Of a DNA stretch of 64,000 nt, positions 1 through 64,000 are shown piece after piece. The translations under genes were made by a program, and so were the position numbers. How positions within the stretch are numbered: position 1 is the first letter of the stretch; each line of letters begins with the position of its first letter. The DNA comes from a virus. Below the pieces are notes generated by a model. It saw only the letters and a program-made list of their open reading frames with translations, did not search any database and was not told the origin of the DNA. The stretch is taken from positions 1 through 64,000 of the IMG/VR virus record IMGVR_UViG_3300021368_000010; one strand, 5' to 3'.

Positions 1-1869
1 AGGTTTAGCACCCTTCTCCTTCTTCTTACCCTGAGGTTGGATCGCCTTCTTTCTAGATGACATTGCACCACCGGTAGGTCTCATCATCTTCTGCATTGAT
101 TTCCCTACTTCAGATCTACCTTCGCCACCCTTCTCAGAAGGATTGCCAGTTGTATAATCTTTGCCAGTTTCCTTAGCGTAGCGAGTACGCTCATCAAATT
201 GATGAACTGCTTCCTTAAAAGACTTAGTTTTCTTTTCAGGTTTCATGTCAATACTCTTCTTCTTTGCAGGAGAAGACTTAGAAGATAGAGGCAAATTAGA
301 TGCTGATGCTCCCTTAGGGGCATTAGATCCTGAATCTTTAACCGCAGATGCGCTAACATCAATAGAAGGTTTCATATTGCTCATAGCAGATGGAGTTGGC
401 GGAGGAGCAGATTGAGTCTTAGGTGCCTCTTTCTTTTTACTACCTCCAAACAATCCAAACAATTCATTTACATTCTCTGGATCCTGACAAAAATGTCTAA
501 AGGATTTAATGTCTGCAGATTCTTTCTTAGGAGTCGGGACATTCATCCTTGACAGCATAGATTTATTTTTCATTGCAGGAGCGAATGTTTTCTGTATTGA
601 TGTTGCAACATTTCCAGTGAAACCTCCAGCTCGCCCATCTTGACCCCGAGCAGAGTATGTTGACGGTTTCATGGACATGGCGTTATTACCAGCTCCAGGC
701 GACATAGGTTTTTGAATTGCCGCTGATAACGGATTTGGTTTTGCAGAACTTGGTGCAGAAGGACTACCTGCCATACCTGCTCTACCTGCCATAGACCGAG
801 ATCCTTGGTTTGGTTTTAACTTCATCGACGCTATTTTGCTAACGGCTTCATCTACACCCTCAACTTCTTCCTTCTTTACCTTGCCACCCTTAGAATAACC
901 AAGAACTTTAGTGTCCTGTTTACCCATCATCTGATTCATCATCTGACGACGTTGACCAAGTTTAGAAGCAAGACCAGCATGACTAGGCATCTGTTGACCG
1001 GATGAAGAACCTCCAGGTGCAGAACCTCCCGCAGGTTTCTTTCCACCACCAAAAAGTCCTTGAAGGAACTCATTCAGTTGCTCTTCATCGAGAGTTTGTG
1101 CATGTTGATACTGGTCAAATGTCAGGAAGGGAATTTCAGTTTCCTCTTTCTTGACTTTACCACCCGCAGACTTTTTACTAATGTTAACATTGTTTGCCTT
1201 CATGGTAGATTTCCAAAAATTACCACCACCTCCAAGTTTCTGACCAAGAGGGCTGTTGAACATCGACTTTTGAATACCGACTGGCATACCCATGCTTGGT
1301 CTTTGTGATGTATATGAATTTCTTGCACTTGGTTTGACTGAGTTCATATACGAACCCATTCCGCCAGGAAGAGGAGATTTAAACGAACCAGGGTTAGCCC
1401 TATAAGCTTGCTTAAAGTCTTTCTTGCTGGAGTAAGTGCTGCCCGCCTTTGCGCCAACAGAACCAGGCAATGCTTCAGTCAAGTCCGTCTCAGTTTCGTA
1501 GCCTTCTTGATAGCCTTCTTCTGAAACTTCTTCTTGACTGACATAGGCTTCCTCCTTTTGAGTTTTTGCTTTGCGTTTTGCTGCTGCTTTTGCTTTTAAT
1601 CGCTCTTTAGCAGCATCCTGTTCTCCTTTAGGAATGGAGAACATGTTACGATCGGTCTTTAGTTTTTCATCGGGTTTGTCATACCCCTCATTAGCAACAT
1701 CAGGACCGTCCTTTACATCATCTTTTCTACGCTTTTTGTCACACTTAGAACAATCACAGTCCTCACCATGATTCTTCTTTACATCTCCAGAACCTTCAAT
1801 GATTTCATTCTTTTTAGGATTGATTTTAACTTTAGTTTTTCTTTCGGATAATTGACTGAAACTTAACAT
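1..1869 (-). CDS. Lys/Gly/Ser-rich virion-type protein, C-terminus beyond the window
   Basis: The reading frame is open from the ATG at 1869 to the left edge (623 codons), so the C-terminus is missing. The protein is low-complexity and rich in Lys, Gly, Ser, Met and Pro. It has GGKVKK motifs shared with the next protein, a Cys cluster near residue 40 (CDCSKCDKK), and short hydrophobic blocks ending in NEFLQGLFGG and NELFGLFGG. Its start overlaps the stop of the 573-aa gene (ATGA), which implies coupled translation. The N-terminus (MLSFSQLSE) loosely resembles the start of the nucleotidyltransferase two genes upstream. Proteins of this composition are usually virion-associated in marine T4-like phages. 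The exact role is unknown. Confidence 0.75.
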   Translation of the reverse strand, partial: MLSFSQLSERKTKVKINPKKNEIIEGSGDVKKNHGEDCDCSKCDKKRRKDDVKDGPDVANEGYDKPDEKLKTDRNMFSIPKGEQDAAKERLKAKAAAKRKAKTQKEEAYVSQEEVSEEGYQEGYETETDLTEALPGSVGAKAGSTYSSKKDFKQAYRANPGSFKSPLPGGMGSYMNSVKPSARNSYTSQRPSMGMPVGIQKSMFNSPLGQKLGGGGNFWKSTMKANNVNISKKSAGGKVKKEETEIPFLTFDQYQHAQTLDEEQLNEFLQGLFGGGKKPAGGSAPGGSSSGQQMPSHAGLASKLGQRRQMMNQMMGKQDTKVLGYSKGGKVKKEEVEGVDEAVSKIASMKLKPNQGSRSMAGRAGMAGSPSAPSSAKPNPLSAAIQKPMSPGAGNNAMSMKPSTYSARGQDGRAGGFTGNVATSIQKTFAPAMKNKSMLSRMNVPTPKKESADIKSFRHFCQDPENVNELFGLFGGSKKKEAPKTQSAPPPTPSAMSNMKPSIDVSASAVKDSGSNAPKGASASNLPLSSKSSPAKKKSIDMKPEKKTKSFKEAVHQFDERTRYAKETGKDYTTGNPSEKGGEGRSEVGKSMQKMMRPTGGAMSSRKKAIQPQGKKKEKGAKP

Positions 1870-3590
1870 CACTCTTCCTCCTTTTTCATTCTTTCTTTTG
1901 CTCTGCGCTTACCAACACCTTTGTAAATGTTAGATGCTTGTTTTGCTTTCTTAGATGCTCTCTCTTTATCTCCGGAAAGTGCTGCCTTTCTTCTTTCCTC
2001 ATCTGCCTTTTGAGAAGCAGTGAGTGCCAGGTCAGCAGAGATCTCATCAATCTGACCAACTTCTTCTTTCTTCATCGCTTCCTTTTCTTTACGGAGAGCA
2101 ACAGAACTTTTTCTCTTTGGCATGTTAGGGTAATAAGTTTTACCTACCTCTGCTTTCTTTACAACCTCACCGGTCTTAGCATCTCGGTGCATACCCTCTT
2201 TTTCTTCTTTCTTATACTGAGGGTGGTCGTCGAGTTTCATTCCACGCTTTTTCTCAAGGCGTGCTTTGCGTTCTGCAGTTTTATCATCACGAACACCTTC
2301 AACTACATTCTCAATCTCAGTAAGAGTAAAGAGACCTGACTCATAGAGATGTGCGATTTGATCATAATCTTCACCAAGACGCTTAGCGAGTTTATCACTG
2401 CCACCAGATACTGCACGAGCAGTCTTACCAACTGCCCTCTTCAGACCGCTACCAATTCTCGAAAGCAAACCAGGCTTCTTCGCCTTAGGTGCTTCACTTT
2501 CCCCGCCACCAGACGATGCACTGCTGCTTCCACCGCCAGAACTACTACCTTTTGTACCTCTTGTAGATGCCAAGAGAGCATCTAACTTACCACCAGTTCC
2601 GTCGTCAGAACTCTTCTTCTCTTTTGCAGCAGGTTTAGATTCGCCCTTGGGTGCTTCCTTCTTACCAGGAGCACCTTCTTTGCCACGCTTGTAACCAGCA
2701 GAGAAACTCTTCTTAAGGGAAGAACCGCCACGCTGAGCAGCACCAACTGCATAACCAGCACCCTTAGCAGCACCCTTGACCGCTGCCTTAGCAGCAGGTT
2801 TTACCATCTTCATGCCAGCAGCAGCACCTGCCTTAACTCTCTTACCTGCTTCTTTAGCAGCACCCTTCATGCGAGCAGTACGGGAAGGACCTGCTTTCTT
2901 TGCTGCTTCCTTCGATTGCTTTACAGCAGAATCATAATACTTGTCACTTGCTTCCGAAATTGCATCTGCCATTGCTTGAACAGATTCTTTCTTATATCCG
3001 CTCTTCTTAACTTTGCCACCCTTAGATTTTTTAGGCATTCCCGTAAGAGGATTATTACCCATTGCCATACCAACAAGCCCGCCGAGGAGTTCATCGAGTT
3101 GCTCAACTTCCTCATCCAGAAGTTCTACTTCCTCAAGTGCCTCTGCAATCTCAAGCAGATCTTCATCATCCTCAGCAAGGTCAACAATTGCTTCCATCAT
3201 GGTATCGATGAGTTCCTCGTCAGTCATCTCATCGATCTCTTCCAGACCTTCGATCTCGTCTTCGCTAAAATAAAATGCTTCTTTGACACAGTTGTCAACT
3301 GTCTTACCGCCTTTCTTTTTAGTACCGGCAAGTTTATATCCCTTCCAACATGCCTTACCGTCTAAACCCTTTTCTTTGCCTTCTTCAACTTCCTCAACTT
3401 CTTCCTTCTTCATCGCTTTGGCGATTGCCTTGCGACGATTTGCCAGATACTTATCATTGGGATCATTCTTTTTCCCATCATTATCAATATCCCCATCTTC
3501 TTTTCCAACAGGGTCTAGTTCTGGTTTCCTTTTACCTTCATATACCTGTCTGAGAGCATCAGACATATCAGGAAGTTCGTTGAGATTCAT
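1869..3590 (-). CDS. Virion-type protein with acidic domain and histone H1-like Lys/Ala tail
   Basis: 573 aa, no enzyme family recognised. Residues 32-46 hold a Ca-loop-like DxDxDG motif (DIDNDGKKNDPND). Residues 81-101 hold a W-GYK-GTKKKGGK-NCV motif common in marine phage proteins. Residues 105-170 are very acidic. Residues 222-328 are rich in Lys and Ala, with KAAKKAG-like blocks resembling a histone H1 tail. A Ser/Gly linker follows, then a second charged part. A GATAAATA late promoter lies 25 nt upstream, supporting late expression and a structural or packaged role. DNA condensation inside the head is inference only. Confidence 0.8.
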   Translation of the reverse strand: MNLNELPDMSDALRQVYEGKRKPELDPVGKEDGDIDNDGKKNDPNDKYLANRRKAIAKAMKKEEVEEVEEGKEKGLDGKACWKGYKLAGTKKKGGKTVDNCVKEAFYFSEDEIEGLEEIDEMTDEELIDTMMEAIVDLAEDDEDLLEIAEALEEVELLDEEVEQLDELLGGLVGMAMGNNPLTGMPKKSKGGKVKKSGYKKESVQAMADAISEASDKYYDSAVKQSKEAAKKAGPSRTARMKGAAKEAGKRVKAGAAAGMKMVKPAAKAAVKGAAKGAGYAVGAAQRGGSSLKKSFSAGYKRGKEGAPGKKEAPKGESKPAAKEKKSSDDGTGGKLDALLASTRGTKGSSSGGGSSSASSGGGESEAPKAKKPGLLSRIGSGLKRAVGKTARAVSGGSDKLAKRLGEDYDQIAHLYESGLFTLTEIENVVEGVRDDKTAERKARLEKKRGMKLDDHPQYKKEEKEGMHRDAKTGEVVKKAEVGKTYYPNMPKRKSSVALRKEKEAMKKEEVGQIDEISADLALTASQKADEERRKAALSGDKERASKKAKQASNIYKGVGKRRAKERMKKEEE

Positions 3591-3594
3591 TTTA

Positions 3595-4752
3595 CTAAGC
3601 GTCCTTTTCCTTTTTATTTATCTTACGAAGAAACTCACCTGGAGTTAATCGTCTAACATAATCTCTAAGTTCATCAGTACCAACTTGTCCAGCAGGTGTC
3701 CAGTCAAAATATTTTAAATTGTTAATTTCAACCAAATCCTTCAACCAAGTGCGGAAGATATTATCATGCTCATCAATACTGATGACATAATTACTGCCGC
3801 GACTGACAACCTTACTAATAATTCCGGTGTTAGCATTCTCAACAAAGGTTCCTTCATTGAAAATTTCACCGGCAAAGTATGCCTCACGAAGACCTTGAAT
3901 GTCTAATTTAGGAGCAATCTCATGTACAGCATATGATGCCTCAGCAAAATCATCAAATGATTCTTGGACATTCATTGCTTGGCGAAGAGTGAGGAATACT
4001 TCTTCTTGATCTTTCTTACTTAATGCTTTTGGCATACCTTGCTTAAAGGTATCAAAGTCACCTTCTGCTGCTGCCTTTCTCATCTTGGATGCAGACATAC
4101 CTTCCACACCATCAGAGTCAGGGTCTCTATCACCTGCCGATGTTACTTTGATGTTATCGAATGTATATAACTTTCCGTTGTATTTTGATGCAAGTGAATT
4201 GAACTCGCTAACACGGTCACCTCCCACAACAATATTAACGCTGCTATACCCGTCATTATCGAGAGCGGTAAGAACATCAAAGATGGTACGCATATCGTCA
4301 GACGAAGTAATTGCATTCGCGTGATCGGGATATGCCATCCGCATAAAACGAACCTTAGTGCTCGGGTCGAGGGGATTCTTCTTAGGATCCTGCGACCTTG
4401 AGGGGTATATTCGATACTCTCCTCCATTTGATTTTGCCTCTCTTGCTACTTTTGCAAGAAGTTTTTCATGCCCGACAGTAGGGGGATTAAATCTTCCAAA
4501 TGTAATAGATATTGTGCCTTGATCGACCTTGCCTTCGCCGCTTGAAGTTTCTTCTCCTCCACTTTGCTGTGCTCCAGTATCTAAATCTTTCGGGTCAATC
4601 TTTACAAGTTTCCCATCCTTTGACATATGGGTTACGTTTCCTCTTACATCGGCGTACCGACCGTAACCAATATGTTTAAGTTGTAATTTTTCTGCTTCTT
4701 TAGAAGCATGTGATTTTTCGGCTTCAGTTAGGAAAGCACTAAAACTTTTCAT
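3595..4752 (-). CDS. Cytidylyltransferase-like nucleotidyltransferase with capsid-targeting-like N-terminus
   Basis: 385 aa. Residues about 80-100 carry TFGRFNPPTVGHEKL, the HxGH-type phosphate-binding motif of the cytidylyltransferase/NMN adenylyltransferase superfamily. Further fold features include VVGGDR and a GMSASKMR stretch matching the ISxTxIR/K motif. The enzyme should transfer a nucleotide to a phosphorylated substrate, which cannot be read from sequence. The first residues, MKSFSAFLTEA, resemble the T4 internal-protein capsid-targeting peptide (MKTYQEFIAEA) and contain an LxE site of the type cut by gp21 protease. About 150 C-terminal residues match no family I know. The gene sits 1 nt downstream of a ligase-like gene. 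Confidence 0.75.
   Translation of the reverse strand: MKSFSAFLTEAEKSHASKEAEKLQLKHIGYGRYADVRGNVTHMSKDGKLVKIDPKDLDTGAQQSGGEETSSGEGKVDQGTISITFGRFNPPTVGHEKLLAKVAREAKSNGGEYRIYPSRSQDPKKNPLDPSTKVRFMRMAYPDHANAITSSDDMRTIFDVLTALDNDGYSSVNIVVGGDRVSEFNSLASKYNGKLYTFDNIKVTSAGDRDPDSDGVEGMSASKMRKAAAEGDFDTFKQGMPKALSKKDQEEVFLTLRQAMNVQESFDDFAEASYAVHEIAPKLDIQGLREAYFAGEIFNEGTFVENANTGIISKVVSRGSNYVISIDEHDNIFRTWLKDLVEINNLKYFDWTPAGQVGTDELRDYVRRLTPGEFLRKINKKEKDA
3615..3622 (-). promoter_or_regulatory. Late promoter GATAAATA
   Basis: GATAAATA on the minus strand, 25 nt upstream of the 573-aa virion-type gene, inside the 3' end of the preceding gene. It matches the NATAAATA pattern of T4-type late promoters read by gp55. 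Confidence 0.6.
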
Positions 4753-4753
4753 T

Positions 4754-5662
4754 CTACCAATTTTTACTAAGATTAAAGTTTGCTTTACTAAAAGTCAGTC
4801 GATCTACGATTTTATATGGATTATCTGAGATTATTACGAATCCTTCGTGTGAGGATGGTTTACCATCGATGAAACATTCAACATTCCCATTTGTAACAAT
4901 CGCATCAAGTAGACGCTGTTTCAGTTGGAAGATTTTATGCCACACCATGAAGGTCTGAACATTAACCTCTTGCTTATATTTAGCATCCATTGCACTATGC
5001 ATTACACCAGGACTTGGAATGCTGCCAGCACGAATAAATTTATTGACAAAAGTCCTCAAATACAATCTAGTACACTTATCTTTGGATACCTTACACTGGG
5101 GAATCAGTGCAAGAATTTCAGCAACTAGTTTGGGAGCAAACCATTTACCAACAACAGCATCAGTAGTGTCAATGAAATGAGTTCCTAGTGCAGACAGAAG
5201 TTTGACTCCAACCTTACCTTCAGCAGTAGGAGAAATCTCCGTATAGGAAGTATGGGGTGCTACAATAATATCGCTACGAATAGGAGAATCAAAACGATAG
5301 GTAACGGTATTGGGAGTATATGACCTGCCGCCACCAATGCCAATAAAGTCAGCTTGAGTAATACCAGGAGTATGGGGAAGATGACGTAAACACATACGAA
5401 GGATATCAGCAACGCGACCAGTATGGTTTTTATCGATATCTTCATTGGTATAATTGATCAGAACTTTCTTTTTATTGAATACCGACTTGGTGCCGACAAA
5501 GAACTTACCGTTCTCTGGATTGGTGCCAAACACAATAGCAGGAGCACCGTCCCACTTAACACTGACCTTACGGCACAGAAGCATCTCTTTGACAGCAGCA
5601 AGTGCTGCCCGACGACCATCGAAGATAGAATCTTCTGGATGCTCAAGGTGTTTGTTAGGCAT
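4754..5662 (-). CDS. Ligase-like covalent nucleotidyltransferase (KxDG family), unknown substrate
   Basis: 302 aa from the ATG at 5662; a 51-nt longer start at 5713 has no ribosome site, while 5662 has GAGGG just upstream. K36-W-D38-G39 fits motif I (KxDG) of the DNA/RNA ligase and mRNA-capping superfamily. Near the C-terminus, HEGFVII fits motif IV and PYKIVDR fits motif V. The N-terminus begins NKHLEHPED. No classical ligase accessory domain is seen, so the substrate is unknown. Together with the downstream cytidylyltransferase-like gene it forms a two-enzyme nucleotidyl-transfer pair. The family assignment is from motifs only; the protein is conserved-hypothetical in type. Confidence 0.7.
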   Translation of the reverse strand: MPNKHLEHPEDSIFDGRRAALAAVKEMLLCRKVSVKWDGAPAIVFGTNPENGKFFVGTKSVFNKKKVLINYTNEDIDKNHTGRVADILRMCLRHLPHTPGITQADFIGIGGGRSYTPNTVTYRFDSPIRSDIIVAPHTSYTEISPTAEGKVGVKLLSALGTHFIDTTDAVVGKWFAPKLVAEILALIPQCKVSKDKCTRLYLRTFVNKFIRAGSIPSPGVMHSAMDAKYKQEVNVQTFMVWHKIFQLKQRLLDAIVTNGNVECFIDGKPSSHEGFVIISDNPYKIVDRLTFSKANFNLSKNW

Positions 5663-5683
5663 GTCCCTCGTGTCTATACCATT

Positions 5684-5692
5684 ATTATAGCA
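5684..5692 (-). promoter_or_regulatory. Extended -10 promoter TGCTATAAT
   Basis: The minus strand reads TGCTATAATAATGG about 22 nt upstream of the 5662 start codon. The TGN-TATAAT form suits a host sigma-70-type extended -10 promoter. No good -35 box is seen at the usual distance. The same TGCTATAAT core recurs before cobS and cobT. Confidence 0.45.
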
Positions 5693-5727
5693 TGTCAAAG
5701 TTGAATCGCACATGAGTGTGTACCAGT

Positions 5728-7023
5728 TTATAAACCGTCCTTCATAATCTTTTTGAACTCGGGGGTGATGCCAGCAAAAAACTGCGGCATGGCAGTAAAG
5801 GATCCCTTATATCTTAATTCAATATCAAGAATTGGAGTCTTTCCTTTATACAAAGTAAAGAAAACTTTGGCAGCATTTCTTGCAAAGGTTTTCTTCTTAT
5901 CAAGTTCCATTCTAGCAGGTTGTTTTGACAACTTTGCCATGGCAATCATGACACTATGAATATCAACCATATTAGCATTGCCAATATTTGGGTTTAAGTT
6001 AGTGTCAACAGTACCAACACCTTCAGTCAAATAAAATGCAAAGTCTGCTTCCTTCCAGGTATTCAACTCATCCAAAAGATTTACTTTGAGAACTCTTGTC
6101 AGCAAAGCATCAGCGAGTTTATTACTAACAGTAGGATTATTCATGATGTCAAGAAATCCCTTGTATAAAGGATTTAATTTTTCACCTTTACTTTGCAACT
6201 TATCATTTACAAAATTTCTAAAACTGAGTTGAGATGGAGATGCACCTGCCTTTTTAATCAAACCATCTCTGGATAGTTCAGTTTCTCCTTTTAAATTAAT
6301 CAGTGCAATCTTTTCTGTCTTATTTCCCTTCTGCCTTTCAACTTTCATATCCCATAACTTCTTTGCATCCCCCTTATTATTAGGATTCAATCTTGCAATA
6401 TCAGTATTTGCAACAGCGACATTCTCAAGAGGACCTCCTTTCTGACATGCTTCTTTAATTACACCGGCAAAAAATTTAATTCGATGATCATCTAATTTCT
6501 GTCTAACACTTTTAAGTTCCGGTCCCTCAATGAATTTAGAGAACGCATTGTTAATAAGAGTTGGACTTGGTGCTGACACACTAGGTTTCTTTTTCAAAGA
6601 AATGCCAACATATCTTTTAGGCGGATAAAACAAAATGACATCGGAGGAGTTGTAGTCCGCCATGCCATATGCTTTGATCTTAAATTTTTCTACATCTTGA
6701 TGCCACTTATTACCGGTCAAATATACTTTTGCTGGGGCACCACGACTAACAGATTTTCTAGTTCCAAGAACAGCAGAAATTGCTGCTGCCATATCAGCAT
6801 AAACTTTTTTCTTTGCTGCTTCATTAGGAATTTGAATGGCAGCAATCATTCCTCTTTTAGTAGCATTTCCTGCCGCATCAAGAACACCCGAACCTTCCAA
6901 GTTACTCAATATCTTTTCATAAAGACTATCAAATACCTCTGGATTTCTCTTAGCACTTTCTAATTCATTTGTGTTAAGAAAAGAACATCCTGCATAAAGT
7001 CCTTCTGAGGGTTCGTATGCCAT
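5728..7023 (-). CDS. Conserved phage protein of unknown function, possible nuclease-like core
   Basis: 431 aa, not recognised. It is soluble and mixed alpha/beta, without signal or membrane segments. Residues 122-146 contain SSDVILFYPPKRYVGISLKKK-type text: an acidic residue (D128), about 15 residues, then hydrophobic-S-L-K-K-K. This layout resembles divergent PD-(D/E)xK nucleases, but the second acid is replaced by Ser, so the call is weak. A similar layout occurs in restriction-type domains. It follows a small membrane-anchored gene by 5 nt and precedes the ligase-like gene, so the three may act together. Confidence 0.7.
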   Translation of the reverse strand: MAYEPSEGLYAGCSFLNTNELESAKRNPEVFDSLYEKILSNLEGSGVLDAAGNATKRGMIAAIQIPNEAAKKKVYADMAAAISAVLGTRKSVSRGAPAKVYLTGNKWHQDVEKFKIKAYGMADYNSSDVILFYPPKRYVGISLKKKPSVSAPSPTLINNAFSKFIEGPELKSVRQKLDDHRIKFFAGVIKEACQKGGPLENVAVANTDIARLNPNNKGDAKKLWDMKVERQKGNKTEKIALINLKGETELSRDGLIKKAGASPSQLSFRNFVNDKLQSKGEKLNPLYKGFLDIMNNPTVSNKLADALLTRVLKVNLLDELNTWKEADFAFYLTEGVGTVDTNLNPNIGNANMVDIHSVMIAMAKLSKQPARMELDKKKTFARNAAKVFFTLYKGKTPILDIELRYKGSFTAMPQFFAGITPEFKKIMKDGL

Positions 7024-7028
7024 TCTAG

Positions 7029-7229
7029 TTAATCTGGTTTAACACTATTTAGATAATCATTCTGCTCTTCATAGACTTTCCTTTGTCCTGACCAAATTTT
7101 ATATCCCTCAACGATATCGGGCAGTAACCATTGGTCCACCCTATAGCAATACTTCCAGTTAACCGGTTGAATACAATTCATCACGACAACTTGGAAGAAT
7201 GCTATAAGATGAATCAATAAGGTCTTCAT
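7029..7229 (-). CDS. Small protein with hydrophobic N-terminus
   Basis: 66 aa. Residues 3-18 are hydrophobic (LLIHLIAFFQVVVMN) and are followed by Cys19, so it may be exported or a lipoprotein-like anchor. The rest is polar and aromatic. Its ATG overlaps the stop of the 49-aa gene upstream (ATGA) and it ends 5 nt before the 431-aa gene. Function unknown. Confidence 0.6.
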   Translation of the reverse strand: MKTLLIHLIAFFQVVVMNCIQPVNWKYCYRVDQWLLPDIVEGYKIWSGQRKVYEEQNDYLNSVKPD

Positions 7230-7375
7230 TTATGACTCAATCCTTTATTATATCCAGTCATGTAGATACGAAATGCAAGTTGTTCAATATCATCGTAGAT
7301 TTCTTCAAGTTCTTTCTTAAGTTCATCACTTTGCACATTAAGAATGCGCTCTTCCGGTTCAAGATTTCCAATCAT
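7226..7375 (-). CDS. Small coupled gene, 49 aa, unknown function
   Basis: Starts MIGNLEPEERILNVQSDELK and ends KGLSHK. It is charged and probably helical. Its ATG overlaps the stop of the 102-aa gene and its stop overlaps the ATG of the 66-aa gene, both as ATGA. The perfect fit into the overlap chain is the main evidence that it is real. Confidence 0.65.
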   Translation of the reverse strand: MIGNLEPEERILNVQSDELKKELEEIYDDIEQLAFRIYMTGYNKGLSHK

Positions 7376-7680
7376 GATTTTTTCTCCTGGTCGCTTCTTT
7401 CTAACTGGGCGTGATGGGCGAGTCGTTCGGGGTCGTCATTTACTGAAGGTTCAAAAGGTGTGCGTGAAAGATTCTTAATTACAATGAATGCATCTTTATT
7501 GTACTTGCGTGTTCCTTTTGGTGACTGCCACTTTTTATTGTAGACTTCACCAACATCAATACCAGAGACTGCAGTGCCAGCAATCTCTACAACAATATTA
7601 TCTCCATGTTCCCACTCAAGTTGTTCAATAGAATCCAAAAGAGTGGAAAACATATCATCTCCCGTTCCCGAAATCGTCAC
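7372..7680 (-). CDS. Hypothetical protein, 102 aa
   Basis: Acidic N-terminal part (LLDSIEQLEWEHGDNIVVEI) followed by GIDVGEVYNKKW and a beta-rich segment (DAFIVIKNL) with a charged tail. Not recognised. It overlaps mazG upstream by 4 nt and the 49-aa gene downstream by ATGA, so it is co-transcribed with the replication genes. Confidence 0.65.
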   Translation of the reverse strand: MTISGTGDDMFSTLLDSIEQLEWEHGDNIVVEIAGTAVSGIDVGEVYNKKWQSPKGTRKYNKDAFIVIKNLSRTPFEPSVNDDPERLAHHAQLERSDQEKKS

Positions 7681-8078
7681 AGATCACCTTCCTTCCGATT
7701 CTCAGAATAATACACATCAAAAGCACCATCAGGATATCGTGCTGCAAGTTTCTCAACATTCATCTTAAGGACTTCATCCAAAGAAATATTGAGACCCATA
7801 CATGCTTGGGCAACATACCACATGATGTCACCAAGTTCACGCTTCAGGTGGAAGAGATTATCTTCCGATGGTTCTTTACCTTGGAAAACAATCTTCTTTA
7901 CAACTTCAGTAAACTCACCTGCTTCGGCAGACATACCTACAGCAGCAGTAAGCAGTCGCTGGGTAGGAAAATCTTTGTTTTTGAGGTACTCAAGACGCTC
8001 AAAGAATACACTTTCCTCTTTACTTTCTTGCGAGGTGACGGCATCTACAAACTCCAAATACTTGTTAGGATCAATCAT
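7677..8078 (-). CDS. mazG: MazG-like nucleoside triphosphate pyrophosphohydrolase
   Basis: 133 aa, the size of a single MazG domain. It has the Mg-binding helix GMSAEAGEFTEVVKK (the ExxE pattern) and the second motif ELGDIMWYVAQ with the conserved acidic residues. The family hydrolyses (d)NTPs to NMP and PPi. Phage MazG was first proposed to lower ppGpp and has been linked to removal of host-derived dGTP/dCTP, which would suit AT-rich phage replication. It directly follows gp41 with an 8-nt overlap, so it is expressed with the replisome. Confidence 0.9.
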   Translation of the reverse strand: MIDPNKYLEFVDAVTSQESKEESVFFERLEYLKNKDFPTQRLLTAAVGMSAEAGEFTEVVKKIVFQGKEPSEDNLFHLKRELGDIMWYVAQACMGLNISLDEVLKMNVEKLAARYPDGAFDVYYSENRKEGDL

Positions 8079-9456
8079 ACTTTAAATCTTGAAATGTTTT
8101 CTTACTAGTGAATTTTTGCACAAGGTCAATTGACTGCTCTTGGGTTCCTTGACCTGAATCTTGGAGACCTTCTTGAGCAGACTCCTCTACATCATACAGC
8201 TTCATCTTCGCTCTGTCAATACCTATACAGAACCTTTTGTTCATTGTCGGATCGTTATAACGATTCTTCAATTGCTTAACCATGATCTGATTCATACCCT
8301 CAAGCTCTTCCGTGCTAATAAGGGCAAACATAAGATCAGCAGTAGCAGGAAGACCGAAGGATTCTGAAGTGTCAGTAAGGTCAACATCAGAGCTACCATA
8401 ACCTGCACGAGTGGTCTGCGTAGCAGAAACGATAGGCACTCCACACTCACAAGCAAAACCCCTAAGTTCCTCAGCGATTGCTTTGACATATGTGTAGGAG
8501 TTGACAATGCTGCCTTTATATCTTTGGGACGCACAGATATTAAGGTAATCAATAAAGATAATATCGGGTCTAATGCTCCGCTTAAGAGCAAGATCACTAA
8601 CAAGAGATTTAAAGTGACCGACATGTGCAGAAGCAGTTGGATATTCTTTAATTATAAGAGTACCCTGAGTTTTCTTACTCAATGTTTGGATTTTCTTATC
8701 AAACATTGCCTTAGGAAGATCTGCTAATTTTTGGATTGGGATGTTGAGAAGATTAGCGTCAATGCGTTCAGCGATCTTCTCTTCTGCCATTTCCAGTGTG
8801 ATATAAAGGACGTTCTTGCCTTGAAGGAGTGTCGCAGCGGCGCAGTGACACATAAACAAAGACTTGCCCACACCAGTACCAGCGAGTGCGATGTTAAGAC
8901 TTTTGTTAGAAAGACCACCCTTCGTAATCTTATTGAAGAATGATAAGTCGAATGGGATCTTATTTTCCTTTTTGTGGTAGAACTCGTACCTTGCTTCTGC
9001 GTCAGAGACATAATCGTGACCTACATGTTGATCGAATGAAACACCTAACGCTTCAGAAAGTATCTGCGGAATAGCACCTTTATCTTTCTGGGAATCTTGC
9101 CCGTCAGCAATCTTGACAGATTCCATAAGAGATAAGTAGATCGCACGCTCTTGACACCACTTTTCTGTAGTATCAATGAGCCAGTCAAAGTCTGCGGAAT
9201 CATCGGAAAGGACATTCAAAACCTCCAGGATTTCAGCATAATCATTTTCATTGATATCAGTTCTTTCCTGACATTCTATACCAATTGCATTAAGAGATGG
9301 TAGCGTTTCATACTGAGTGACATACTCATGAATTTCCAAAAAGATAATCTTATGAGTACGAGTTTGAAAATAATCAGACTTAATGAAAGGTATGACCTTG
9401 CGAGTATACTTCTCATTAAATACCAAATTATTGAGAATTGTTACTTCTAGGTTCAT
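8071..9456 (-). CDS. 41: gp41 replicative DNA helicase (DnaB family)
   Basis: 461 aa, close to T4 gp41. An N-terminal helical domain is followed by a RecA-like motor: Walker A GTGVGKS at 193-199, YITLEM at about 219-223, Walker B IIFIDYL near 300, and a QTTRAGYGSSD segment matching motif H4. It is the hexameric 5'-3' helicase of the fork, working with primase. The ATG overlaps the stop of the 2OG oxygenase gene. The acidic, Gln-rich C-terminal linker (near EESAQEGLQDSGQG) is less conserved. Confidence 0.95.
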   Translation of the reverse strand: MNLEVTILNNLVFNEKYTRKVIPFIKSDYFQTRTHKIIFLEIHEYVTQYETLPSLNAIGIECQERTDINENDYAEILEVLNVLSDDSADFDWLIDTTEKWCQERAIYLSLMESVKIADGQDSQKDKGAIPQILSEALGVSFDQHVGHDYVSDAEARYEFYHKKENKIPFDLSFFNKITKGGLSNKSLNIALAGTGVGKSLFMCHCAAATLLQGKNVLYITLEMAEEKIAERIDANLLNIPIQKLADLPKAMFDKKIQTLSKKTQGTLIIKEYPTASAHVGHFKSLVSDLALKRSIRPDIIFIDYLNICASQRYKGSIVNSYTYVKAIAEELRGFACECGVPIVSATQTTRAGYGSSDVDLTDTSESFGLPATADLMFALISTEELEGMNQIMVKQLKNRYNDPTMNKRFCIGIDRAKMKLYDVEESAQEGLQDSGQGTQEQSIDLVQKFTSKKTFQDLKYD

Positions 9457-10019
9457 AGGTAGTGCAGATAAGATCCAACAATATATTTTTCAGACGATAT
9501 TGGAGATCTTCCAGCATGTCTGTATTGCCATGTTGCAGGGAACAAGAGTATTCTACCACACTTTGAGGCAACTTGGTGATTAAAGATTGGAAATTCAGTA
9601 TGTCCACCGACATTTACTGTGTTCAAATAAATGAACATCACTAAAAATCTACGAGCAGACTCATGATCTTGCACATCAACATGATCCTTGAATTGATCAT
9701 GTCCATTATTCTGATACATTTTCATACGGAATTCTTCGTATGCATATTTTGCAGGGAAGTCCGGTCCAACTTTTAGTTGTGAAATATATTTATCTACAAC
9801 ACCATCCAATGCATTTAGAATGGTCTCTTGATGATCCATCCATAAAGGATCTTTGTCCTCGTACTTTTTAGAAATATTTAATTCTCTGAAGGACGGTCGC
9901 TGTTCTCTATCAACATATACGCTGTCGGATTTAGAAAACGATTCAATGATAGATTTACATACAGATTCATCAAGAATGTTATCATAGGTCTTTATATAAT
10001 CAGTAAGTTTAGTTGCCAT
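9453..10019 (-). CDS. 2-oxoglutarate/Fe(II) oxygenase, prolyl-hydroxylase-like
   Basis: 188 aa from the ATG at 10019, chosen because GGAG lies 7 nt upstream; the open frame runs 36 nt further. Iron ligands fit DHVD (H-x-D) and the distal His in YRHAGRSP, with GGHTEFP as the strand between and SEK as the 2OG-binding basic site. The family hydroxylates proteins, nucleic acids or small molecules using O2 and 2-oxoglutarate. Cyanophages carry several; targets are unknown. It overlaps uvsX by 11 nt, so it travels with the replication genes. Confidence 0.85.
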
Positions 10020-11019
10020 AACTGAACTCCAGTCGGGCAGCTTTGTCCAATTCATTCATTATTTCGGGGGTGAAATACTTCTCCGGATCAGCGAGAATAG
10101 ACTTAGGGTAAAAAGTAGATTCACCAATAACGATACGATTCCCCCGCTTGGTAAAGACTCCGTATTTCTCACCCAGTTCCAGTAAGCCGTAATACCTGTC
10201 CAGTCCACGGTCGTAATAAAGACGTGTTTCAACTTCGCTATTCTCCTTTGTTAGACGAGACTTCTGTGCTTTGCATTTGATGATGTTACCGACAACCTCA
10301 GTTCCATCCTTCTCCTTCTTCTTGGACAAATAGATGATAGTAGAAGATGCATACTTCAGACCTGAACCGCCACCCATTTCTTTGGTAGGAACATAGGAAC
10401 CAATGACATCATAGGTATGGTTAGTGACCATCATTGGAACATTTGCCTTACCCAATTTTAGTGTGAGTACACGAAATGCACCTTTAATGAGTTGACTCTT
10501 AGTCATGTCACGAACCTGTTTGTCAGCAGCAACATCTGCAATCTCCTTCTCAGTGGAGAGCATACCCAGAGAGTCCAGGACAAACATCAGAGGTTTACGA
10601 TCAGCAACATCCTGTTCCATATACTTGTCCAAGATACGACAAGACTGAGTTCGGAATTGTTCAATGGTAGCAACAGGAACGATCATCATACGATCGGATG
10701 CGATACCACGGTCCTCAATCATCTGCTTTGAGATAGCAGACTCAGACTCAAAATAGATCACCCCAGCATCGGGATTAGATTCAAGAAAATGCTGGACAAT
10801 CCCAAGGCAGTAAAAAGTCTTGCCAGTAGAAGACTCGCCAGCGATAGCCGTGATCTTGTTTGCAGGGATTCCACCGTAGATTGAACCGCTAACCAAAGCA
10901 TTGAAAATATAGCTACCAGTATCAATGAAACCAGAAGTGTCTCCTGCTGCGACACCATCGCTGACAAGTCCTGCATATTCATTACCAATCTCCTTTGCTA
11001 CATCCTGTAAAAAATTCAC
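10009..11019 (-). CDS. uvsX: UvsX RecA-like recombinase
   Basis: 336 aa, starting with GTG at 11019 (GTGA overlap with the small gene upstream). Walker A GESSTGKT is at 61-68 and Walker B is [10 protein letters not shown]. The [11 protein letters not shown] and [11 protein letters not shown] segments match the DNA-binding loops of T4 UvsX. It is the strand-exchange protein for recombination-dependent replication and repair, loaded by UvsY (35478-35906). Confidence 0.95.
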
Positions 11020-11174
11020 TCTTTAACCTCCAATAATGATGTGATGTAATTGGAGCGTTTCATGGCACGCTCAAACCATTGCGCTTCTTTTATGTCACTG
11101 AAAATCTTTTCTTCTCTAGGTGAAAACCCAAATGCGTTTTGATATGTGACAATATACTTTGTAGTTTTGTTCAT
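11016..11174 (-). CDS. Small gene between gp43 and uvsX, 52 aa
   Basis: Begins [20 protein letters not shown] and ends SLLEVKE. It is basic to neutral, with a short beta start and a helix ([14 protein letters not shown]). Its ATG overlaps the gp43 stop (ATGA) and its stop overlaps the GTG of uvsX (GTGA). The exact packing between two core genes is strong evidence for coding. Function unknown. Confidence 0.75.
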
Positions 11175-13669
11175 CCAAATAAAAATTCTAGATTTGCGAC
11201 CTTTTCAGTTTGCCAACCAATTGTGTCCATAATCACCTTAATGGGGTCCAAGAAACTCTTGGAGAATTGTAAGTCATAGTCCACATGTTTGTCAAGCCCA
11301 AGTTCTTTGGGGAATGTTGCCAGATAACTGATAACATTCTCACCAATTTTATTGGGAGTTTTAAGATACACAAACTTAATCTTTTCACCATCCTGAATCA
11401 ATGGATACTTGTGAGTGAGTTTGTTCTTCTTGTTATGAAAGTTGTAAAGCAATGCGCCTCTCACATGAATGGGTGTGCCTTTACTATAGATAGTCGCTGG
11501 GTTCGACCACTTATTTATTCCATTACACCCGCGAGGAAAAGAAACATCTTCAACCGGTAACGAAGAGAATTTATCTCTAAAGTCAGAGATGAATTTCTGT
11601 GCAGATTCTTCGTCCAGATTCATGATAACTGTCATACACTCCTTAATTGCGGTGCGACATGCACTAGGAGTAGAGGACTTAACTGCCTCCAGACCCATGA
11701 TCTTGAGTTTAGGTTTCTCATAACGAACACCCTCACTATCCCAGACATTGAGAATGTAGCGTTTCTTAGCAGTCCAGATGCCTTTGTTAGCGATGTTCTC
11801 TCTCTTCATGAACATCTTCTGTTCATAGGCACCGACATAATCTGCTAGTTCCTTGTACGATTTGTCGATGAATGGTTCGATTCGATCCTTACACGCTGCA
11901 TTGAGAAAACTGACGATCCTCTCTTGAGGAACATCTTGTACATCAAATACTGAACGAACAAGTAGATCAAGACAGATATAGATGCTGTCAGTATCACTGG
12001 CGATAACATAGTCGTGATTCTCCGTTTTGAGTAGTTTGTTTAGGTAACTATTTACTTTTCCTTCGATCCAACGAATCGAGACTTGACCCGAGAGAGTGAT
12101 CGCCTCAGCATTTGCCAGATTGTAATATCTGAAGTATTGGTTTCCGATGGCACCATAGGCAGAGTTGAGTTGGATCTTTCTTGCCATTTGGATGTTGTTG
12201 AACTTTGAGATATCCTTTTGAAGTGCCAAGGTCTCTGATGTTGTCTTGGCATGTTCCAAGGACTGCTTAGAGGCAAGCATCCTTTTTTTATAAATGGTTC
12301 GTTCATCGTAGATCTTCTGCATCATTTCAGGAAGGAATCCATGAATGTCCTTACGATACTGAGCACCGTTAGCACATACACAATACTCCCCATCAATATC
12401 TAGCGTTTCCTCAAGGATTCGATCAACCGTTGCTCTGGGATGTCTCGCCTCAATGAGGGTCTCTGGCGAGATATTGTACTGCATAATAAGGTGAGGGTAG
12501 AGACTATTAAGGTCAAAACTAACAACCCAATCATACTTTCCCGGAACCGGTTCCTTGACATAAGCACCTGCATACTTTTCATCTTTCTTTGCTCCTTTCT
12601 TAGGCGGAACTACAACTTTTCTATCTGTAAGATAGTTATAGATCATGGTGTCCCACATACGGACCTGACTATACACATCCTCAAAGTTGACCTTAGCATC
12701 GTAACTCATTGTGATAGCAAGTTCAAGAAGTTTCATCTTATCTTCCAACTTGTCAATGAGTTCAACGTCTTGAATATTATACTCTACGAACTTTTGCCAG
12801 TCTCGGGTATAAAAATCTTTGAAGTTCTCGTATTCAGAGTGATCAACTTTTCTCTGCCCGAGTTCGACGAAAGCGATATGGTCAAGTCGGTAAGACTCTT
12901 GATTTGTGTATGTAAATTTACGATATAGATCGAAATAGTCAAGAATATTAATACCAGAGATATCGTAAGCAATATTACGGCGTCCCTGTACATAGACTTC
13001 TCTTTCATTTGCTCTGCCCCAAGGTGACAATGACTTCATCCATTTCTCACCGAGAACACGATTGACTCGACGAGCAATATAAGGAACATCATACAGGTTG
13101 ATATTCCAACCAGTCAGAATATCAGGAGTATTTTGTGCCCACCAACCTAGAAAATGATTTAGCATCTCATTTTCAGTCCAAAAAATATTTGCTTTAACTC
13201 CCTTAGGAACATCAAATTCACGAGTTGCCCAAACATAATACTGTTTGCTGACCATATCTTTGATAGTAATGGTCAGCATTTCTTCTGCTGCCTCATCGAC
13301 ATTAGGGAAACCGTTCTCACACTGGACTTCAATATCCAGTGCAAAGATTTTCATCTGAGGAATGCTGTATTCAACTTCATTAGGAAACTCCCGACGAATA
13401 TATTGATATACAAATCTCTCATATCCATGAACCTCAAATCCTTCTACACCATCATATTGAGTGATAAATTCTCTCGCCTTCCTAGCAGTTTCAAACTTCA
13501 AGGGTTTAACATTACGACCATCAAGGGTTTTAAACTCCTCTTCTTTGTTTGAAAGAACATAAAGAGTTGGAGAATAATGAGTACGAAACGACACAGGTTG
13601 TCCATCCTCATATCCTCGATACAGAATCGTATCGCCAGCAAGTTGAATGTTGGTATAGAATGAACTCAT
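11171..13669 (-). CDS. 43: gp43 DNA polymerase, B family
   Basis: 832 aa, somewhat shorter than T4 gp43 (898). 3'-5' exonuclease motif I is FALDIEVQ near residue 110. Polymerase motif A is FDLNSLYPHLIMQ, motif B is KIQLNSAYGAIGN and motif C is SDTDSIY; all catalytic Asp residues are present. The C-terminus ends NLEFLFG, matching the hydrophobic clamp-binding tail that docks on gp45. It is the replicative polymerase. The gene overlaps the neighbours on both sides by 4 nt. Confidence 0.97.
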   Translation of the reverse strand: MSSFYTNIQLAGDTILYRGYEDGQPVSFRTHYSPTLYVLSNKEEEFKTLDGRNVKPLKFETARKAREFITQYDGVEGFEVHGYERFVYQYIRREFPNEVEYSIPQMKIFALDIEVQCENGFPNVDEAAEEMLTITIKDMVSKQYYVWATREFDVPKGVKANIFWTENEMLNHFLGWWAQNTPDILTGWNINLYDVPYIARRVNRVLGEKWMKSLSPWGRANEREVYVQGRRNIAYDISGINILDYFDLYRKFTYTNQESYRLDHIAFVELGQRKVDHSEYENFKDFYTRDWQKFVEYNIQDVELIDKLEDKMKLLELAITMSYDAKVNFEDVYSQVRMWDTMIYNYLTDRKVVVPPKKGAKKDEKYAGAYVKEPVPGKYDWVVSFDLNSLYPHLIMQYNISPETLIEARHPRATVDRILEETLDIDGEYCVCANGAQYRKDIHGFLPEMMQKIYDERTIYKKRMLASKQSLEHAKTTSETLALQKDISKFNNIQMARKIQLNSAYGAIGNQYFRYYNLANAEAITLSGQVSIRWIEGKVNSYLNKLLKTENHDYVIASDTDSIYICLDLLVRSVFDVQDVPQERIVSFLNAACKDRIEPFIDKSYKELADYVGAYEQKMFMKRENIANKGIWTAKKRYILNVWDSEGVRYEKPKLKIMGLEAVKSSTPSACRTAIKECMTVIMNLDEESAQKFISDFRDKFSSLPVEDVSFPRGCNGINKWSNPATIYSKGTPIHVRGALLYNFHNKKNKLTHKYPLIQDGEKIKFVYLKTPNKIGENVISYLATFPKELGLDKHVDYDLQFSKSFLDPIKVIMDTIGWQTEKVANLEFLFG

Positions 13670-13911
13670 GCCTTGGTATAGGTCTCCAGCAGTTTAGGAC
13701 TTGGATCCAGTATAGTAAAAATCACTTCAGAAGTCAAGAACAAATCTCTCTGCTGGGTGAAATCAGGAAAAGGTTTAATCTCATCCTCACTGATCACAGT
13801 ATAACAGTTGCCGATGAATAAACTTGGTTCCTCATCCAGTTGTTCCACTGTCCCGATCAGATACTCCGGGCGATCCTTCAATAGAATTAACTTCACCTGT
13901 GAATCTTCCAT
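13666..13911 (-). CDS. Sm/Hfq-like small protein, paralogue D
   Basis: 81 aa. The pattern VKLILLKD-(P)EYLIGTVEQL-(x)-LFIGNCYTV-(x)-FPDF-(x)-FLTSEVIFTILDPSPKLLETY parallels the proteins at 13832, 22013 and 33570: a five-strand start with NGE/PEY turn, a P-x-F/W segment, then a strand and a helix ending in Y. Sm/Hfq-like fold is inferred from this pattern. GGAG precedes the ATG. The first 80 nt overlap the end of the upstream paralogue in another frame. Possible RNA-binding role next to gp43. Confidence 0.7.
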   Translation of the reverse strand: MEDSQVKLILLKDRPEYLIGTVEQLDEEPSLFIGNCYTVISEDEIKPFPDFTQQRDLFLTSEVIFTILDPSPKLLETYTKA

Positions 13912-14263
13912 TTGCTTTCTCCACTAATTCGTTGTACTTGTCAATAATTTCCGGATATGTTTCATAAATGGTAAGAACATCTTCCGGTTTCACCATCAAA
14001 TCTTTTTTGGAAGCAAATGGTGCCCATGGTCTCATGTCAATATCTGGTTCAATTTCCTTAAACTCATCAACGAAACTTTCTGTACCAGTTGTATCATCAG
14101 TTTCAATATCAAGAGGAAATTGATCTTCATCTAAAATTGCAAGGTTGTAAGGATTTTTCAACTGAAATGCAATTACCTTATCAGGATATTCTTTTGTAGA
14201 AACTTCAAACAGATCGCAGATGATGTCTTCACCGTTTTTTAGTCTTGCGATTCTTACGCTCAT
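13832..14263 (-). CDS. Sm/Hfq-like small protein, paralogue A
   Basis: 143 aa from the ATG at 14263, which has a strong GAGGAGG site 4 nt upstream; the frame extends five codons further. The N-terminus SVRIARLKNGEDIICDLFEV has the LxNGExI turn typical of this phage Sm-like group. It continues IAFQLKNPYNLAI, then WAPFASKKDLMVKPEDVLTIYETYPEIIDKY. An acidic insert (residues 55-75) and a 25-residue Gly/Ser tail are unique to this copy. RNA binding is inferred. It overlaps the 76-aa gene by 35 nt. Confidence 0.7.
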   Translation of the reverse strand: MSVRIARLKNGEDIICDLFEVSTKEYPDKVIAFQLKNPYNLAILDEDQFPLDIETDDTTGTESFVDEFKEIEPDIDMRPWAPFASKKDLMVKPEDVLTIYETYPEIIDKYNELVEKANGRFTGEVNSIEGSPGVSDRDSGTTG

Positions 14264-14459
14264 AATTCCTCCTCTCAATTTCTAATACAGATTGCTTGAT
14301 AATGTCTTTAAGGATTTTAAATTCTTCGACATTTTTTTCTACAGAGATAGGTCTGACATACCTAAGAAGTTCATCAGTGTATGATGTTGGCACTTCTACA
14401 GTAACTAGATCCGTCTCGCCATCATAATTATTCGGTTTTAGATTTACATAAACATTCAT
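14229..14459 (-). CDS. Hypothetical protein, 76 aa, first gene of the replication transcript
   Basis: The ATG at 14459 has GAGGT 6 nt upstream. A beta-rich start (NVYVNLKPNNYDGETDLVTV) is followed by a long basic helix ending RKNRKTKKR, which suggests nucleic-acid contact. Not recognised. It is the first gene after the sigma-70-type promoter and hairpin at 14481-14543. Confidence 0.65.
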   Translation of the reverse strand: MNVYVNLKPNNYDGETDLVTVEVPTSYTDELLRYVRPISVEKNVEEFKILKDIIKQSVLEIERRNYERKNRKTKKR

Positions 14460-14474
14460 GGTGTACCTCAAACA

Positions 14475-14502
14475 AAAAAGAGACCCCCAGGGGAGGTCTC
14501 TT
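14475..14502 (-). terminator. Hairpin with T-tract behind pstS
   Basis: The minus strand reads AGAGACC, a C/G-rich centre, GGTCTCT and then TTTTTT. It fits an intrinsic terminator for the pstS operon. It also forms the start of any transcript from the promoter at 14514-14543, so it could act as an attenuator or a 5' stem-loop. Confidence 0.7.
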
Positions 14503-14513
14503 CTGTTGTATTA

Positions 14514-14543
14514 TTATATATACAACTTATTTGAGTGTGTCAA
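14514..14543 (-). promoter_or_regulatory. Consensus sigma-70-type promoter inside the pstS 3' end
   Basis: The minus strand has TTGACA (14538-14543), an 18-bp spacer and TATAAT (14514-14519). It overlaps the last pstS codons and points to the 76-aa gene, the Sm-like genes, gp43, uvsX and gp41. It fits an early host-polymerase promoter for the replication module. Confidence 0.65.
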
Positions 14544-15504
14544 CAGCAGCGAGTGCTTTCTGACGAAGTGACTCAGGAAGAGGAACATAACCAAGGGAGT
14601 CTGCCTTCTGTTGCTGAGTAGGTGTCAGCATCCAGCGAAGCATATCCTTCACATTATCATTCTTCTCATACTCAGGGTATGCCAGAATCCAAGTCAAGGA
14701 GACGATAGGATAAGCATTGGCACCAGCAGGGTTAGCATCAGCACCACGAAGTTGATCGTCAAGAACGATCTCACCAAGACCAGCAGAAGCAGTCTCAGCA
14801 GAAGCGGTGACATAATTACCTGCCTTGTTTTGAATGGCGACCTGTTGAAGATCGCCCTTCACATAACCATAGTTTACATAACCAATAGAACCAGGGGTGT
14901 TGGTGATACTAGCAGCAACACCGCTGTTACCCTTAGATCCAACGCCAACAGGCCACTTCACAGACTTACCTGTGCCGACTGTCTTCTTCCACTCAGGAGA
15001 GAATGCCGACAGGGAATTCGTGAATCCCTTCGTAGTGCCGCTGCCATCGGATCGATGGACGGTAGCAATACGCTTATCAGCACAACCGAAGTAAGACCAG
15101 TTGTCAATCTTACCGAGGAAAACATCTGCCAGATCGGTTTGGGTCATCTTGACTTCACAACCAGGATAGTTATAAGTCGGGACGATCGCACCGCCCGTCA
15201 TAGGAATGTGAACCATTCCCTCAGCAGGTTGTTTCTTATCACTCACAGCACCATCGCTGGCACCAAAGTCAACGGTCTTTGCTTTGAACTGACGGACGCC
15301 AGCTCCACTACCAACTGCTTGATAGTTGACTTGGTTTCCAGTCTTATTAGCAAGATCTACTAACATGTTGTTATACAACATTGCGGGGAAAGAAGCACCG
15401 GCACCATTAAGGGTGTAGGTCTCCTTTGCTTTCTCAGAGGTGGACCCGCAGGCGACCACCAGGGGTGCTGCCACTAGGGCAGCAGCGATTGCTTTGAGTT
15501 TCAT
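14527..15504 (-). CDS. pstS: PstS phosphate-binding protein
   Basis: 325 aa from the ATG at 15504 (GAGGT upstream; the open frame starts at a TTG one codon earlier). A lipoprotein-like signal ends in VVACGS. The mature part has GAGASFPAMLY, SGAGVRQF, DFGASDG and HRSDGSGTTKGF, the phosphate-binding loops of PstS. It is the periplasmic receptor of the PstSCAB transporter and probably boosts host phosphate uptake during infection. It forms an operon with the barrel-like gene upstream (11-nt gap) under a Pho-box-like site. Confidence 0.95.
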   Translation of the reverse strand: MKLKAIAAALVAAPLVVACGSTSEKAKETYTLNGAGASFPAMLYNNMLVDLANKTGNQVNYQAVGSGAGVRQFKAKTVDFGASDGAVSDKKQPAEGMVHIPMTGGAIVPTYNYPGCEVKMTQTDLADVFLGKIDNWSYFGCADKRIATVHRSDGSGTTKGFTNSLSAFSPEWKKTVGTGKSVKWPVGVGSKGNSGVAASITNTPGSIGYVNYGYVKGDLQQVAIQNKAGNYVTASAETASAGLGEIVLDDQLRGADANPAGANAYPIVSLTWILAYPEYEKNDNVKDMLRWMLTPTQQQKADSLGYVPLPESLRQKALAAVDTLK

Positions 15505-15515
15505 CAATCAGTACC

Positions 15516-15875
15516 TCAGAACTTGTACTTGGTTCCGAGTTCAACTTTCCAGTCACGAGTATCATCTTCTTGGAAGAGATTCTCAAACTTACCATAAGCA
15601 GCGAGTTGATCGGTGATTTTAACTTTGCTACCTACTTCCAAAGCGTAGAAGGTTTCAGCATCACCAGCATCGGGGACAGAGCGACCGATACCACCTTCGA
15701 TGTAAGGTGTGAAACTACCAAGTTTGGTTTCATATCCAACGCGACCCTGATGGACTTGCTTGGAGAAGTCCTCGTCAGTGCCCTTAAACTCATGCTTAGA
15801 TTCGACATAAGGACCAGCGAAAGCAGGTGTCGCCAGTGCAGAAAGTGCCAGTGCGGCAAGTGCAATTGTTTTCAT
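15516..15875 (-). CDS. Small exported beta-barrel-like protein
   Basis: 119 aa from the ATG at 15875. A clear signal peptide (KTIALAALALSALATPAFA) is followed by alternating beta-type text with aromatic ends: RVGYETKLGSFTPYIEGGIG, YALEVGSKVKITDQ, DWKVELGTKYKF. The terminal Phe is typical of outer-membrane barrels, but the length suits only about four to six strands. It precedes pstS in the same operon, so a role in outer-membrane phosphate entry is possible. No ribosome site is evident. Confidence 0.75.
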   Translation of the reverse strand: MKTIALAALALSALATPAFAGPYVESKHEFKGTDEDFSKQVHQGRVGYETKLGSFTPYIEGGIGRSVPDAGDAETFYALEVGSKVKITDQLAAYGKFENLFQEDDTRDWKVELGTKYKF

Positions 15876-15900
15876 TTTTTTTATGTGTGAAGTATACTTA

Positions 15901-15920
15901 GGTGCCCACGCATGAGCACC
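15901..15920 (-). promoter_or_regulatory. 5' stem-loop of the pstS operon transcript
   Basis: GGTGCTCA-TGCG-TGGGCACC on the minus strand, an 8-bp stem with one G-T pair. It begins at the predicted transcription start (about 7 nt after the TATATT box), so it would cap the 5' end of the mRNA. Confidence 0.45.
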
Positions 15921-15925
15921 CATGT

Positions 15926-15970
15926 AATATAGCATACTTCTGCCCAAAATTGGGTTATGGGTAATTTAAG
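15926..15970 (-). promoter_or_regulatory. Pho-box-like promoter of the pstS operon
   Basis: Two direct 8-mers, CTTAAATT (15963-15970) and CATAACCC (15952-15959), lie 3 bp apart like the CTTAACCT repeats bound by cyanobacterial PhoB. A TATATT -10 box is at 15926-15931. Control of cyanophage pstS by the host PhoR/PhoB system is established knowledge. The match here is imperfect. Confidence 0.5.
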
Positions 15971-16421
15971 ATTTTGAATCGATCTCGTATACCTTGAGTT
16001 TCTGGTGATCTGGGATAATTTTCTTTAACTCGATTGTCAGCATTCCATTATTAAATGCCACTTCACCAATCTCAACATCATCCGACAAGTTGAAACCTCT
16101 AGCGAAGCTACGAGTGGAAATACCTCTGTGCATGTATTCCTCTTCCCCTTTACTCTTCGCTGTCTTAGACCTGATTAGGAGGACGTTCGATTCTGTAGAG
16201 ACTTCAATCTCGTCCTTCGACCAACCAGCAAGTGCTACTTCAATCCTCCATTTGATATTCGATTCCTGTACAAGATTGTATGGGGGATATGATTCGTTTG
16301 CTGTGCCCATTCCATAAGAATGCAGCCTGTAAAACATGTCGTCTAGTCCAACGCTGTATTTTTCTGCAGCGTCTACGATGGCACCAAGATCTTTCGTGCC
16401 GAACTTTCTAAGTCCTGTCAT
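15966..16421 (-). CDS. hsp20: Hsp20 small heat-shock protein
   Basis: 151 aa from the ATG at 16421, preceded by AAGGAG; the open frame runs 90 nt further but lacks a start signal. The alpha-crystallin domain spans about 40-140: YPPYNLVQESNIKWRIEVALAGWSKDEIEV, then YMHRGISTRSFARGFNLSDDVE and a GMLTIEL motif. Small heat-shock proteins hold unfolding proteins in a soluble state; cyanophage copies may protect photosystems or virion assembly. A 95-nt structured leader with an SD-pairing hairpin separates it from a late-type promoter. Confidence 0.93.
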   Translation of the reverse strand: MTGLRKFGTKDLGAIVDAAEKYSVGLDDMFYRLHSYGMGTANESYPPYNLVQESNIKWRIEVALAGWSKDEIEVSTESNVLLIRSKTAKSKGEEEYMHRGISTRSFARGFNLSDDVEIGEVAFNNGMLTIELKKIIPDHQKLKVYEIDSKS

Positions 16422-16428
16422 TTGTATG

Positions 16429-16445
16429 CTCCTTAAATAAGCGAG
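16429..16445 (-). promoter_or_regulatory. Candidate RNA thermometer: hairpin covering the hsp20 ribosome site
   Basis: The leader reads CUCGCUU-AUUU-AAGGAG. The AAGGAG Shine-Dalgarno pairs with CUC-CUU, leaving one bulged G, with a 4-nt loop. Cyanobacterial hsp17 is known to carry an RNA thermometer in its leader. The phage hairpin is short and weak, as such switches require. Confidence 0.4.
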
Positions 16446-16516
16446 TTTTATTGTGTGGTCCCCGAAGGCAACCTGGCGTTGAAGGGGTTCGGTAACGAAC
16501 CAAACCTCCAACGGTT

Positions 16517-16524
16517 TTATTTAG
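16517..16524 (-). promoter_or_regulatory. Late-type promoter CTAAATAA for hsp20
   Basis: The minus strand reads GTTACTAAATAAAACCG, 95 nt upstream of the hsp20 ATG. It faces an almost identical box on the plus strand. Confidence 0.45.
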
Positions 16525-16558
16525 TAACACTACAGCACAGTTTATGGTACGGTTACTA

Positions 16559-16566
16559 CTAAATAA
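16559..16566 (+). promoter_or_regulatory. Late-type promoter CTAAATAA for the plus-strand operon
   Basis: The plus strand reads TACTACTAAATAAGACCG, 53 nt upstream of the first plus-strand ATG. It shares TACTAAATAA-ACCG with the divergent box for hsp20. Confidence 0.45.
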
Positions 16567-16619
16567 GACCGAAAATTATAATTTGCCTATATACAATACA
16601 CCCATACGAATGGAATAAA

Positions 16620-17108
16620 ATGAAACTATTTCTTCCTCTCGTTATGATTTTAGTGGCAACTCCTGCATATGCAGACATGACTACAAGGATGTCTTCCAGT
16701 GTTCAGCTTACTGTAGATTCTCCATCTGTAACAACGAACCGTTTGGCGTCATCTTATAGCGTAAGCGGTAATAATATTACTCCATCTACTGTAGGTGGAC
16801 TTGGTTCACTTACTTCTGGTAGTGCAGTTGGTTATACTCCCACTGCATATGGTCTGACTACAGACGGAGATGCGTATTCCTTTACAGAGTCCTTTATCGA
16901 AGGTGATGCTGTAGGAACTTCTCAGACTGCTCTTACTACTGGTCAAATCGATCAACCTGTTCTCTACGGCAACTCCACCAGCTTTATTGGCGGTACTGCA
17001 GGCAATCTTGCTGGTAGTATCGATACTGCTGGCAGCATTTCAGTCACTGCAGGGGGAGCTGGTACAAGTGCTACGGGACAATTCGTTTCGGAGATCACCG
17101 TTCGATAA
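16620..17108 (+). CDS. Exported Ser/Thr/Gly-rich protein, secreted trio gene 1
   Basis: 162 aa. The signal peptide MKLFLPLVMILVATPAYA is followed by a low-complexity beta-type chain rich in Ser, Thr and Gly (SVSGNNITPSTVGGLGSLTSG, AGSISVTAGGAG). There are no Cys residues and no known domain. It is the first gene of the only plus-strand operon, 12 nt before the second. The likely destination is the periplasm or outer membrane; the role is unknown. Confidence 0.75.
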   Translation: MKLFLPLVMILVATPAYADMTTRMSSSVQLTVDSPSVTTNRLASSYSVSGNNITPSTVGGLGSLTSGSAVGYTPTAYGLTTDGDAYSFTESFIEGDAVGTSQTALTTGQIDQPVLYGNSTSFIGGTAGNLAGSIDTAGSISVTAGGAGTSATGQFVSEITVR

Positions 17109-17120
17109 GCGAGGTTAGCG

Positions 17121-17558
17121 ATGTTTAAATATATACTTGGTGCCGTTTCTATTATTTTAGTGGCACCATTTTCTTCTTTAGCAGTTCCTGTTGTTCCGAA
17201 CTTCACTCAAGGATCTTTAACCAGCCGAACAGAAACAACTAGTAAAGTTGTTGAAACTATCAACTCAATGGATTATCAAACAGGTTGGCAATATTCAGTA
17301 ACTGGTAAGAATATCAAAACAGATTCACCATTGTCTCCTAATGAGACAGTAACAACTACACAATCTATTAATGGAGTGAACTCAACATGGACAGGTTTGA
17401 GCGCGAACGACAGACCATCCTGGCAACTGGTATCGCCGGGAGCAGCGTTTCAATTCACAGAGACCTACAGCGGTCCAGGTCTGAGCAACCAAACAATCAT
17501 CAACCGAGAAACAACCGTAGAATCGGTTACAGATACTACAAGTATATTCCAGCAGTAA
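17121..17558 (+). CDS. Exported protein, secreted trio gene 2
   Basis: 145 aa with a signal peptide (FKYILGAVSIILVAPFSSLA) and a mature chain of Thr/Ser-rich beta-type text: NSMDYQTGWQYSVTGKNI, TWTGLSANDRPSWQLVSPGAAFQFTETYSGPGLSNQ. GAGGT precedes the ATG. It is unrecognised but similar in style to gene 1. Its last 172 nt overlap the start of the third gene in another frame. Confidence 0.75.
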   Translation: MFKYILGAVSIILVAPFSSLAVPVVPNFTQGSLTSRTETTSKVVETINSMDYQTGWQYSVTGKNIKTDSPLSPNETVTTTQSINGVNSTWTGLSANDRPSWQLVSPGAAFQFTETYSGPGLSNQTIINRETTVESVTDTTSIFQQ

Positions 17559-18427
17559 TTTTAAGTGCGTTACTTCCTTCGCAAGCACTGGCAGAAACTA
17601 TTGGTGGTGTTTCTGCTACTGCGAGTCCTGTCGCCAATAGTTCTGGCAGTGTCACTAATCAAGCCATCCAGGTTCTTCAAGGTCCCTACATCACCAACAC
17701 CTATGGTGGAGGAATCCAATGTCAAGGTCCTACGCTAAACTTTACCCCATTCATAACTGGTTCAGTATCGGCACAAAAACCATATGAACCATTTTTCAAT
17801 GATCCTGTATACGATGTCACTGATAATTTCGGTGCCTTTGATGCTGACGGCAGACCAATTGGAGATGGAGTTTTAGATAATCCAGGAGATGTTCTTTTCT
17901 TCAAACGCACAAGAACAGGACAAAAGGATAGTTACAATTTAAGTGCTGGATTTTCTGCTACATGGTCCAGACCTTTAGATAAGAAATTACAAGATCAATG
18001 TAAGCAGGCAGCATCAGCAAACATCGATATGATGGAGCAACTAACTGCCAATAAGAGACTTGACTTTGAGATCGCCAGACTTAAAAATTGTGGAGAATTA
18101 TTAAAGGCTGGAATTAGATTTGCACCCGGTACAAGATATGCTGCTATTTGTGCAGATGTACAGGTGCTTGGTAAAAACTTTATCGCACCACACCGCCACT
18201 CTATCCCTTCTTCTTCCTCGGAAAAACAGAACGGAGAGTCCGAACAGCAGAGCTCAACTGACGCTGCTCTTCTTGGCGCTCCTTTACGCTCAAGACTGGG
18301 GGTTTCTTACCCCTTAAAGAGGCAATCTTCTTCACCACTTTCTTCGTCGCAGGTTTCACCACTCTTAACAAAAGATCAGCAAAGGGTTTTGCAAGCAGTG
18401 CCGAAGTCGTTGCCACAACAGCAATAG
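17387..18427 (+). CDS. Exported protein, secreted trio gene 3, start and end uncertain
   Basis: 346 aa as an open frame. GGAG lies 10 nt before the ATG, but this start puts 52 charged residues ahead of the signal-like YIPAVILSALLPSQALA. No ATG or GTG lies closer, so a rare start or true overlap with gene 2 must be considered. The mature part has QGPYITNTYGGGIQCQGP, DPVYDVTDN and NKRLDFEIARLKNCGEL; four Cys residues may form disulfides. The text after PHRHSIP is antisense to the convergent gene's end, a 227-nt tail overlap. Function unknown. Confidence 0.65.
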   Translation: MDRFERERQTILATGIAGSSVSIHRDLQRSRSEQPNNHQPRNNRRIGYRYYKYIPAVILSALLPSQALAETIGGVSATASPVANSSGSVTNQAIQVLQGPYITNTYGGGIQCQGPTLNFTPFITGSVSAQKPYEPFFNDPVYDVTDNFGAFDADGRPIGDGVLDNPGDVLFFKRTRTGQKDSYNLSAGFSATWSRPLDKKLQDQCKQAASANIDMMEQLTANKRLDFEIARLKNCGELLKAGIRFAPGTRYAAICADVQVLGKNFIAPHRHSIPSSSSEKQNGESEQQSSTDAALLGAPLRSRLGVSYPLKRQSSSPLSSSQVSPLLTKDQQRVLQAVPKSLPQQQ

Positions 18428-19001
18428 ATGCTGTAGTTGTAACCTTTCCAGCATTAGGAATGTTACCAATAATTTGATCGGGAATAGTCAGTTGTTCTGT
18501 CACCATCAAACATTCCTTTCCAACTAACTCATAACCCGTAATTTTTTCATTACCCTGTAGGATTTTTCCTACAGGGTTTTTTAATTGCTGTTCTCTAGTA
18601 GGACATTCAATAATTGCAGACTGTATCTGAGGTGCTTTAGGTGCAGAAACTTCGGGAGTAGGTGGAGTAGGTTTTTCTGGAGACTGAGATTTTACTTTGG
18701 GTACAGGTGTTGGTAAATTTTGATTGGGTTCAAAGTTAATAGGATTGAATGATGGCGTTTGTCCATCACAAAGAACTAGAGTTCCTTTTGGATCATCCTC
18801 TAACAACTGTGTATTTTTTGGATTCCTTTCCTTGTTTGCTTCTACACATCCAGGAATATTGACAATAGGAACTCCTATCTGTTCAGTTACAGGAACAGAT
18901 GGAGGAATTGCTTGGGGTGGTGATAATAACCAGGAAGGTGTTTGAGGAATATTGATATCTCTCACATTAAGATCGCTAATACTAATATCCTTAATTTCCA
19001 T
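18201..19001 (-). CDS. Pro-rich membrane-anchored protein
   Basis: 266 aa. The N-terminal 150 residues are Pro-rich and repetitive (PTPPTPEVSAPKAPQ). Four Cys residues are spread over the domain. A hydrophobic segment follows (TTTASIAVVATTSALLAKPFADLLL, about 195-219), then a basic tail ending FPRKKKG. Topology suggests a long outer domain with a short cytosolic basic tail. It encodes, on the opposite strand, the terminator and the end of the secreted trio. Function unknown. Confidence 0.7.
   Translation of the reverse strand: MEIKDISISDLNVRDINIPQTPSWLLSPPQAIPPSVPVTEQIGVPIVNIPGCVEANKERNPKNTQLLEDDPKGTLVLCDGQTPSFNPINFEPNQNLPTPVPKVKSQSPEKPTPPTPEVSAPKAPQIQSAIIECPTREQQLKNPVGKILQGNEKITGYELVGKECLMVTEQLTIPDQIIGNIPNAGKVTTTASIAVVATTSALLAKPFADLLLRVVKPATKKVVKKIASLRGKKPPVLSVKERQEEQRQLSSAVRTLRSVFPRKKKG
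18553..18582 (+). terminator. Perfect terminator of the plus-strand operon, inside an opposite gene
   Basis: The plus strand reads CCCTGTAGGA-TTTT-TCCTACAGGG followed by TTTTTT: a 10-bp perfect stem with a 4-nt loop. It lies 125 nt after the plus-strand stop, within the coding sequence of the minus-strand 266-aa gene (codons for NPVGKILQGN). Confidence 0.85.
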
Positions 19002-19114
19002 TATTCTTTAAAGAATTCAATAATTGCTGACCAGGCAGAATGAAAAGCAACATAGAGAAAAAACTGATCTGTGGCATCTTTTTTCGCTTGCTTTCTATAT
19101 GTAGACTGTGCCAT
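19001..19114 (-). CDS. Small coupled gene, 37 aa
   Basis: MAQSTYRKQAKKDATDQFFL then an aromatic helix ending AIIEFFKE. The stop overlaps the ATG of the 266-aa gene (TAATG). No clear ribosome site is seen. The amphipathic, aromatic C-terminal half could bind a membrane. The region between this gene and 19188 shows nothing else. Confidence 0.5.
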   Translation of the reverse strand: MAQSTYRKQAKKDATDQFFLYVAFHSAWSAIIEFFKE

Positions 19115-19187
19115 AGTTAAATTGCAGTTAATGCTATTTAACGATTCTCACCAACTTTTAATTAAGTATTACCTTATTAAAAGAAAG

Positions 19188-19832
19188 TCAACAATCGTTA
19201 AATACAGATCCAACTTGCGAACCTAATTCAGATCCCAATTTCTGACCCAGTAACAATGCCCATCCGCCTGCTAACCATCCCACATAAGGGATGCTAGAGA
19301 GGGCAGGAGCAGCGACACCAGCAGCGATGGCACTACCTGCTGTTGCACCTTGTGACCGTGCTCCAGCGTCCGCCACGATGCACTCTACTTCTTTTGCAGA
19401 CTTTCCCTCAGAGTCCACTGCAGCGCCTCCTAGGTTGCGTGTGCCTTGACGAGTGTACTGATCACGGCGATACTCAGTTCGCCTCTCAGATCCTCCTCCA
19501 AAAAATCCTCTCTTTTCTTTATCAAGATCAAGTGATCTTTCTGATTCTAATACTTTCGGATCATCTGAACGATACTCAATCGTATATCCATCCTTTCCTG
19601 CTTGGATTTTATACGATGAATATGGTCCCCGAGGAATATTAATTACAGGAGGTTCCTGTATCTTTGCAGTAGGTCTCAATACATATCCCAACAATCCAAT
19701 ATGTGCTAGGGCAAATGCAGAACCTACTGCAATAGCAATAGTTTTCATAGGAACCTCTTTCTTCTTTACAGGTTCGGGATAATAATCTCCAGGTTGTTCT
19801 GGAGATTCATCCTTATGCCAAGGTGTTTTCAT
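19188..19832 (-). CDS. Single-span membrane protein with glycine-zipper-like C-terminus
   Basis: 214 aa. A short cytosolic start is followed by a span at about 30-50 (TIAIAVGSAFALAHIGLLGYVL), a charged middle (DKEKRGFFGGGSERRTEYRR), then GARSQGATAGSAIAAGVAAPAL and GWLAGGWALLLGQKLGSELGSQ. The latter resembles glycine-zipper helices that insert in membranes. Not recognised as a known lysis or uptake protein. It ends an apparent set of four membrane genes downstream of regA. Confidence 0.7.
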   Translation of the reverse strand: MKTPWHKDESPEQPGDYYPEPVKKKEVPMKTIAIAVGSAFALAHIGLLGYVLRPTAKIQEPPVINIPRGPYSSYKIQAGKDGYTIEYRSDDPKVLESERSLDLDKEKRGFFGGGSERRTEYRRDQYTRQGTRNLGGAAVDSEGKSAKEVECIVADAGARSQGATAGSAIAAGVAAPALSSIPYVGWLAGGWALLLGQKLGSELGSQVGSVFNDC

Positions 19833-19834
19833 GG

Positions 19835-20068
19835 TCAGAAGGGGATAGCAGGACCAGTTGTTGTAGGTACTTTGGGAATTTCTGGCAGAGAACTATCAAG
19901 AAGACCGGGAAGTGAGTCGGTGATTGCACCAGTTACAAGTCCAGTAAGTCTTTCTTGTGCTTCAGATTTCCATGTATCCATGTTTACATAAACATAAACC
20001 CCACTCCCGATGACTGCCAGTGAGGTCAGTCCCGAGAGCAGGGCAACAGCGTTAATCAGTTTTTGCAT
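19835..20068 (-). CDS. Small membrane protein, 77 aa
   Basis: One hydrophobic span at about 5-30 (INAVALLSGLTSLAVIGSGVYVYV), then an amphipathic region and a Pro-rich tail (PEIPKVPTTTGPAIPF). It overlaps the 94-aa gene by 17 nt and ends 2 nt before the 214-aa gene. Function unknown; possibly one component of an envelope complex with its neighbours. Confidence 0.65.
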   Translation of the reverse strand: MQKLINAVALLSGLTSLAVIGSGVYVYVNMDTWKSEAQERLTGLVTGAITDSLPGLLDSSLPEIPKVPTTTGPAIPF

Positions 20069-20336
20069 CTTTTTTCTCTAGAGTAGGTGCTTTATTTTCC
20101 TCGTCTTTCTTTTTACTAGCAACAACCCCGAAGGTAGCTAAAGTCCCAGTAAAAACGCTGGCGATGAAAGTTGGATCGATATTTTTCTGAGGAATACCAG
20201 GAACAGTTACATAATTAAGAGTCAGAATCGCTGCTGACCACCCAAGAATAATAACTCGGACGAGAGTTGATACACCCTCATCCGCCCACTCAAATTTATT
20301 CTGCTTGGCTTCCTCTTTCTTTGGATTAGAGTCCAT
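20052..20336 (-). CDS. Two-span membrane protein, holin-like topology
   Basis: 94 aa. A charged N-terminus, span 1 (VRVIILGWSAAILTLNYV), a short polar turn with PQKNIDP, span 2 (FIASVFTGTLATFGVVAS) and a Lys/Glu-rich tail give the layout of class II holins. No lysin gene lies nearby, so a holin role is only suggested by shape. It follows regA with a weak hairpin between them. Confidence 0.65.
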   Translation of the reverse strand: MDSNPKKEEAKQNKFEWADEGVSTLVRVIILGWSAAILTLNYVTVPGIPQKNIDPTFIASVFTGTLATFGVVASKKKDEENKAPTLEKKDAKTD

Positions 20337-20341
20337 AGTTA

Positions 20342-20369
20342 AAGAGCAAGGCTCTTCTATTTAGCTTTC
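20342..20369 (-). promoter_or_regulatory. Hairpin and CTAAATAG box behind regA
   Basis: GCTAAATAG on the minus strand, then AAGAGC-CTT-GCTCTT just before the 94-aa gene. It could be a late-type promoter with a 5' stem-loop, or a weak regA terminator. Both readings are uncertain. Confidence 0.3.
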
Positions 20370-20789
20370 AGAAGTTTGACGCTTCTTTCCAATATTATAT
20401 TTGGATTCTAAAATCCATTCAGTCTTTTCTTTATAAGCAATGACTTTGATCTGACTCAGGGGGGCGGCATCTTTAACAGAATCCTCTTTAACAATCTCTA
20501 CCAATCCCCAGTCAGACAGGAGTTTAATAATACGATTGCGTCTTTGTACATCATTCTCAGACAGGTTTGCTTTCTTTCCATCTAGTGCAAACAGTTCTTT
20601 AAAATGTACAATGTAATACTGACCTTTCTTATGTAAGATATGACAAGATTGAAATAACTTTCGCTCTTTTCTGGAAGCAACTCCAATACGAGTAAGAGTT
20701 TCACGCACCTTAAGGAAATCATCAGGTTCCTTTAGATTCACTTCTACCATGTCTGCTTTCGTCCACTGAACTTCCTTAAGTTCTTTCAT
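20361..20789 (-). CDS. regA: RegA translational repressor
   Basis: 142 aa, near T4 RegA (122). Recognised by VQWTKADMVEVNLKEPDDFLKVRETLTRIG and QSCHILHKKGQYYIVHFKELFALDGK. RegA binds the start region of early phage mRNAs and blocks ribosomes, lowering early gene output. It overlaps gp62 by 4 nt, the usual T4 neighbourhood (regA-62-44-45). The C-terminal 25 residues are an extension. Confidence 0.95.
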   Translation of the reverse strand: MKELKEVQWTKADMVEVNLKEPDDFLKVRETLTRIGVASRKERKLFQSCHILHKKGQYYIVHFKELFALDGKKANLSENDVQRRNRIIKLLSDWGLVEIVKEDSVKDAAPLSQIKVIAYKEKTEWILESKYNIGKKRQTSES

Positions 20790-21190
20790 CGGTTTTTACC
20801 CCCTTTATTCAATTTATCTCTAATGATCTCGATTTGATCTGAGGTAAGAATCCTGAGTGCTTGCATTGCTTTCTCGGTCGAATAACCATAGAACTCTTTG
20901 ACAAGTTCAATATCCTTCACCTTTTCTTTTTTACCCCAAGGAGAAAATCTCTTACGGGGTCTCACGATATTTATAAAAAATTCATACTGCAGTTTTTTAT
21001 CAAGATTCGGATACCGATTCATTTCATTCGCATACATGATAGTGTCCATGTGTTGCGACATACATTTATTAATTACATAAGGAGGGTAATTCTTTTCCCA
21101 ACCAGGATCATCTGTATCCAACAAATCTTTTTTAGTTTGATTGATACTGTTCAGATAATCCTTGAGGGGATACCTTTCATCATACGACAT
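20786..21190 (-). CDS. 62: gp62 clamp-loader small subunit
   Basis: 134 aa, shorter than T4 gp62 (187). Helical text PPYVINKCMSQHMDTIMYANEMNRYP and YEFFINIVRPRKRFSPWGKK is typical of the family. One gp62 joins four gp44 subunits to open and load the gp45 clamp. The dam gene and two others separate it here from gp44, a departure from the T4 order. Confidence 0.92.
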   Translation of the reverse strand: MSYDERYPLKDYLNSINQTKKDLLDTDDPGWEKNYPPYVINKCMSQHMDTIMYANEMNRYPNLDKKLQYEFFINIVRPRKRFSPWGKKEKVKDIELVKEFYGYSTEKAMQALRILTSDQIEIIRDKLNKGGKNR

Positions 21191-22016
21191 AATTTAAGAG
21201 TAGAAGTTCTTTGCGGGACTGTTGTTCTTGCATGTATTCACCGACCGATCTCATGGTGTAAGTATGATCATACTCATAGGGAGTCCATCCCAGAAATCGA
21301 TCTTTGATCAACTGCGAAGAGTTGTAAGATACTAGTTGATGACCAATGTGTCGATCACAGTCCAGAGCAAACTTATCGTGATCAAATCCTTTGTGCATAT
21401 TACCTTTCTTGCCATAGAGATTAGATCCGATCTCATACGGGGGATCAAGATAAGTAAAGACTTTCTTATCGTCGGTCAGTAACTTTTCGTATGACAGATT
21501 AGTGATCTTCCAGTTCTTGATAAGTTGTTGATAGTAGGGGAGTTTGTTAATTCCTCGCATACTAAAGTTTGAGTCTGACGCCTGTTTGCTGAAGGAACTG
21601 GACTCAGTGAGACCAGAAAAAGAGCACTTGTTAACAATATAGAAACTGACAGCACGAGCCGTAGCATCACATTTTCTGGGTTCGTGAGAGAGATACTCTT
21701 TAGATTCCAAGAAAAGAACTTTCGCGGAAGCGGGGTCAGGGTGCCTTTGTTTAAGTTGGACGAGTTGGGACCTAACTTCATTAGCATTCTCCTGCAATTC
21801 ACGCCAGAAATTGTAAAGGGGTTCGTAGAGATCGTTCACCCAAATATCAAGATGAGGATGACACTGAGAAATATATAGTGCAACAGAACCTCCACCAAGA
21901 AAAGGTTCGCGAAACTCTGTGTAGTCGGGATAAAAGAGAGGAAAATATTGTGCCATCTTTTTAGTAGCACGAGACTTTCCTCCAGGATAACGAAGAGGAG
22001 TTTTTAGTGCGGTCAT
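21180..22016 (-). CDS. dam: Dam-type DNA adenine methyltransferase
   Basis: 278 aa. LRYPGGKSRA and EPFLGGGSVAL form the SAM-binding part; TYLDPPY is the catalytic DPPY motif. The order is that of alpha-class N6-adenine methyltransferases such as T4 Dam; GATC is the probable target but is not shown by sequence. It would protect phage DNA or time replication. It overlaps gp62 by 11 nt. Confidence 0.93.
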   Translation of the reverse strand: MTALKTPLRYPGGKSRATKKMAQYFPLFYPDYTEFREPFLGGGSVALYISQCHPHLDIWVNDLYEPLYNFWRELQENANEVRSQLVQLKQRHPDPASAKVLFLESKEYLSHEPRKCDATARAVSFYIVNKCSFSGLTESSSFSKQASDSNFSMRGINKLPYYQQLIKNWKITNLSYEKLLTDDKKVFTYLDPPYEIGSNLYGKKGNMHKGFDHDKFALDCDRHIGHQLVSYNSSQLIKDRFLGWTPYEYDHTYTMRSVGEYMQEQQSRKELLLLNYVV

Positions 22017-22303
22017 ACAATCAATTGCTTGGTGGGGGTAATGATGGTTCCAAACATATTAGAATACTGTTCAATAACGGCAGGTTGTGCATCAGTAATA
22101 AAGATCACTGCCAACTTCTCTACAGTAATACTATTTACTGCAGGATCCTGAAGTGGTGCCCATGGTGCAAACCCAAGTTGATTTTCTGCAGCAGTAGGAA
22201 TTGCAACAATAGGATTTCTGATGACAATGTTATCAACATTATCTTCAACAATTTCTGCGATGACATTCTCACCGCTCATAAAACGAATGTACTTAATGCT
22301 CAT
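22013..22303 (-). CDS. Sm/Hfq-like small protein, paralogue B
   Basis: 96 aa. IKYIRFMSGENVIAEIVE, IVIRNPIVAIP, FAPWAPLQDPAVNSITVEKLAVIFITDAQPAVIEQY follows the same order as paralogues A, C and D and is closest to A (PWAP and helix ending in QY). It is the shortest and most compact copy, so a good reference for the fold. It lies between dam and an HNH endonuclease in the clamp-loader cluster. RNA or protein binding is inferred. Confidence 0.7.
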   Translation of the reverse strand: MSIKYIRFMSGENVIAEIVEDNVDNIVIRNPIVAIPTAAENQLGFAPWAPLQDPAVNSITVEKLAVIFITDAQPAVIEQYSNMFGTIITPTKQLIV

Positions 22304-22692
22304 GATGATTTTCTAAGTTGATTTGAGGTTTTTGCTTTGTGGCAATCATAGCATAACAATTGACACTTGTTAATTTCATTCCAAAAGTTTTTACTCAATT
22401 TTTTTGAGCACATACTGCGTTTTGGATTCCATTCCTTTTCTATAGGATTTATATGATCTAATTCAAGTCGTTCTTTACTACCACACTTAATACATCCTTC
22501 AGAACCATCTCTTTCTTCCAAGAATTTAATTACCGTGGCAAAATTTTCAGTATATCTTTCTTTGAGGAGATGTTTATCTCTCTGATAATACTCTCGTTTT
22601 TTCTGCTTAACTTCTGGAAGTTGGTTGCGGGCATTCTTCTTTGCCTTTGCTTCGGGAGAGAGTCTTTGATACTCTGCCTTATGATCCCTCAT
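22300..22692 (-). CDS. HNH endonuclease, free-standing
   Basis: 130 aa. A basic N-terminal helical region (PEVKQKKREYYQRDKHLLKERY) is followed by GCIKCG, ELDHINP and CQLLCYDCHKAKT, the zinc-bound HNH core. It resembles mobile homing-type endonucleases that insert between phage core genes. It overlaps gp44's stop and the Sm-like gene's start by 4 nt each, so insertion did not disturb translation coupling. Confidence 0.9.
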   Translation of the reverse strand: MRDHKAEYQRLSPEAKAKKNARNQLPEVKQKKREYYQRDKHLLKERYTENFATVIKFLEERDGSEGCIKCGSKERLELDHINPIEKEWNPKRSMCSKKLSKNFWNEINKCQLLCYDCHKAKTSNQLRKSS

Positions 22693-23630
22693 TTGAAATT
22701 ACACTCCAACATTAATTGAGTGAGACAGGCAAGGAGATTGATCTCCTGATCTACCACAAAGGCAGACTTGTATTGATACTCTGCAATGATAAGAACTGCA
22801 GCAGCAACAGAAGGACCATCCATCACACCAGATAGATTGTCATAGAGTTTCCTCATGATTGAGGTAGGATCAGCATCAAGATTCTGAGTGACCCATTTCT
22901 TTACATCATTGAACTTCTTGTTCTTCAGACTCTCGACAAGAGAATCGATGTTTGCATCACCTAACGCCGCCAGAATGCCAGTGTCGATAGACCCTGTGCT
23001 TGCATATCGCTGGAGTTCGTTGAGGGTGCGTCGGAAATCTGGGAAATATTTTTGGACGACATTCGCCACAACTCGATCAGAGAAGGGGATCTCCTCGCGC
23101 TTGAGGATATCCCTACATCGATCGAAGAAAGACGCTGCCAACTCTTGCTTAGTGCTTCCACGAACATTAAACTCTACGACCGTCGTCCTACTATGTAGGG
23201 GTTCAATAATTTTGTTTTTGAAATTACAAGTGAATATGAACCGACAGTTTTTTTGGAACTCTTCGATACTGGCACGAAGGAGTAGTTGAACATCCGGCGT
23301 TGTGTTATCTGCTTCATCAATGATAAGAACTTTGTGCTTACTAGAAGAAGTGAGAGACACAGTAGAGGCAAAGTTCTTTGCCTGATTGCGTACAGTGTCC
23401 AGGAATCGACCTTCATCAGATCCATTGATAACATAGTAGTCTGCTCCCAGTTCTTTACAGAGTGCTTTAGCGATAGTAGTCTTACCAACACCAGCAGTTC
23501 CAGAAAGCAAGAGATTAGGAATCTCGCCTTGCTCAAGGAAACTCTGGAAGGTTTTCTTCACAGATTCAGGAAGGATGCACTCGTCTACAGTTTGAGGACG
23601 GTACTTCTCTACCCAGAGAAAATCATTCAT
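22689..23630 (-). CDS. 44: gp44 clamp-loader ATPase
   Basis: 313 aa from the ATG at 23630; an upstream TTG is in frame but less likely. Walker A GTAGVGKTT, Walker B LIIDEADN and the sensor-region FTCNFKNKIIEPLHSR are present. A helical C-terminal collar follows. Four copies with gp62 load the gp45 clamp. The gene begins 3 nt after the stop of the 175-aa gene. Confidence 0.95.
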   Translation of the reverse strand: MNDFLWVEKYRPQTVDECILPESVKKTFQSFLEQGEIPNLLLSGTAGVGKTTIAKALCKELGADYYVINGSDEGRFLDTVRNQAKNFASTVSLTSSSKHKVLIIDEADNTTPDVQLLLRASIEEFQKNCRFIFTCNFKNKIIEPLHSRTTVVEFNVRGSTKQELAASFFDRCRDILKREEIPFSDRVVANVVQKYFPDFRRTLNELQRYASTGSIDTGILAALGDANIDSLVESLKNKKFNDVKKWVTQNLDADPTSIMRKLYDNLSGVMDGPSVAAAVLIIAEYQYKSAFVVDQEINLLACLTQLMLECNFK

Positions 23631-23632
23631 AA

Positions 23633-24160
23633 TCAAATCCAATCAGGTTTACGCTCAGGATTGCGTTTATAGTTTTCCTTCACCCATGGTTTAGATGCAA
23701 TATACATCTTGTATGCAGTGAAGGTGTCGATGCTATTGTCATGTTTGAACTCATCCGGCATCGCTCTCACAAAAGGCGTAGGATGCTTCCCAGAGCGTCC
23801 CTGAGGGTCCGCAAAGGGAAAGATGGAGTCTGCATAGGCAAGAGTGTGCAAACAAGAATGAACCTTGCCATAGCGATGGGTATACTCTGAGCACAGAGCA
23901 ATACCATGACTAATTAACCATCTCCAATTCATCACAAATGAATTTGCCCAGATGGTGCAAGGATGGTTTCTAAACGCACCCTTATCAGTCTTATATGAGT
24001 TGCCATCTTTATTTGGCAGTTCACCAAACCCATGACCCCATTTGTCAGACGCTACGATGGCAAGCATCTGACAGCACTCTAATGGCATTTTGACAATATG
24101 TTTGTCAGGAAGAACTTGAGCAGACTTCCAGGGACTGGGATCGGTAACAAAGATGTTCAT
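23633..24160 (-). CDS. Conserved phage protein with MNIF-DKHIVKM N-terminus
   Basis: 175 aa. The start MNIFVTDPSP, then DKHIVKMPLECCQML, WRWLISHGIALCSEY and HPTPFVRAMPDEF match a family widely seen in T4-like and other phages, in my recollection. It is rich in conserved His, Trp and Asp, suggesting an enzyme or nucleotide binding. No biochemical role can be given from sequence. It sits between speD and gp44. Confidence 0.7.
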   Translation of the reverse strand: MNIFVTDPSPWKSAQVLPDKHIVKMPLECCQMLAIVASDKWGHGFGELPNKDGNSYKTDKGAFRNHPCTIWANSFVMNWRWLISHGIALCSEYTHRYGKVHSCLHTLAYADSIFPFADPQGRSGKHPTPFVRAMPDEFKHDNSIDTFTAYKMYIASKPWVKENYKRNPERKPDWI

Positions 24161-24492
24161 TCTAAAGGTCTGATGAATTGGTTAGCAACCATGTCTTGTG
24201 ATTGCATTATATCATACATGTATCTTACAGCCGATTCAGGAACTGTATGATTTCCACATGTAAAAACATCACAAACTGCCATACATTTATCTGGCCAGGT
24301 GTGAATACTAATATGACTTTCGGCAAGAAGAGCAATAGCAGTCACACCAAACGGTTCAAATTTATGTGATGTTACATCTAGCAAAGTTGCCTGTGCCATA
24401 ATTGCTGAGTTGACCAACATGTCTCTGATGAATGACTCATCATCACACAATGAAAATGGACAACCCTTTAGAGTGAATAAGATATGCTTCAA
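24157..24492 (-). CDS. speD: SpeD-like S-adenosylmethionine decarboxylase
   Basis: 111 aa, the size of the bacterial class 1B proenzyme. LLAESHISIHTWPD contains the self-cleavage site Glu58-Ser59, where Ser59 becomes the pyruvoyl group; His60 and the Cys in CDVFTCG are the other expected catalytic residues. It makes decarboxylated SAM for spermidine synthesis; cyanophages may use polyamines for DNA packing or host photosystem stability. It overlaps gp45 and the 175-aa gene by 4 nt. Confidence 0.93.
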   Translation of the reverse strand: MKHILFTLKGCPFSLCDDESFIRDMLVNSAIMAQATLLDVTSHKFEPFGVTAIALLAESHISIHTWPDKCMAVCDVFTCGNHTVPESAVRYMYDIMQSQDMVANQFIRPLE

Positions 24493-25142
24493 GGTTCCAA
24501 GGCAATGAAGTATTTGATGCCTTCACCTTCAAACAGTGCAACATTATGCTTACTAATCGAAACTCTGTAATCGCCAGCAAGAAGTTTCAGATTCTCAACC
24601 TTAAAGCAATAACAGAACTGTTCTTCAGAATGCCCCACTTCAACTGAGTAACTGTTAGAAGTTTCATTCTTTTTATCAGTAACTGTCAGATGCATAGTGC
24701 CACCATCACTGAATAGACAAAGATCTGGAAGTTGATAGATATTAGCTGCCAATCCAAGTTGTTTCAAAACACTTGCTTCAAGACGGAAACTCACATCCTT
24801 AGAAGGGATATTAATTTCTTTCTCGGGAGGTTGTACAATTACATCAGGATCTGCATAGAAAAACCGAGTCTTTGACTTGCCACGCTCATCACTTACGGTT
24901 ACATAATTTGTTTGAGTGGTGTCAATCTTCGGTCGATTAAACAGAGAAAGACCGCCAAGGAATACACCCAGATCGTAAATGCTGATCTGCGAATCAAACT
25001 GTTCTTCGACCTCAGCAATGGCAAGAATGTTTTTATTGACACTGAGAGTAGAAATTCGATTGCCCGGTTTAATAACAATCGACTTGTTGATAGAACAGAA
25101 GTTCTTAAGGACATCAATTGTTTGGGGGGAAATTACGGTCAT
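24489..25142 (-). CDS. 45: gp45 sliding clamp
   Basis: 217 aa, close to T4 gp45 (228). Start TVISPQTIDVLKNFCSINKSIVIKPGN, then the two-domain clamp pattern with NRISTLSVNKNILAIAEV and YFIALEP at the end. The trimer encircles DNA, tethers gp43 and activates gp55-dependent late transcription. It overlaps speD by 4 nt, so it lies in one unit with gp44, unlike the plain T4 order. Confidence 0.95.
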   Translation of the reverse strand: MTVISPQTIDVLKNFCSINKSIVIKPGNRISTLSVNKNILAIAEVEEQFDSQISIYDLGVFLGGLSLFNRPKIDTTQTNYVTVSDERGKSKTRFFYADPDVIVQPPEKEINIPSKDVSFRLEASVLKQLGLAANIYQLPDLCLFSDGGTMHLTVTDKKNETSNSYSVEVGHSEEQFCYCFKVENLKLLAGDYRVSISKHNVALFEGEGIKYFIALEP

Positions 25143-25414
25143 TGAGGGTACTCTTCACGGTTTGCAGATTGGTCGCTGAAATAAAGAAGGAGAAGACCGT
25201 AGTGCAAAATCTTGATAATGTCACGACGGGCAGTTCCCTTCTTATCATATCGGGATGCATACTTCAGGATGTTGCTCCTACAGAATGCTTCAGCATCTCC
25301 ACAGGCATCAATCAAATCTAGCGTCTGAATTTTGTCAGTTGCATAGTGCTGATTGTATGTGCCAATAATATAGTCACGGAGCTCCGTTAGGAGCTCCTCT
25401 TCATTATACTTCAT
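25139..25414 (-). CDS. DUF3310-like small protein
   Basis: 91 aa. DLIDACGDAEAFCRSNILKYASRYDKKGTARRDIIKILHYGLLLL matches the F-x-GN-xIKYxxRY-KG-xxDLxKAxxYL pattern of DUF3310, a phage family sometimes linked to nucleotide metabolism. Helical and soluble. It overlaps gp45 and cobS by 4 nt each. Confidence 0.7.
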   Translation of the reverse strand: MKYNEEELLTELRDYIIGTYNQHYATDKIQTLDLIDACGDAEAFCRSNILKYASRYDKKGTARRDIIKILHYGLLLLYFSDQSANREEYPQ

Positions 25415-26493
25415 TGATCATTCAGAAGGTCATGGTTTTCAGTATTGTACTCGGAATCCTCTCCTGCGTCAACCTTTGTATAAAGATCCAGGAAGGATTG
25501 CTTAGTGTCATCATCAAAACGATTGACACACTTAGTGATAGCGTCCAGACGGTCACCAAAGATGCTGTATGCCTGAACAATATGAACCAGACGACGGGTG
25601 GTGATGACCTCATCAACTCCACCGTCGAAGAAAGTTTTGCGGATTACACCTGCCCACTTGACAAGGTTATCAGCAAACTCTTGATCACATCCTACATTCA
25701 AAAGAATCTTTGTCTCTACAGTAGCGGTAGGATAATCTTGCTCGAAGGTGATTGGGAAACGCTCAAGGAATGCCTCATTGAGAATGTTAGTTCCAACAAA
25801 GCGACCGTCATCGCTGCCTTTGCCTTTAGTATTTGCAGTTGCAATAACATTGAATCCATCAGTAGGTTTTACATATTTGCCAATTTTCTTAAGGAACACT
25901 CCCTTGCCCTCAAGAACAGATTGCAAACATAGGATCTTGTTAGAAGCAAGATCGATCTCGTCTAGAAGAAGTACAGCTCCCCTCTCCAGAGCTTCGATGA
26001 CAGGACCATTGTGCCAAACAGTGTCACCATCGACAAGACGGAAACCGCCAATAAGATCATCTTCGTCCGTTTCGATGGTGATGTTGACACGAATCAACTC
26101 TCGTTTCGCTGCAGCACAAGCTTGCTCAACGGACATGGTTTTACCATTGCCAGAAAGACCTGTGATAAAGATCGGATAGAACTGACGAGACTGTACAACC
26201 TTGCGTACAGATGAAAAATTACCACACTGGACGTAGGAATCATCTTTATCTGGGATATAGTTTGCGGATGAAGTGGCGGAGGGTGCTTCATATGCCTGCT
26301 GAATTTCTTGAGCAGTCAGATTCCACTTACCCCTACCAGATTTATAAGACTCAAGGCGTTTGCAAACAGTAGCATAAGATACTCCCATGGAAGATGCCAC
26401 ATTCCGAACTTGATTGATGTCAACTTCAGAACCATACTGTTCGGTCAGAGCGTTGACCAGATCTGTGGTAGTGACTTCAGATTTGCGGGGCAT
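25411..26493 (-). CDS. cobS: CobS-like AAA+ ATPase (MoxR type)
   Basis: 360 aa. An N-terminal helical/HTH-like region (VRNVASSMGVSYATVCKRL) is followed by the AAA+ core: Walker A GLSGNGKT at 112-119, the insert DLIGGFRLVDGDTVWHNGPV, Walker B VLLLDEID at 174-181 and a sensor region with ATANTKGKG. Cyanophage CobS is usually called a cobalt chelatase subunit for cobalamin synthesis, but no CobN is present. With its VWA partner next door it fits a MoxR-type remodelling pair. It has its own promoter/terminator element. Confidence 0.85.
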   Translation of the reverse strand: MPRKSEVTTTDLVNALTEQYGSEVDINQVRNVASSMGVSYATVCKRLESYKSGRGKWNLTAQEIQQAYEAPSATSSANYIPDKDDSYVQCGNFSSVRKVVQSRQFYPIFITGLSGNGKTMSVEQACAAAKRELIRVNITIETDEDDLIGGFRLVDGDTVWHNGPVIEALERGAVLLLDEIDLASNKILCLQSVLEGKGVFLKKIGKYVKPTDGFNVIATANTKGKGSDDGRFVGTNILNEAFLERFPITFEQDYPTATVETKILLNVGCDQEFADNLVKWAGVIRKTFFDGGVDEVITTRRLVHIVQAYSIFGDRLDAITKCVNRFDDDTKQSFLDLYTKVDAGEDSEYNTENHDLLNDQ

Positions 26494-26507
26494 TGGTCCT
26501 CTCTTGA

Positions 26508-26550
26508 TTACCTTGTAATTATAGCAGAAAACCCTCCCAAATGGGAGGGT
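26508..26550 (-). promoter_or_regulatory. Terminator and extended -10 promoter before cobS
   Basis: On the minus strand ACCCTCCC-ATTT-GGGAGGGT is followed by TTTCTGCTATAATTACAAGG. The hairpin (26531-26550) ends the cobT transcript and TGCTATAAT (26518-26526) starts the cobS one. The 23-bp core at 26508-26530 is identical to 28703-28725. Confidence 0.7.
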
Positions 26551-26573
26551 CTAGGACAGTTATTTAGGTGTCC

Positions 26574-28691
26574 TCACGCAATCTGTTCGATGAATGCATT
26601 GAGGATAGTTTTGTTTGCCATTTTAGATCCCATATGTTTCTTGAAAGCACGAGCAAGTTCTGCCTTAGTTGCAACTTCATTTTTCTGCTTAACCTCAATA
26701 TCCTTAGATGCAGCAGACATATTCTGACTTGGAATAAAGAATGCTTCTGTATACCCAACCTTTCCCTTTACAGAAGCAAAGCGTTCTTTCTTCCATTGCT
26801 TATCTGCTGCAGTAAATTCATCGAAGTCAGTATACTCCCGAATGACTCTAGACGCTTCTGCTTTTGTGCAAATACGAATACCAATCCAATTGTAATCAGT
26901 GACTTCTCGCATAAAGGATACAATTTCCTTAGTAGTATGATATGGAGAGCTATGGATTCGACGAGAATAACCAGTTACAGGATCACGAAGAATAAAAACT
27001 TTGTGCTTTTGGTGGCACAAGTATGAAACAGACTGATGTTCTTCTCCAGTTCGATAATTGCTGTAAGTTGTCACAAAGGAAAGAGGATTCGCTTCTCCAT
27101 CAGTAAGACAAATAACATTCACCTTAGTAACTTTCTCAACTCGCTTAATCTTATCTACAATAGACCGAGCACACATAACTGCTTCTCCAAGAGGAGTTCC
27201 GCCAAGACTGTATTCGGAGCAAGAACTAATACGATATCCTCCCATTGCAAATGCTTGCAGATAAACCATCTGCATAGACTTTTCCAGAGAGCGTGCATTT
27301 TGACGAGAAGAGAAAAACTCCAGCAATCTAAACTCTCCACTGATACACAGATCATTATCTTTACTGAGATCATCAGTGACATTGGTTCGATATCCGCTTT
27401 GGAATCCATAAACTCGGAAAGGAATACCGGACTTCTTACAGAACCAAATAAGATTGTAAGTTTGTTTCAGAGTATCCAATAACTGGTGCTGCATAGATCC
27501 AGACCAATCAAGAAACATCACTAGACCGTGATTCTTACCTTCAGGAATGATAGTAACTTTCTTGAAGATGTCATCGTTGTACTTGTAAGTATGCAGTTTA
27601 TTAGTGTCAAGAACACCGGTTCTAGCAGTTGCAGCACGACGATATTCGTCTGCAGACTTCTTCATTTCAAATTGCTTACACAAATAACTGACAGTCTTTT
27701 TAGTATCTTTTTTGAAAGTAGTATAGTGATCAATACCATACTCAATATTATTCATTCTATACTCAATCTGATCTGGGGAATCGCCTTCTCTGTTATAAAA
27801 ATGATTGTACAGCTTGTTTTGAATCTCATTAAAAGGAACAATATACCTGTCAACATCAATGTCAGGAAGTGAAAGGTAAACCCATTCTTTCGCATCATCA
27901 TCTACAAGAGTTTCTAGTGCCTCTTGCAAAGCAGCATCAGTGATTGATTCGGTTTCATCTTTGCCACCCAAATCATTCATAAAATCATGATCATATGAAG
28001 GAGTATCTAGATCAGCAGCATCATTTTCTTGCTCACGACTCTCTGCTTCTTCAAGCATTTCTTCATGGGTCATACCTTGATCAGGAGTAACCTCAATCGT
28101 GTCACCACTCTGACTTCCAGATTGATTCTGATTGGGAGGTATTTCTAGTTCTTTCTCCTCTTGTTTTTGATTTGCATAGTACCACAGTTCCCTAGCAAGA
28201 TCTATTACATCATCAAAAGTTTGAGTATTGGTAGCACGATTCACCCAGACCATTTCCTCTTTAGAAAAAGGAGTGTTGGGGTTACCTTTGAAGTATAAAT
28301 TAATCCGATCAATCAAAGACAGGTTCTCAGGATCTTCACCCTTAACTCCAAAGAAGTCACGATCCCAAAGTTCTTTATAACCTTCATAGAAGGACTTACG
28401 GAGACCCGGATAGGTACGCTTCATCATGCGTTCGATACGAGCATCTTCTAAGACATTCAGGAACGACTTAGAGACGCCAGGAACATCAGCGTTGGGGGTA
28501 TACAGCGCATGACCTACTTCATGACCTACAAGAAGGTCATAGACGGTATCGCTAGAGTTTTTCCAAATAGGAAGAATTAGGATTCGCTTCTCCACATCAA
28601 AGCAAGCAGTGCTAACTTTGCGGTGTTCAACAGTCAGGTTTTCCGTAGCAAGCAGTTTGGCAAGAGTGCCTTTGACTTCCTGAGTGTTCAT
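26574..28691 (-). CDS. CobT-like protein: HEXXH zinc-site domain plus VWA domain
   Basis: 705 aa from the ATG at 28691 (GGAGG 4 nt upstream; the frame runs 51 nt further). Near the N-terminus, LLVGHEVGHALYTP carries an HEXXH zinc motif (57-61), followed by NVLEDARIE as a likely third ligand. A long acidic linker (about 190-270) leads to a C-terminal VWA domain with the MIDAS motif DWSGSMQ. CobT supplies the VWA half of cobaltochelatase, but HEXXH is not a CobT hallmark. Probable partner of the adjacent AAA+ ATPase. The substrate is unknown. Confidence 0.8.
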   Translation of the reverse strand: MNTQEVKGTLAKLLATENLTVEHRKVSTACFDVEKRILILPIWKNSSDTVYDLLVGHEVGHALYTPNADVPGVSKSFLNVLEDARIERMMKRTYPGLRKSFYEGYKELWDRDFFGVKGEDPENLSLIDRINLYFKGNPNTPFSKEEMVWVNRATNTQTFDDVIDLARELWYYANQKQEEKELEIPPNQNQSGSQSGDTIEVTPDQGMTHEEMLEEAESREQENDAADLDTPSYDHDFMNDLGGKDETESITDAALQEALETLVDDDAKEWVYLSLPDIDVDRYIVPFNEIQNKLYNHFYNREGDSPDQIEYRMNNIEYGIDHYTTFKKDTKKTVSYLCKQFEMKKSADEYRRAATARTGVLDTNKLHTYKYNDDIFKKVTIIPEGKNHGLVMFLDWSGSMQHQLLDTLKQTYNLIWFCKKSGIPFRVYGFQSGYRTNVTDDLSKDNDLCISGEFRLLEFFSSRQNARSLEKSMQMVYLQAFAMGGYRISSCSEYSLGGTPLGEAVMCARSIVDKIKRVEKVTKVNVICLTDGEANPLSFVTTYSNYRTGEEHQSVSYLCHQKHKVFILRDPVTGYSRRIHSSPYHTTKEIVSFMREVTDYNWIGIRICTKAEASRVIREYTDFDEFTAADKQWKKERFASVKGKVGYTEAFFIPSQNMSAASKDIEVKQKNEVATKAELARAFKKHMGSKMANKTILNAFIEQIA

Positions 28692-28702
28692 GCGTCCTCC
28701 GT

Positions 28703-28752
28703 TTACCTTGTAATTATAGCAGAAAGTCCATCCCCTGTGCAAGAGGATGGAC
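28703..28752 (-). promoter_or_regulatory. Terminator and extended -10 promoter before the CobT-like gene
   Basis: Minus strand: GTCCATCC, 11-nt loop, GGATGGAC, then TTTCTGCTATAATTACAAGG. The 23-bp core (28703-28725) is identical to that before cobS, while the hairpins differ in sequence. The GGAGG ribosome site follows 4 bp after the repeat. Confidence 0.7.
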
Positions 28753-28758
28753 AGTTAC

Positions 28759-28998
28759 TCAAGTGAACATACCCATATCACTCATGTACTTAAGTGTTTC
28801 CTTTAGTGTGCCACGGTGATCTAGACCAATAGCAATCTGAGGATACTCTGCTTCACTACCAAACTCAGCACGAAACTGTCTGTCACTAAAGTCAGCACCA
28901 AGAATAAACTCTTTTACTTCTTGACCACATGCTTCAAGAACCATGACTGCTCGTTCACATTCTTGACTACCATTGCCATAAACAAGTGCTTGTATCAT
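28759..28998 (-). CDS. Glutaredoxin-like protein with SxxC active site
   Basis: 79 aa. Start MIQALVYGNGSQECERAVMVLEACGQEVKEF fits a beta-alpha thioredoxin fold; YPQI holds the cis-Pro and GTLKETLKYM the GSH-binding-type end. The usual CPYC is replaced by SQEC, leaving only the second Cys. Redox function may be altered. T4 NrdC-like proteins give electrons to ribonucleotide reductase, but no nrd gene is in this window. Confidence 0.75.
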   Translation of the reverse strand: MIQALVYGNGSQECERAVMVLEACGQEVKEFILGADFSDRQFRAEFGSEAEYPQIAIGLDHRGTLKETLKYMSDMGMFT

Positions 28999-29180
28999 TT
29001 TTGTTCGTGATTAAATTCAATTACGATTTTTTCGTGTTTGGTAGTTCTATCAGAAACATAGTAATGTTTTGCTTCACCACCTAAGATCTTACACACATTA
29101 TCTAGTTGTGTTTTCACAGCAAATTTTCTAAAATCATCATCAATTCCTGCTCTCTGTTGAGGTTGATTGAAATCATTCAT
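28995..29180 (-). CDS. Hypothetical protein, 61 aa
   Basis: Charged protein with KTQLDNVCKILGGEAKHYYV and a beta end EKIVIEFNHEQK. It overlaps both neighbours by 4 nt. Not recognised. Confidence 0.6.
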   Translation of the reverse strand: MNDFNQPQQRAGIDDDFRKFAVKTQLDNVCKILGGEAKHYYVSDRTTKHEKIVIEFNHEQK

Positions 29181-29407
29181 AAGTCAAGTTCAAGTTGCAA
29201 TTTGCGTTCTTCTTCTATTCTATTATGCTCTGCCCACATTTCAGCAACCATATCTACTGTTGGTGGTGTTTGGTATACAGGTGATGGTTGTGATTTCCAT
29301 TTATCAATTTCTTCTTGGGTAGGTACTTTGATTGTGAAGGCCATACCTTCTTCCTCAAATTCCTTGTTCATCTTTTCGTAAGTTTCGGGTGTAATTTTTT
29401 CAGTCAC
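29177..29407 (-). CDS. Hypothetical protein, 76 aa, GTG start
   Basis: The GTG at 29407 has GGAGG 4 nt upstream and overlaps the previous stop by 8 nt; an earlier ATG at 29503 would lie deep in the previous gene and lacks a site. The protein starts TEKITPETYEKMNKEFEEEG and is acidic and helical. Function unknown. Confidence 0.65.
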   Translation of the reverse strand: MTEKITPETYEKMNKEFEEEGMAFTIKVPTQEEIDKWKSQPSPVYQTPPTVDMVAEMWAEHNRIEEERKLQLELDL

Positions 29408-29714
29408 GTTGCCTCCAATCGTCAGGTTTGTCTCTTTGGAACCAGTCTCTAATATCATCTGCACTATCAAACCCCGTTCTGTAATTGGATGGGTCGGGGT
29501 CACCTAATCCCATCCTATTCATAAAATCATCCATAGAACCCTCTTGGATGTCTTGTGCTGCTTGGCGTCGTGCTTGCTGTAACCAGTCCCTAGCAGTTGT
29601 ATGAGCTTTGGCAAGTTTCTCTGCCCAGATCATATCTTCTAGTTTTACTTCTTCTTTGTTAGCGATCTTTTTACAGATGAACTCCAGTCGGAGTCTGTAT
29701 TGAGTAGATAGCAT
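29400..29714 (-). CDS. Hypothetical protein, 104 aa, possible late-transcription accessory
   Basis: LSTQYRLRLEFICKKIANKEEVKLEDMIWAEKLAKAH and WLQQARRQAAQDIQ are helical; the acidic tail ends DIRDWFQRDKPDDW. Size and position upstream of gp46 resemble cyanophage gp33-type proteins as I recall them, but the match cannot be checked here. The name is left blank. Confidence 0.6.
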   Translation of the reverse strand: MLSTQYRLRLEFICKKIANKEEVKLEDMIWAEKLAKAHTTARDWLQQARRQAAQDIQEGSMDDFMNRMGLGDPDPSNYRTGFDSADDIRDWFQRDKPDDWRQRD

Positions 29715-29717
29715 ATG

Positions 29718-29921
29718 TCAGTCCTTTGCTTTATTGATCCAATGCTCAAGTTCGTTCACTCTCACAAGTTCAGCATGTGCTGCTTCCGACCGGTCATGGA
29801 GAATATCTAAGATATCATCGATGATCTCGTTATTAACAACGTAGTCATCAAGATACTTATCCAATGCTTCTTTTAGGTATCTTTTACGATGCCACTCAGG
29901 TGAATATGGTTTGTAGTTCAT
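29718..29921 (-). CDS. Hypothetical protein, 67 aa
   Basis: YSPEWHRKRYLKEALDKYLDDYV and a helical acidic middle. The end (LEHWINKAKD) lies 3 nt from the next gene. A CTAAATAA-like box lies 20 nt upstream but also forms the gp46 stop region. Confidence 0.6.
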   Translation of the reverse strand: MNYKPYSPEWHRKRYLKEALDKYLDDYVVNNEIIDDILDILHDRSEAAHAELVRVNELEHWINKAKD

Positions 29922-29944
29922 GATAAAACCGGGAGTAAAATTAT

Positions 29945-31666
29945 TTAGCTGTCGTCAGACATGTGTGAGAAGTCATTGATCTTCTCAAACTTAATAGTCC
30001 GAAGAAACTTATCAACGAGAATCTCGCCCTTGTGTGAAATAACAAACACATTGGTATCATTTCCAAGGTTGCGAAGAATCTGAAGCAGTTCACCAGTACC
30101 AGAAGTATCTAGTGAACTATCAAACACTTCATCCAAAATCAAAAGGTTGGTAGCGACACTGTTCTTCATGCGAGCAATTTCTCTCCATGTAAACAAAAGT
30201 GCCAGGTCAATCTTTTGTTTCTCCCCTTCCGAAAAAGAGGCATAGGAGAAATCATCTCGGAAGCGACTCTTAATAACTTCATTGAACTCTTCGTCAAGAG
30301 TAAAGTTAACGAAGAAATCCATTGATTGGAGATACTTATTAATCAGTTGATTAAATACAGGAATATATTTTTTAATGATCTGACTTTTGATACCAGAGTC
30401 TTTCAACAATCTAGAGACAACTTCATACTCATCTAAAGTCTTGCTCACATTTGCACAATCATTTTTAGTTTGATCGTACTCTTTTTGAATTGCAAAAAGA
30501 GTTTCTTCTTCGATATCAATATTTGGTGTACTGGATTGTAGTTTAGAAATCTCATCTTGGATGCGAAGATTTTCAAACTCAAGTCGAACATAGTCTCGAT
30601 CAATCGTACTTAAATCACTTCTAAGTTCTTTCAACTTCATAGACTGTTCTGAGATTGCAGACACAATTGCTGATGCCTGGTCAATATCAGTATTGAATTG
30701 CACAATCTCCTCAGCAACAATTTTGCCACGACCAGTTTTATTTCCGATCATCGCAAATTTGAAGTCTTTGTCAATATGTTGTTGACATGTAGGACACTCA
30801 TCATGTTCTTTATAGAACTTGAGTTCTTTGGAAATCAATTTTAATTCAGACTTTTTATCTGCTTGTCCTTGGCGAAGTGACGATACAGTCTTCATGGCAG
30901 AATCATAGTCTCCCATGGAAGACTCAACATTCTTTATAGCATTCTCTACATTAGATTTTTGCGTAGTCACATCTTGCATGAGAGTGACATTCTCAGCATA
31001 CTTCTTTCTCTTTTCTTCTACACGAACTGTGTTAGTATCTTTCAAAGTTTGCAAGAGTTTTTCTTGTGCTGATACTCGCTCTCCATTAAATTTGAGAAGG
31101 TGATCACAATCGCTACTTTGAGATTGAGATTCTCGAATGCGATCCTTCAGCAGAGAATTCATCGACGAGAAGATATTGATGTCGAGTAGATCTTCGATAA
31201 CTTCTCGTCTGTGATGTGCGGCAAGTTGCATGAAGGGCACAAAAGTTGACGATCCGAGTATAACGACTTGAGTGAAGCTTTTGAAATTGAGTTTGAGCAC
31301 TGATTGCTCCAGATACTTCTGGGTGTCTTTCGCAGCAGCGTCCTGATCGACCAGTTTATGGTTTCGATAAACTTCAAATACATTTGGTTTAATTCCTCTG
31401 AATACACGATATTCGTCTTTGCCAATTGAAAAACGAACTTCTACTTTAGTCTCTTTTTCGTTGATACTGTTAACCAATTGAGGTTTATTAATCTTTCTAA
31501 ATGGTTTGTTAAACAGCACAAAACATAAAGCATCCAACAGAGTGGACTTACCTGCCCCATTGGATCCTACAATAAGATTAGATGGGGAATCACAGAGATT
31601 GATTTCAGTCCATTGGTCACCAGTAGATAAAAAATTCTTCCAACGAATCGATTCAAAAATAATCAT
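29945..31666 (-). CDS. 46: gp46 recombination endonuclease subunit (Rad50-like)
   Basis: 573 aa. Walker A GSNGAGKSTLL near residue 35, a long coiled coil with the zinc-hook CPTC near 290, signature FSEGEKQKIDLALLF and Walker B LLILDEVFDSSLD. It is the SMC/Rad50-type ATPase that with gp47 resects DNA ends for UvsX. It overlaps the DUF3110-like gene by 4 nt. Confidence 0.95.
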   Translation of the reverse strand: MIIFESIRWKNFLSTGDQWTEINLCDSPSNLIVGSNGAGKSTLLDALCFVLFNKPFRKINKPQLVNSINEKETKVEVRFSIGKDEYRVFRGIKPNVFEVYRNHKLVDQDAAAKDTQKYLEQSVLKLNFKSFTQVVILGSSTFVPFMQLAAHHRREVIEDLLDINIFSSMNSLLKDRIRESQSQSSDCDHLLKFNGERVSAQEKLLQTLKDTNTVRVEEKRKKYAENVTLMQDVTTQKSNVENAIKNVESSMGDYDSAMKTVSSLRQGQADKKSELKLISKELKFYKEHDECPTCQQHIDKDFKFAMIGNKTGRGKIVAEEIVQFNTDIDQASAIVSAISEQSMKLKELRSDLSTIDRDYVRLEFENLRIQDEISKLQSSTPNIDIEEETLFAIQKEYDQTKNDCANVSKTLDEYEVVSRLLKDSGIKSQIIKKYIPVFNQLINKYLQSMDFFVNFTLDEEFNEVIKSRFRDDFSYASFSEGEKQKIDLALLFTWREIARMKNSVATNLLILDEVFDSSLDTSGTGELLQILRNLGNDTNVFVISHKGEILVDKFLRTIKFEKINDFSHMSDDS

Positions 31667-31917
31667 AAGGGAGGGACAACAAAGTCATTAGGAGAGATTA
31701 TGGTGTACTTGTATCCATAACTTTTACAATTCATAGCAACGATCTCAGGTTCTACTTCAAGAATTTCTAAGACATCTGGATAGTCATCTGCCATTAATAA
31801 TTCATGATATCTAAGTGCGTCATCTTTTTCGTCAAAACATTGGACAATCTTTTGACCGTCAAATGCATCTGCTACTGCATAAACACCACCGCTTTTCTTT
31901 TCTGTTAAGATAAACAT
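31663..31917 (-). CDS. DUF3110-like cyanobacterial protein
   Basis: 84 aa. KIVQCFDEKDDALRYHELLMADDYPDVLEILEVEPEIVAMNCKSYGY fits the cyanobacterial DUF3110 pattern (FEDEDDAxRYAxLLExQDFPxxxVExIDxEEIxxFCxxxGY). A probable host-derived gene set between gp47 and gp46, with a 1-nt and a 4-nt overlap. Function unknown in hosts as well. Confidence 0.7.
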   Translation of the reverse strand: MFILTEKKSGGVYAVADAFDGQKIVQCFDEKDDALRYHELLMADDYPDVLEILEVEPEIVAMNCKSYGYKYTIISPNDFVVPPL

Positions 31918-32948
31918 TAGAGTTCCAACGCTTCTGTGTACAATGACCTCATTACTGATTTGATATTTGATTTATCAACTTTTAGATCTATTTCATCTAT
32001 GTAGTTATCTAGTAAGGTCATTGTATCTTCGGTTTCCAGTACCGAAGATCCTTCCGCTTCAGAACTAAGATCTTCAATAATTTTAAGATCTCCAAGGGAC
32101 ATTTCCTGCATTTGTTTGATGTTATGATCAAACTTGGCGTAGTCTCCCTTGTCTTCAACAATCAGTTTGACGAAGGTTCCTTCCAGTTCTCTAGAATCTG
32201 GTAGAACAATTCCGTCATTATAATACAACTTATGAAAAATGTCAAAGGGATTCCTGTAGAAAGTAGTCCTAAGAGTGTCCGTGTCGAACACATGGAATCC
32301 TCTTTTACATCCATAATCATTCCAATATAATTGATACGGGTTTCCGAGATATGTCACATTATCCTTTTTGGATTTCATATGATAGTGACCACTGAATACC
32401 TTCTTGAACTTTTTGAACATTGCTTTGTCCATGCCGTTCAACATTACATGACCAGGGTGAGCTTCAAAACCGTTAAGCTCAAGATGCCCCATGCAGACAG
32501 AAGAATTACTTTCTGCAACAGCATTGAGGGATCGCTCTCTATTTTCGTCACATATCCAAGGCAAAAGAAGAATAGGAAGACTATCAAAGCTAACGGTAGT
32601 AGGTACATCGTAGACTCTGATGTTGTCGTATTCTCCAAGTAACTCACTTGGGGCGTTAATTCGTAGAGTGTTCTTGTAGTAGATATCATGATTACCTACA
32701 AGCATATGCATTTGAACATTTCTCTCAGCGAGAGGTGCAAACCACATCTGTTTCGCAGAGTCAAGCGACATGAAGTTGATAGATCTACGCTTATCAAAGG
32801 TATCTCCCAATGCAATGACCGTAGTTATTTTATGAGCATCAATAAAAGGAAGAACTACTTCACCATAAAATTTCTTATAATGATTAAGGAAACACTGATT
32901 ATCGTTACGAACTCCAAAGTGCTGGTCAGTAATCAGAAGTATCTTCAT
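31917..32948 (-). CDS. 47: gp47 recombination nuclease subunit (Mre11-like)
   Basis: 343 aa, close to T4 gp47 (339). Metallophosphoesterase motifs are in order: DQHFG, GDTFDKR, VGNHD and GHYHMKSKK. It forms the SbcD/Mre11-type nuclease with gp46. It overlaps gp55 by 4 nt. Confidence 0.95.
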   Translation of the reverse strand: MKILLITDQHFGVRNDNQCFLNHYKKFYGEVVLPFIDAHKITTVIALGDTFDKRRSINFMSLDSAKQMWFAPLAERNVQMHMLVGNHDIYYKNTLRINAPSELLGEYDNIRVYDVPTTVSFDSLPILLLPWICDENRERSLNAVAESNSSVCMGHLELNGFEAHPGHVMLNGMDKAMFKKFKKVFSGHYHMKSKKDNVTYLGNPYQLYWNDYGCKRGFHVFDTDTLRTTFYRNPFDIFHKLYYNDGIVLPDSRELEGTFVKLIVEDKGDYAKFDHNIKQMQEMSLGDLKIIEDLSSEAEGSSVLETEDTMTLLDNYIDEIDLKVDKSNIKSVMRSLYTEALEL

Positions 32949-33469
32949 CGTTTAGAGTTCATTTCAATACGAGACTTGATATGATTATAACCGGAATCTG
33001 TCTCTCCGTCAACTGTGAAGACATGATCGTAACCTGATTTCTCAATAATCTTATCCTTAATTTCCATCTGACGCTTTTCTTTTTGAATCCTTCTTAGGAA
33101 GGCATAAAAAGCAATCTGCGTAAAATATGCAAATGGGTTCTTAGATTTTTCAGGTTTGAAATTGGCAATATACTGAATGCAGTTTTCAATTGCATCACAA
33201 ACCATATCATCCTTATACATGTAGTTGATGAAGTTTGGTTTGAATGACAAGTGTGTTGCAATCTTATGAAAACATGATCCTAGATATTCATAACATCGAA
33301 CAAACTCTTTCGACGTCCTTCTATCTGGATGGTTCCTATAATATTTAATAGTTACCTTATAGTTCTCGTGTTCTAATACTTCTTTACCGTGACGAAAATA
33401 ATCCCGGAGTTTGATTACATTAGAAAGAAACTCTTGATTGTCAATATAATGTTGTTTTTGTTTTTTCAT
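32945..33469 (-). CDS. 55: gp55 late sigma factor
   Basis: 174 aa, near T4 gp55 (185). NPFAYFTQIAFYAFLRRIQKEKRQ matches the region 2 core that contacts polymerase and opens the -10 box. gp55 directs host RNA polymerase to TATAAATA boxes with gp33 and the gp45 clamp. It has its own consensus sigma-70 promoter. Confidence 0.93.
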   Translation of the reverse strand: MKKQKQHYIDNQEFLSNVIKLRDYFRHGKEVLEHENYKVTIKYYRNHPDRRTSKEFVRCYEYLGSCFHKIATHLSFKPNFINYMYKDDMVCDAIENCIQYIANFKPEKSKNPFAYFTQIAFYAFLRRIQKEKRQMEIKDKIIEKSGYDHVFTVDGETDSGYNHIKSRIEMNSKR

Positions 33470-33495
33470 GCAGAAGGTTCCTTCTCTATGTTCCT

Positions 33496-33523
33496 ATTAT
33501 AACACACTTGACAAGTTTGTCAA
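33496..33523 (-). promoter_or_regulatory. Consensus sigma-70 promoter of gp55 with a palindrome
   Basis: Minus strand: TTGACA (33518-33523), 16-bp spacer, TATAAT (33496-33501). TTGACAA-AC-TTGTCAA forms a perfect inverted repeat covering the -35 box and part of the spacer, which looks like an operator. Confidence 0.7.
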
Positions 33524-33569
33524 ACTCTAGTAGAATAACCATGTAAGGGTTCAAGAAAACTATAGCTTA

Positions 33570-34007
33570 TTAATGATAATGACCAGGATCTTTATAGATC
33601 TTTTCTAGGAGAGTTCTGTATTGATCAATCTTTCCACGATACCCTTCGGTTCGTTCGGGATCGGTATGAGTGTCTGGTTTTGAATCATCATCGTCATCAT
33701 CAGCAATAAAAGACTGATACATGAAGATAACTTCTTTACTCATCGATGCGACAGCAACAATATCTTTTTCGCGAAGAATAAAGAACTCTTCGTCAGACAT
33801 TTGCATCCATTTTGAAAAACCAATTCCTTTAGCGACTTTATTTTCACTAATCTCTTTGGTGATGATTTGCAGTTGCACAGGATCTTGAATAAAGACTAAA
33901 CTTTCTCCGTCATCATCTGTAAGGACTGCTCTCCCTAATACTTCTTCGCCATTAACTAGTTTGAAAATGCCGAAGAATTCTTCGTCGTGTTTTGCGTAAT
34001 TAATCAT
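33570..34007 (-). CDS. Sm/Hfq-like protein, paralogue C
   Basis: 145 aa. FGIFKLVNGEEVLGRAV, LVFIQDPVQLQII, GFSKWMQMSDEEFFILREKDIVAVASMSKEVIFMY follows the order seen in the copies at 13666, 13832 and 22013. An Asp-rich tail (DDDDDDSKPD) and a basic C-terminus follow. It lies between uvsW and gp55, with an 8-nt overlap to uvsW. Asp-rich tails occur in single-stranded DNA or RNA binding proteins; the role is unknown. Confidence 0.7.
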   Translation of the reverse strand: MINYAKHDEEFFGIFKLVNGEEVLGRAVLTDDDGESLVFIQDPVQLQIITKEISENKVAKGIGFSKWMQMSDEEFFILREKDIVAVASMSKEVIFMYQSFIADDDDDDSKPDTHTDPERTEGYRGKIDQYRTLLEKIYKDPGHYH

Positions 34008-35481
34008 AAGCTTTTACTTTGACATCTATGATCTCATAATTAAATTTTTCTTCGTTATATACTTTTACTCTCTCCATCAGATGATTCAGTGTGTAATTAT
34101 TACCTCTGTCAGTGGAGATATCGTCTGCAATATCATATAATGTTGCTTGTGATTTATTTTCACCTTTCCTCAGAACACGACCTATAGATTGAAGGTTCCT
34201 CACTCGGGACTTAGAAGGACTAGCGAAAATAACATTGTGTAAGTTTTTTATATTAATTCCTGTAGAGAAAGTTCCATAAGAAGCGATAATAATTGTATCG
34301 CTAGATTGCTCTGTTAACAATCTAATATCTTCTCTATCATCTACATCAACTCCACCATGCACAAAATGCACTGAACGAGTTGTATAACTATTTATCAGTT
34401 CGTAAAGAGGTACTCCATGACGATCTACATAGTTGAAAAGGATAAGAGTGTTGCCCTTTAAATCACATGCAAGATTACGGATAAATTTATTGCGACCTTC
34501 ATGCTCAATAAGATATCCGATTTCATCTTGATACCCTTCAAATAATTTTTCTTCGTGCTTGAGCAACACAATCTTAACTTTTAATTTAGCAACATGTCCT
34601 GCCTTCATTAATTGGTTGGTCTTTGTAACTTGAGAACATCTCCCAAAAACTCCTTCCAAAATCAATTGATTGACATTTGCTCCGTCTAATGTTCCAGTAA
34701 ACCCTATTCTGTACTTGCACTCATGCAACTTAGACATCAAAGAAGTAAGAGATTTAGCTTTGAATTGGTGCGCCTCGTCACCGATGATGACATCAAACCT
34801 GTCAAACCACTTTCGAGGTTCCTTGTAGATAGATTGCCAAGTGGTAATTACCACCTGATGATGCGTGTATTTTTCTTGCCCCGCGTATATTTTATGGCAA
34901 TTTTCGGAGCACATCCAACCATATTCCTCAAAGTCTTTATACATCTGCTCGACAAGAGAGGTAGTAGGAACGACAATTAATACATTTCTATCAACATTTA
35001 CATGAAATCTAACTAATGCATAAATCATTAACGACTTGCCTGATGCTGTCGGTGATAACAGCAATCGTCTGTTATGCTTTAGTGCCTCGTATATTGCTTT
35101 ATACTGATAATCCCGAACCTTCAGAGCAGGAGGTAACCCTAGAGACTTTACAAAACCTACAACAGATTCTGGAGTCACAAATCCATTCTCCTCCATAGGA
35201 TGACCAAAGAATTTACATTCTTCAATCTTATATTGATACCCTCGCTCATCTGCCCAATCTAAAAGATATTCAATGAGACCACAATATATCTCTCCTGTTG
35301 CTGGAGAATAAAGATGGATCTTCCCATCCCATCCCTTATAGCGACGGGTCTTCTGCATAAATTTTGCCGACTCCACCTCAAAGGTAAAAAAGTCGGCAAG
35401 TTCATAATTGATGTGAGGTTCTGCTTCAACCTTTAAATAAACCTCATTCTTTTTGCGAATAACAAGATCAACCATACTCAA
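34000..35481 (-). CDS. uvsW: UvsW helicase
   Basis: 493 aa, close to T4 UvsW (503). SPTASGKSLM (Walker A), GDEAHQFK (DEAH motif II), GFTGTL (motif III) and QSIGRVLRKGE (motif VI) define superfamily 2. UvsW reverses forks, clears R-loops and moves replication to the recombination mode. It overlaps uvsY by 4 nt. Confidence 0.95.
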   Translation of the reverse strand: MSMVDLVIRKKNEVYLKVEAEPHINYELADFFTFEVESAKFMQKTRRYKGWDGKIHLYSPATGEIYCGLIEYLLDWADERGYQYKIEECKFFGHPMEENGFVTPESVVGFVKSLGLPPALKVRDYQYKAIYEALKHNRRLLLSPTASGKSLMIYALVRFHVNVDRNVLIVVPTTSLVEQMYKDFEEYGWMCSENCHKIYAGQEKYTHHQVVITTWQSIYKEPRKWFDRFDVIIGDEAHQFKAKSLTSLMSKLHECKYRIGFTGTLDGANVNQLILEGVFGRCSQVTKTNQLMKAGHVAKLKVKIVLLKHEEKLFEGYQDEIGYLIEHEGRNKFIRNLACDLKGNTLILFNYVDRHGVPLYELINSYTTRSVHFVHGGVDVDDREDIRLLTEQSSDTIIIASYGTFSTGINIKNLHNVIFASPSKSRVRNLQSIGRVLRKGENKSQATLYDIADDISTDRGNNYTLNHLMERVKVYNEEKFNYEIIDVKVKAYD

Positions 35482-35906
35482 AAACCAGCATTAAATTTCT
35501 TCCATTCGATAGCATTTTTAATGTGATATGTGCGGTTGTTTATCATCCGCAAAACACTATCTAAAAAGAAGAGCACCTGTTCTATGTAGTCCACTTTGTA
35601 TTGGACCTTTTGAACATCCTCATCTGCTTCAATGAACATAAGGATTTCTTCTTTTGTCGTAAGTTTAAGGTCGAACGGAATCTCTTTATACACAGAAGAA
35701 GGTGCCTTACCTTTGTAGTACAACCATTTTTCTTTCAAAAGTCTTTTGAGTTCTAATTCGCGATCTTTCTTCATTAGAGTATATGTATTGTGATACTCCA
35801 TGTATTTCATATGAAGTTGAGGAATTTTTATAGAGTCCTCATCATGCAATGTTTCGTGAAGAACCGAATCAGTTTTCCACATCTCTTGAAGGTTTTCTAG
35901 ATTCAT
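35478..35906 (-). CDS. uvsY: UvsY recombination mediator
   Basis: 142 aa, near T4 UvsY (137). ENLQEMWKTDSVLHETLHDEDSIKIPQLHMKYMEYH and the helical C-terminus (SVLRMINNRTYHIKNAIEW) fit. It loads UvsX on gp32-coated DNA. A small gene overlaps its start by 38 nt. Confidence 0.92.
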   Translation of the reverse strand: MNLENLQEMWKTDSVLHETLHDEDSIKIPQLHMKYMEYHNTYTLMKKDRELELKRLLKEKWLYYKGKAPSSVYKEIPFDLKLTTKEEILMFIEADEDVQKVQYKVDYIEQVLFFLDSVLRMINNRTYHIKNAIEWKKFNAGF

Positions 35907-36027
35907 AACGATACTTAAGTGCTTGTAAATGCCATGCTTGTGATAAACTCTTGGGTCCTTCCTTTAAAAGTTTTCTTTCTTCAGGAGTGATAACCCAATA
36001 CTCTAAAATTTCTTGTTTCCAATTCAT
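35869..36027 (-). CDS. Small gene upstream of uvsY, 52 aa
   Basis: MNWKQEILEYWVITPEERKL, then a helix SLSQAWHLQALKYRY and a basic end. Its ATG overlaps the stop of the tail-tube-like gene (ATGA) and its end overlaps uvsY by 38 nt. No clear ribosome site; coupling is likely. Function unknown. Confidence 0.6.
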   Translation of the reverse strand: MNWKQEILEYWVITPEERKLLKEGPKSLSQAWHLQALKYRYESRKPSRDVEN

Positions 36028-36572
36028 AAGCGTTCTGCCGAATTGACCTTTCTGAATTCGTAATACAAATATTTAAAAGTTACCTGGGCAGTAATAAATT
36101 CATTGTCCCCTCCAGTTACATCAAAAGGTAATGTACTGAGACTGATTGGATACATGTCTCTGAATACTACATCAAAATTATTTAGATTATTGTTATTTAA
36201 AACTTGTAAGGTTGCTGCAGAAACCGATGGTCTACCTTCTCCAGGATATTCTGCTCTCCATTTAGCAGCATCTCTTTGACTAATACCACCACTGATTGCT
36301 CTCATCCAATTATGGATTTCCATATAGTTTTCTAGATTTTCATCTACAATAAATTCTACCGTAAAATCATCAAATCTAGCATTGCCCTCTACAGGTAATG
36401 GAACATGACCTCTATAATAAACTTCGGCAGTTCCAACATTAAAAGTAGGAATTGCTGCACGCTGACAAAGATACGAAACCTTTTTGGATTTCTCTAAGAT
36501 CAAGACAAATCCAATCGGTGACAAATAATTGTTAGAACTTAATTGTCTTTCGTACCACTTACTTACAGCCAT
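36024..36572 (-). CDS. Tail-tube-like (gp19 family) protein, divergent copy
   Basis: 182 aa. CQRAAIPTFNVGTAEVYYRGHVPLPV, FTVEFIVDENLENYMEIHNWM and VFRDMYPISLSTLPFD match the layout of the three gp19-like proteins at 42460, 43124 and 43817. It lies next to uvsY, away from the tail cluster. It could be a baseplate-proximal tube or gp54-like initiator. Structural role inferred. Confidence 0.7.
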   Translation of the reverse strand: MAVSKWYERQLSSNNYLSPIGFVLILEKSKKVSYLCQRAAIPTFNVGTAEVYYRGHVPLPVEGNARFDDFTVEFIVDENLENYMEIHNWMRAISGGISQRDAAKWRAEYPGEGRPSVSAATLQVLNNNNLNNFDVVFRDMYPISLSTLPFDVTGGDNEFITAQVTFKYLYYEFRKVNSAERL

Positions 36573-36576
36573 TTTG

Positions 36577-37188
36577 TTATGCGTTAATGTTTTCTATCCA
36601 TGATGTAGAAATAAATTTCTCACCAGACAAAGGGGGAAGACCTCTATGAGTATGAGTAAAAGTTGCTGGCCAAATCAATACCTGACCTTTAACTGGTTTA
36701 TACCTTTTATGCTGATATAGAAATTCGGTTTCTCCACCTTCCTCAACAGTATTTAGGTACATCATGGTTGCCATCAATCGCCGGTTAGTACCCAGAGAAC
36801 CATTTTCTGCGTGCCATGCATGAAATCCTTCACCCGGCATAGTTCTCTGAACATTTAAATATGCCTGCTGATACCTGTAATTCAACAAAGTTTCATATTC
36901 ATTTACATAATGCTGTAGGCATTCTCCTACGATTAAATTATATTCCTGCACATACTTATACCCGCACTGATGATCCAACATGAAATCCTCAGTTGCCAAA
37001 CACTTGTCCTTTCTAAAATGTGCCTTTCTTTCTCCAGAGACACCGCTGGGAGTGAATATTCCAACTCGCTTAAAAGTAGCACCACATTTGTCTTGGTATT
37101 TCCAATACTCAATTAAAGGTTGTGTGTCATAATCAGTATTGAAGATACCGACAAAATTTTCAAATTTAAAATCGATAATTCTTGACAT
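36577..37188 (-). CDS. 2-oxoglutarate/Fe(II) oxygenase with HxE variant
   Basis: 203 aa from the ATG at 37188; the longer GTG frame runs through a terminator hairpin, so is excluded. GEGFHAWHAENGSLGTNRRLM carries the first iron site as H-x-E in place of H-x-D; EEGGETEF, WPATFTHTHRG (distal His) and SGEK complete the fold. Substrate unknown. It lies between the tail-tube-like gene and gp23. Confidence 0.85.
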   Translation of the reverse strand: MSRIIDFKFENFVGIFNTDYDTQPLIEYWKYQDKCGATFKRVGIFTPSGVSGERKAHFRKDKCLATEDFMLDHQCGYKYVQEYNLIVGECLQHYVNEYETLLNYRYQQAYLNVQRTMPGEGFHAWHAENGSLGTNRRLMATMMYLNTVEEGGETEFLYQHKRYKPVKGQVLIWPATFTHTHRGLPPLSGEKFISTSWIENINA

Positions 37189-37202
37189 AGTAATACAATA
37201 GT

Positions 37203-37226
37203 AAAAAATGGGGTCCGAAGACCCCA
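37203..37226 (-). terminator. Second terminator downstream of gp23
   Basis: Minus strand TGGGGTC-TTCG-GACCCCA then TTTTTT: 7-bp stem with a stable UUCG loop. About 35 nt after the first one. Confidence 0.85.
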
Positions 37227-37260
37227 GCACTTCCTTCACACGGACATATTATATATGCAT

Positions 37261-37286
37261 AAAAAAAGAGACCCCGTAGGGTCTCT
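37261..37286 (-). terminator. First terminator downstream of gp23
   Basis: Minus strand AGAGACCC-TACG-GGGTCTCT then TTTTTT, beginning 20 nt after the gp23 stop. Confidence 0.85.
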
Positions 37287-37306
37287 GTGAAGTATGTGAA
37301 CCAATA

Positions 37307-38686
37307 TCACATGAGGTTTGCAACCTGGACTCTTCTGTAGTAGCGGTTGCTGTTTGCAGTCAGAGCACCGGAACCTTGGGTCAGACCTTGAGCGAAGGGG
37401 TTCGAGACCATGCCGTAGCGAGTCTTGAAGCCGATCTTGGGCTGGAAGGTGTTGGGGTTGATTGCACGAACCTGCTGGAGAGGTACATAGGGGCAATAGA
37501 ACAGACCTGCGTCATAGGGGCTAGTACCCTTATAACCTGCAACATAGAAGTGCTTATCAGCAATGTTTGCAGAGTAGGGGTCAACATAGACCTTGATGCG
37601 ACCGTTGAGAGTACCAACCATGGTGCTGGAGGTGTCGTCAACGCCGGTCAGGGAGTTGTTACCAGACAGAGCAGGGGTGTAATCGAGAACACCAGCCATA
37701 CCCAGTGCAGAAGCAACGTCAGCAGAGCAGATCAGGATGTTGCCCTTGCCGCGACGAGTTTGCTGACCGATAGCGTTAGCATCTCTTTCGATCTGGAACA
37801 GAAGTCCTTTGAACTTCTCAACAGACCAACGACCATTGGAGTCAACGTCCAGGTCGAAGATACCAGCGTTAGCAGTGTTGTTCTGAGCACCAGCAACAGC
37901 GTTGGTGTAGATGGTACGAACAACTTCTCTGTTGATTTCAGCGAGGATCTCAGTAGAGAGGATGTTGCTCAGTTCCTGCTCAGCATCCAGACCATGGATT
38001 GCCTTGAGGTCTTGTGCCATCTCGATGCTGTACTCAGCCTTCAGGGCACGAGCACGAGCGGTTACAGTGACCTTCTCGATCGAGAAGCCCATTTCACGGA
38101 ACTCGCTTCCAGAGGTAGCGTCGTCCAGACCTTCAACAGTTGCAGTGGTCATGCCGGTAGCATCGCCTGCCTGCTCGTAGGTGCCGGGGGAACCATCGTT
38201 CAGAACACCGGGGTTGTTGCCCTCAGCGTCGTTGTTAGCAGAGCTAGAAGCACCAGGATCGTAGGAGGTGCCAGCACCACCAGAGAAACCTGCGTTAGGC
38301 TCGTTGAAGAATGCCTCGTCATAACCGCCAGCAGCGGGGTTACGCTCGCTACCATAGTTGGTACGCATTGCGAAGATCAGTCCAGTAGGACCAGTCATCG
38401 GTTGAACGCCAGCGATATCGTAAGCGATCAGTTGGGGCATAGAGCGTCTGATCAGGGAGATCAGAACGGGGTCGAAACCAGCGACAGGACCAGTAGCGGT
38501 ATCGCCACCAGTGTAACCGGTTGTTTGAAGTGTTTCGTTAAGGATACCTGCCTCTTCGGTCAGGGCCTTCTCTTGGTTTTCGAGGAGTTGTGCGACTACG
38601 CCTTTCTTGTAGGAATCTCCGATCTCCGGCAGAGCGTCGTGTTCCAGAACGGGTGCCCACTTTTCCTGGAGTTGCTTAAAGGACAT
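37307..38686 (-). CDS. 23: gp23 major capsid protein
   Basis: 459 aa. PVLISLIRRSMPQLIAYDIAGVQPM and GPTGLIFAMRTNYGS are highly conserved gp23 segments. The first ~60 residues form the pro-piece removed by gp21 protease; a cut after an LxE-type site is expected. It forms the head hexamers. GGAG precedes the ATG. No late box is seen right before it, so it may be read from the gp22 promoter. Confidence 0.97.
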   Translation of the reverse strand: MSFKQLQEKWAPVLEHDALPEIGDSYKKGVVAQLLENQEKALTEEAGILNETLQTTGYTGGDTATGPVAGFDPVLISLIRRSMPQLIAYDIAGVQPMTGPTGLIFAMRTNYGSERNPAAGGYDEAFFNEPNAGFSGGAGTSYDPGASSSANNDAEGNNPGVLNDGSPGTYEQAGDATGMTTATVEGLDDATSGSEFREMGFSIEKVTVTARARALKAEYSIEMAQDLKAIHGLDAEQELSNILSTEILAEINREVVRTIYTNAVAGAQNNTANAGIFDLDVDSNGRWSVEKFKGLLFQIERDANAIGQQTRRGKGNILICSADVASALGMAGVLDYTPALSGNNSLTGVDDTSSTMVGTLNGRIKVYVDPYSANIADKHFYVAGYKGTSPYDAGLFYCPYVPLQQVRAINPNTFQPKIGFKTRYGMVSNPFAQGLTQGSGALTANSNRYYRRVQVANLM

Positions 38687-38723
38687 TTTATGTTCTCCGA
38701 GTTAAAGTAGTTAGGGTTTACAA

Positions 38724-39782
38724 TTATTTGGACCAGCGAGCGATAGCATCGACATACTTCGACATCGTGCCGCTTGCTGTACTTTCGATAAGGGGTTCTG
38801 TTGCTTCTTCGGTGGGGTCACTTACAGATTCTGTAAGTTCAGCCTTCCTAGTGAAGTATGATTCCTTAATCGTTTCGACCTTATTTCTAAAGTCTTCTTC
38901 AGTTTCAAACTCAACACCCTCTGCCAGAGAAGCAAGCTTCTCCTTCTGTGTCTCTGCGAGACCAACAGCGCATTCGTTCACAATTTCCATTTTGACAAAT
39001 TCGCCAACACGCTTATTCAAAGCGATATTAGCGTCGATTTGCTCGTTGAGTTTAGCTTCCATTTCATCAATTTCACCTGCCATTCCATCTAGCAGGTTGA
39101 ACTTCTCTTCGGGAACACTGAAATTGTGCTCCATGAAAAGACCTTTTAGGCCGTTGAAGAAAGACTCTGCCATCTCAGTCTTAATACCGTGCTCGATCTG
39201 GAGAGCATTCTCTTTCATCCAGGACTCGGCGGCATAAGTGAGGTAATCGTCTACCTTCTCGGCCAAACTTGTTTGAATCTTTTCGACTTCTTCCGTCAGA
39301 GTAGATTCAAATGCCTCTTGCAATGCTGCAACTTCAGCATTGACTTTTGCGGTGACAGCAGCTTCAAAAATGGTTACTGCTTTTTGTCTGAACTCTTCTG
39401 AGAGATCTTCACCTGCGACAAGAGCGTCAACATCTTCAGTAAAGTCGTACTCGGTTTCAGCGAGGACTTCTTCTTCGCCATCTTGCTCTACCTCATCGAA
39501 AATTTTGGAAGATAATGCACCGGGCATTGCAGAAGATGCGTTGGAGGACTTGGTTCCAAGAGACTTACTGCCTTCTTTACCTACTGAACCAGCTGCCGAT
39601 GCACCAGCATTTTTAGTGCCAGCGGCACCTTCCATGCTATCAGTGTTAACATCGATAACTTTCTTTGCACCACCTTTAGAGGTGTCGATTCTTTCGCCAG
39701 GCTTTGCGTTCTTGGTAACAGCGTTAGAGCCTTCGTCCACTTGTTCCATTGAATCTAACTCTTTATCGAGGGTCTCAGACAT
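38724..39782 (-). CDS. 22: gp22 prohead scaffold
   Basis: 352 aa. Acidic, helical scaffold with many LxE/IxE sites for gp21. The N-terminal 90 residues are Gly/Ala/Lys-rich (GTKNAGASAAGS), and the C-terminal 200 residues form coiled-coil text (NALQIEHGIKTEMAESFFNGLKGLFMEHN, a motif of gp22). Position between gp21 and gp23 matches T4. A TATAAATA box lies 38 nt upstream. Confidence 0.9.
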   Translation of the reverse strand: MSETLDKELDSMEQVDEGSNAVTKNAKPGERIDTSKGGAKKVIDVNTDSMEGAAGTKNAGASAAGSVGKEGSKSLGTKSSNASSAMPGALSSKIFDEVEQDGEEEVLAETEYDFTEDVDALVAGEDLSEEFRQKAVTIFEAAVTAKVNAEVAALQEAFESTLTEEVEKIQTSLAEKVDDYLTYAAESWMKENALQIEHGIKTEMAESFFNGLKGLFMEHNFSVPEEKFNLLDGMAGEIDEMEAKLNEQIDANIALNKRVGEFVKMEIVNECAVGLAETQKEKLASLAEGVEFETEEDFRNKVETIKESYFTRKAELTESVSDPTEEATEPLIESTASGTMSKYVDAIARWSK

Positions 39783-39819
39783 TTGAATATTCTCCGTAAT
39801 GTTTTGCTCTGTCTATGTT

Positions 39820-39827
39820 TATTTATA
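39820..39827 (-). promoter_or_regulatory. Late promoter TATAAATA for gp22-gp23
   Basis: Exact T4 late consensus, 38 nt upstream of the gp22 ATG. Confidence 0.8.
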
Positions 39828-39829
39828 AA

Positions 39830-40474
39830 TCATAAACTCTTCAAAAACTTAGCGAACGCGGAAACTTTGCGTTCTTGTAAGTTAATGAGAGTCGCTTCAT
39901 CAATTTCAGTTTTAATTTGAGCAACCGCAGATTCTCTAAGAATCCCGTTCTCCCAAACCCATTCTTTTCCTTCCATAATTCCATCGACAAAAGCATCAGG
40001 AGCAGAAGGATCTGCTACAATATCAGCAGCTGTGGCAAGCATAAAATCATCTGCAACCATGCTGCAGTTTTCTTTCTTAATGATGGAACCCATGCCTCGG
40101 GAAGATACACCTAAACGAACACCCTCATCGAGGAGGTTCTTAGCAATCTTACCCATGGGGGTATCAAGTAACTTTGCTTTACCAACAAAGTTAGTTCCAT
40201 CTTCAGAAAGGGAAACGATCTTATGCGACACTCTATCAAGATTGATAGAAGGTCCGTCAGGATGACCTAATTCTCCAAGAGCACGCCCCTTTTGAATATA
40301 GTTCTCATCGTATTTAGCAACTTCACGCGCCAAAGTTTTCATAGGATACATTCTGCCATTGCGGTTCTTAAGTTCCGCTTGCAGGAAGATACCTTCAATG
40401 AAGTAATTTTTCTTGCCTTCTTTCTCTTCACAGAGAAAATCGACGGTTGTAATTTCTTCAGCTATCAGTCTCAT
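39830..40474 (-). CDS. 21: gp21 prohead protease
   Basis: 214 aa from the ATG at 40474 (GAGG upstream), the same length class as T4 gp21 (212). YFIEGIFLQAELKNRNGRMYP, LGELGHPDGPSIN with the catalytic His, and LGVSSRGMGS with the catalytic Ser mark the herpes/T4-type serine protease. It cuts scaffold and head proteins after LxE-type sites. It overlaps the preceding gene by 17 nt. Confidence 0.95.
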   Translation of the reverse strand: MRLIAEEITTVDFLCEEKEGKKNYFIEGIFLQAELKNRNGRMYPMKTLAREVAKYDENYIQKGRALGELGHPDGPSINLDRVSHKIVSLSEDGTNFVGKAKLLDTPMGKIAKNLLDEGVRLGVSSRGMGSIIKKENCSMVADDFMLATAADIVADPSAPDAFVDGIMEGKEWVWENGILRESAVAQIKTEIDEATLINLQERKVSAFAKFLKSL

Positions 40475-40781
40475 CGGTTTGTTCCTCAGGTTCTTCGGTT
40501 TCTTGTTCTGCTTCGGGGGGTTCATGAGGTTGCCTCTCATCAACTTCTACATCACTGTATTCAGTATCCGTACCATCAGGCATGGAACCTTCAATTTCAT
40601 CCGCAGCAGATTGTGCGGTATCGTCCAATTCAAATCCCATTGTTTTTGCAAAGTCAATTTTCCTTTGCTGAACAGCATCATATGCAATAGTATTTAACGC
40701 AGTTTGCACTGAATCTATTGCTCCCGCTTTATCATCACCAAAAATTTGTTTGACGATTTGTTGTGAAATCTCGCTTGGCAT
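40458..40781 (-). CDS. Acidic prohead core protein (gp67/gp68 position)
   Basis: 107 aa. The N-terminus SEISQQIVKQIFGDDKAGAIDSVQTALNTIAYDAVQQRK is conserved-looking; the C-terminal half is Glu/Asp/Pro-rich (EAEQETEEPEEQTDE). It sits between gp20 and gp21, the place of T4 gp67 and gp68. Probably cut by gp21 into small acidic peptides. Confidence 0.75.
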   Translation of the reverse strand: MPSEISQQIVKQIFGDDKAGAIDSVQTALNTIAYDAVQQRKIDFAKTMGFELDDTAQSAADEIEGSMPDGTDTEYSDVEVDERQPHEPPEAEQETEEPEEQTDETDS

Positions 40782-40800
40782 AATATACTCCGAATAATAA

Positions 40801-40808
40801 TATTTATA
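40801..40808 (-). promoter_or_regulatory. Late promoter TATAAATA for the core protein and gp21
   Basis: Exact consensus, 20 nt upstream of the ATG at 40781. Confidence 0.8.
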
Positions 40809-40813
40809 TCTAT

Positions 40814-42418
40814 TTAGATTTCGCCTCGTTTGGCGTCACCGGCATCGGGTTGCGGTTGTGCTGATTGCGGTTGTCCTCCGCCTGCAGGTGCTCCCGCCCC
40901 AGCATCCATAGCAGGATCCATTGCTTCCGCTGGATCAAGAATAAGACCTGCATCCATTTCAGACTTAATTTGTTTGTCAATTTCTTTAATCTCAGTTTCG
41001 GTTTGCTTAAGAACCTGACGGCGCATATAATCAATAGAGAAATATTTGCCAACATAAGGATCCATTGCCGCAACTTGATTCATTCTTTCGTTACGGATTT
41101 CAATTTCTTTCAGTTCGGTGAAATAGTTATCAGCGATATAATCAAACTGAATATGCTCCTTCATTTCATCCCATTCTTCCAATGAGATAACTCCTTTCAG
41201 AATAAGTTGAGTCTTCAGAAGATCTGTAAACAATTCGGAGAAACGCTTACGGAGACGAGCAACAAACTTCTGAAATTTAACTTCGTCGCGAGTAATCTCT
41301 GCTGCACGACCAATATTAAAAGTCGTCTCAGTTTCTAAACGAGAAGAAGGAACATTTAGTGCTTTGTACAGTTTCTTTTGGAAATACTTAACATCCTCTA
41401 GTTCGCCAAGATTCTGTCCACCGGGAAGTGTAGAGATTTCTGTACCTCTGCCGCCTTCACGACGAGGTAACCAGAAGTCTTCCAACATAGACATAAACTT
41501 TTTATCGTCCTTAATTTCACCAGTGTTCGCATCATAAACCATCTTGTTACGATAACGACTCATAACTTCACGAAGGTATTGTTCCGCTTTATTCTTAGGG
41601 AGATTACCAACATCAATGTAAAAGATACGACGCTCAGGTGCTCTACTCAAACGGTAGATAACCAAAGAGTCCTCAATCATTCTCAATTGATTGACTGCTT
41701 TAATCGCCTTATGCAGGTGACTAAGCGTCATGTTTTTGTTTAGATCTTGAATGCCTGAATGGCAGTAACAAACAGAATCAGTAGTAATTTTCATACCCTG
41801 ATTAGTAGAGTTCTTCAGACCTTTGGGATTATAAAGAAAATACTCTGCTGCTTTTTGAGTTAATTGAGTATTCAAATCTACACCCTGCAATTCATTAGGG
41901 CGTCTTTGCTGGTACTCAGTTACTTTACGGATCTTACGGGGATCAATATATCTAAGTTCTACTAGTCCTGCAGCAGGGTCTTTCGGATCGATAATCTTAT
42001 GATAGAATAATCTTCCATCTACATACCAACGACGAAAGATTTCATAAGAACGATTTTCAAAATCTAAAAGACGAAGAATCTCATGAAACTCGTCACGAAT
42101 AAGTTTTTTAATTTTATCAGATTGCTTTAAGTTAGATAGTTCTACCTCAACAGGCACATCATCAAAATTGCCGCAAATTGTTTCGTTTACAATATCATCT
42201 ACGGCACTATCGCATTCTGGTTGTAAAACCATCTCTCTATAACGAGAGATTAATTCGTATTCATTACGAAGAGTTCCATCAAAATCAACAGAATAACCAT
42301 AGTATCCGCCACCTACAATAGGTTGCGAACCATCCATAGAATCTTTTTGAACAAAAGAAGGACCTTTAGGTCTCTTTTTTGCTCTCTCTAGTGAAAATCC
42401 AAATAGCTGTTGAGACAT
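40814..42418 (-). CDS. 20: gp20 portal protein
   Basis: 534 aa, near T4 gp20 (524). Recognised by ISRYREMVLQPECDSAVDDIVNE, the region used for cyanophage g20 typing, plus LEDFWLPRREGGRGTEISTLPGGQNLG and LETETTFNIGRAAEITRDE. The dodecamer forms the head vertex for DNA entry. The C-terminal tail is Ala/Gly/Pro/Gln-rich. Confidence 0.97.
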   Translation of the reverse strand: MSQQLFGFSLERAKKRPKGPSFVQKDSMDGSQPIVGGGYYGYSVDFDGTLRNEYELISRYREMVLQPECDSAVDDIVNETICGNFDDVPVEVELSNLKQSDKIKKLIRDEFHEILRLLDFENRSYEIFRRWYVDGRLFYHKIIDPKDPAAGLVELRYIDPRKIRKVTEYQQRRPNELQGVDLNTQLTQKAAEYFLYNPKGLKNSTNQGMKITTDSVCYCHSGIQDLNKNMTLSHLHKAIKAVNQLRMIEDSLVIYRLSRAPERRIFYIDVGNLPKNKAEQYLREVMSRYRNKMVYDANTGEIKDDKKFMSMLEDFWLPRREGGRGTEISTLPGGQNLGELEDVKYFQKKLYKALNVPSSRLETETTFNIGRAAEITRDEVKFQKFVARLRKRFSELFTDLLKTQLILKGVISLEEWDEMKEHIQFDYIADNYFTELKEIEIRNERMNQVAAMDPYVGKYFSIDYMRRQVLKQTETEIKEIDKQIKSEMDAGLILDPAEAMDPAMDAGAGAPAGGGQPQSAQPQPDAGDAKRGEI

Positions 42419-42444
42419 TACATCAATTAATTTTTCCTATACTG

Positions 42445-42452
42445 TATTTATC
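42445..42452 (-). promoter_or_regulatory. Late promoter GATAAATA for gp20
   Basis: NATAAATA-type box 26 nt upstream of the gp20 ATG. Confidence 0.7.
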
Positions 42453-42459
42453 GACTTTG

Positions 42460-43038
42460 TTAACTGGGGTTTGAACGCTTAGTTACTTCAAAATAAGTGT
42501 AGTCCCATTGAACCGATATTTCCATGATCTGATCATTTGCTGCCATATCCAATTCTTGTCCCTGAATAGTAGTTGGGTAACAATGAAATAAAGTAATTTC
42601 ATGTACTGATTTATTGCCCTGCTGATTCCGATCTAATACTTTTATTTTAATGGGTCTGTTTTTATAAACTTGATCACCTGTGGAATTATCTCCATGATAT
42701 CCAGTCTCTGCTGGTAGGTTATAATTAATCCAATCATATAGTGCCATTTTAGTAGAGAATTCTTTATCTACATAAAAACTACAAGTCCACGGTTCAAATG
42801 CTCTTTCTCCCGGAACTTTCATAGCTCTTCCGGCATAATAATATTCCATAGTTGTCATTGTTACACCAGGAAGGTTTGTTGCCTTTGCGGCATATGTGAC
42901 CCATTCTTGAAGATCTCCCGTTTCATGCATAGTGGCATCTGGAATATCAATTCTTAATTCAAAAAAGTTAGGTCTTGCAAATCCTTTATCTGAAAATTTT
43001 GATCTAAATTCATTTAAAGTAGTTGGTGCAGTTGCCAT
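42460..43038 (-). CDS. 19: gp19 tail tube protein
   Basis: 192 aa. KFSDKGFARPNFFELRIDIPD, AAKATNLPGVTM, GRAMKVPGERAFEPWTCSFYVD and LDMAANDQIMEISVQWDYTYFEV fit the gp19 family. It is placed directly before gp20, as in T4, so this is the most likely main tube protein. Three other paralogues occur. Confidence 0.88.
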   Translation of the reverse strand: MATAPTTLNEFRSKFSDKGFARPNFFELRIDIPDATMHETGDLQEWVTYAAKATNLPGVTMTTMEYYYAGRAMKVPGERAFEPWTCSFYVDKEFSTKMALYDWINYNLPAETGYHGDNSTGDQVYKNRPIKIKVLDRNQQGNKSVHEITLFHCYPTTIQGQELDMAANDQIMEISVQWDYTYFEVTKRSNPS

Positions 43039-43062
43039 TCGATTTACCTATAAATCTCGGTC

Positions 43063-43093
43063 AAAAAAATAAGGTCTCGTATGAGACCTTATT
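43063..43093 (-). terminator. Strong hairpin with T-tract in the gp19 leader
   Basis: Minus strand AATAAGGTCTC-ATAC-GAGACCTTATT then TTTTT: 11-bp perfect stem. It terminates the upstream tube paralogue transcript. It also lies right at the start of the transcript from the late box at 43105-43112. Confidence 0.75.
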
Positions 43094-43104
43094 CAATTTA
43101 ATTA

Positions 43105-43112
43105 TATTTATG
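43105..43112 (-). promoter_or_regulatory. Late promoter CATAAATA for gp19
   Basis: NATAAATA-type box 12 nt upstream of the hairpin and 66 nt upstream of the gp19 ATG. Confidence 0.65.
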
Positions 43113-43123
43113 CTACTAAGGCA

Positions 43124-43750
43124 TCAATCTGGTGCTTGATCAGGATCAACATCCTTACTACTGCCCTTATTGGTTTTTGCTTGTTCTCTGTCCTTACCTT
43201 GAGTGACAAACTGAACTTGGAATTCAACTGTAAATTCTTGAACAGCGTCGTTATTACCCCAGTCAAGATCAACTGCAGATACTGAGGAAGGCCAAATATC
43301 ATACAACTTATAAGATCTAAGAATCTGATATTCTTCTCCTTCCTTTACAACTCTATTCAGAAGACTGCAAACTGCATTTCCAAATAACTTCTCGTCTGAT
43401 TTTGTCGAGAAGTTATACTCGTTTCCTTGAATGAGAGAAACCCATTTTTCAAAAATATTTCTAGCAACTTGCTTTTGATCATTCATGAAAGTAACAGTCC
43501 ATGGTTCATAGGTTCTGTCACCTGCAATTTTAAGAGTTCTTCCTCTAAAAGGAACCTCAACATTACCTTGAGTGTAAGAAGGAATCTGTGCAGCTCTAGC
43601 AAGATACTTAACAGTATTCTCTCTCTTTGTTTGACTTACTCCAATTTTAGGTGGAAATCCCATCTCGATCTCGAAGAGGTTATTTCTAGTGAATCCTCCC
43701 CAGTTTGTAGAGGCCATTGACCCCTTAAATTCGTCTAATGAAAATGCCAT
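43124..43750 (-). CDS. gp19-like tail tube paralogue 2
   Basis: 208 aa. NWGGFTRNNLFEIEMGFPP, AAQIPSYTQGNVEVPFRGRTLKIAGDRTYEPWTVTFMND and YDIWPSSVSAVDLDWGNND match paralogue 3 very closely. A Lys/Asp/Gln tail is added. It has its own TATAAATA box. Possibly forms part of the tube near the baseplate or replaces gp19 in part. Confidence 0.85.
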   Translation of the reverse strand: MAFSLDEFKGSMASTNWGGFTRNNLFEIEMGFPPKIGVSQTKRENTVKYLARAAQIPSYTQGNVEVPFRGRTLKIAGDRTYEPWTVTFMNDQKQVARNIFEKWVSLIQGNEYNFSTKSDEKLFGNAVCSLLNRVVKEGEEYQILRSYKLYDIWPSSVSAVDLDWGNNDAVQEFTVEFQVQFVTQGKDREQAKTNKGSSKDVDPDQAPD

Positions 43751-43785
43751 TTGTTTTTATCCCCGCGTTGGTATGCTTTAAAAAT

Positions 43786-43793
43786 TATTTATA
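43786..43793 (-). promoter_or_regulatory. Late promoter TATAAATA for tube paralogue 2
   Basis: Exact consensus 36 nt upstream of the ATG at 43750. Confidence 0.8.
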
Positions 43794-43816
43794 AAAAGGT
43801 GATTTTTCAGACCCTA

Positions 43817-44467
43817 TCAGTCCTCTCCAGCGCCGTTAGGAATGGTGACACCATCAACATTCTTACCGCCAGCGGTTCCAGCAGAACCTTCATCGATTGT
43901 CCAATATGCATATTGCATTTCTACAGTGAATTCTGTAATTGAATCATTAGCATTTGCATCAAGATCGATTGCGGAAATATTGGTGGGATATGCATGATGA
44001 AATTTATAGGTTTTAATTTTTTGCTTACCATTGTCATTGGTGTTGTTACCAAACTTAGACAAGAGGTGAACATACATCGGTTGATGATATTTAAATCCTT
44101 TGAAGTTGGATCTGTTCTTGGATGCGTTATTCATCGCATTAATCCAGGACTCAAATGACTTGCGGATACCCTGCTTAGTATCGTTCATAACAGTGATAGT
44201 CCAGGGCTCATAAGTTCTATCTCCAGGAATCTTATATGTTCTTCCTTGGAAAGGAACTTCAATAACACCTACGGTTGACGCAGGCATTTGTGCTGCACGA
44301 ATAAAGAACTTGGCATTCTTTTGCGTGTCCGCACCCTTTTCGATGTTACCACCCTCGGTTAAGTCATTTGCCTTAGGAAAGGTAATCTCGCAAGTGAACA
44401 GGTTAGACCTTGCAAACTCCTTACCGGCAATGCCGCTCCTGAAGTCGTCGATCGTATGATTTGCCAT
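43817..44467 (-). CDS. gp19-like tail tube paralogue 3
   Basis: 216 aa. EFARSNLFTCEITFPKAND, AAQMPASTVGVIEVPFQGRTYKIPGDRTYEPWTITVMND and HHAYPTNISAIDLDANANDSITEF match paralogue 2. It has its own late promoter and follows gp18. Confidence 0.85.
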   Translation of the reverse strand: MANHTIDDFRSGIAGKEFARSNLFTCEITFPKANDLTEGGNIEKGADTQKNAKFFIRAAQMPASTVGVIEVPFQGRTYKIPGDRTYEPWTITVMNDTKQGIRKSFESWINAMNNASKNRSNFKGFKYHQPMYVHLLSKFGNNTNDNGKQKIKTYKFHHAYPTNISAIDLDANANDSITEFTVEMQYAYWTIDEGSAGTAGGKNVDGVTIPNGAGED

Positions 44468-44511
44468 GGATAACTATCTCCTATCTAAAACGAGGTGTCT
44501 GTCTCTATGTT

Positions 44512-44519
44512 TATTTATA
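44512..44519 (-). promoter_or_regulatory. Late promoter TATAAATA for tube paralogue 3
   Basis: Exact consensus, 45 nt upstream of the ATG at 44467 and 6 nt after the gp18 terminator. Confidence 0.8.
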
Positions 44520-44524
44520 CAAAT

Positions 44525-44554
44525 AAAAAATTTGGGGACCTTTCGGTCCCCAAA
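44525..44554 (-). terminator. Terminator downstream of gp18
   Basis: Minus strand TTTGGGGACC-GAAA-GGTCCCCAAA then TTTTTT: 10-bp perfect stem with a GNRA loop. Confidence 0.9.
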
Positions 44555-44577
44555 TGATATTAGGTTATGGTTCCGTA

Positions 44578-46845
44578 TCAGCTAACGACTTCGGAGAAGG
44601 AAACGCCGGAGCGTGTTGCAACGAAGGTTAGTGTGATGAAGTTAATTGTGCGTGTCGGCTTGACATAGATGTCAGCAGCAAACTCGTTACGATCAACAGC
44701 ATCCGGAGGGTTGTTGGACTCATCGCACTTGACGAGGAAGTCGGTAACGCCTCTTCTACCTTGAACATCAGTCATGTAAGGTTCAACAACATTCAAGAAG
44801 GATGCTCTTGTACCTGCATCGTTCTGTTCAAACAGAATGTTCTTAGAAGCAGTCTCGATGAATGCCTCAATAGTGATGAACAGACGGCGAACATTGATAC
44901 GATCAAATGCAGACTGGAATACCAGCGCAGTCTTATCACCATAAAGAACGGTTCCTTGACCAGGGAAGGTAACGATCGGGTTGATTCTGTTAGAATACAG
45001 AAGATCGCGCTGAGACTTGTTAGGTGTGAATGCCAGTTTGATGGTGTTCAGGAGAACGCCACGGTTGAAACCAGCGGGAGAGAACCAAGGCTCGAACTGA
45101 ACTTCTGTTCTCAGTGTCAGACCTGCGGTGTCAGCGTTGCAGGGGATGTAACGATACTTATCGTTGTACTTATCATAGATGTACTTGTAAGAAGAGTCAA
45201 TTACAAGATAAGAAGAAGATGTAACACCCTTCATGAAATCAACGATGTTCTCGGCAATGGTCTGAGGATCGGTGTAACCGATGATGTCACCACGGCGAGG
45301 CGAGATGAATGCCATGCAATCCTTACGAAGTTCTACCAGGTTGGTGAGAATCGTAACCTTACCAAGAGCATCTGCAGCAGTGTTGCCCAGAGGACCTGCG
45401 GGAAGGAAGTTGATGGCAACAGACTCACGATCAGTAACGAGATCGTAGGAGGCGCTGAGATCAAGGTTGTCGATGTCATATACAGTACCACTTACGGTGT
45501 AAGTTGCACCACTTCCAAGGCGATAGTAGTAAACAGAGTTGTTAGCAGTACCAATCGCAGTTGCTCCAGTAGGATATCCCATACCACCTGCAGCAGAACG
45601 AATCAGGTTGAACTGACGATCTTCTGCAGTCTTACCGAAGTCACCATCAGATGAAGTGCCAGTAGCAGCAAATACATCAGTCTCGTGCTCACCCCAATAG
45701 ATGTAATTGGAACGCTGCTTAATTACTTCAGGATAGTAGTTGTTTTCACCAACAGATGTCTTACCGTCAGATGCTTTGGAAACACCAACATAACGCTCAA
45801 GAAGAGTTCCAGGAGTTCCGGTGATTTTACCGTCAACATCGATAATGAGAATATTCAGTTCGTCATTGCGACCACCCTTGGTAGAAGCATAGAGAGATGT
45901 TCCAGGACGGGAAGCAACCTCGCCCCACTTACCACCGGGGACATACTCACGCTCAGGATACTCATCTCTTACAGAGGTGATTGCCACACTTAAAGCAGTT
46001 CCGGAGGTGCTGTCATCGATGCTATCTGCTGCAGCAAATTCAATGCTGTCCTTATTAAGACCGATATAAACACGACGCTCAATGCCATTGATTTGAGCAG
46101 TGTTGGTTCCTTGAGTGATAACTTGGTCATCAGCAAGAATACCAGTAACACCACCAGAAGGCAACGCGATTTCCAGTTTCTTGTTAGCAGAATCCCAAGC
46201 GAGAACATTTACTGTTTCGTCAGAACCGCCAATGGAAATAGTTGTGGTAGCACCAGGAGTAAAAGAACCAATCAGAGTGTCAACGGTTAATACAATGCTG
46301 TACTTAAATACTTTACCGCTAGCACCAGATGTTGCAGTGATTGCATGGTCAGCATCGAATTGATACTCATCGCCCGATCCAGGAGCGGGAAGAACAGCAA
46401 TTTGATCAGGACCTGCGTCAGTTACGAAAACGCCGAGAGAATTTCCTTGAGTACCGGGAGTTCTTGCTGCCCACTTCCAAGAATTAACTGCTTCTTCAAA
46501 AGTTCCTTCGTAGTTAAGGAGGTTTTTGATCTTGGGTGCGGAACCGCCACCGACATCATCGACTGCGTTTGCCAGTCCAGAGTTGTCGCAACGAACAACC
46601 TTCATAATTCCACCATACTGGAGGAATTGAACTACAGTAAACCAATACTCGTAGTTGTAATCGTTCGGGGGTCCAAAAATGGCTTCAAATTGTACTTCTG
46701 AATCGATGTCTACAATTTCTTCTACAGGACCTTGCTCAAAGGGACCTACAAAGAAACCGACATTAGTTGCTGGTAATCTTGCGCTAGTAGTCAGATCCTT
46801 TTCAATAATCTGAATACCAGGCGATAACATACGGGCTGCGGGCAT
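44578..46845 (-). CDS. 18: gp18 tail sheath protein
   Basis: 755 aa, longer than T4 gp18 (659). N-terminus MLSPGIQIIEKDLTTSARLPATNVGFFVGPFEQGP and C-terminal FNRGVLLNTIKLAFTPNKSQRDLLYSNRINPIVTFPGQG are sheath hallmarks; the last domain ends NFITLTFVATRSGVSF. The extra length is in the middle beta domains (about 150-300). It forms the contractile sheath with its own late promoter and terminator. Confidence 0.95.
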   Translation of the reverse strand: MPAARMLSPGIQIIEKDLTTSARLPATNVGFFVGPFEQGPVEEIVDIDSEVQFEAIFGPPNDYNYEYWFTVVQFLQYGGIMKVVRCDNSGLANAVDDVGGGSAPKIKNLLNYEGTFEEAVNSWKWAARTPGTQGNSLGVFVTDAGPDQIAVLPAPGSGDEYQFDADHAITATSGASGKVFKYSIVLTVDTLIGSFTPGATTTISIGGSDETVNVLAWDSANKKLEIALPSGGVTGILADDQVITQGTNTAQINGIERRVYIGLNKDSIEFAAADSIDDSTSGTALSVAITSVRDEYPEREYVPGGKWGEVASRPGTSLYASTKGGRNDELNILIIDVDGKITGTPGTLLERYVGVSKASDGKTSVGENNYYPEVIKQRSNYIYWGEHETDVFAATGTSSDGDFGKTAEDRQFNLIRSAAGGMGYPTGATAIGTANNSVYYYRLGSGATYTVSGTVYDIDNLDLSASYDLVTDRESVAINFLPAGPLGNTAADALGKVTILTNLVELRKDCMAFISPRRGDIIGYTDPQTIAENIVDFMKGVTSSSYLVIDSSYKYIYDKYNDKYRYIPCNADTAGLTLRTEVQFEPWFSPAGFNRGVLLNTIKLAFTPNKSQRDLLYSNRINPIVTFPGQGTVLYGDKTALVFQSAFDRINVRRLFITIEAFIETASKNILFEQNDAGTRASFLNVVEPYMTDVQGRRGVTDFLVKCDESNNPPDAVDRNEFAADIYVKPTRTINFITLTFVATRSGVSFSEVVS

Positions 46846-46889
46846 GGTTTATACTCCTAAAGAAAAATCCGGTTATCGGTGTCTAAGAT

Positions 46890-46897
46890 TATTTATA
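46890..46897 (-). promoter_or_regulatory. Late promoter TATAAATA for gp18
   Basis: Exact consensus, 45 nt upstream of the gp18 ATG. Confidence 0.8.
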
Positions 46898-46908
46898 TTT
46901 TTGAAACC

Positions 46909-48558
46909 TTACCTAAACTCCCACATATAGGACTTATCACCATATTCCGCGATCTCCCATCGTTCCCCCTGAGCATCAATTATATGGTCATCATCTAATC
47001 CGTCACTGATAAATCCAAACGGTGCCATGTCTTGTTCAATGGATTCTCTTTGATCTGCATAGATTCGAGCACGAACATCATTGTCATGCATCTCTTTAAA
47101 ATAATCTTGCATTGCCATCCAGGCAAAAATAACAAGACACATGGCAAGGTCATCATTACATCCATCTTCTGCCGCAAATGATTGACCTTTTACAATAAAT
47201 GTAGTTAATTCTGCAATTGTGTCATAGTCATGCAATAACAATTTATCTTCTTCTAGGAGTGCTTTTAAATTAGAACACCCAACCTGCTTTACTGCGGTGG
47301 ACATCTTAACACCCAGTTGAGTCTTCTTACCAGAGAATCCTTGACCAAGTTGTTGACCTGCCCTACCCCTCATTGCACACATTAAAAGATTTTCATACTC
47401 CAGATCGAACTGGATTATGTCGGCCACTTGCCCTCCAATGTCATTAACTTCGCACAACACATATGCATTATTATAATTCTTTGCAACATCAATGATGATA
47501 TTAGGGAATATGATAGGTTTAATTTCGTTGTTTCTATATCTAGCAACGACTTTATATGGCACTGTTGTAGTGTCCATAACCATAAATGCAGAGTAGTCAT
47601 TAGATAATCCTCTAGCAACATCGACAGTTATAATATAGTTATGCTCCGGCACTGCTTTATCATATATTGCCAATCCATTCTTCTGCACCAAAGGATCATG
47701 ATATGGCATAGTCCTCAATTTACTGGGACTAATTAAGGTGTCAACAGAACCAAGGAATTCACACTCAAACTCAACTCGGAACTGCTGCTCAGATGTATTT
47801 TTAATCGTTTGTTCTTTCCATGCAGCATCTCTACCAGGAACCTCTGACCAATGCACTTCCGTAGGGACATATTCATTAGACCCTCTTTCAGAATCATGCC
47901 AAAGTTTATAAAACATATTCATCCCGTGAGGGGTAGAGATAATGATAACCTTTGTTGATTTACCAGAAGAAATAGTAGGATAGACAGAACTAAAGAATTG
48001 ATCAGCAACATGATTCGGAACGAACGCGAATTCGTCCAAGAAAATAACATTAAAAGACATACCCCGGACAGCAGAAGCCGAAGTAGATGCAGCAAGGATT
48101 TTACTTCCGTTTTCCAATTCCAAGGATCCTCTGTTCCACTGGAGGATTCCTTGCTGTAACCATTTGGGAAGATTTTCATAACTCAGTTGCAATCTTTGTA
48201 GCATTTCGCGAGCAGTTGCTGCTTTGTTTGCAAGAATTGCTACATTAACATTGTCATTAAAAAGAACATACCACAACAGATAGGAAGTCACAATCGTAGA
48301 CTTACCTGACTGTCGGGGCAGTTTTGCAATATTAAATCTATTATCATGGAACTTCTGCACCATCTCCTCTTGGAAATAATACATGTCAAAGGGTATTAAA
48401 CCTTTGTCCAAAGAAACGATTTTAATATAATTGCGAATAAAATAAACAGGGTCCTCAGAACATCTAAGGACCTCTTGAACTTGCTCAGGAGTAAATTCCT
48501 GAGCAGTATTTGCTTTTTTTAAATTAGGATTACCTAAGTATTGATCGTGATTACTCAT
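46909..48558 (-). CDS. 17: gp17 large terminase
   Basis: 549 aa, near T4 gp17 (610). Walker A LPRQSGKST near 90, Walker B VIFLDEFAF, then the RNase H-like nuclease with ITVDVARGLSNDYSAF and NDDLAMCLV as acidic ligands. It pumps and cuts DNA at the portal. It overlaps petE by 4 nt; gp16 lies 7.4 kb upstream instead of next to it. Confidence 0.96.
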   Translation of the reverse strand: MSNHDQYLGNPNLKKANTAQEFTPEQVQEVLRCSEDPVYFIRNYIKIVSLDKGLIPFDMYYFQEEMVQKFHDNRFNIAKLPRQSGKSTIVTSYLLWYVLFNDNVNVAILANKAATAREMLQRLQLSYENLPKWLQQGILQWNRGSLELENGSKILAASTSASAVRGMSFNVIFLDEFAFVPNHVADQFFSSVYPTISSGKSTKVIIISTPHGMNMFYKLWHDSERGSNEYVPTEVHWSEVPGRDAAWKEQTIKNTSEQQFRVEFECEFLGSVDTLISPSKLRTMPYHDPLVQKNGLAIYDKAVPEHNYIITVDVARGLSNDYSAFMVMDTTTVPYKVVARYRNNEIKPIIFPNIIIDVAKNYNNAYVLCEVNDIGGQVADIIQFDLEYENLLMCAMRGRAGQQLGQGFSGKKTQLGVKMSTAVKQVGCSNLKALLEEDKLLLHDYDTIAELTTFIVKGQSFAAEDGCNDDLAMCLVIFAWMAMQDYFKEMHDNDVRARIYADQRESIEQDMAPFGFISDGLDDDHIIDAQGERWEIAEYGDKSYMWEFR

Positions 48559-48878
48559 TCCACATGCACAGTACCAATCATGCCCGCACCTTTATGAGGG
48601 CCACACCAATATGTATAATCTCCAGCGTCGGTGAATGTCACATCAAACTCTTCGCCAGGAAGCATAGCAAGTGCCTCATGACTTAACTCTGGATGATCTT
48701 CCACAACAACATTGTGAGGAGGAAGCATGTTATTAACGAAATGAACTGATTCTCCAGCAGCGATTGTAATTTCTGCAGGATCAAATACTAGGTTTCCATT
48801 GGATCCCATTTGAACATCTACTGCCCATACCGGAGCAGCAAAGAAAATTGATGCAATTAATGCGAATAAAAATTTCAT
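48555..48878 (-). CDS. petE: Plastocyanin
   Basis: 107 aa with a signal peptide cut near residue 19 (FFAAPVWA). Copper ligands are all present: His55 in MLPPHN, Cys92, His95 and Met100 in CGPHKGAGM. It carries electrons from cytochrome b6f to photosystem I or oxidase in the thylakoid lumen. Known in several cyanophages. It overlaps gp17 and the nuclease gene. Confidence 0.96.
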   Translation of the reverse strand: MKFLFALIASIFFAAPVWAVDVQMGSNGNLVFDPAEITIAAGESVHFVNNMLPPHNVVVEDHPELSHEALAMLPGEEFDVTFTDAGDYTYWCGPHKGAGMIGTVHVE

Positions 48879-49333
48879 ACTAGTGTTCCTTTTTCTCTAC
48901 GAATTTCTCTAAGTTCTTCAAAGTTTTTTTGTTTGGTGCCACCATCATATGCCCAGGCATATCCCTCTTCAATCATTTGTTCGTTGAGGGACACATCTCC
49001 GTCCCCAATGTATAACCAACCAAGAAGACGGCCATACTTGCCGACGCCACCAATAAGTTCAGTCCTAATAACAAGGTCATCATCACCAGAAATGGCACCT
49101 TCGAGTTTTTCTTTGAGCCAGTTTGTTGCTTCAATACCTAACTCCTTTTCTTCCAGGTCTCTGGTTCTCTTCTCGGTGGTATCCACTACAGCGACTCTCA
49201 CCCTTTCTTTTTTATAGAGATCAAATCCTAGATCGATAGTTACATCGATAGTGTCACCATCAAGAACTCTATTTATTTCGATCACTCGAAAGTTGTAACA
49301 ACTCTTCCGACTCGGGGGTGTCATCGCTCCCAT
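48875..49333 (-). CDS. Staphylococcal-nuclease-like thermonuclease
   Basis: 152 aa. RVLDGDTIDVTIDLGF, ERVRVAVVD, ELGIEATNWLKEKL and GKYGRLLGWLYIGDGDVSLNEQMIEEGYAWAY fit the SNase OB-fold with the Asp and Arg active-site residues. No signal peptide, so cytosolic. It could degrade host DNA. Two Met starts are near; the first overlaps the previous gene by 65 nt. Confidence 0.88.
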   Translation of the reverse strand: MGAMTPPSRKSCYNFRVIEINRVLDGDTIDVTIDLGFDLYKKERVRVAVVDTTEKRTRDLEEKELGIEATNWLKEKLEGAISGDDDLVIRTELIGGVGKYGRLLGWLYIGDGDVSLNEQMIEEGYAWAYDGGTKQKNFEELREIRREKGTLV

Positions 49334-49472
49334 TTTCTTCTAACTCCTTGAATGCTAGGTTCATAATGGTATATATGTAATAACCAACACCTACCAAAAG
49401 GATAACGAGACACCAAATGATACTCCAAGTCACACCAGTAGGATCTTCTATAGGGCGCAAAAATAAATTCAA
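49269..49472 (-). CDS. Single-span membrane protein, 67 aa
   Basis: One span at about 14-35 (VTWSIIWCLVILLVGVGYYIYT), acidic C-terminal tail. In the series of microproteins around the electron-transport genes. Function unknown. Confidence 0.65.
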   Translation of the reverse strand: MNLFLRPIEDPTGVTWSIIWCLVILLVGVGYYIYTIMNLAFKELEENGSDDTPESEELLQLSSDRNK

Positions 49473-49693
49473 GGGTTGTGCGGATCTATACCAAGACTAT
49501 CTAGGTAATCAATCCACCATTGAGGATCTTTTCGTTTCCATTTCGGGACATCCTTTCCTTGAAGCGAATAGTATTCGCTAATCGCTTCATCGATAGTCTG
49601 TGCGATCTCCAAATTCCTCTTCTTCTTCATCAACATCCGCATACGGGTTCTCCAAATAGGGTCCTCGTTTTCGTAAAGGTTCTTTTCTGACAT
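49469..49693 (-). CDS. Small basic protein, 74 aa
   Basis: Start at the ATG at 49693 (AGGA just upstream; the frame runs 39 nt further). NEDPIWRTRMRMLMKKKRNLEIAQTIDEAISEYY and WKRKDPQWWIDYLDSLGIDP. Soluble, basic, helical. The first 107 nt overlap the previous membrane-protein gene in another frame. Function unknown. Confidence 0.65.
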   Translation of the reverse strand: MSEKNLYENEDPIWRTRMRMLMKKKRNLEIAQTIDEAISEYYSLQGKDVPKWKRKDPQWWIDYLDSLGIDPHNP

Positions 49694-49796
49694 AATCCTG
49701 TTCAGCATTAACGGCTTCAATCCAAACAGCAAGTTTCATCACTAGAAAAATGATGATGAGAGGTGTAAAACACCCAACTAAAATTACGGGGTTCAT
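49587..49796 (-). CDS. Single-span membrane protein, 69 aa
   Basis: Span at about 3-26 (PVILVGCFTPLIIIFLVMKLAVWI), then a charged tail with EPLRKRGPYLENPYADVDEEEEE. N-terminal anchor with a long acidic tail. Its ATG overlaps the stop of the 41-aa gene (ATGA). Confidence 0.7.
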   Translation of the reverse strand: MNPVILVGCFTPLIIIFLVMKLAVWIEAVNAEQDYVRKEPLRKRGPYLENPYADVDEEEEEFGDRTDYR

Positions 49797-49918
49797 TTGT
49801 GACTCCTAGAGAAAGGTTCCCAGTGCTCCCATCCATATTTATGGACAAAATGCATTCCTAAGATGGGAACAAACACAAGAAAAAACCCCATGACGCCAAG
49901 GCACCAAGGGGTCTGCAT
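49793..49918 (-). CDS. Single-span microprotein, 41 aa
   Basis: MQTPWCLGVMGFFLVFVPIL then GMHFVHKYGWEHWEP. One span and an aromatic, His/Trp-rich tail. Ends in ATGA overlap with the next membrane gene. Below the usual size cut-off, but well packed. Confidence 0.65.
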   Translation of the reverse strand: MQTPWCLGVMGFFLVFVPILGMHFVHKYGWEHWEPFSRSHK

Positions 49919-49953
49919 TGTGTGTCTTATAAACAATTGAATGTGGTGCATCT

Positions 49954-50037
49954 CTACTTTCTGTATCTAATTGGCCATGTTAGTTCCATAGCAGAAATAA
50001 GCAACAAAATAAAAGCAAATACAAACAATGTGCTCAT
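49954..50037 (-). CDS. Single-span microprotein after zwf, 27 aa
   Basis: MSTLFVFAFILLLISAMELT then a short basic end. Its ATG overlaps the zwf stop (ATGA). Size and layout resemble small photosystem or cytochrome b6f subunits, but no family matches by eye. Confidence 0.5.
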   Translation of the reverse strand: MSTLFVFAFILLLISAMELTWPIRYRK

Positions 50038-51380
50038 GCTGGATAATCCCAATCGATTGCCATTTGATGGGTTTTATGTTGTGGTCCCCATGTATTTTCC
50101 ATATAGATGTAAGGTACAGTTCTGATCTGACATTGATCGCCTACACATAGTAGATCATCAACAATTCTCCATGATTCCATAACTTCCTCTGCATGAACGA
50201 AGTGTGATTGATCTCCATTGATTGCATCATAAAGAAGTTTTTCATAACCATCAACTGCTCTTTCCTGAGGATACTCATGGGTGAGAGTGGCAAGTTCAAG
50301 ATCATTATTTAAACCGGGAGACTTAATGTCCATCCGAATATCAAGATGGGGATTAGGTTGTACACGAATAACGATGCGATCATTAATCTCTCCTTCATAC
50401 AATTTTAGCGGTGGAGCTTTGAGTTTAATGACTACTTCTACACAACCATAAGGCATCTTCTTGCCTGTCATGACATTAAAAGGAACTCCCTCCCAACGCC
50501 AGTTATCGACGAATAAAGTACCAGCAAAATAGGTAGGAGTATTACTGTTAGGATCAACGCCCTCTTCATCTTTGTACCCATGGTATTGTCCGAGAATAAT
50601 GGATGGTGACATTCTAGTGGCAGCTAAGACTTTTGTCTTCTCTCTTCTGACTTCTTTTGCTGACATTCGTGAAGGGGGTTCCATTGCAATTAAAGCAAGA
50701 ACCTGGAGAACATGATTCTGTAGCATGTCTCGAACTGCTCCAGCAGTTTCATAATACTGAGCACGACCTTCGCATCCGATAGTTTCAGTTGCAAAGATCT
50801 GAACCTCTTCTATATATTCCCTGTTCCAAAGAGGTTCCAGTAGAATATTGCTAAAGCGGGTGGCAAGGATATTATTAACAGTATCTTTGCCGAGATAATG
50901 ATCAATCCGATAAACCTGTTTTTCGCGTAGATGTCTAGCAACCAAAGTTGATAGATGATCAGCAGATTTATAATCGTGCCCAAAGGGTTTTTCAATAACA
51001 ACACGCGATGTTTCTGAGTCATCTAAACAACCTGCCTCCTTTAGATTAGTGATTGCATCTCCATATCTTTCTGGTGGAACCGAAAGAAAATAAGTCATAT
51101 CATCAATGTATGCTGGGAGATTCCTAAGACTATCTACATTCTCCAGATCAGCACATTGATAATCTAAATTCTGCAAGAAATCATCTGGATAGTCGCCAAG
51201 AGATTCTTTCCATTGATTTACTGTAGGTTCTCTCCTAGCACTACCTACAATTAAAAAATTATCTGGCAGAAGTTCTTTCTGCCAGAGTTTATAGAGTGCT
51301 GGGATCAATTTCTTTTTACAGAGATCTCCAGTTGCACCGAAGATCACAATACCTTTAGTGAGCGGTTCCATTTCCATCAT
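50034..51380 (-). CDS. zwf: Glucose-6-phosphate 1-dehydrogenase
   Basis: 448 aa from the ATG at 51380; the frame runs 93 nt further through an overlapping microprotein gene. IVIFGATGDLCKKKLIPAL is the NADP-binding loop and RIDHYLGKDTV the substrate site (catalytic His-Tyr). It makes 6-phosphogluconolactone and NADPH, feeding the oxidative pentose phosphate pathway with gnd downstream in map order. Cyanophages use this to raise NADPH and ribose for dNTPs. Confidence 0.96.
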   Translation of the reverse strand: MMEMEPLTKGIVIFGATGDLCKKKLIPALYKLWQKELLPDNFLIVGSARREPTVNQWKESLGDYPDDFLQNLDYQCADLENVDSLRNLPAYIDDMTYFLSVPPERYGDAITNLKEAGCLDDSETSRVVIEKPFGHDYKSADHLSTLVARHLREKQVYRIDHYLGKDTVNNILATRFSNILLEPLWNREYIEEVQIFATETIGCEGRAQYYETAGAVRDMLQNHVLQVLALIAMEPPSRMSAKEVRREKTKVLAATRMSPSIILGQYHGYKDEEGVDPNSNTPTYFAGTLFVDNWRWEGVPFNVMTGKKMPYGCVEVVIKLKAPPLKLYEGEINDRIVIRVQPNPHLDIRMDIKSPGLNNDLELATLTHEYPQERAVDGYEKLLYDAINGDQSHFVHAEEVMESWRIVDDLLCVGDQCQIRTVPYIYMENTWGPQHKTHQMAIDWDYPA

Positions 51381-51486
51381 ACTTGTCTGTTTCGTAATAG
51401 TTATTTTCACCTTTTCGTATCCCGAAATATATCGTGGCCAATACAAATGGTACTGATATCCAGAGGAGTGCATTGCCTAAAGTCAT
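51355..51486 (-). CDS. Single-span microprotein between gnd and zwf, 43 aa
   Basis: MTLGNALLWISVPFVLATIY then FGIRKGENNYYETDKYDG and a short end. One span at 4-22. The ATG overlaps the stop of the barrel-like gene (ATGA); its tail overlaps the zwf start by 26 nt. Function unknown. Confidence 0.65.
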   Translation of the reverse strand: MTLGNALLWISVPFVLATIYFGIRKGENNYYETDKYDGNGTAH

Positions 51487-51956
51487 TTGAAAAATACCTT
51501 AAATCCAAAAGATGTTCTGCCACCTTTAATATTTCTAATACTAGTTATGTGTTCAGCATAAACTTTAAAGTCATCACCATATTCTACGCCTAATGATGCC
51601 AATGGTCCGTCAAACCTATCATTACTATCAAAATCAGAATTGTTAATGCTGATCCCAGAGTAAAGAGTAGCGGCACCAGCTGGGGCGAGAAACTTGACAC
51701 CTGCATGATTGACTCCCGGATGATCGTTGCATTGCATTGGTGATGAAAGATGTTCAGCAAACAATCTTACATGTTTATGAATATCATATTCAATACCAAA
51801 AGAACCCATTGGTTCTTCAAATTTTAATTGATCGTTGTTATCCCATGGATCTGCATTGATAGAAACATAGGTTCTAACTGATTCTGGTGTGATCCATCCA
51901 GCGACTGCGGTCACAGCGGTTGCCGCAACACTATAATTACCAAGACAAATACTCAT
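51483..51956 (-). CDS. Exported barrel-like protein with internal duplication
   Basis: 157 aa. A weak signal-like start (YSVAATAVTAVAGW) precedes two similar halves: EPMGSFGIEYDIHKHVRLFAEHLSS and GPLASLGVEYGDDFKVYAEHITS. The beta text ends in TSFGFKVFFK, with a terminal aromatic-charged pattern of outer-membrane barrels. It lies between gnd and zwf. Role unknown. Confidence 0.6.
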   Translation of the reverse strand: MSICLGNYSVAATAVTAVAGWITPESVRTYVSINADPWDNNDQLKFEEPMGSFGIEYDIHKHVRLFAEHLSSPMQCNDHPGVNHAGVKFLAPAGAATLYSGISINNSDFDSNDRFDGPLASLGVEYGDDFKVYAEHITSIRNIKGGRTSFGFKVFFK

Positions 51957-52975
51957 CTTACGTCATGTCCTCCAAACATTGCTCGCATTCCGTTCAGAAC
52001 CTTGGCAGCGAAAGCACCAAGACGGCGCGACTCAAAACGAGACCACAACGCACTGCTGATGACAGGAGCGGGTACACCAAGGTCCACAGCAGCGTGAACA
52101 GTCCAACGACCCTCACCAGAGTCTGATACTCCCCCATCGAACTTGCTAAGCTCTCTATCGCGGCGTAATACATCAGCGGTAAGATCAAGTAACCAACTGC
52201 CAACAACGCTACCGCGACGCCATAACTCAGCCACCTCAGCAACATCAATGTCATATTGATAATCCCTTGGATTTTCCATCGGGGCAACTTCAGCATCACC
52301 TTCCTTGACATATTGAGAACCTGCATTTGCTTCATGTAGAATGTTAAAACCTTCGGCATATGCTTGCATGATTCCATACTCAATGCCGTTATGAACCATC
52401 TTTACAAAGTGACCTGCTCCAGGTGGTCCACAATGTAACCAACCATACTCGGCACTTGTTTCATAACTGAGGGGGTCTGTACGAGAGGCAGATCCAATAC
52501 CTGGTGAGAGTGCTCTAAAGATAGGAGCGCAGACGGATACTGCAGTAGTTGTACCACCAACCATAAGACAGTATCCGCGCTCCAGACCATAAACACCACC
52601 ACTAGTACCACAGTCAATATATTGGATGCCAAGTTTAGACAACCTTTCTGCCCTGCGTCTAGAGTCTTTAAAATTGGAATTGCCATGATCAATAATAATG
52701 TCACCTTCACTACAAAGTTGTAATAACTCATTGAGTGTCTCCTCTACTAATTCTGCAGGAATAACGAGTTGAAAGATGCCAGGATTGCCACCTTCCTTAA
52801 CTACTTGAACAAGGCTTTCCAGATTAGTGGCAACTCCACTGACATAACCCTTTTCAAACGCTTCTTCAGCTTTTGCATAATTCCTCCTGTAACCCCATAC
52901 TTCAATGTTTTGTTTCATCATACGGCGGGACATACCCTCGCCCATACGACCTAATCCGATTAATCCCACTTTCAT
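51953..52975 (-). CDS. gnd: 6-phosphogluconate dehydrogenase, short form
   Basis: 340 aa from the ATG at 52975 (AGGAGG upstream). GLIGLGRMGEGM binds NADP; CGTSGGVYGLERG and KMVHNGIEYG hold the substrate-binding and catalytic Lys/Asn residues. It is the shorter (about 300-340 aa) bacterial type rather than the 470-aa type. It oxidises 6-phosphogluconate to ribulose-5-phosphate and NADPH. ATGA overlap with the upstream gene. Confidence 0.95.
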   Translation of the reverse strand: MKVGLIGLGRMGEGMSRRMMKQNIEVWGYRRNYAKAEEAFEKGYVSGVATNLESLVQVVKEGGNPGIFQLVIPAELVEETLNELLQLCSEGDIIIDHGNSNFKDSRRRAERLSKLGIQYIDCGTSGGVYGLERGYCLMVGGTTTAVSVCAPIFRALSPGIGSASRTDPLSYETSAEYGWLHCGPPGAGHFVKMVHNGIEYGIMQAYAEGFNILHEANAGSQYVKEGDAEVAPMENPRDYQYDIDVAEVAELWRRGSVVGSWLLDLTADVLRRDRELSKFDGGVSDSGEGRWTVHAAVDLGVPAPVISSALWSRFESRRLGAFAAKVLNGMRAMFGGHDVR

Positions 52976-53154
52976 TCCCAAGTCCTCCTAGCGATTGCCG
53001 ATGCGGATCGGCGTTTTAATTCTGATGACAGAGATTCATACTCTCTGTACATACGATCTCCAACCGTGTACTTGCCCATTTTCTCTTCAACCGCTTCGAT
53101 GATTAGTTTGTAATCTTCTTGGGTGAGAATGTTGTACTTAGTTTCTTTACTCAT
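52972..53154 (-). CDS. Small soluble protein, 60 aa
   Basis: NILTQEDYKLIIEAVEEKMGKYTVGDRMYREYESLSSELKRR is helical. It overlaps gnd by 4 nt and the 62-aa membrane gene by 8 nt. Not recognised. Confidence 0.65.
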   Translation of the reverse strand: MSKETKYNILTQEDYKLIIEAVEEKMGKYTVGDRMYREYESLSSELKRRSASAIARRTWE

Positions 53155-53335
53155 TGTTTTTGAATAGTTGTTCTACTTGTTTACGAGCGTCCGACATTTT
53201 TTTATTTTCACGCTCGGCATGTTTGTAACCATATTTTCCATGGAATATAGCGTGACCTTGACAAAACATGGTCACACCAAAGATCAAGGCAAGAATAATG
53301 CCTATCCATTCAATTATAAGTGTATGTTCAGCCAT
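53147..53335 (-). CDS. Single-span membrane protein, 62 aa
   Basis: Span at about 5-25 (TLIIEWIGIILALIFGVTMFC), then a His-containing loop (GHAIFHGKYGYKHAE) and a basic helix. One of the cargo microproteins. Confidence 0.65.
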   Translation of the reverse strand: MAEHTLIIEWIGIILALIFGVTMFCQGHAIFHGKYGYKHAERENKKMSDARKQVEQLFKNNE

Positions 53336-53538
53336 GGGAATATCGGATCGATTACTCCAATGAGTCTAAGCAGACCCTCAGCAAAAAGTGCAAGAACAAC
53401 CCAACCAACACACATACTGATAATTGAAGCATTGCGATTGTGCTTTCGTATGGCAGCATCGATTAACTCCTGACACTCTTCATGTGTTATGTAGTTGGGT
53501 GGCGGATCTATCTTTTTGAATCTGTGTCCAATTGCCAT
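53314..53538 (-). CDS. Single-span membrane protein, 74 aa
   Basis: A soluble start with HEECQELIDAAIRKHNR is followed by a span at about 38-65 (ASIISMCVGWVVLALFAEGLLRLIGV). It lies directly after ptoX with 1-nt overlap, so may partner the oxidase. Confidence 0.65.
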   Translation of the reverse strand: MAIGHRFKKIDPPPNYITHEECQELIDAAIRKHNRNASIISMCVGWVVLALFAEGLLRLIGVIDPIFPWLNIHL

Positions 53539-54041
53539 TAAAAAATTACCTCCATTGCTTTTTCAAGTTCATGGACATGCTGTAGTTCATCATTTAAGAT
53601 CTCTAGGATCTTATCGTCAGGACCATTCTCTGCAAGATACTTGGCATATGTTGTAGCGGCATGAACCTCTACTTCATAAGACAAATGGTATGCATTGCGA
53701 GGAGATACCCAATAATAAAATACATTGATCCAATAATAGACAAGAACGAGGTGTTTGGCAACAAAGCGATCGATAAAATAAGCATTACCGCCCCGACTTT
53801 CCATATATTCCAGATGTGATGTTTCATTAATTGATTGCTCGAAGTGTTGAATCATGAGATCTATGTGCTCAGGACCACGAAGTCCCATGCTCTCTCTAAA
53901 ATGTAACACGCTCAAAAACGCAAAATAGGGTGCCCGAGCAATCTCCTCAAGCACCCAAAATCTTTGATAGTCCCGACCATTATATAAGAAGTCGAGTATG
54001 GCAATGGTCCAATTAAGTACCAGGCAATTTACGCTCTCCAT
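53538..54041 (-). CDS. ptoX: Plastoquinol terminal oxidase (alternative oxidase family)
   Basis: 167 aa, shorter than host enzymes. All six di-iron ligands can be matched: Glu32/33 in VLEEIARAPYF, Glu73 and His76 in NETSHLEYM, Glu123/125 in YEVEVHA and Glu152 with His155 in DELQH. It passes electrons from plastoquinol to O2 and relieves electron pressure when photosystem I is limited. Membrane-bound on one face of the thylakoid. It overlaps the Cys-rich gene by 29 nt. Confidence 0.93.
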   Translation of the reverse strand: MESVNCLVLNWTIAILDFLYNGRDYQRFWVLEEIARAPYFAFLSVLHFRESMGLRGPEHIDLMIQHFEQSINETSHLEYMESRGGNAYFIDRFVAKHLVLVYYWINVFYYWVSPRNAYHLSYEVEVHAATTYAKYLAENGPDDKILEILNDELQHVHELEKAMEVIF

Positions 54042-54288
54042 CTTGAGGAAATTCTTTGTCTAACCTATCTAGGCGATCAGCCCATGTTACACCCCCTTCA
54101 GTTCCTTTACAGGGGTTAATACAGTCAGCATCTCCTAACTTATTGCAAACCAAACCTGCCAAATCTAGTTCGCTTCCTTTGTTGCCAGTACCAGACCAGA
54201 TATGTTGTCCGTTGATCCAGACTGCCCCACATCTTTTACACTCTTTTCTCTCAAGTGCTAAGTCTGAAAATTCTCTACCGCTTTCCAT
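54013..54288 (-). CDS. Cys-rich small protein, possible zinc ribbon
   Basis: 91 aa. CKRCGAVWINGQHIWSG, then LVCNKLGDADCINPCKG supplies a Cys-x2-Cys and three more Cys, with one His. A zinc site is likely. Not recognised. It lies just upstream of ptoX. Confidence 0.65.
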   Translation of the reverse strand: MESGREFSDLALERKECKRCGAVWINGQHIWSGTGNKGSELDLAGLVCNKLGDADCINPCKGTEGGVTWADRLDRLDKEFPQDGERKLPGT

Positions 54289-54490
54289 AGGTCTGATAGT
54301 GCTCCGTAAAGGTAGTTGGTTTAATTCCGAGTTGCTTTTCCAATTTTCTTCTCAGGAAGTAAGATCGGATAATAACCCAGTGCCAACGGATATCAATCTC
54401 AATGAACTGGATAAAACGCATCAAATCATTCATTCCAAGATATGCTATGAAACAGATGATGATGGTAGCAGTCAAATAAAATGAGACCAT
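54275..54490 (-). CDS. Membrane protein, first gene of the cargo cluster, 71 aa
   Basis: Start at the ATG at 54490, since the longer frame runs into the promoter. Span at 3-22 (SFYLTATIIICFIAYLGMND), amphipathic aromatic helix, basic tail. First gene after the sigma-70-type promoter. Confidence 0.65.
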   Translation of the reverse strand: MVSFYLTATIIICFIAYLGMNDLMRFIQFIEIDIRWHWVIIRSYFLRRKLEKQLGIKPTTFTEHYQTYGKR

Positions 54491-54513
54491 ACGAGTATCA
54501 CGCTGATACAAAG

Positions 54514-54542
54514 ATTATAGGACTATTTACCAGATTTGTCAG
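54514..54542 (-). promoter_or_regulatory. Sigma-70-type promoter of the cargo cluster
   Basis: Minus strand: CTGACA (54537-54542), 17-bp spacer, TATAAT (54514-54519), about 24 nt before the ATG at 54490. It points at the ptoX-gnd-zwf-petE cluster. Confidence 0.65.
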
Positions 54543-54548
54543 TTACAA

Positions 54549-54569
54549 GTTATTACAATGTGTAATAAC
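54549..54569 (-). terminator. AT-rich hairpin between the gp16 side and the cargo cluster
   Basis: Minus strand GTTATTACA-CAT-TGTAATAAC then TTGTAA: perfect 9-bp stem with a poor T-tract. It separates structural and cargo transcripts. Confidence 0.4.
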
Positions 54570-54570
54570 C

Positions 54571-55029
54571 TTAACAATTCCATGCTCGTAAACTTTTATT
54601 GATCCTGCTATCAGGATCTCTAGAAGTCTTACTAGATGTACGCTTTGCTTTCATACCCTTCATTCTAGCGCAGAAGGATGCCCTTCTGGGATTTCCAACT
54701 TTCTTGCTTGGTGCTTTAAGGTCAGATCCAGGATTTTCTCTTTCGTAAGACTTCCGTCCCTTTTCGTTGAGTCCTCCTTCTTTATTTTTTCCTGCCTTTC
54801 TTGTCCAGGCTGCTGCTTTTTCGTCAATATAATAACCCTTTTCAGTTAAAACTCTAATCATTGCACGACCAATCGTCTCGTCAATGATACCCGAATGCTT
54901 TGCAGCATCTTTCATTTCCTTTTTAGAAGCATCCTTTACAGTATACTTCTCCCACATAGACGGTCCATAACCGCATTGCTTTTTGGTTTCTCTCTTTTTG
55001 CACAACCGGCAATATCTTTCTTCAGACAT
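54571..55029 (-). CDS. DUF6321-like conserved phage protein
   Basis: 152 aa. N-terminal CRLCKKRETKKQCG gives a Cys cluster; the C-terminal GGLNEKGRKSYERENPGSDLKAPSKKVGNPRRASFCARMKGM is the conserved core I recall as DUF6321. Basic, likely nucleic-acid binding. Unknown role, near small terminase. Confidence 0.75.
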   Translation of the reverse strand: MSEERYCRLCKKRETKKQCGYGPSMWEKYTVKDASKKEMKDAAKHSGIIDETIGRAMIRVLTEKGYYIDEKAAAWTRKAGKNKEGGLNEKGRKSYERENPGSDLKAPSKKVGNPRRASFCARMKGMKAKRTSSKTSRDPDSRINKSLRAWNC

Positions 55030-55198
55030 TTTTTTCTATGGATTGTCTTATACTATTTAACACTTTTTTGCAATCCCTCGAAGTTGATTGTAGTTGACTA
55101 ATACCTCGTTTAACCTTCCTTCTAAGGACTGAAGGATGCTCTGGAACAGGGAGTTCTTCGGGATTGATTCTTGAAAAGATGTTATCAAAGTCTTTCAT
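55022..55198 (-). CDS. Small gene, 58 aa, unknown function
   Basis: MKDFDNIFSRINPEELPVPE, basic middle VLRRKVKRG, helical end. It overlaps both neighbours (8 and 14 nt). Not recognised. Confidence 0.65.
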   Translation of the reverse strand: MKDFDNIFSRINPEELPVPEHPSVLRRKVKRGISQLQSTSRDCKKVLNSIRQSIEKNV

Positions 55199-55442
55199 TT
55201 CCCCACAATTCCATGAGTTGTTTATATGTAGGACCCATCTTTAATTGTTCTTTTGTTGCCATCTTATTTGCAGTGGCATACATTACAGACTTGGCGCGAT
55301 TTCCGTATAACTTTTGCCACCGTTTGTATCCCTTTTTCATTCCTTTAACATACCTTTCGGCAGTCTTATTCACAGGTCCAGCAACATGAGTGCCGAACCC
55401 CTTTGGACCAACGACGGTTTCTCTCTTACGCCGCTTTGCCAT
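55185..55442 (-). CDS. Basic protein, 85 aa
   Basis: KRRKRETVVGPKGFGTHVAG, YVKGMKKGYKRWQKLYGNRAKSVMYATANKMA. Very Lys/Arg-rich; DNA or RNA binding is likely. 1-nt gap to the 178-aa virion gene. Not recognised. Confidence 0.7.
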   Translation of the reverse strand: MAKRRKRETVVGPKGFGTHVAGPVNKTAERYVKGMKKGYKRWQKLYGNRAKSVMYATANKMATKEQLKMGPTYKQLMELWGNERL

Positions 55443-55443
55443 A

Positions 55444-55980
55444 TCAACCTTCGATTTGCACTTCGTTGATATACATGGTCATGCCATTCGTGCTATCACC
55501 CTTTGCCTGAATCTTAATGCTGTTTCTAGCAAATGCAGTGCCAGTAAATGCAGCAAGTGCAGATGCATCAGCATCAATAGTAATAGCACCAGTTACAGGA
55601 TTAACAGCAGTAACTTCTTTATGGGAGAAGTTATAACCAGAAACAGTAGCACCAGAGATAGTTACATAATCACCAACAACAATATTAGTTTGTTGGTTGG
55701 GAGTATCTAATGTTAATACACAAGGATTAGCAGCAGTTGCACCTGAAATCTTTGCTGCTTTTGGTTTTGCAAGTTTGAATACTTCAGCACCATTGACGGG
55801 CATATGCACCACCATATCCGTCGTTACATCAGGAGCACCACCCCATGCAAAGTGATTGCTATGTGCATCAGCATTGATAAATCTGTAGTATCCAGTTTTC
55901 ACTGTATATGCATTAGTAGTTTGAGCAGTGTCACTATTATCAGTGAGACTACCTAAATCTTGGACGGGGATGGTTGCCAT
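55444..55980 (-). CDS. Virion-type beta protein, 178 aa
   Basis: TVKTGYYRFINADAHSNHFAWGG, then VGDYVTISGATVSGYNFSHKEVTAVNP. All-beta text, Ala/Thr-rich, typical of minor structural proteins such as decorations or fibre attachments. A GATAAATA late box lies 26 nt upstream. Confidence 0.7.
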   Translation of the reverse strand: MATIPVQDLGSLTDNSDTAQTTNAYTVKTGYYRFINADAHSNHFAWGGAPDVTTDMVVHMPVNGAEVFKLAKPKAAKISGATAANPCVLTLDTPNQQTNIVVGDYVTISGATVSGYNFSHKEVTAVNPVTGAITIDADASALAAFTGTAFARNSIKIQAKGDSTNGMTMYINEVQIEG

Positions 55981-55989
55981 GACACTCAG

Positions 55990-56418
55990 TTATACTTCTT
56001 CTGTATTATTTATCTCCTTTTGTTTCTTTAGCATCTTTTGCAATTCCGCTGTACTGCCAACAAACATCGTGTTATTAACAGTAGACGGTCCAGTCTTCTT
56101 TTCTTCGGCATCAAGATCCTTCATCTTTTTTTGTAGATCTATCAACTTATCTGCAGTGTCTGCTACATTTTTAATAAGTTGACCTGCAACTTCATAAGCA
56201 CGAGGATGATCTGACGCTCGTGCCACATCAAGTATGCCATCTACTGCCTCCTGCCCTTTCATTACTAAGTTGTGAAGTTGAGCACGAGTAGTCTCATAGT
56301 CCTGCTTCACATCAGGAGTTTCTGTTTTTTTGAGTTCCGGTTTCACTTTTTCGACATGCTTCTGGAGTTCAGAAGGTTCTGCTCCAAAAACTTCATTTAA
56401 TCCATCAAATGCACTCAT
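55990..56418 (-). CDS. 16: gp16 small terminase
   Basis: 142 aa, near T4 gp16 (164). DYETTRAQLHNLVMKGQEAVDGILDVARASDHPRAYEVAGQLIKNVAD is the typical coiled-coil core of T4-like gp16. It forms rings that recognise phage DNA and start gp17. It is separated from gp17 by the cargo cluster. Confidence 0.9.
   Translation of the reverse strand: MSAFDGLNEVFGAEPSELQKHVEKVKPELKKTETPDVKQDYETTRAQLHNLVMKGQEAVDGILDVARASDHPRAYEVAGQLIKNVADTADKLIDLQKKMKDLDAEEKKTGPSTVNNTMFVGSTAELQKMLKKQKEINNTEEV
56007..56014 (-). promoter_or_regulatory. Late promoter GATAAATA for the 178-aa virion gene
   Basis: NATAAATA-type box inside the gp16 3' end, 26 nt upstream of the ATG at 55980. Confidence 0.65.
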
Positions 56419-57203
56419 GTGATCTCCTCATCTTCTCCGGTTACGGGGTTGCGTTTCTTATTGTCCATAAACTCTGAAGTCATTTCACTGAATCCAAAAT
56501 CATCATCAGCGTCTGCTGTGAGCGGATCGGGTTCGACAATATAACGCATTTGTCTTGGTGCATTGACTGTATCTGTAGAACCATACATGTCGGTAATAAC
56601 CTTTTTGATGACCTTGCCCTCGGTAACAGGACCATAAAGATAGGTTTTTACTGTAAATGCTAATGTATAAATGATCGCTCTTCGCTGAGAAAAATCCCCA
56701 ACATAGTCATCTTCGTATTGAATATCGTTCAATATAACAGGAACATCTTTAACCTCGTTCATATCAGGAAGAAGTTTAACTGATAAATTATAATGAGGTT
56801 GAAAAAATGGCAGAATCTGTTCGATGATCTGCAATCCATCTTCTTGATTCTTAGAAATGATTGCTAACTCAAATCCCAAATTATATGGGACCGGCATAAA
56901 CACATTTTTATTTGTCGTGCTAGTGCTAGCAATAGTTACCTTTTGAGTGGGAGATAATTTTCTCTGCGTGTCATATGAAATATTGTTGATTTCAAAAGAA
57001 ATTCTGGGTAGAGTAATTGATACCCTTTTGTTTGTAGGATCCGAAGTGCCCTCTAGACGAGCAAGAAATTTTTGCTTTGGTCCATATGCCAAGGGAACTT
57101 TCATTACCTCGTCCCCTCTCCTTAGTTCAATGTTATTGAACAGAGTTCCGAAAGCAACAACAGTCTTTCTAAAAATCTCGTGATATGAATAAGTTCCTAA
57201 CAT
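56415..57203 (-). CDS. 15: gp15 tail sheath terminator
   Basis: 262 aa, near T4 gp15 (272). FRKTVVAFGTLFNNIELRR, VPLAYGPKQKFLARLE and LPRISFEINNISYDTQRKLSP match gp15. It caps the sheath and joins the neck. It overlaps gp16 by 4 nt. Confidence 0.93.
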   Translation of the reverse strand: MLGTYSYHEIFRKTVVAFGTLFNNIELRRGDEVMKVPLAYGPKQKFLARLEGTSDPTNKRVSITLPRISFEINNISYDTQRKLSPTQKVTIASTSTTNKNVFMPVPYNLGFELAIISKNQEDGLQIIEQILPFFQPHYNLSVKLLPDMNEVKDVPVILNDIQYEDDYVGDFSQRRAIIYTLAFTVKTYLYGPVTEGKVIKKVITDMYGSTDTVNAPRQMRYIVEPDPLTADADDDFGFSEMTSEFMDNKKRNPVTGEDEEIT

Positions 57204-57205
57204 AG

Positions 57206-58387
57206 TCAGATTGTAGTGTCGTTAGTAGATCCAATTGTGCCGAAAGGATTAACCTCTGTAAAGTCGAGAATGTCGTCATCCTCGGTTTCATAAGTATAGT
57301 TCTGATCGACAACCGTACTAGATGTGTTGGTATTATTTAGGGTGTTGTACGATTCAGGAGACCAAAGAGCACCTGATGTAAGACCCTTTATGGTTTCACC
57401 AGTGTTAAAGGTTCCGGTGCGATTGATGACTTGGAGTTCTCTTGTAGAACTATTCCAGGACTTAACTTCTGCTCTAGAGTCTTTAGGCGAATAATCAATT
57501 GTGACCGTAGGTGCGGCAGTATAACCAGAACCTGCCTCTGTAATAGTTATACCAGTTACAATGCCTGCAGAAGATACGACAGCAGTTCCTGTAGCAGTTG
57601 TTCCTCCTGCTGGAGCAGCGGAGAAAGTAACTGTAGGTGGCAATGCAGAATTGTAATACTCACCACCATCTGTAACTGTGATTGCGTTTACCGCCCCAGA
57701 ATCAATCGTTGAAGTCGCTGCGGCGCGATAAAGGTCCCCAACAATCTCCTCACCGACGCTAAAGTCGCCAGAGCCGCCAGCATCCATAACCAACTTGATA
57801 GAATTGGCGAAGGCAGTTTCGATAGCGTCGATTTCTGCAACACCAGTGTCGAGTTGCTCGTCGCTGTACTCGAAGAGTTCACATTGACACTCCCAGACAT
57901 ATCCTTTACCTAACTGATAGAACGGACGCTCAACCTCAACAAACTTAATCTCAAAGAGATGTTTGGTGATGGGGAACCAAATTAAATCTCCCTCATTCGG
58001 GCGACCTTCTACATTCAACTCTGCATTATCATCTACCTTTTCTTCAAATTTCTTACGAGAGAAAATGAATGTTGTTTTATCTTCAACGCGAATACCAAAT
58101 TTAGTAAGAAGTTCTCCTTGACCTTCCCACCCTTCTACATTGTTTACATATGATCTAACTTCTAATGCCTGTGTGAATGTGCTATTTTCAACTTCATTGA
58201 GAATAGTGTCGCGGTTGACATAAGTTCTAGGGAGATAATAAATATCTTGACCATAGATTTCAATACTTTCTACGATCAAATTCTCCATAAACATCTGTTC
58301 CTGTGAAGACCCATTAATATTGAGTCTACAAGAACTTGTGTAATCTGATTTTACGCAATCGCTAGGAGTGGGATTAGTGTATGCCAT
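57206..58387 (-). CDS. 14: gp14 neck protein with inserted repeat module
   Basis: 393 aa, against 256 in T4. LIVESIEIYGQDIYYLPRTYVNRDTILNE and FGIRVEDKTTFIFSRKKFEE are conserved gp14 text, as is the end FTEVNPFGT. An extra segment (about 225-310) has DGGEYYNSALPPTVTF and EAGSGYTAAPTVTI, a GxGYxxxPTVT repeat also seen in the fibre protein. Confidence 0.93.
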   Translation of the reverse strand: MAYTNPTPSDCVKSDYTSSCRLNINGSSQEQMFMENLIVESIEIYGQDIYYLPRTYVNRDTILNEVENSTFTQALEVRSYVNNVEGWEGQGELLTKFGIRVEDKTTFIFSRKKFEEKVDDNAELNVEGRPNEGDLIWFPITKHLFEIKFVEVERPFYQLGKGYVWECQCELFEYSDEQLDTGVAEIDAIETAFANSIKLVMDAGGSGDFSVGEEIVGDLYRAAATSTIDSGAVNAITVTDGGEYYNSALPPTVTFSAAPAGGTTATGTAVVSSAGIVTGITITEAGSGYTAAPTVTIDYSPKDSRAEVKSWNSSTRELQVINRTGTFNTGETIKGLTSGALWSPESYNTLNNTNTSSTVVDQNYTYETEDDDILDFTEVNPFGTIGSTNDTTI

Positions 58388-58388
58388 A

Positions 58389-59195
58389 TCAGCCGATTAA
58401 ATCCATTGGGGGTAACTCGTATGTTTCTCTGACCTGTTTTTCTAGTTCCTCTTTTCTTTTGTTTGCATCTTCTAGAATTTGACGACCATTTAATTTCACT
58501 CCACCGAGCATTTCGATGCCATCATATTTACTTAGGTTGCGTCCCCACTGCTGCATGAATAATGCCTCAACATAATCTTTCATCCAGTTATCATTGTACA
58601 TACTAGTATATGTTTCAGGATCCTGACGCAATGTTAAGTCAACTAAAATGAAATCACCTGCTTGCAGATCATCCCAATCCATATCCATATACAATCTATC
58701 TTGATGTTCGTTCCACTTTACTCTTCTACTTGCTTGAGAATTGGTAACAAAATCTAAAGTCTCAAGATATTGAGATGTCATGAAGTAATGTAAAATATGA
58801 CCATGGGTCATCGCATAGATGTCATTCAAAAAGATTTGATATTTGATATTAAAAATATTACCAGGAACGATACTAGAGGCACCAATCTGAGTATATACAT
58901 TGTTAATACCCAAAACCCCATCGGGCAGAGAAACATAGTTGTTATTCTCATACCAATTAGTTGCACCTACCTGAGTGCTACTCATAGCAACAGTTTTAAT
59001 AGCATCAGTAACTTCAATTTTCATGAAGGTTTGATAACTGCCGCTATAATGATACTCTTGATAATAATCAATTGCTTCTTCGATGAGATCATCCAATTGC
59101 TCATCGCAAACATTGATGTCAATCGCCGGATAACCTAACCGGCGAAGAGCATACATTTTTATCTCGGTTTTACTTGCAGGGCGTGTTGCTGACAT
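58389..59195 (-). CDS. 13: gp13 neck protein
   Basis: 268 aa, near T4 gp13 (309). KMYALRRLGYPAIDINVCDEQLDDLIEEAIDYYQEYH and YVEALFMQQWGRNLSKYDG are typical. It forms the neck ring at the portal with gp14. 1-nt gap to gp14. Confidence 0.94.
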   Translation of the reverse strand: MSATRPASKTEIKMYALRRLGYPAIDINVCDEQLDDLIEEAIDYYQEYHYSGSYQTFMKIEVTDAIKTVAMSSTQVGATNWYENNNYVSLPDGVLGINNVYTQIGASSIVPGNIFNIKYQIFLNDIYAMTHGHILHYFMTSQYLETLDFVTNSQASRRVKWNEHQDRLYMDMDWDDLQAGDFILVDLTLRQDPETYTSMYNDNWMKDYVEALFMQQWGRNLSKYDGIEMLGGVKLNGRQILEDANKRKEELEKQVRETYELPPMDLIG

Positions 59196-59201
59196 GAGTT
59201 A

Positions 59202-62200
59202 TCAAGAGAAAGAATTGACAGTCAAAGTAGTAACATCATTAGCACTGACGACTTCTCCAACCTTGAAGAATCCGCCAACATTATCAACAGTGATTTGATT
59301 AGTACCAAGAGCAGTAATAACACCAGTTGTGCCACTGGTTGCACCAGTCACAGTAGCACCAACTTCCATTGTTGTAATATCAGAAAGTGCAAATGTTGCA
59401 TCAGTGAATACTGTGGAAAGATCAATGGTTGCATCGCTCGTAAAGATAGTTGCAACATTGAAGGTTAGATCTGCAGCGCCACCGCCGCCAAGATCTGCAT
59501 CGGAAATTGTGATTGTATCAGAGGCAGCATGACCAGTACCAGGTTCGGTAACCGTAACTGTTGCAGCACCAGAACCATCAACAACAACACTGAATGCAGA
59601 ACTTGTTCCAGAACCAGTGGTGGTGAATGTACTAACACCATAAGTTCCTGCAGTTCTCAGTGCATCTGCTGCACCAATAGTATCAACGGTCTCAATACCA
59701 GTTTCATTAGGATGGACAATGGTAACAGTATTACCAATTGCATAACCAGAACCTGCAGTTCTTACAGTAACGCCAGTAACGCTACCGCCAGAAGCAGTAA
59801 TATTAACTGTTAAGTTAGAACCATCACCACCAGTAGTAGCAAGACTACTACCAGTTGTATACTGAGTACCAGCAACCAGAGCACCGAAGTTGAAGGTTGC
59901 AACACCACCCAGGTTGGGGTTGGTAAGAGTGATTGTATCTGTGATCAGATAATCACTACCGCCCGCATTGACGGCAACTGCAGTAATAGCACCAGCACTG
60001 ACTGTAGTATCAACTGTCAGTCCAGTACCAGTGCCGCCAGTAGTAGAAACAGCAGTTCCTGCAGTGAAACCGCCGAGACCGCCAGAAGTTACATTACCAG
60101 CAGTTACGACTGCACCAGGTGTAGGATCACCAGACAGGTTCAGAGTCAGAGTGGTAGTAGTTGCAAGATTATTGAGCATTGCCTGAAGTTGAGCAAATGC
60201 ACTGTCTAACTTATCCTGAACTCTTGCCTCGGTGTAATAGAGGTTAGTTCCCTCAGATAGATCAGTTGTAGACTTAGCAGTAAATCCTGCATCAACTCTT
60301 GCATCAGCACGAGCATCTGTGTAGTACAGATTGGTGCCCTCAGACAGATCCGAAGTAGATGCAGCGGCAATCTTAGTATCGAAGGATGCCTCAGCACGAG
60401 CATCTGTGTAGTATAGATTTGTAGAACCTTCACTCAGAGCATCGGTATCAGCAGCAGCGATACGGGCATCTGCTCTAGCATCTGTGTAGTACAGGTTCGT
60501 AGAACCCTCAGACAAAGCATCAGTATCTGCAGCAGCAATACGAGCATCTGCACGAGCATCAGTGTAATAGAGGTTTGTTCCTTCTGTTAGATCACCAGTG
60601 TCCTTAGTGGCAAGACTTGTGTCAAAGCGACCTTCTGTATAGAAGATATTAGTAGTACCTTCTGTGATGTCATCTGTAGTCTTAGTTGCAAGTTGAGTAT
60701 CCCATCTTGCAGTGGTGTAGTAGAGGTTTGTACCTTCTGTTAGATCAGTTGTAGTTGCTGCTGCAATTCGAGCATCTGCGCGAGCATCGGTATAGTACAG
60801 ATTTGTACCTTCTGTCAAATCAGCAGTAGTCTTACCTGCAAGACTTGTGTCAAAGCGACCTTCGGTATAGAAGATATTTGTAGAACCTTCTGTGATATTA
60901 TCAGTATCGATATCTGCTTGAGTAACACTCAATTCACCACCAACACTCAATTCAATGCCAGTGCCGTAGGTAAAGTGTGAGCGGGTGCGTGCAGCAGTAG
61001 TAAAGAGATTCGTAGAACCCTCAGTTACATTATCGGTATCAATATCTGCCTGTGTGACGCTCAGTTCGCCGTTGCCACTGAGTTCGACACCTGTACCATA
61101 AGTAAAGTGTGTACGGGTCCTAGCAGCGGTTGTAAAGAGGTTTGTAGATCCTTCAGTTACATTATCAGTATCAATGTCTACCTGCGTTACAGAGAGCGTA
61201 TAAGTGCCCGCTACATCATCATATACCTTAGTGATACCAGTGCTTGCAACAAACAGTGCATCGATTCTGTCATCAACCCGCTCATTGGTGAAGTACAGGT
61301 TAGCAGAACCCTCAGACAGTGCGTCAGTATCATGGTTGCTGATGTCAGAAGTTTGACCAGTTACATTACCAATAACGCCACCATTTGCGGTGATTGCTCC
61401 AGTAAATGTAGAAGTTCCGGTTACACCTAAAGTGCTAGACAGAGTTGTAGCACCAGTGACTCCAAGTGTTCCACCAACGGTTGCATTAACAGTTACATCC
61501 AAATCTGCACTTGCAGTTACATCACCAGTGACACCTAAAGTGGAACTTAATGTAGTAGCACCAGTAACTCCAAGCGTGCTGCTAAGAGTTGTAGCACCTG
61601 TGACTCCAAGAGTGCTACCCAGAGTTGTTGCACCATCAGCATTCAGTGTGCTTGCGGTAGAAACAGCACCTGTTGTGCCATTTACAGTGAAGTTATTTGT
61701 GTCAACTGCGATGCCACCATTGGCATTCAGGAGACCTGTAAGTGTGCTTACACCCGTTACTCCAAGTGTTCCACCAACCGTTGCGTTAGCGGTAACAGTA
61801 CCAGTAACCATTGTAATTTCATTGCTAGCAAAGTCACCGCTAGAATCACGAACAACAATCGAAGATGGTGTTGAAGTAGTATGTGTTGTCATGCCGTCCA
61901 ACAGGTCAGCATTCAAGTTAGTGACCTTAGTTGTAGAAGCAACTACAAACGGTGCAGATCCAGTAGCAACATTAGATGTGATCTGACCATCAATAGTCAG
62001 GGTGCCATCAATGTTGGCATTGGCATCAACATCGAGAGATGTACCAGAAGAAGTAAGGTTGAGACTACCAGCACGAAGAGGAGCATCTGTACCAGAAATA
62101 ATTTCACTATTATTTGTTGTATTAGTTAAGAAAGTATATCTCAGGGACGATCTGTCGAATCCAAAGAAGCCAGTTTTAGCACTGCTGTCGTAATAACGGA

Positions 62201-64000
62201 ATTCAACACCGCGATCCTTAGCATCATTAGAGACTGGTGCTGTGTCACCACCCAAAGTAATAATAGGGTCATCGAGAGTTGTGACCGTAGAATTGACAGT
62301 AGTCGTTGTTCCATTAACCGTGAGGTCTCCTGCAATCGTTACACCTGCATTCGTTGTAGAGAGTTGAAGAGTATTATCGTAGTATAAATCTACCGATCCA
62401 TTTGCTGCAGCAACAATACTTTCCTCACCAGAAATTGCTTGGATTCTTACATGATTTCCACTTGCTCCACGAATATACAGAGAACCAGTATTATTATCCA
62501 GATATGTATGTATACCATCATGAGAAAGGGTAAAGTCATCTCCAGTACCTACAGCAATTACATCGCTGTCCTCAACCTGAAGGGATCCTGCAACCAATCT
62601 GCCATAGAGATCAGCACTTCCTGCAGAAACATCGACAGTAAAAGTATCTCTACTATTAGCATTATCCCAGACATGGAAGTCACCACCAACCCATGCATTC
62701 TTGGTTGCTCTAAAACCGCCATCGGTCGAAAGAGAAACAGAGTTATCGCTAAAGGTAGATGCATCAGAAGTGTTAGTGATCGAAACACGACCACTGAATC
62801 CAGTATTACCAGACTGTGTTGTGCTACCAGTGATCTCAAAGTCACCATAGACACGCATGTCTCCACCGACAGCTAAATTCTGACCAATAGCAGCACCACC
62901 AGTGATACGAACTGCACCATCAGCAGCATAGAGTCCAGTTAAAGTCTGACCAGTTGCATTAGTGACAGAAGTAACACCAGTTACACCTAAAGTATCATCA
63001 ACGGTGGTGGCACCCTCAACATTTAATGTGCCTTGAATATCAGTATTACCGTTGTCTGCATCAACACCAAACTTTTCAACAGCAGATCCATTTCTGATGG
63101 AGAAGACTTCATTAGCAGCATCAACAATTAAAGAATCGTTGATAGTTGTCTGACCTTGGACAACCAATGTACCATCAGTTGCAACATTGCCAGAGGAAGA
63201 AGCAACAGTAAACTTGTCAGTGGTGCCACTTCTAACTGCAAAGTCTGCATCAACATCAACAGTGCCGTTGATTTCGGTATTACCAGTTACGACGAGTGTG
63301 CCACCCAAAGTGGTATTACTATCAACATTCAGAGTGCTATTTAATTCTGTGTGACCATCAGCAGTCAGAGTTCCTTCAATGTTAGTATTACCAGTTACAT
63401 TGTCAACAAAGAACTTGTCGGTTGTACCATTTCTAACAGCGAAGTCTGCATCAACATCTAAAGTTCCATCAATGTTTGTATTACCACTGACATACAAAGT
63501 GTCGTCAATAGTTGTAGCACCCTCAACATTCAGAGTTCCCTGAATATCAGTATTGCCATTGTCGGTATCAACAGTAAACTTATTGACATTTGAATTAGTC
63601 TGAATTGCAAATGTCTTATTATCTGCATTGATAGTTACATTATCTTGGAATGTAGCAGCACCATCAACATTTAAAGTGCTATCAAAATCAACAGCGTTAG
63701 TAACATTAAGAGTGTTGGTAATAGTTGTAGCGTCATCGACATCGAGCGTTCCTGCGATGACTGTGTTGCCATTGTCCGAATCAACTGTGAAAGCATCTGT
63801 ACCATTTTGTGCCTCAATAGTGAAGAGCAGATTGTCTCCATTGATAGTTACATTGCTTTGGAATGTAGCATCACCATCAACATTGATGCTGCTATCAAAG
63901 TCTGCAGACTGATTAACTGTAAGATTATCAGTAAATGTCGCATCAGAATTGACAGTCAGAACATCAGTGTTTGCATTACCCAGAGTAATCTGAGAACCAT
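59202..64000 (-). CDS. Giant repetitive fibre-like protein, N-terminus beyond the window
   Basis: The frame is open from the stop at 59202 to the right edge (at least 1,599 codons), so the N-terminus is missing; a TTG at 63497 is internal. Region 1 has GNTNIDGTLDVDADFAVR-type repeats, region 2 has TLGVTGATTLSS repeats, region 3 has SEGTNLYYTDARADARIAA repeats, and the end has GxGYxxxxTVTI modules. Position before gp13 is that of T4 gp12/wac. Likely a trimeric fibre or whisker binding the host. Confidence 0.85.
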   Translation of the reverse strand, partial: GSQITLGNANTDVLTVNSDATFTDNLTVNQSADFDSSINVDGDATFQSNVTINGDNLLFTIEAQNGTDAFTVDSDNGNTVIAGTLDVDDATTITNTLNVTNAVDFDSTLNVDGAATFQDNVTINADNKTFAIQTNSNVNKFTVDTDNGNTDIQGTLNVEGATTIDDTLYVSGNTNIDGTLDVDADFAVRNGTTDKFFVDNVTGNTNIEGTLTADGHTELNSTLNVDSNTTLGGTLVVTGNTEINGTVDVDADFAVRSGTTDKFTVASSSGNVATDGTLVVQGQTTINDSLIVDAANEVFSIRNGSAVEKFGVDADNGNTDIQGTLNVEGATTVDDTLGVTGVTSVTNATGQTLTGLYAADGAVRITGGAAIGQNLAVGGDMRVYGDFEITGSTTQSGNTGFSGRVSITNTSDASTFSDNSVSLSTDGGFRATKNAWVGGDFHVWDNANSRDTFTVDVSAGSADLYGRLVAGSLQVEDSDVIAVGTGDDFTLSHDGIHTYLDNNTGSLYIRGASGNHVRIQAISGEESIVAAANGSVDLYYDNTLQLSTTNAGVTIAGDLTVNGTTTTVNSTVTTLDDPIITLGGDTAPVSNDAKDRGVEFRYYDSSAKTGFFGFDRSSLRYTFLTNTTNNSEIISGTDAPLRAGSLNLTSSGTSLDVDANANIDGTLTIDGQITSNVATGSAPFVVASTTKVTNLNADLLDGMTTHTTSTPSSIVVRDSSGDFASNEITMVTGTVTANATVGGTLGVTGVSTLTGLLNANGGIAVDTNNFTVNGTTGAVSTASTLNADGATTLGSTLGVTGATTLSSTLGVTGATTLSSTLGVTGDVTASADLDVTVNATVGGTLGVTGATTLSSTLGVTGTSTFTGAITANGGVIGNVTGQTSDISNHDTDALSEGSANLYFTNERVDDRIDALFVASTGITKVYDDVAGTYTLSVTQVDIDTDNVTEGSTNLFTTAARTRTHFTYGTGVELSGNGELSVTQADIDTDNVTEGSTNLFTTAARTRSHFTYGTGIELSVGGELSVTQADIDTDNITEGSTNIFYTEGRFDTSLAGKTTADLTEGTNLYYTDARADARIAAATTTDLTEGTNLYYTTARWDTQLATKTTDDITEGTTNIFYTEGRFDTSLATKDTGDLTEGTNLYYTDARADARIAAADTDALSEGSTNLYYTDARADARIAAADTDALSEGSTNLYYTDARAEASFDTKIAAASTSDLSEGTNLYYTDARADARVDAGFTAKSTTDLSEGTNLYYTEARVQDKLDSAFAQLQAMLNNLATTTTLTLNLSGDPTPGAVVTAGNVTSGGLGGFTAGTAVSTTGGTGTGLTVDTTVSAGAITAVAVNAGGSDYLITDTITLTNPNLGGVATFNFGALVAGTQYTTGSSLATTGGDGSNLTVNITASGGSVTGVTVRTAGSGYAIGNTVTIVHPNETGIETVDTIGAADALRTAGTYGVSTFTTTGSGTSSAFSVVVDGSGAATVTVTEPGTGHAASDTITISDADLGGGGAADLTFNVATIFTSDATIDLSTVFTDATFALSDITTMEVGATVTGATSGTTGVITALGTNQITVDNVGGFFKVGEVVSANDVTTLTVNSFS
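60206..60930 (-). repeat. Tandem repeats encoding LTEGTNLYYTDARADARIAA-type units
   Basis: About ten copies of a roughly 60-75-nt unit with the consensus (L/D)(S/T)EG(T/S)NLYYT(D/E)AR-D-RIAA. Copies are close at DNA level (for example CATCTGTGTAGTA recurs), which makes the tract prone to recombination. Confidence 0.8.
61390..61830 (-). repeat. Tandem repeats encoding TLGVTGATTLSS units
   Basis: Repeated 36-45-nt units of GATTLSSTLGVTG, typical of beta-helical fibre shafts. Confidence 0.75.

What the first reader, a model, noticed from the sequence alone, without database searches (positions are those of the whole stretch)
3595..4752. Nucleotidyltransferase with a capsid-targeting-like N-terminus
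The protein starts MKSFSAFLTEA. T4 internal proteins that are packed in the head and injected start MKTYQEFIAEA and are cut by gp21 after an LxE/IxE-type site. The same order of residues (M-K-S/T-F/Y-x-x-F-L/I-x-E-A) stands before a cytidylyltransferase HxGH domain. This suggests an enzyme packed in the capsid and injected into the cyanobacterium. Similar N-termini may be common on marine phage structural proteins, so the motif alone is not proof.
Basis: partly seen in the sequence, partly recalled or inferred. Interest (0 to 1): 0.65.

Follow-up and report, generated by a model that had tools for sequence, protein, structure and literature searches.

The report
Cyanophage enzyme tagged for head packaging
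This marine cyanobacterial virus enzyme begins with a short address tag of the kind phage T4 uses to load proteins into its head. The tag is almost always kept in related viruses, and in four of them the enzyme has been found in purified particles, so it is probably delivered into the host with the viral DNA.

Summary
The gene is on the minus strand (4752 to 3595, 385 aa). MKSFSAFLTEA matches the capsid-targeting sequence (CTS) of T4 IPII/IPIII in spacing: F4, F7, L8, E10|A11. The match is far beyond chance. All 80 close homologues keep it, as do 74 of 76 intact distant homologues found without using the N-terminus. Positions 4, 7 and 10 barely vary while 3, 5, 6 and 9 do, as T4 genetics predicts. 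The same DNA pattern in T4 finds ipII and ipIII (plus gene 61.1). In viral contigs it marks gene starts of about 34 sequence clusters; a scrambled control does not. Virion proteomics had already found the orthologue in S-SM1, S-SZBM1, S-SCSM1 and S-CREM2, and all four carry the tag. In S-CREM2 the five proteins with a CTS-like start are all in the 52-protein virion list (P=0.0006), including a SAM hydrolase and an APH-like kinase. A ~40-aa module after the tag recurs in that kinase and in a Cas9-like nuclease from the same virions. Packaging is well supported. Cleavage after FLTE and injection are inferred. The enzyme has an intact adenylyltransferase-type fold. Its substrate is unresolved: NMN is possible, but no NadV partner was found.

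The parts
4720..4752 (-). Capsid-targeting sequence, residues 1-11 (MKSFSAFLTEA)
   Evidence: Same register as T4 IPII/IPIII; 80/80 and 74/76 homologues; entropy pattern
4722..4723 (-). Predicted prohead-protease cut between E10 and A11 (FLTE|AE)
   Evidence: FLTEAE is identical to T4 gp23 residues 62-67, cut after residue 65 (PMC9958956); position 9 is free to vary and 10 fixed. The cut itself is inferred
4597..4713 (-). N-terminal GYG/GHG module, residues 14-52 (beta-rich in the model)
   Evidence: Profile also hits the S-CREM2 APH-like kinase (two copies) and Cas9-like nuclease; modelled strands at 26-51
3964..4518 (-). HIGH-type nucleotidyltransferase domain, residues 79-263
   Evidence: Pfam PF01467; pLDDT about 93; VIA-align Z 13-14 to PPAT, NadD and NadM
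4468..4497 (-). Catalytic motif GRFNPPTVGH, residues 86-95
   Evidence: P90, P91 and H95 invariant in 66 sequences; most of the motif invariant in A2
4078..4095 (-). SASKMR, residues 220-225, at the place of the ISSTxxR nucleotide-binding motif
   Evidence: Alignment A2
3718..3903 (-). C-terminal small beta domain, residues 284-345
   Evidence: Model strands; the same segment sits on a separate protein in P-HM1
1869..3590 (-). Downstream gp185-like acidic/basic repetitive protein
   Evidence: Partial homologue S-SZBM1_139 found in virions, 4 peptides; partial homologues SSCSM1_89 and SSCSM1_92 labelled virion protein
4754..5713 (-). Upstream DUF6267 protein with KWDG (ligase-like motif I); no CTS in the window, but a CTS in L164
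   Evidence: Pfam E=1.7e-95; L164 E=1.5e-102
39830..40543 (-). gp21 prohead protease that would cut the tag
   Evidence: Peptidase_S77 E=7e-31
38724..39782 (-). gp22 scaffold core that the CTS would bind
   Evidence: T4_CASP E=7e-81
37307..38686 (-). gp23 major capsid protein; possible LNE site at residues 49-51
   Evidence: Gp23 E=7e-148; N-terminus printed; site inferred

Best explanation
The protein is a capsid-loaded enzyme of a T4-like cyanophage. Its first 10 residues are a T4-type capsid-targeting sequence. They direct it into the gp22 core of the prohead, and the gp21-type protease then removes them after FLTE. The mature enzyme (GYG module + nucleotidyltransferase + small C-terminal beta domain) stays with the DNA and is ejected into the cyanobacterium, where it acts before phage genes are expressed, most likely as an adenylyltransferase on a nucleotide or cofactor pool. 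Shown: the tag, its conservation and its portability. From the literature: presence of orthologues in virions of four phages. Inferred: cleavage, ejection and substrate.
For: Register and residues equal T4 IPII/IPIII. T4 mutagenesis places targeting at residues 4 and 7 and processing at 8 and 10 (PMC9026906); in 76 non-redundant homologues the entropies are 0.20 (4), 0 (7), 1.06 (8), 0.10 (10), against 1.6-2.8 at 3, 5, 6 and 9. Tag kept in 80/80 close and 74/76 intact distant homologues found without the N-terminus. The CTS pattern marks gene starts of about 34 sequence clusters, with recognisable T4-core neighbours in 77 of 116 loci; scrambled control 16 stretches. Virion MS of tagged orthologues: S-SM1 (PMC3037559), S-SZBM1 (PMC9146016), S-SCSM1 (PMC9602691), S-CREM2 (PMC10665884); their tags are. 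In S-CREM2, 5 of 219 proteins score as CTS and all 5 are among the 52 virion proteins, P=0.0006. gp21, gp22 and gp23 are present. FLTEAE equals the T4 gp23 cut site.
Against: No N-terminal peptide data were available, so cleavage is unproven. The MS authors warn that abundant enzymes may co-purify in CsCl (PMC10665884, PMC9602691). P-HM1 has the enzyme without a tag. Three small CTS proteins in S-SZBM1 and S-SCSM1 are absent from the virion lists or labels. The NTase operon in the window has no TATAAATA late motif nearby, unlike several head/tail genes.
Confidence: 0.85

Rival explanations
1. The conserved N-terminus is only the first helix of the enzyme's own fold; the enzyme acts late in infection and merely sticks to virions during purification.
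For: Residues 4-12 are modelled as a helix; the MS authors raise contamination themselves.
Against: The same 11 residues stand before about 33 other sequence clusters. Some family members have no GYG module, yet the tag stands directly before the catalytic domain (L235, L184; S-CREM2). Residue 9 varies freely while 8 and 10 do not.
Confidence: 0.08
2. The tag loads the protein into the prohead core, but the enzyme has a structural or assembly role there and is not injected.
For: Neighbouring virion proteins of unknown function; the gp185-like neighbour looks like a core or scaffold protein.
Against: The catalytic motifs are kept. T4 CTS proteins are known to be ejected (PMC9026906).
Confidence: 0.12
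3. The enzyme is an NMN adenylyltransferase that restores NAD after host NAD-depleting defence.
For: Best PDB sequence match is the MJ0541 NMNAT, but weak, E=0.027; fold matches NadD/NadM; four tagged relatives carry a C-terminal P-loop kinase domain, an order like NadR.
Against: PPAT scores as well or better. No NadV in nine relatives, although a survey found NadV in every NadM phage (PMC9503650). P-loop kinases of this type are not only NR kinases.
Confidence: 0.35

Closest known systems
T4 internal proteins IPII and IPIII with capsid-targeting sequence
   Same: Same 10-residue tag, same spacing, gp21-type cut site, T4-type head genes present
   Different: IPII and IPIII are small proteins not known as enzymes; here the cargo is a 385-aa enzyme with an extra GYG module. 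PMC9958956 reports the CTS only on IPII and IPIII among T4 core proteins
T4 Alt (head-packaged ADP-ribosyltransferase)
   Same: An enzyme carried in the head, trimmed by gp21 and ejected (PMC9026906)
   Different: Alt belongs to the ART family; this is a HIGH-type nucleotidyltransferase with an IPIII-like tag
Virion-associated NMNAT/cytidylyltransferase of S-SM1, S-SCSM1, S-SZBM1 and S-CREM2
   Same: Orthologues of this protein, found in virions by MS
   Different: The passages I read in those papers did not explain how it gets in and allowed for contamination; the tag supplies a mechanism
Bacterial/archaeal PPAT (CoaD), NadD, NadM
   Same: Fold and catalytic motifs, Z 13-14
   Different: About 10-18% identity; substrate-recognition residues differ; extra tag, GYG module and beta domain
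Polyvalent proteins of phages (described in PMC5512222, PMC9503650)
   Same: Virion-borne proteins thought to be injected
   Different: Those are very large multidomain chains; these are separate proteins each with its own short tag

Membership tests
T4-type CTS internal head protein | Aromatic/hydrophobic residues at 4 and 7, K at 2, at the true N-terminus | tested here: met
   F4, F7, K2; kept in 80/80 and 74/76 homologues
T4-type CTS internal head protein | gp21 site [L/I]xE at residues 8-10 | tested here: met
   LTE|A; L/I/F/V at 8, E at 10
T4-type CTS internal head protein | Phage encodes gp21 protease, gp22 core and gp23 shell | tested here: met
   Pfam hits in the window
T4-type CTS internal head protein | Protein present in mature virions | tested here: inconclusive
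   Not tested for this phage; tagged orthologues found in four others by published MS
T4-type CTS internal head protein | Propeptide removed in the virion | not testable with these tools
   Needs N-terminal peptide mapping
T4-type CTS internal head protein | Ejected into the host | not testable with these tools
   Needs infection experiments
NMN adenylyltransferase (NadM/NadD/NadR) | HIGH-type fold with [HT]xGH and ISSTxxR-like motifs | tested here: met
NMN adenylyltransferase (NadM/NadD/NadR) | Closer to NMNAT than to other adenylyltransferases | tested here: inconclusive
   PPAT, NadD and NadM tie at Z 13-14; sequence match E=0.027
NMN adenylyltransferase (NadM/NadD/NadR) | NadV partner in the same phage (NadM-type salvage) | tested here: not met
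   PF04095 absent in nine relatives, with the control positive
CTP-using cytidylyltransferase | RTEGISTT-type motif | tested here: inconclusive
   A2 shows SASKMR at that place; the motif rule is from my own knowledge and CTP use was not assayed

The most novel reading that the evidence does not exclude
T4-like marine phages share a plug-in loading cassette, a CTS usually followed by the GYG/GHG module, that has been joined to unrelated enzymes (nucleotidyltransferase, APH-like kinase, Cas9-like nuclease; the CTS alone on a SAM hydrolase and others). The set of proteins each phage injects could then be read from its genome.
Probability: 0.6. Interest if true: 0.75.

Novelty: new variant of a known kind. 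Interest (0 to 1): 0.64.

Why it matters
Virion proteomics of cyanophages keeps finding this enzyme and a few others that authors could not tell from contaminants. The tag gives a specific, testable reason for their presence and predicts further cargo from sequence. If the enzyme is injected, the phage starts changing host nucleotide or cofactor chemistry before it expresses any gene. The tag and module may also help load chosen proteins into laboratory cyanophage heads.

Tried and rejected
CTP-using cytidylyltransferase: a superfamily name only; fold and C-terminal motif point to adenylyltransferases. NadV-dependent NAD salvage: no NadV found. S-CBWM1 NMNAT as a further test: no match to this family in that record. 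DUF6267 against PDB sequences: no hit. Late promoter of the NTase operon in the window: no TATAAATA; only variable TAAATA-like motifs in relatives. Rank test of CTS score over all S-CREM2 virion versus non-virion proteins: not significant (P=0.73), as expected, because most virion proteins are structural and need no CTS; only the high-score tail is informative. In alignment A1, F4/F7/E10/A11 are invariant partly by selection, because 45 of its 66 rows come from the CTS-pattern scan, so conservation is claimed only. The 34 clusters are by BLAST at E 1e-5, so some may be distant relatives.

Full report
OBSERVATION. The coordinates are right but the gene is on the minus strand: 4752 to 3595, 385 residues. 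It starts MKSFSAFLTEA, and the Pfam CTP_transf_like domain lies at residues 83-189. In homologues the start is unambiguous: all 80 close relatives align from residue 1, none has an upstream in-frame ATG, GTG or TTG, and the 5 to 17 codons upstream end at a stop.

COMPARISON WITH T4. A DNA pattern for M-K-x-[FY]-x-x-[FY]-hydrophobic-x-E, run on the T4 genome, gives three hits: ipII, ipIII and the 54-aa gene 61.1. IPII and IPIII are the proteins for which the capsid-targeting sequence (CTS) is described. T4 mutagenesis places targeting at residues 4 and 7 and processing at 8 and 10 (PMC9026906). The cut after E10 would fall in FLTE|AE, which is letter for letter the T4 gp23 sequence around residue 65; [quoted passage not shown] The window encodes gp21, gp22 and gp23 homologues.

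IS IT MORE THAN CHANCE? Homologues were collected by body or catalytic-domain patterns, not by the N-terminus. All 80 close ones keep the tag in the register M-K-[KS]-F-x-[AS]-F-L-x-E-A. Of 76 intact distant ones, 72 match the CTS regex and two more are one-residue-shorter variants (MNFVDFIKEA), making 74; the last two read MKKFSEFLGS. In 76 non-redundant sequences the entropies in bits are 0.20 at position 4, 0 at 7, 1.06 at 8 (L, I, F or V), 0.10 at 10 and 0.70 at 11, against 1.62, 1.91, 2.41 and 2.77 at 3, 5, 6 and 9, and about 3 just after the site. This is what the T4 mutagenesis predicts. Among 1,267 start codons in window ORFs the enzyme's start scores 32.8 and the next best 2.6; the matrix was trained on this family.

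THE TAG IS PORTABLE. An exact CTS pattern scanned over IMG/VR stopped at 120 stretches. Of 124 matches, 120 are at the first ATG of their frame and 119 open frames of at least 60 aa; they fall into 34 BLAST clusters. The nucleotidyltransferase is the largest cluster (58). Others include DUF6267, DUF6321, a GNAT acetyltransferase, a DPBB protein, and PHROG matches to a deoxyribonucleotidase, a metalloprotease and endonuclease VII. Recognisable T4-core genes lie near 77 of 116 loci. A control with the same codons in another order gave 16 stretches over the whole collection, mostly short frames or internal starts.

LINK TO VIRION PROTEOMICS. Published MS found this enzyme in virions of S-SM1 (T4-GC190; PMC3037559), S-SCSM1 (PMC9602691), S-SZBM1 (2 peptides; PMC9146016) and S-CREM2 (3 peptides; PMC10665884). 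All four orthologues carry the tag: MKKFSAFLNEA, MKSFLQFLKEA, MRFRQFIIEA (one residue shorter) and MKNFSSFLTEA. S-CREM2 allows a blind test. A score matrix built from the IMG/VR homologues plus the T4 tag gives positive scores to 5 of 219 proteins: gp154 (this enzyme), gp14 (APH-like kinase), gp13, gp6 (annotated SAM hydrolase) and gp136. All five are among the 52 virion proteins, Fisher P=0.00065; the next score is -6.6. Among 900 internal methionines only one scores above 0, at 0.1. Elsewhere the record is mixed but favourable: S-SM1 1 of 1 (with the first 20 kb of that genome not scanned), S-SCSM1 1 of 2, S-SZBM1 1 of 3; the undetected ones are proteins of 105-165 aa. A rank test over all virion proteins is not significant, because most are structural.

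A SECOND MODULE. A profile of the ~40 residues after the tag (GYGRYAD...VTHMSKDGKLVKI here) hits the S-CREM2 APH-like kinase twice (E 3e-6 and 3e-10) and the S-CREM2 Cas9-like nuclease (E 5e-14), which carries the tag-like RFASFMAEA inside its N-terminus. Both are virion proteins with 21 and 28 unique peptides. Three unrelated enzymes thus share a tag-plus-module N-terminus.

NEIGHBOURS. In S-SCSM1 the genes around the enzyme, SSCSM1_89 to 93, are labelled virion proteins. The window's downstream protein (1869-3590) shares segments with SSCSM1_89 and 92 and with S-SZBM1_139, which was detected with 4 peptides. The upstream DUF6267 protein has a KWDG motif and no tag in the window, but a relative in L164 has one.

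THE ENZYME. The model is confident for the catalytic domain (pLDDT about 93). Structural matches are PPAT, NadD and NadM, tied at Z 13-14. The motifs GRFNPPTxGH and SASKMR are conserved, so it is probably active. The substrate is open. For NMN: a weak match to an archaeal NMNAT (E=0.027), and four tagged relatives with a C-terminal P-loop kinase domain, an order like NadR. Against: no NadV in nine relatives, and PPAT fits as well.

MECHANISM. Shown here: the tag, its conservation pattern, its portability and its statistical link to virion proteins in one phage. From the literature: virion presence of four orthologues. Inferred: binding to the gp22 core, cutting after E10, ejection and early action. 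Exceptions: P-HM1 keeps the catalytic domain without a tag, and the jumbo phages 121Q and Paride have untagged versions.

NOVELTY. The CTS and the virion-borne NMNAT-like enzyme are each known. Joining them, the shared GYG module and the cross-family use of the tag in marine T4-like phages are new as far as the held library shows: 'capsid targeting sequence' together with 'cyanophage' found only a T4 review. Subscription papers were not searched.

Noticed in passing
T4 NC_000866.4 18966-19130, minus: T4 gene 61.1 (54 aa, hypothetical) starts MKTFKEFIKE, a CTS-like N-terminus, and lies next to 61.2 (adfA in PMC9391042). It may be an unrecognised internal head protein.
   Followed up: no
S-CREM2 OR473000 7704-10313, minus (in L398): A Cas9-like nuclease detected in virions has the tag-like RFASFMAEA at residues 18-26, then the GHG module.
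   Followed up: partly
L235, L184, L166, L226: CTS + nucleotidyltransferase fused to a C-terminal P-loop kinase (AAA_33/Zeta_toxin-like), an order like NadR, with no GYG module.
   Followed up: partly
S-SZBM1 122311-122628; S-SKS1 112701-113009; G001 99616-99942; S-SCSM1 44215-44535: A ~105-aa protein (NISGDFNGxL...) with a CTS; in S-SZBM1 and S-SCSM1 it lies a few genes or less upstream of the terminase large-subunit gene. Function unknown, and it was not in the virion lists or labels.
   Followed up: partly
window 39820, 43786, 44512, 46890 (minus): TATAAATA late-type motifs sit just upstream of the gp22, tail and sheath gene starts, but none near the nucleotidyltransferase operon.
   Followed up: partly
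window 4754-5713, minus: The DUF6267 protein carries KWDGAPA, like motif I (KxDG) of ligases and capping enzymes; relatives in IMG/VR carry a CTS (L164).
   Followed up: partly
S-SKS1 HQ633071, 72006-73234, minus: The tagged N-terminus and the catalytic part are in different frames and no gene is annotated there: a broken gene or a sequence error.
   Followed up: no
window 50034-52981, minus: Proteins that look like glucose-6-phosphate dehydrogenase and 6-phosphogluconate dehydrogenase lie between head and neck genes (judged from sequence only).
   Followed up: no
S-SM2 49522 and 91376, plus: Two further CTS-like starts: MKTLGQFLAEAYDK (193 aa) and MKTLKQFLKETPTN (142 aa).
   Followed up: no
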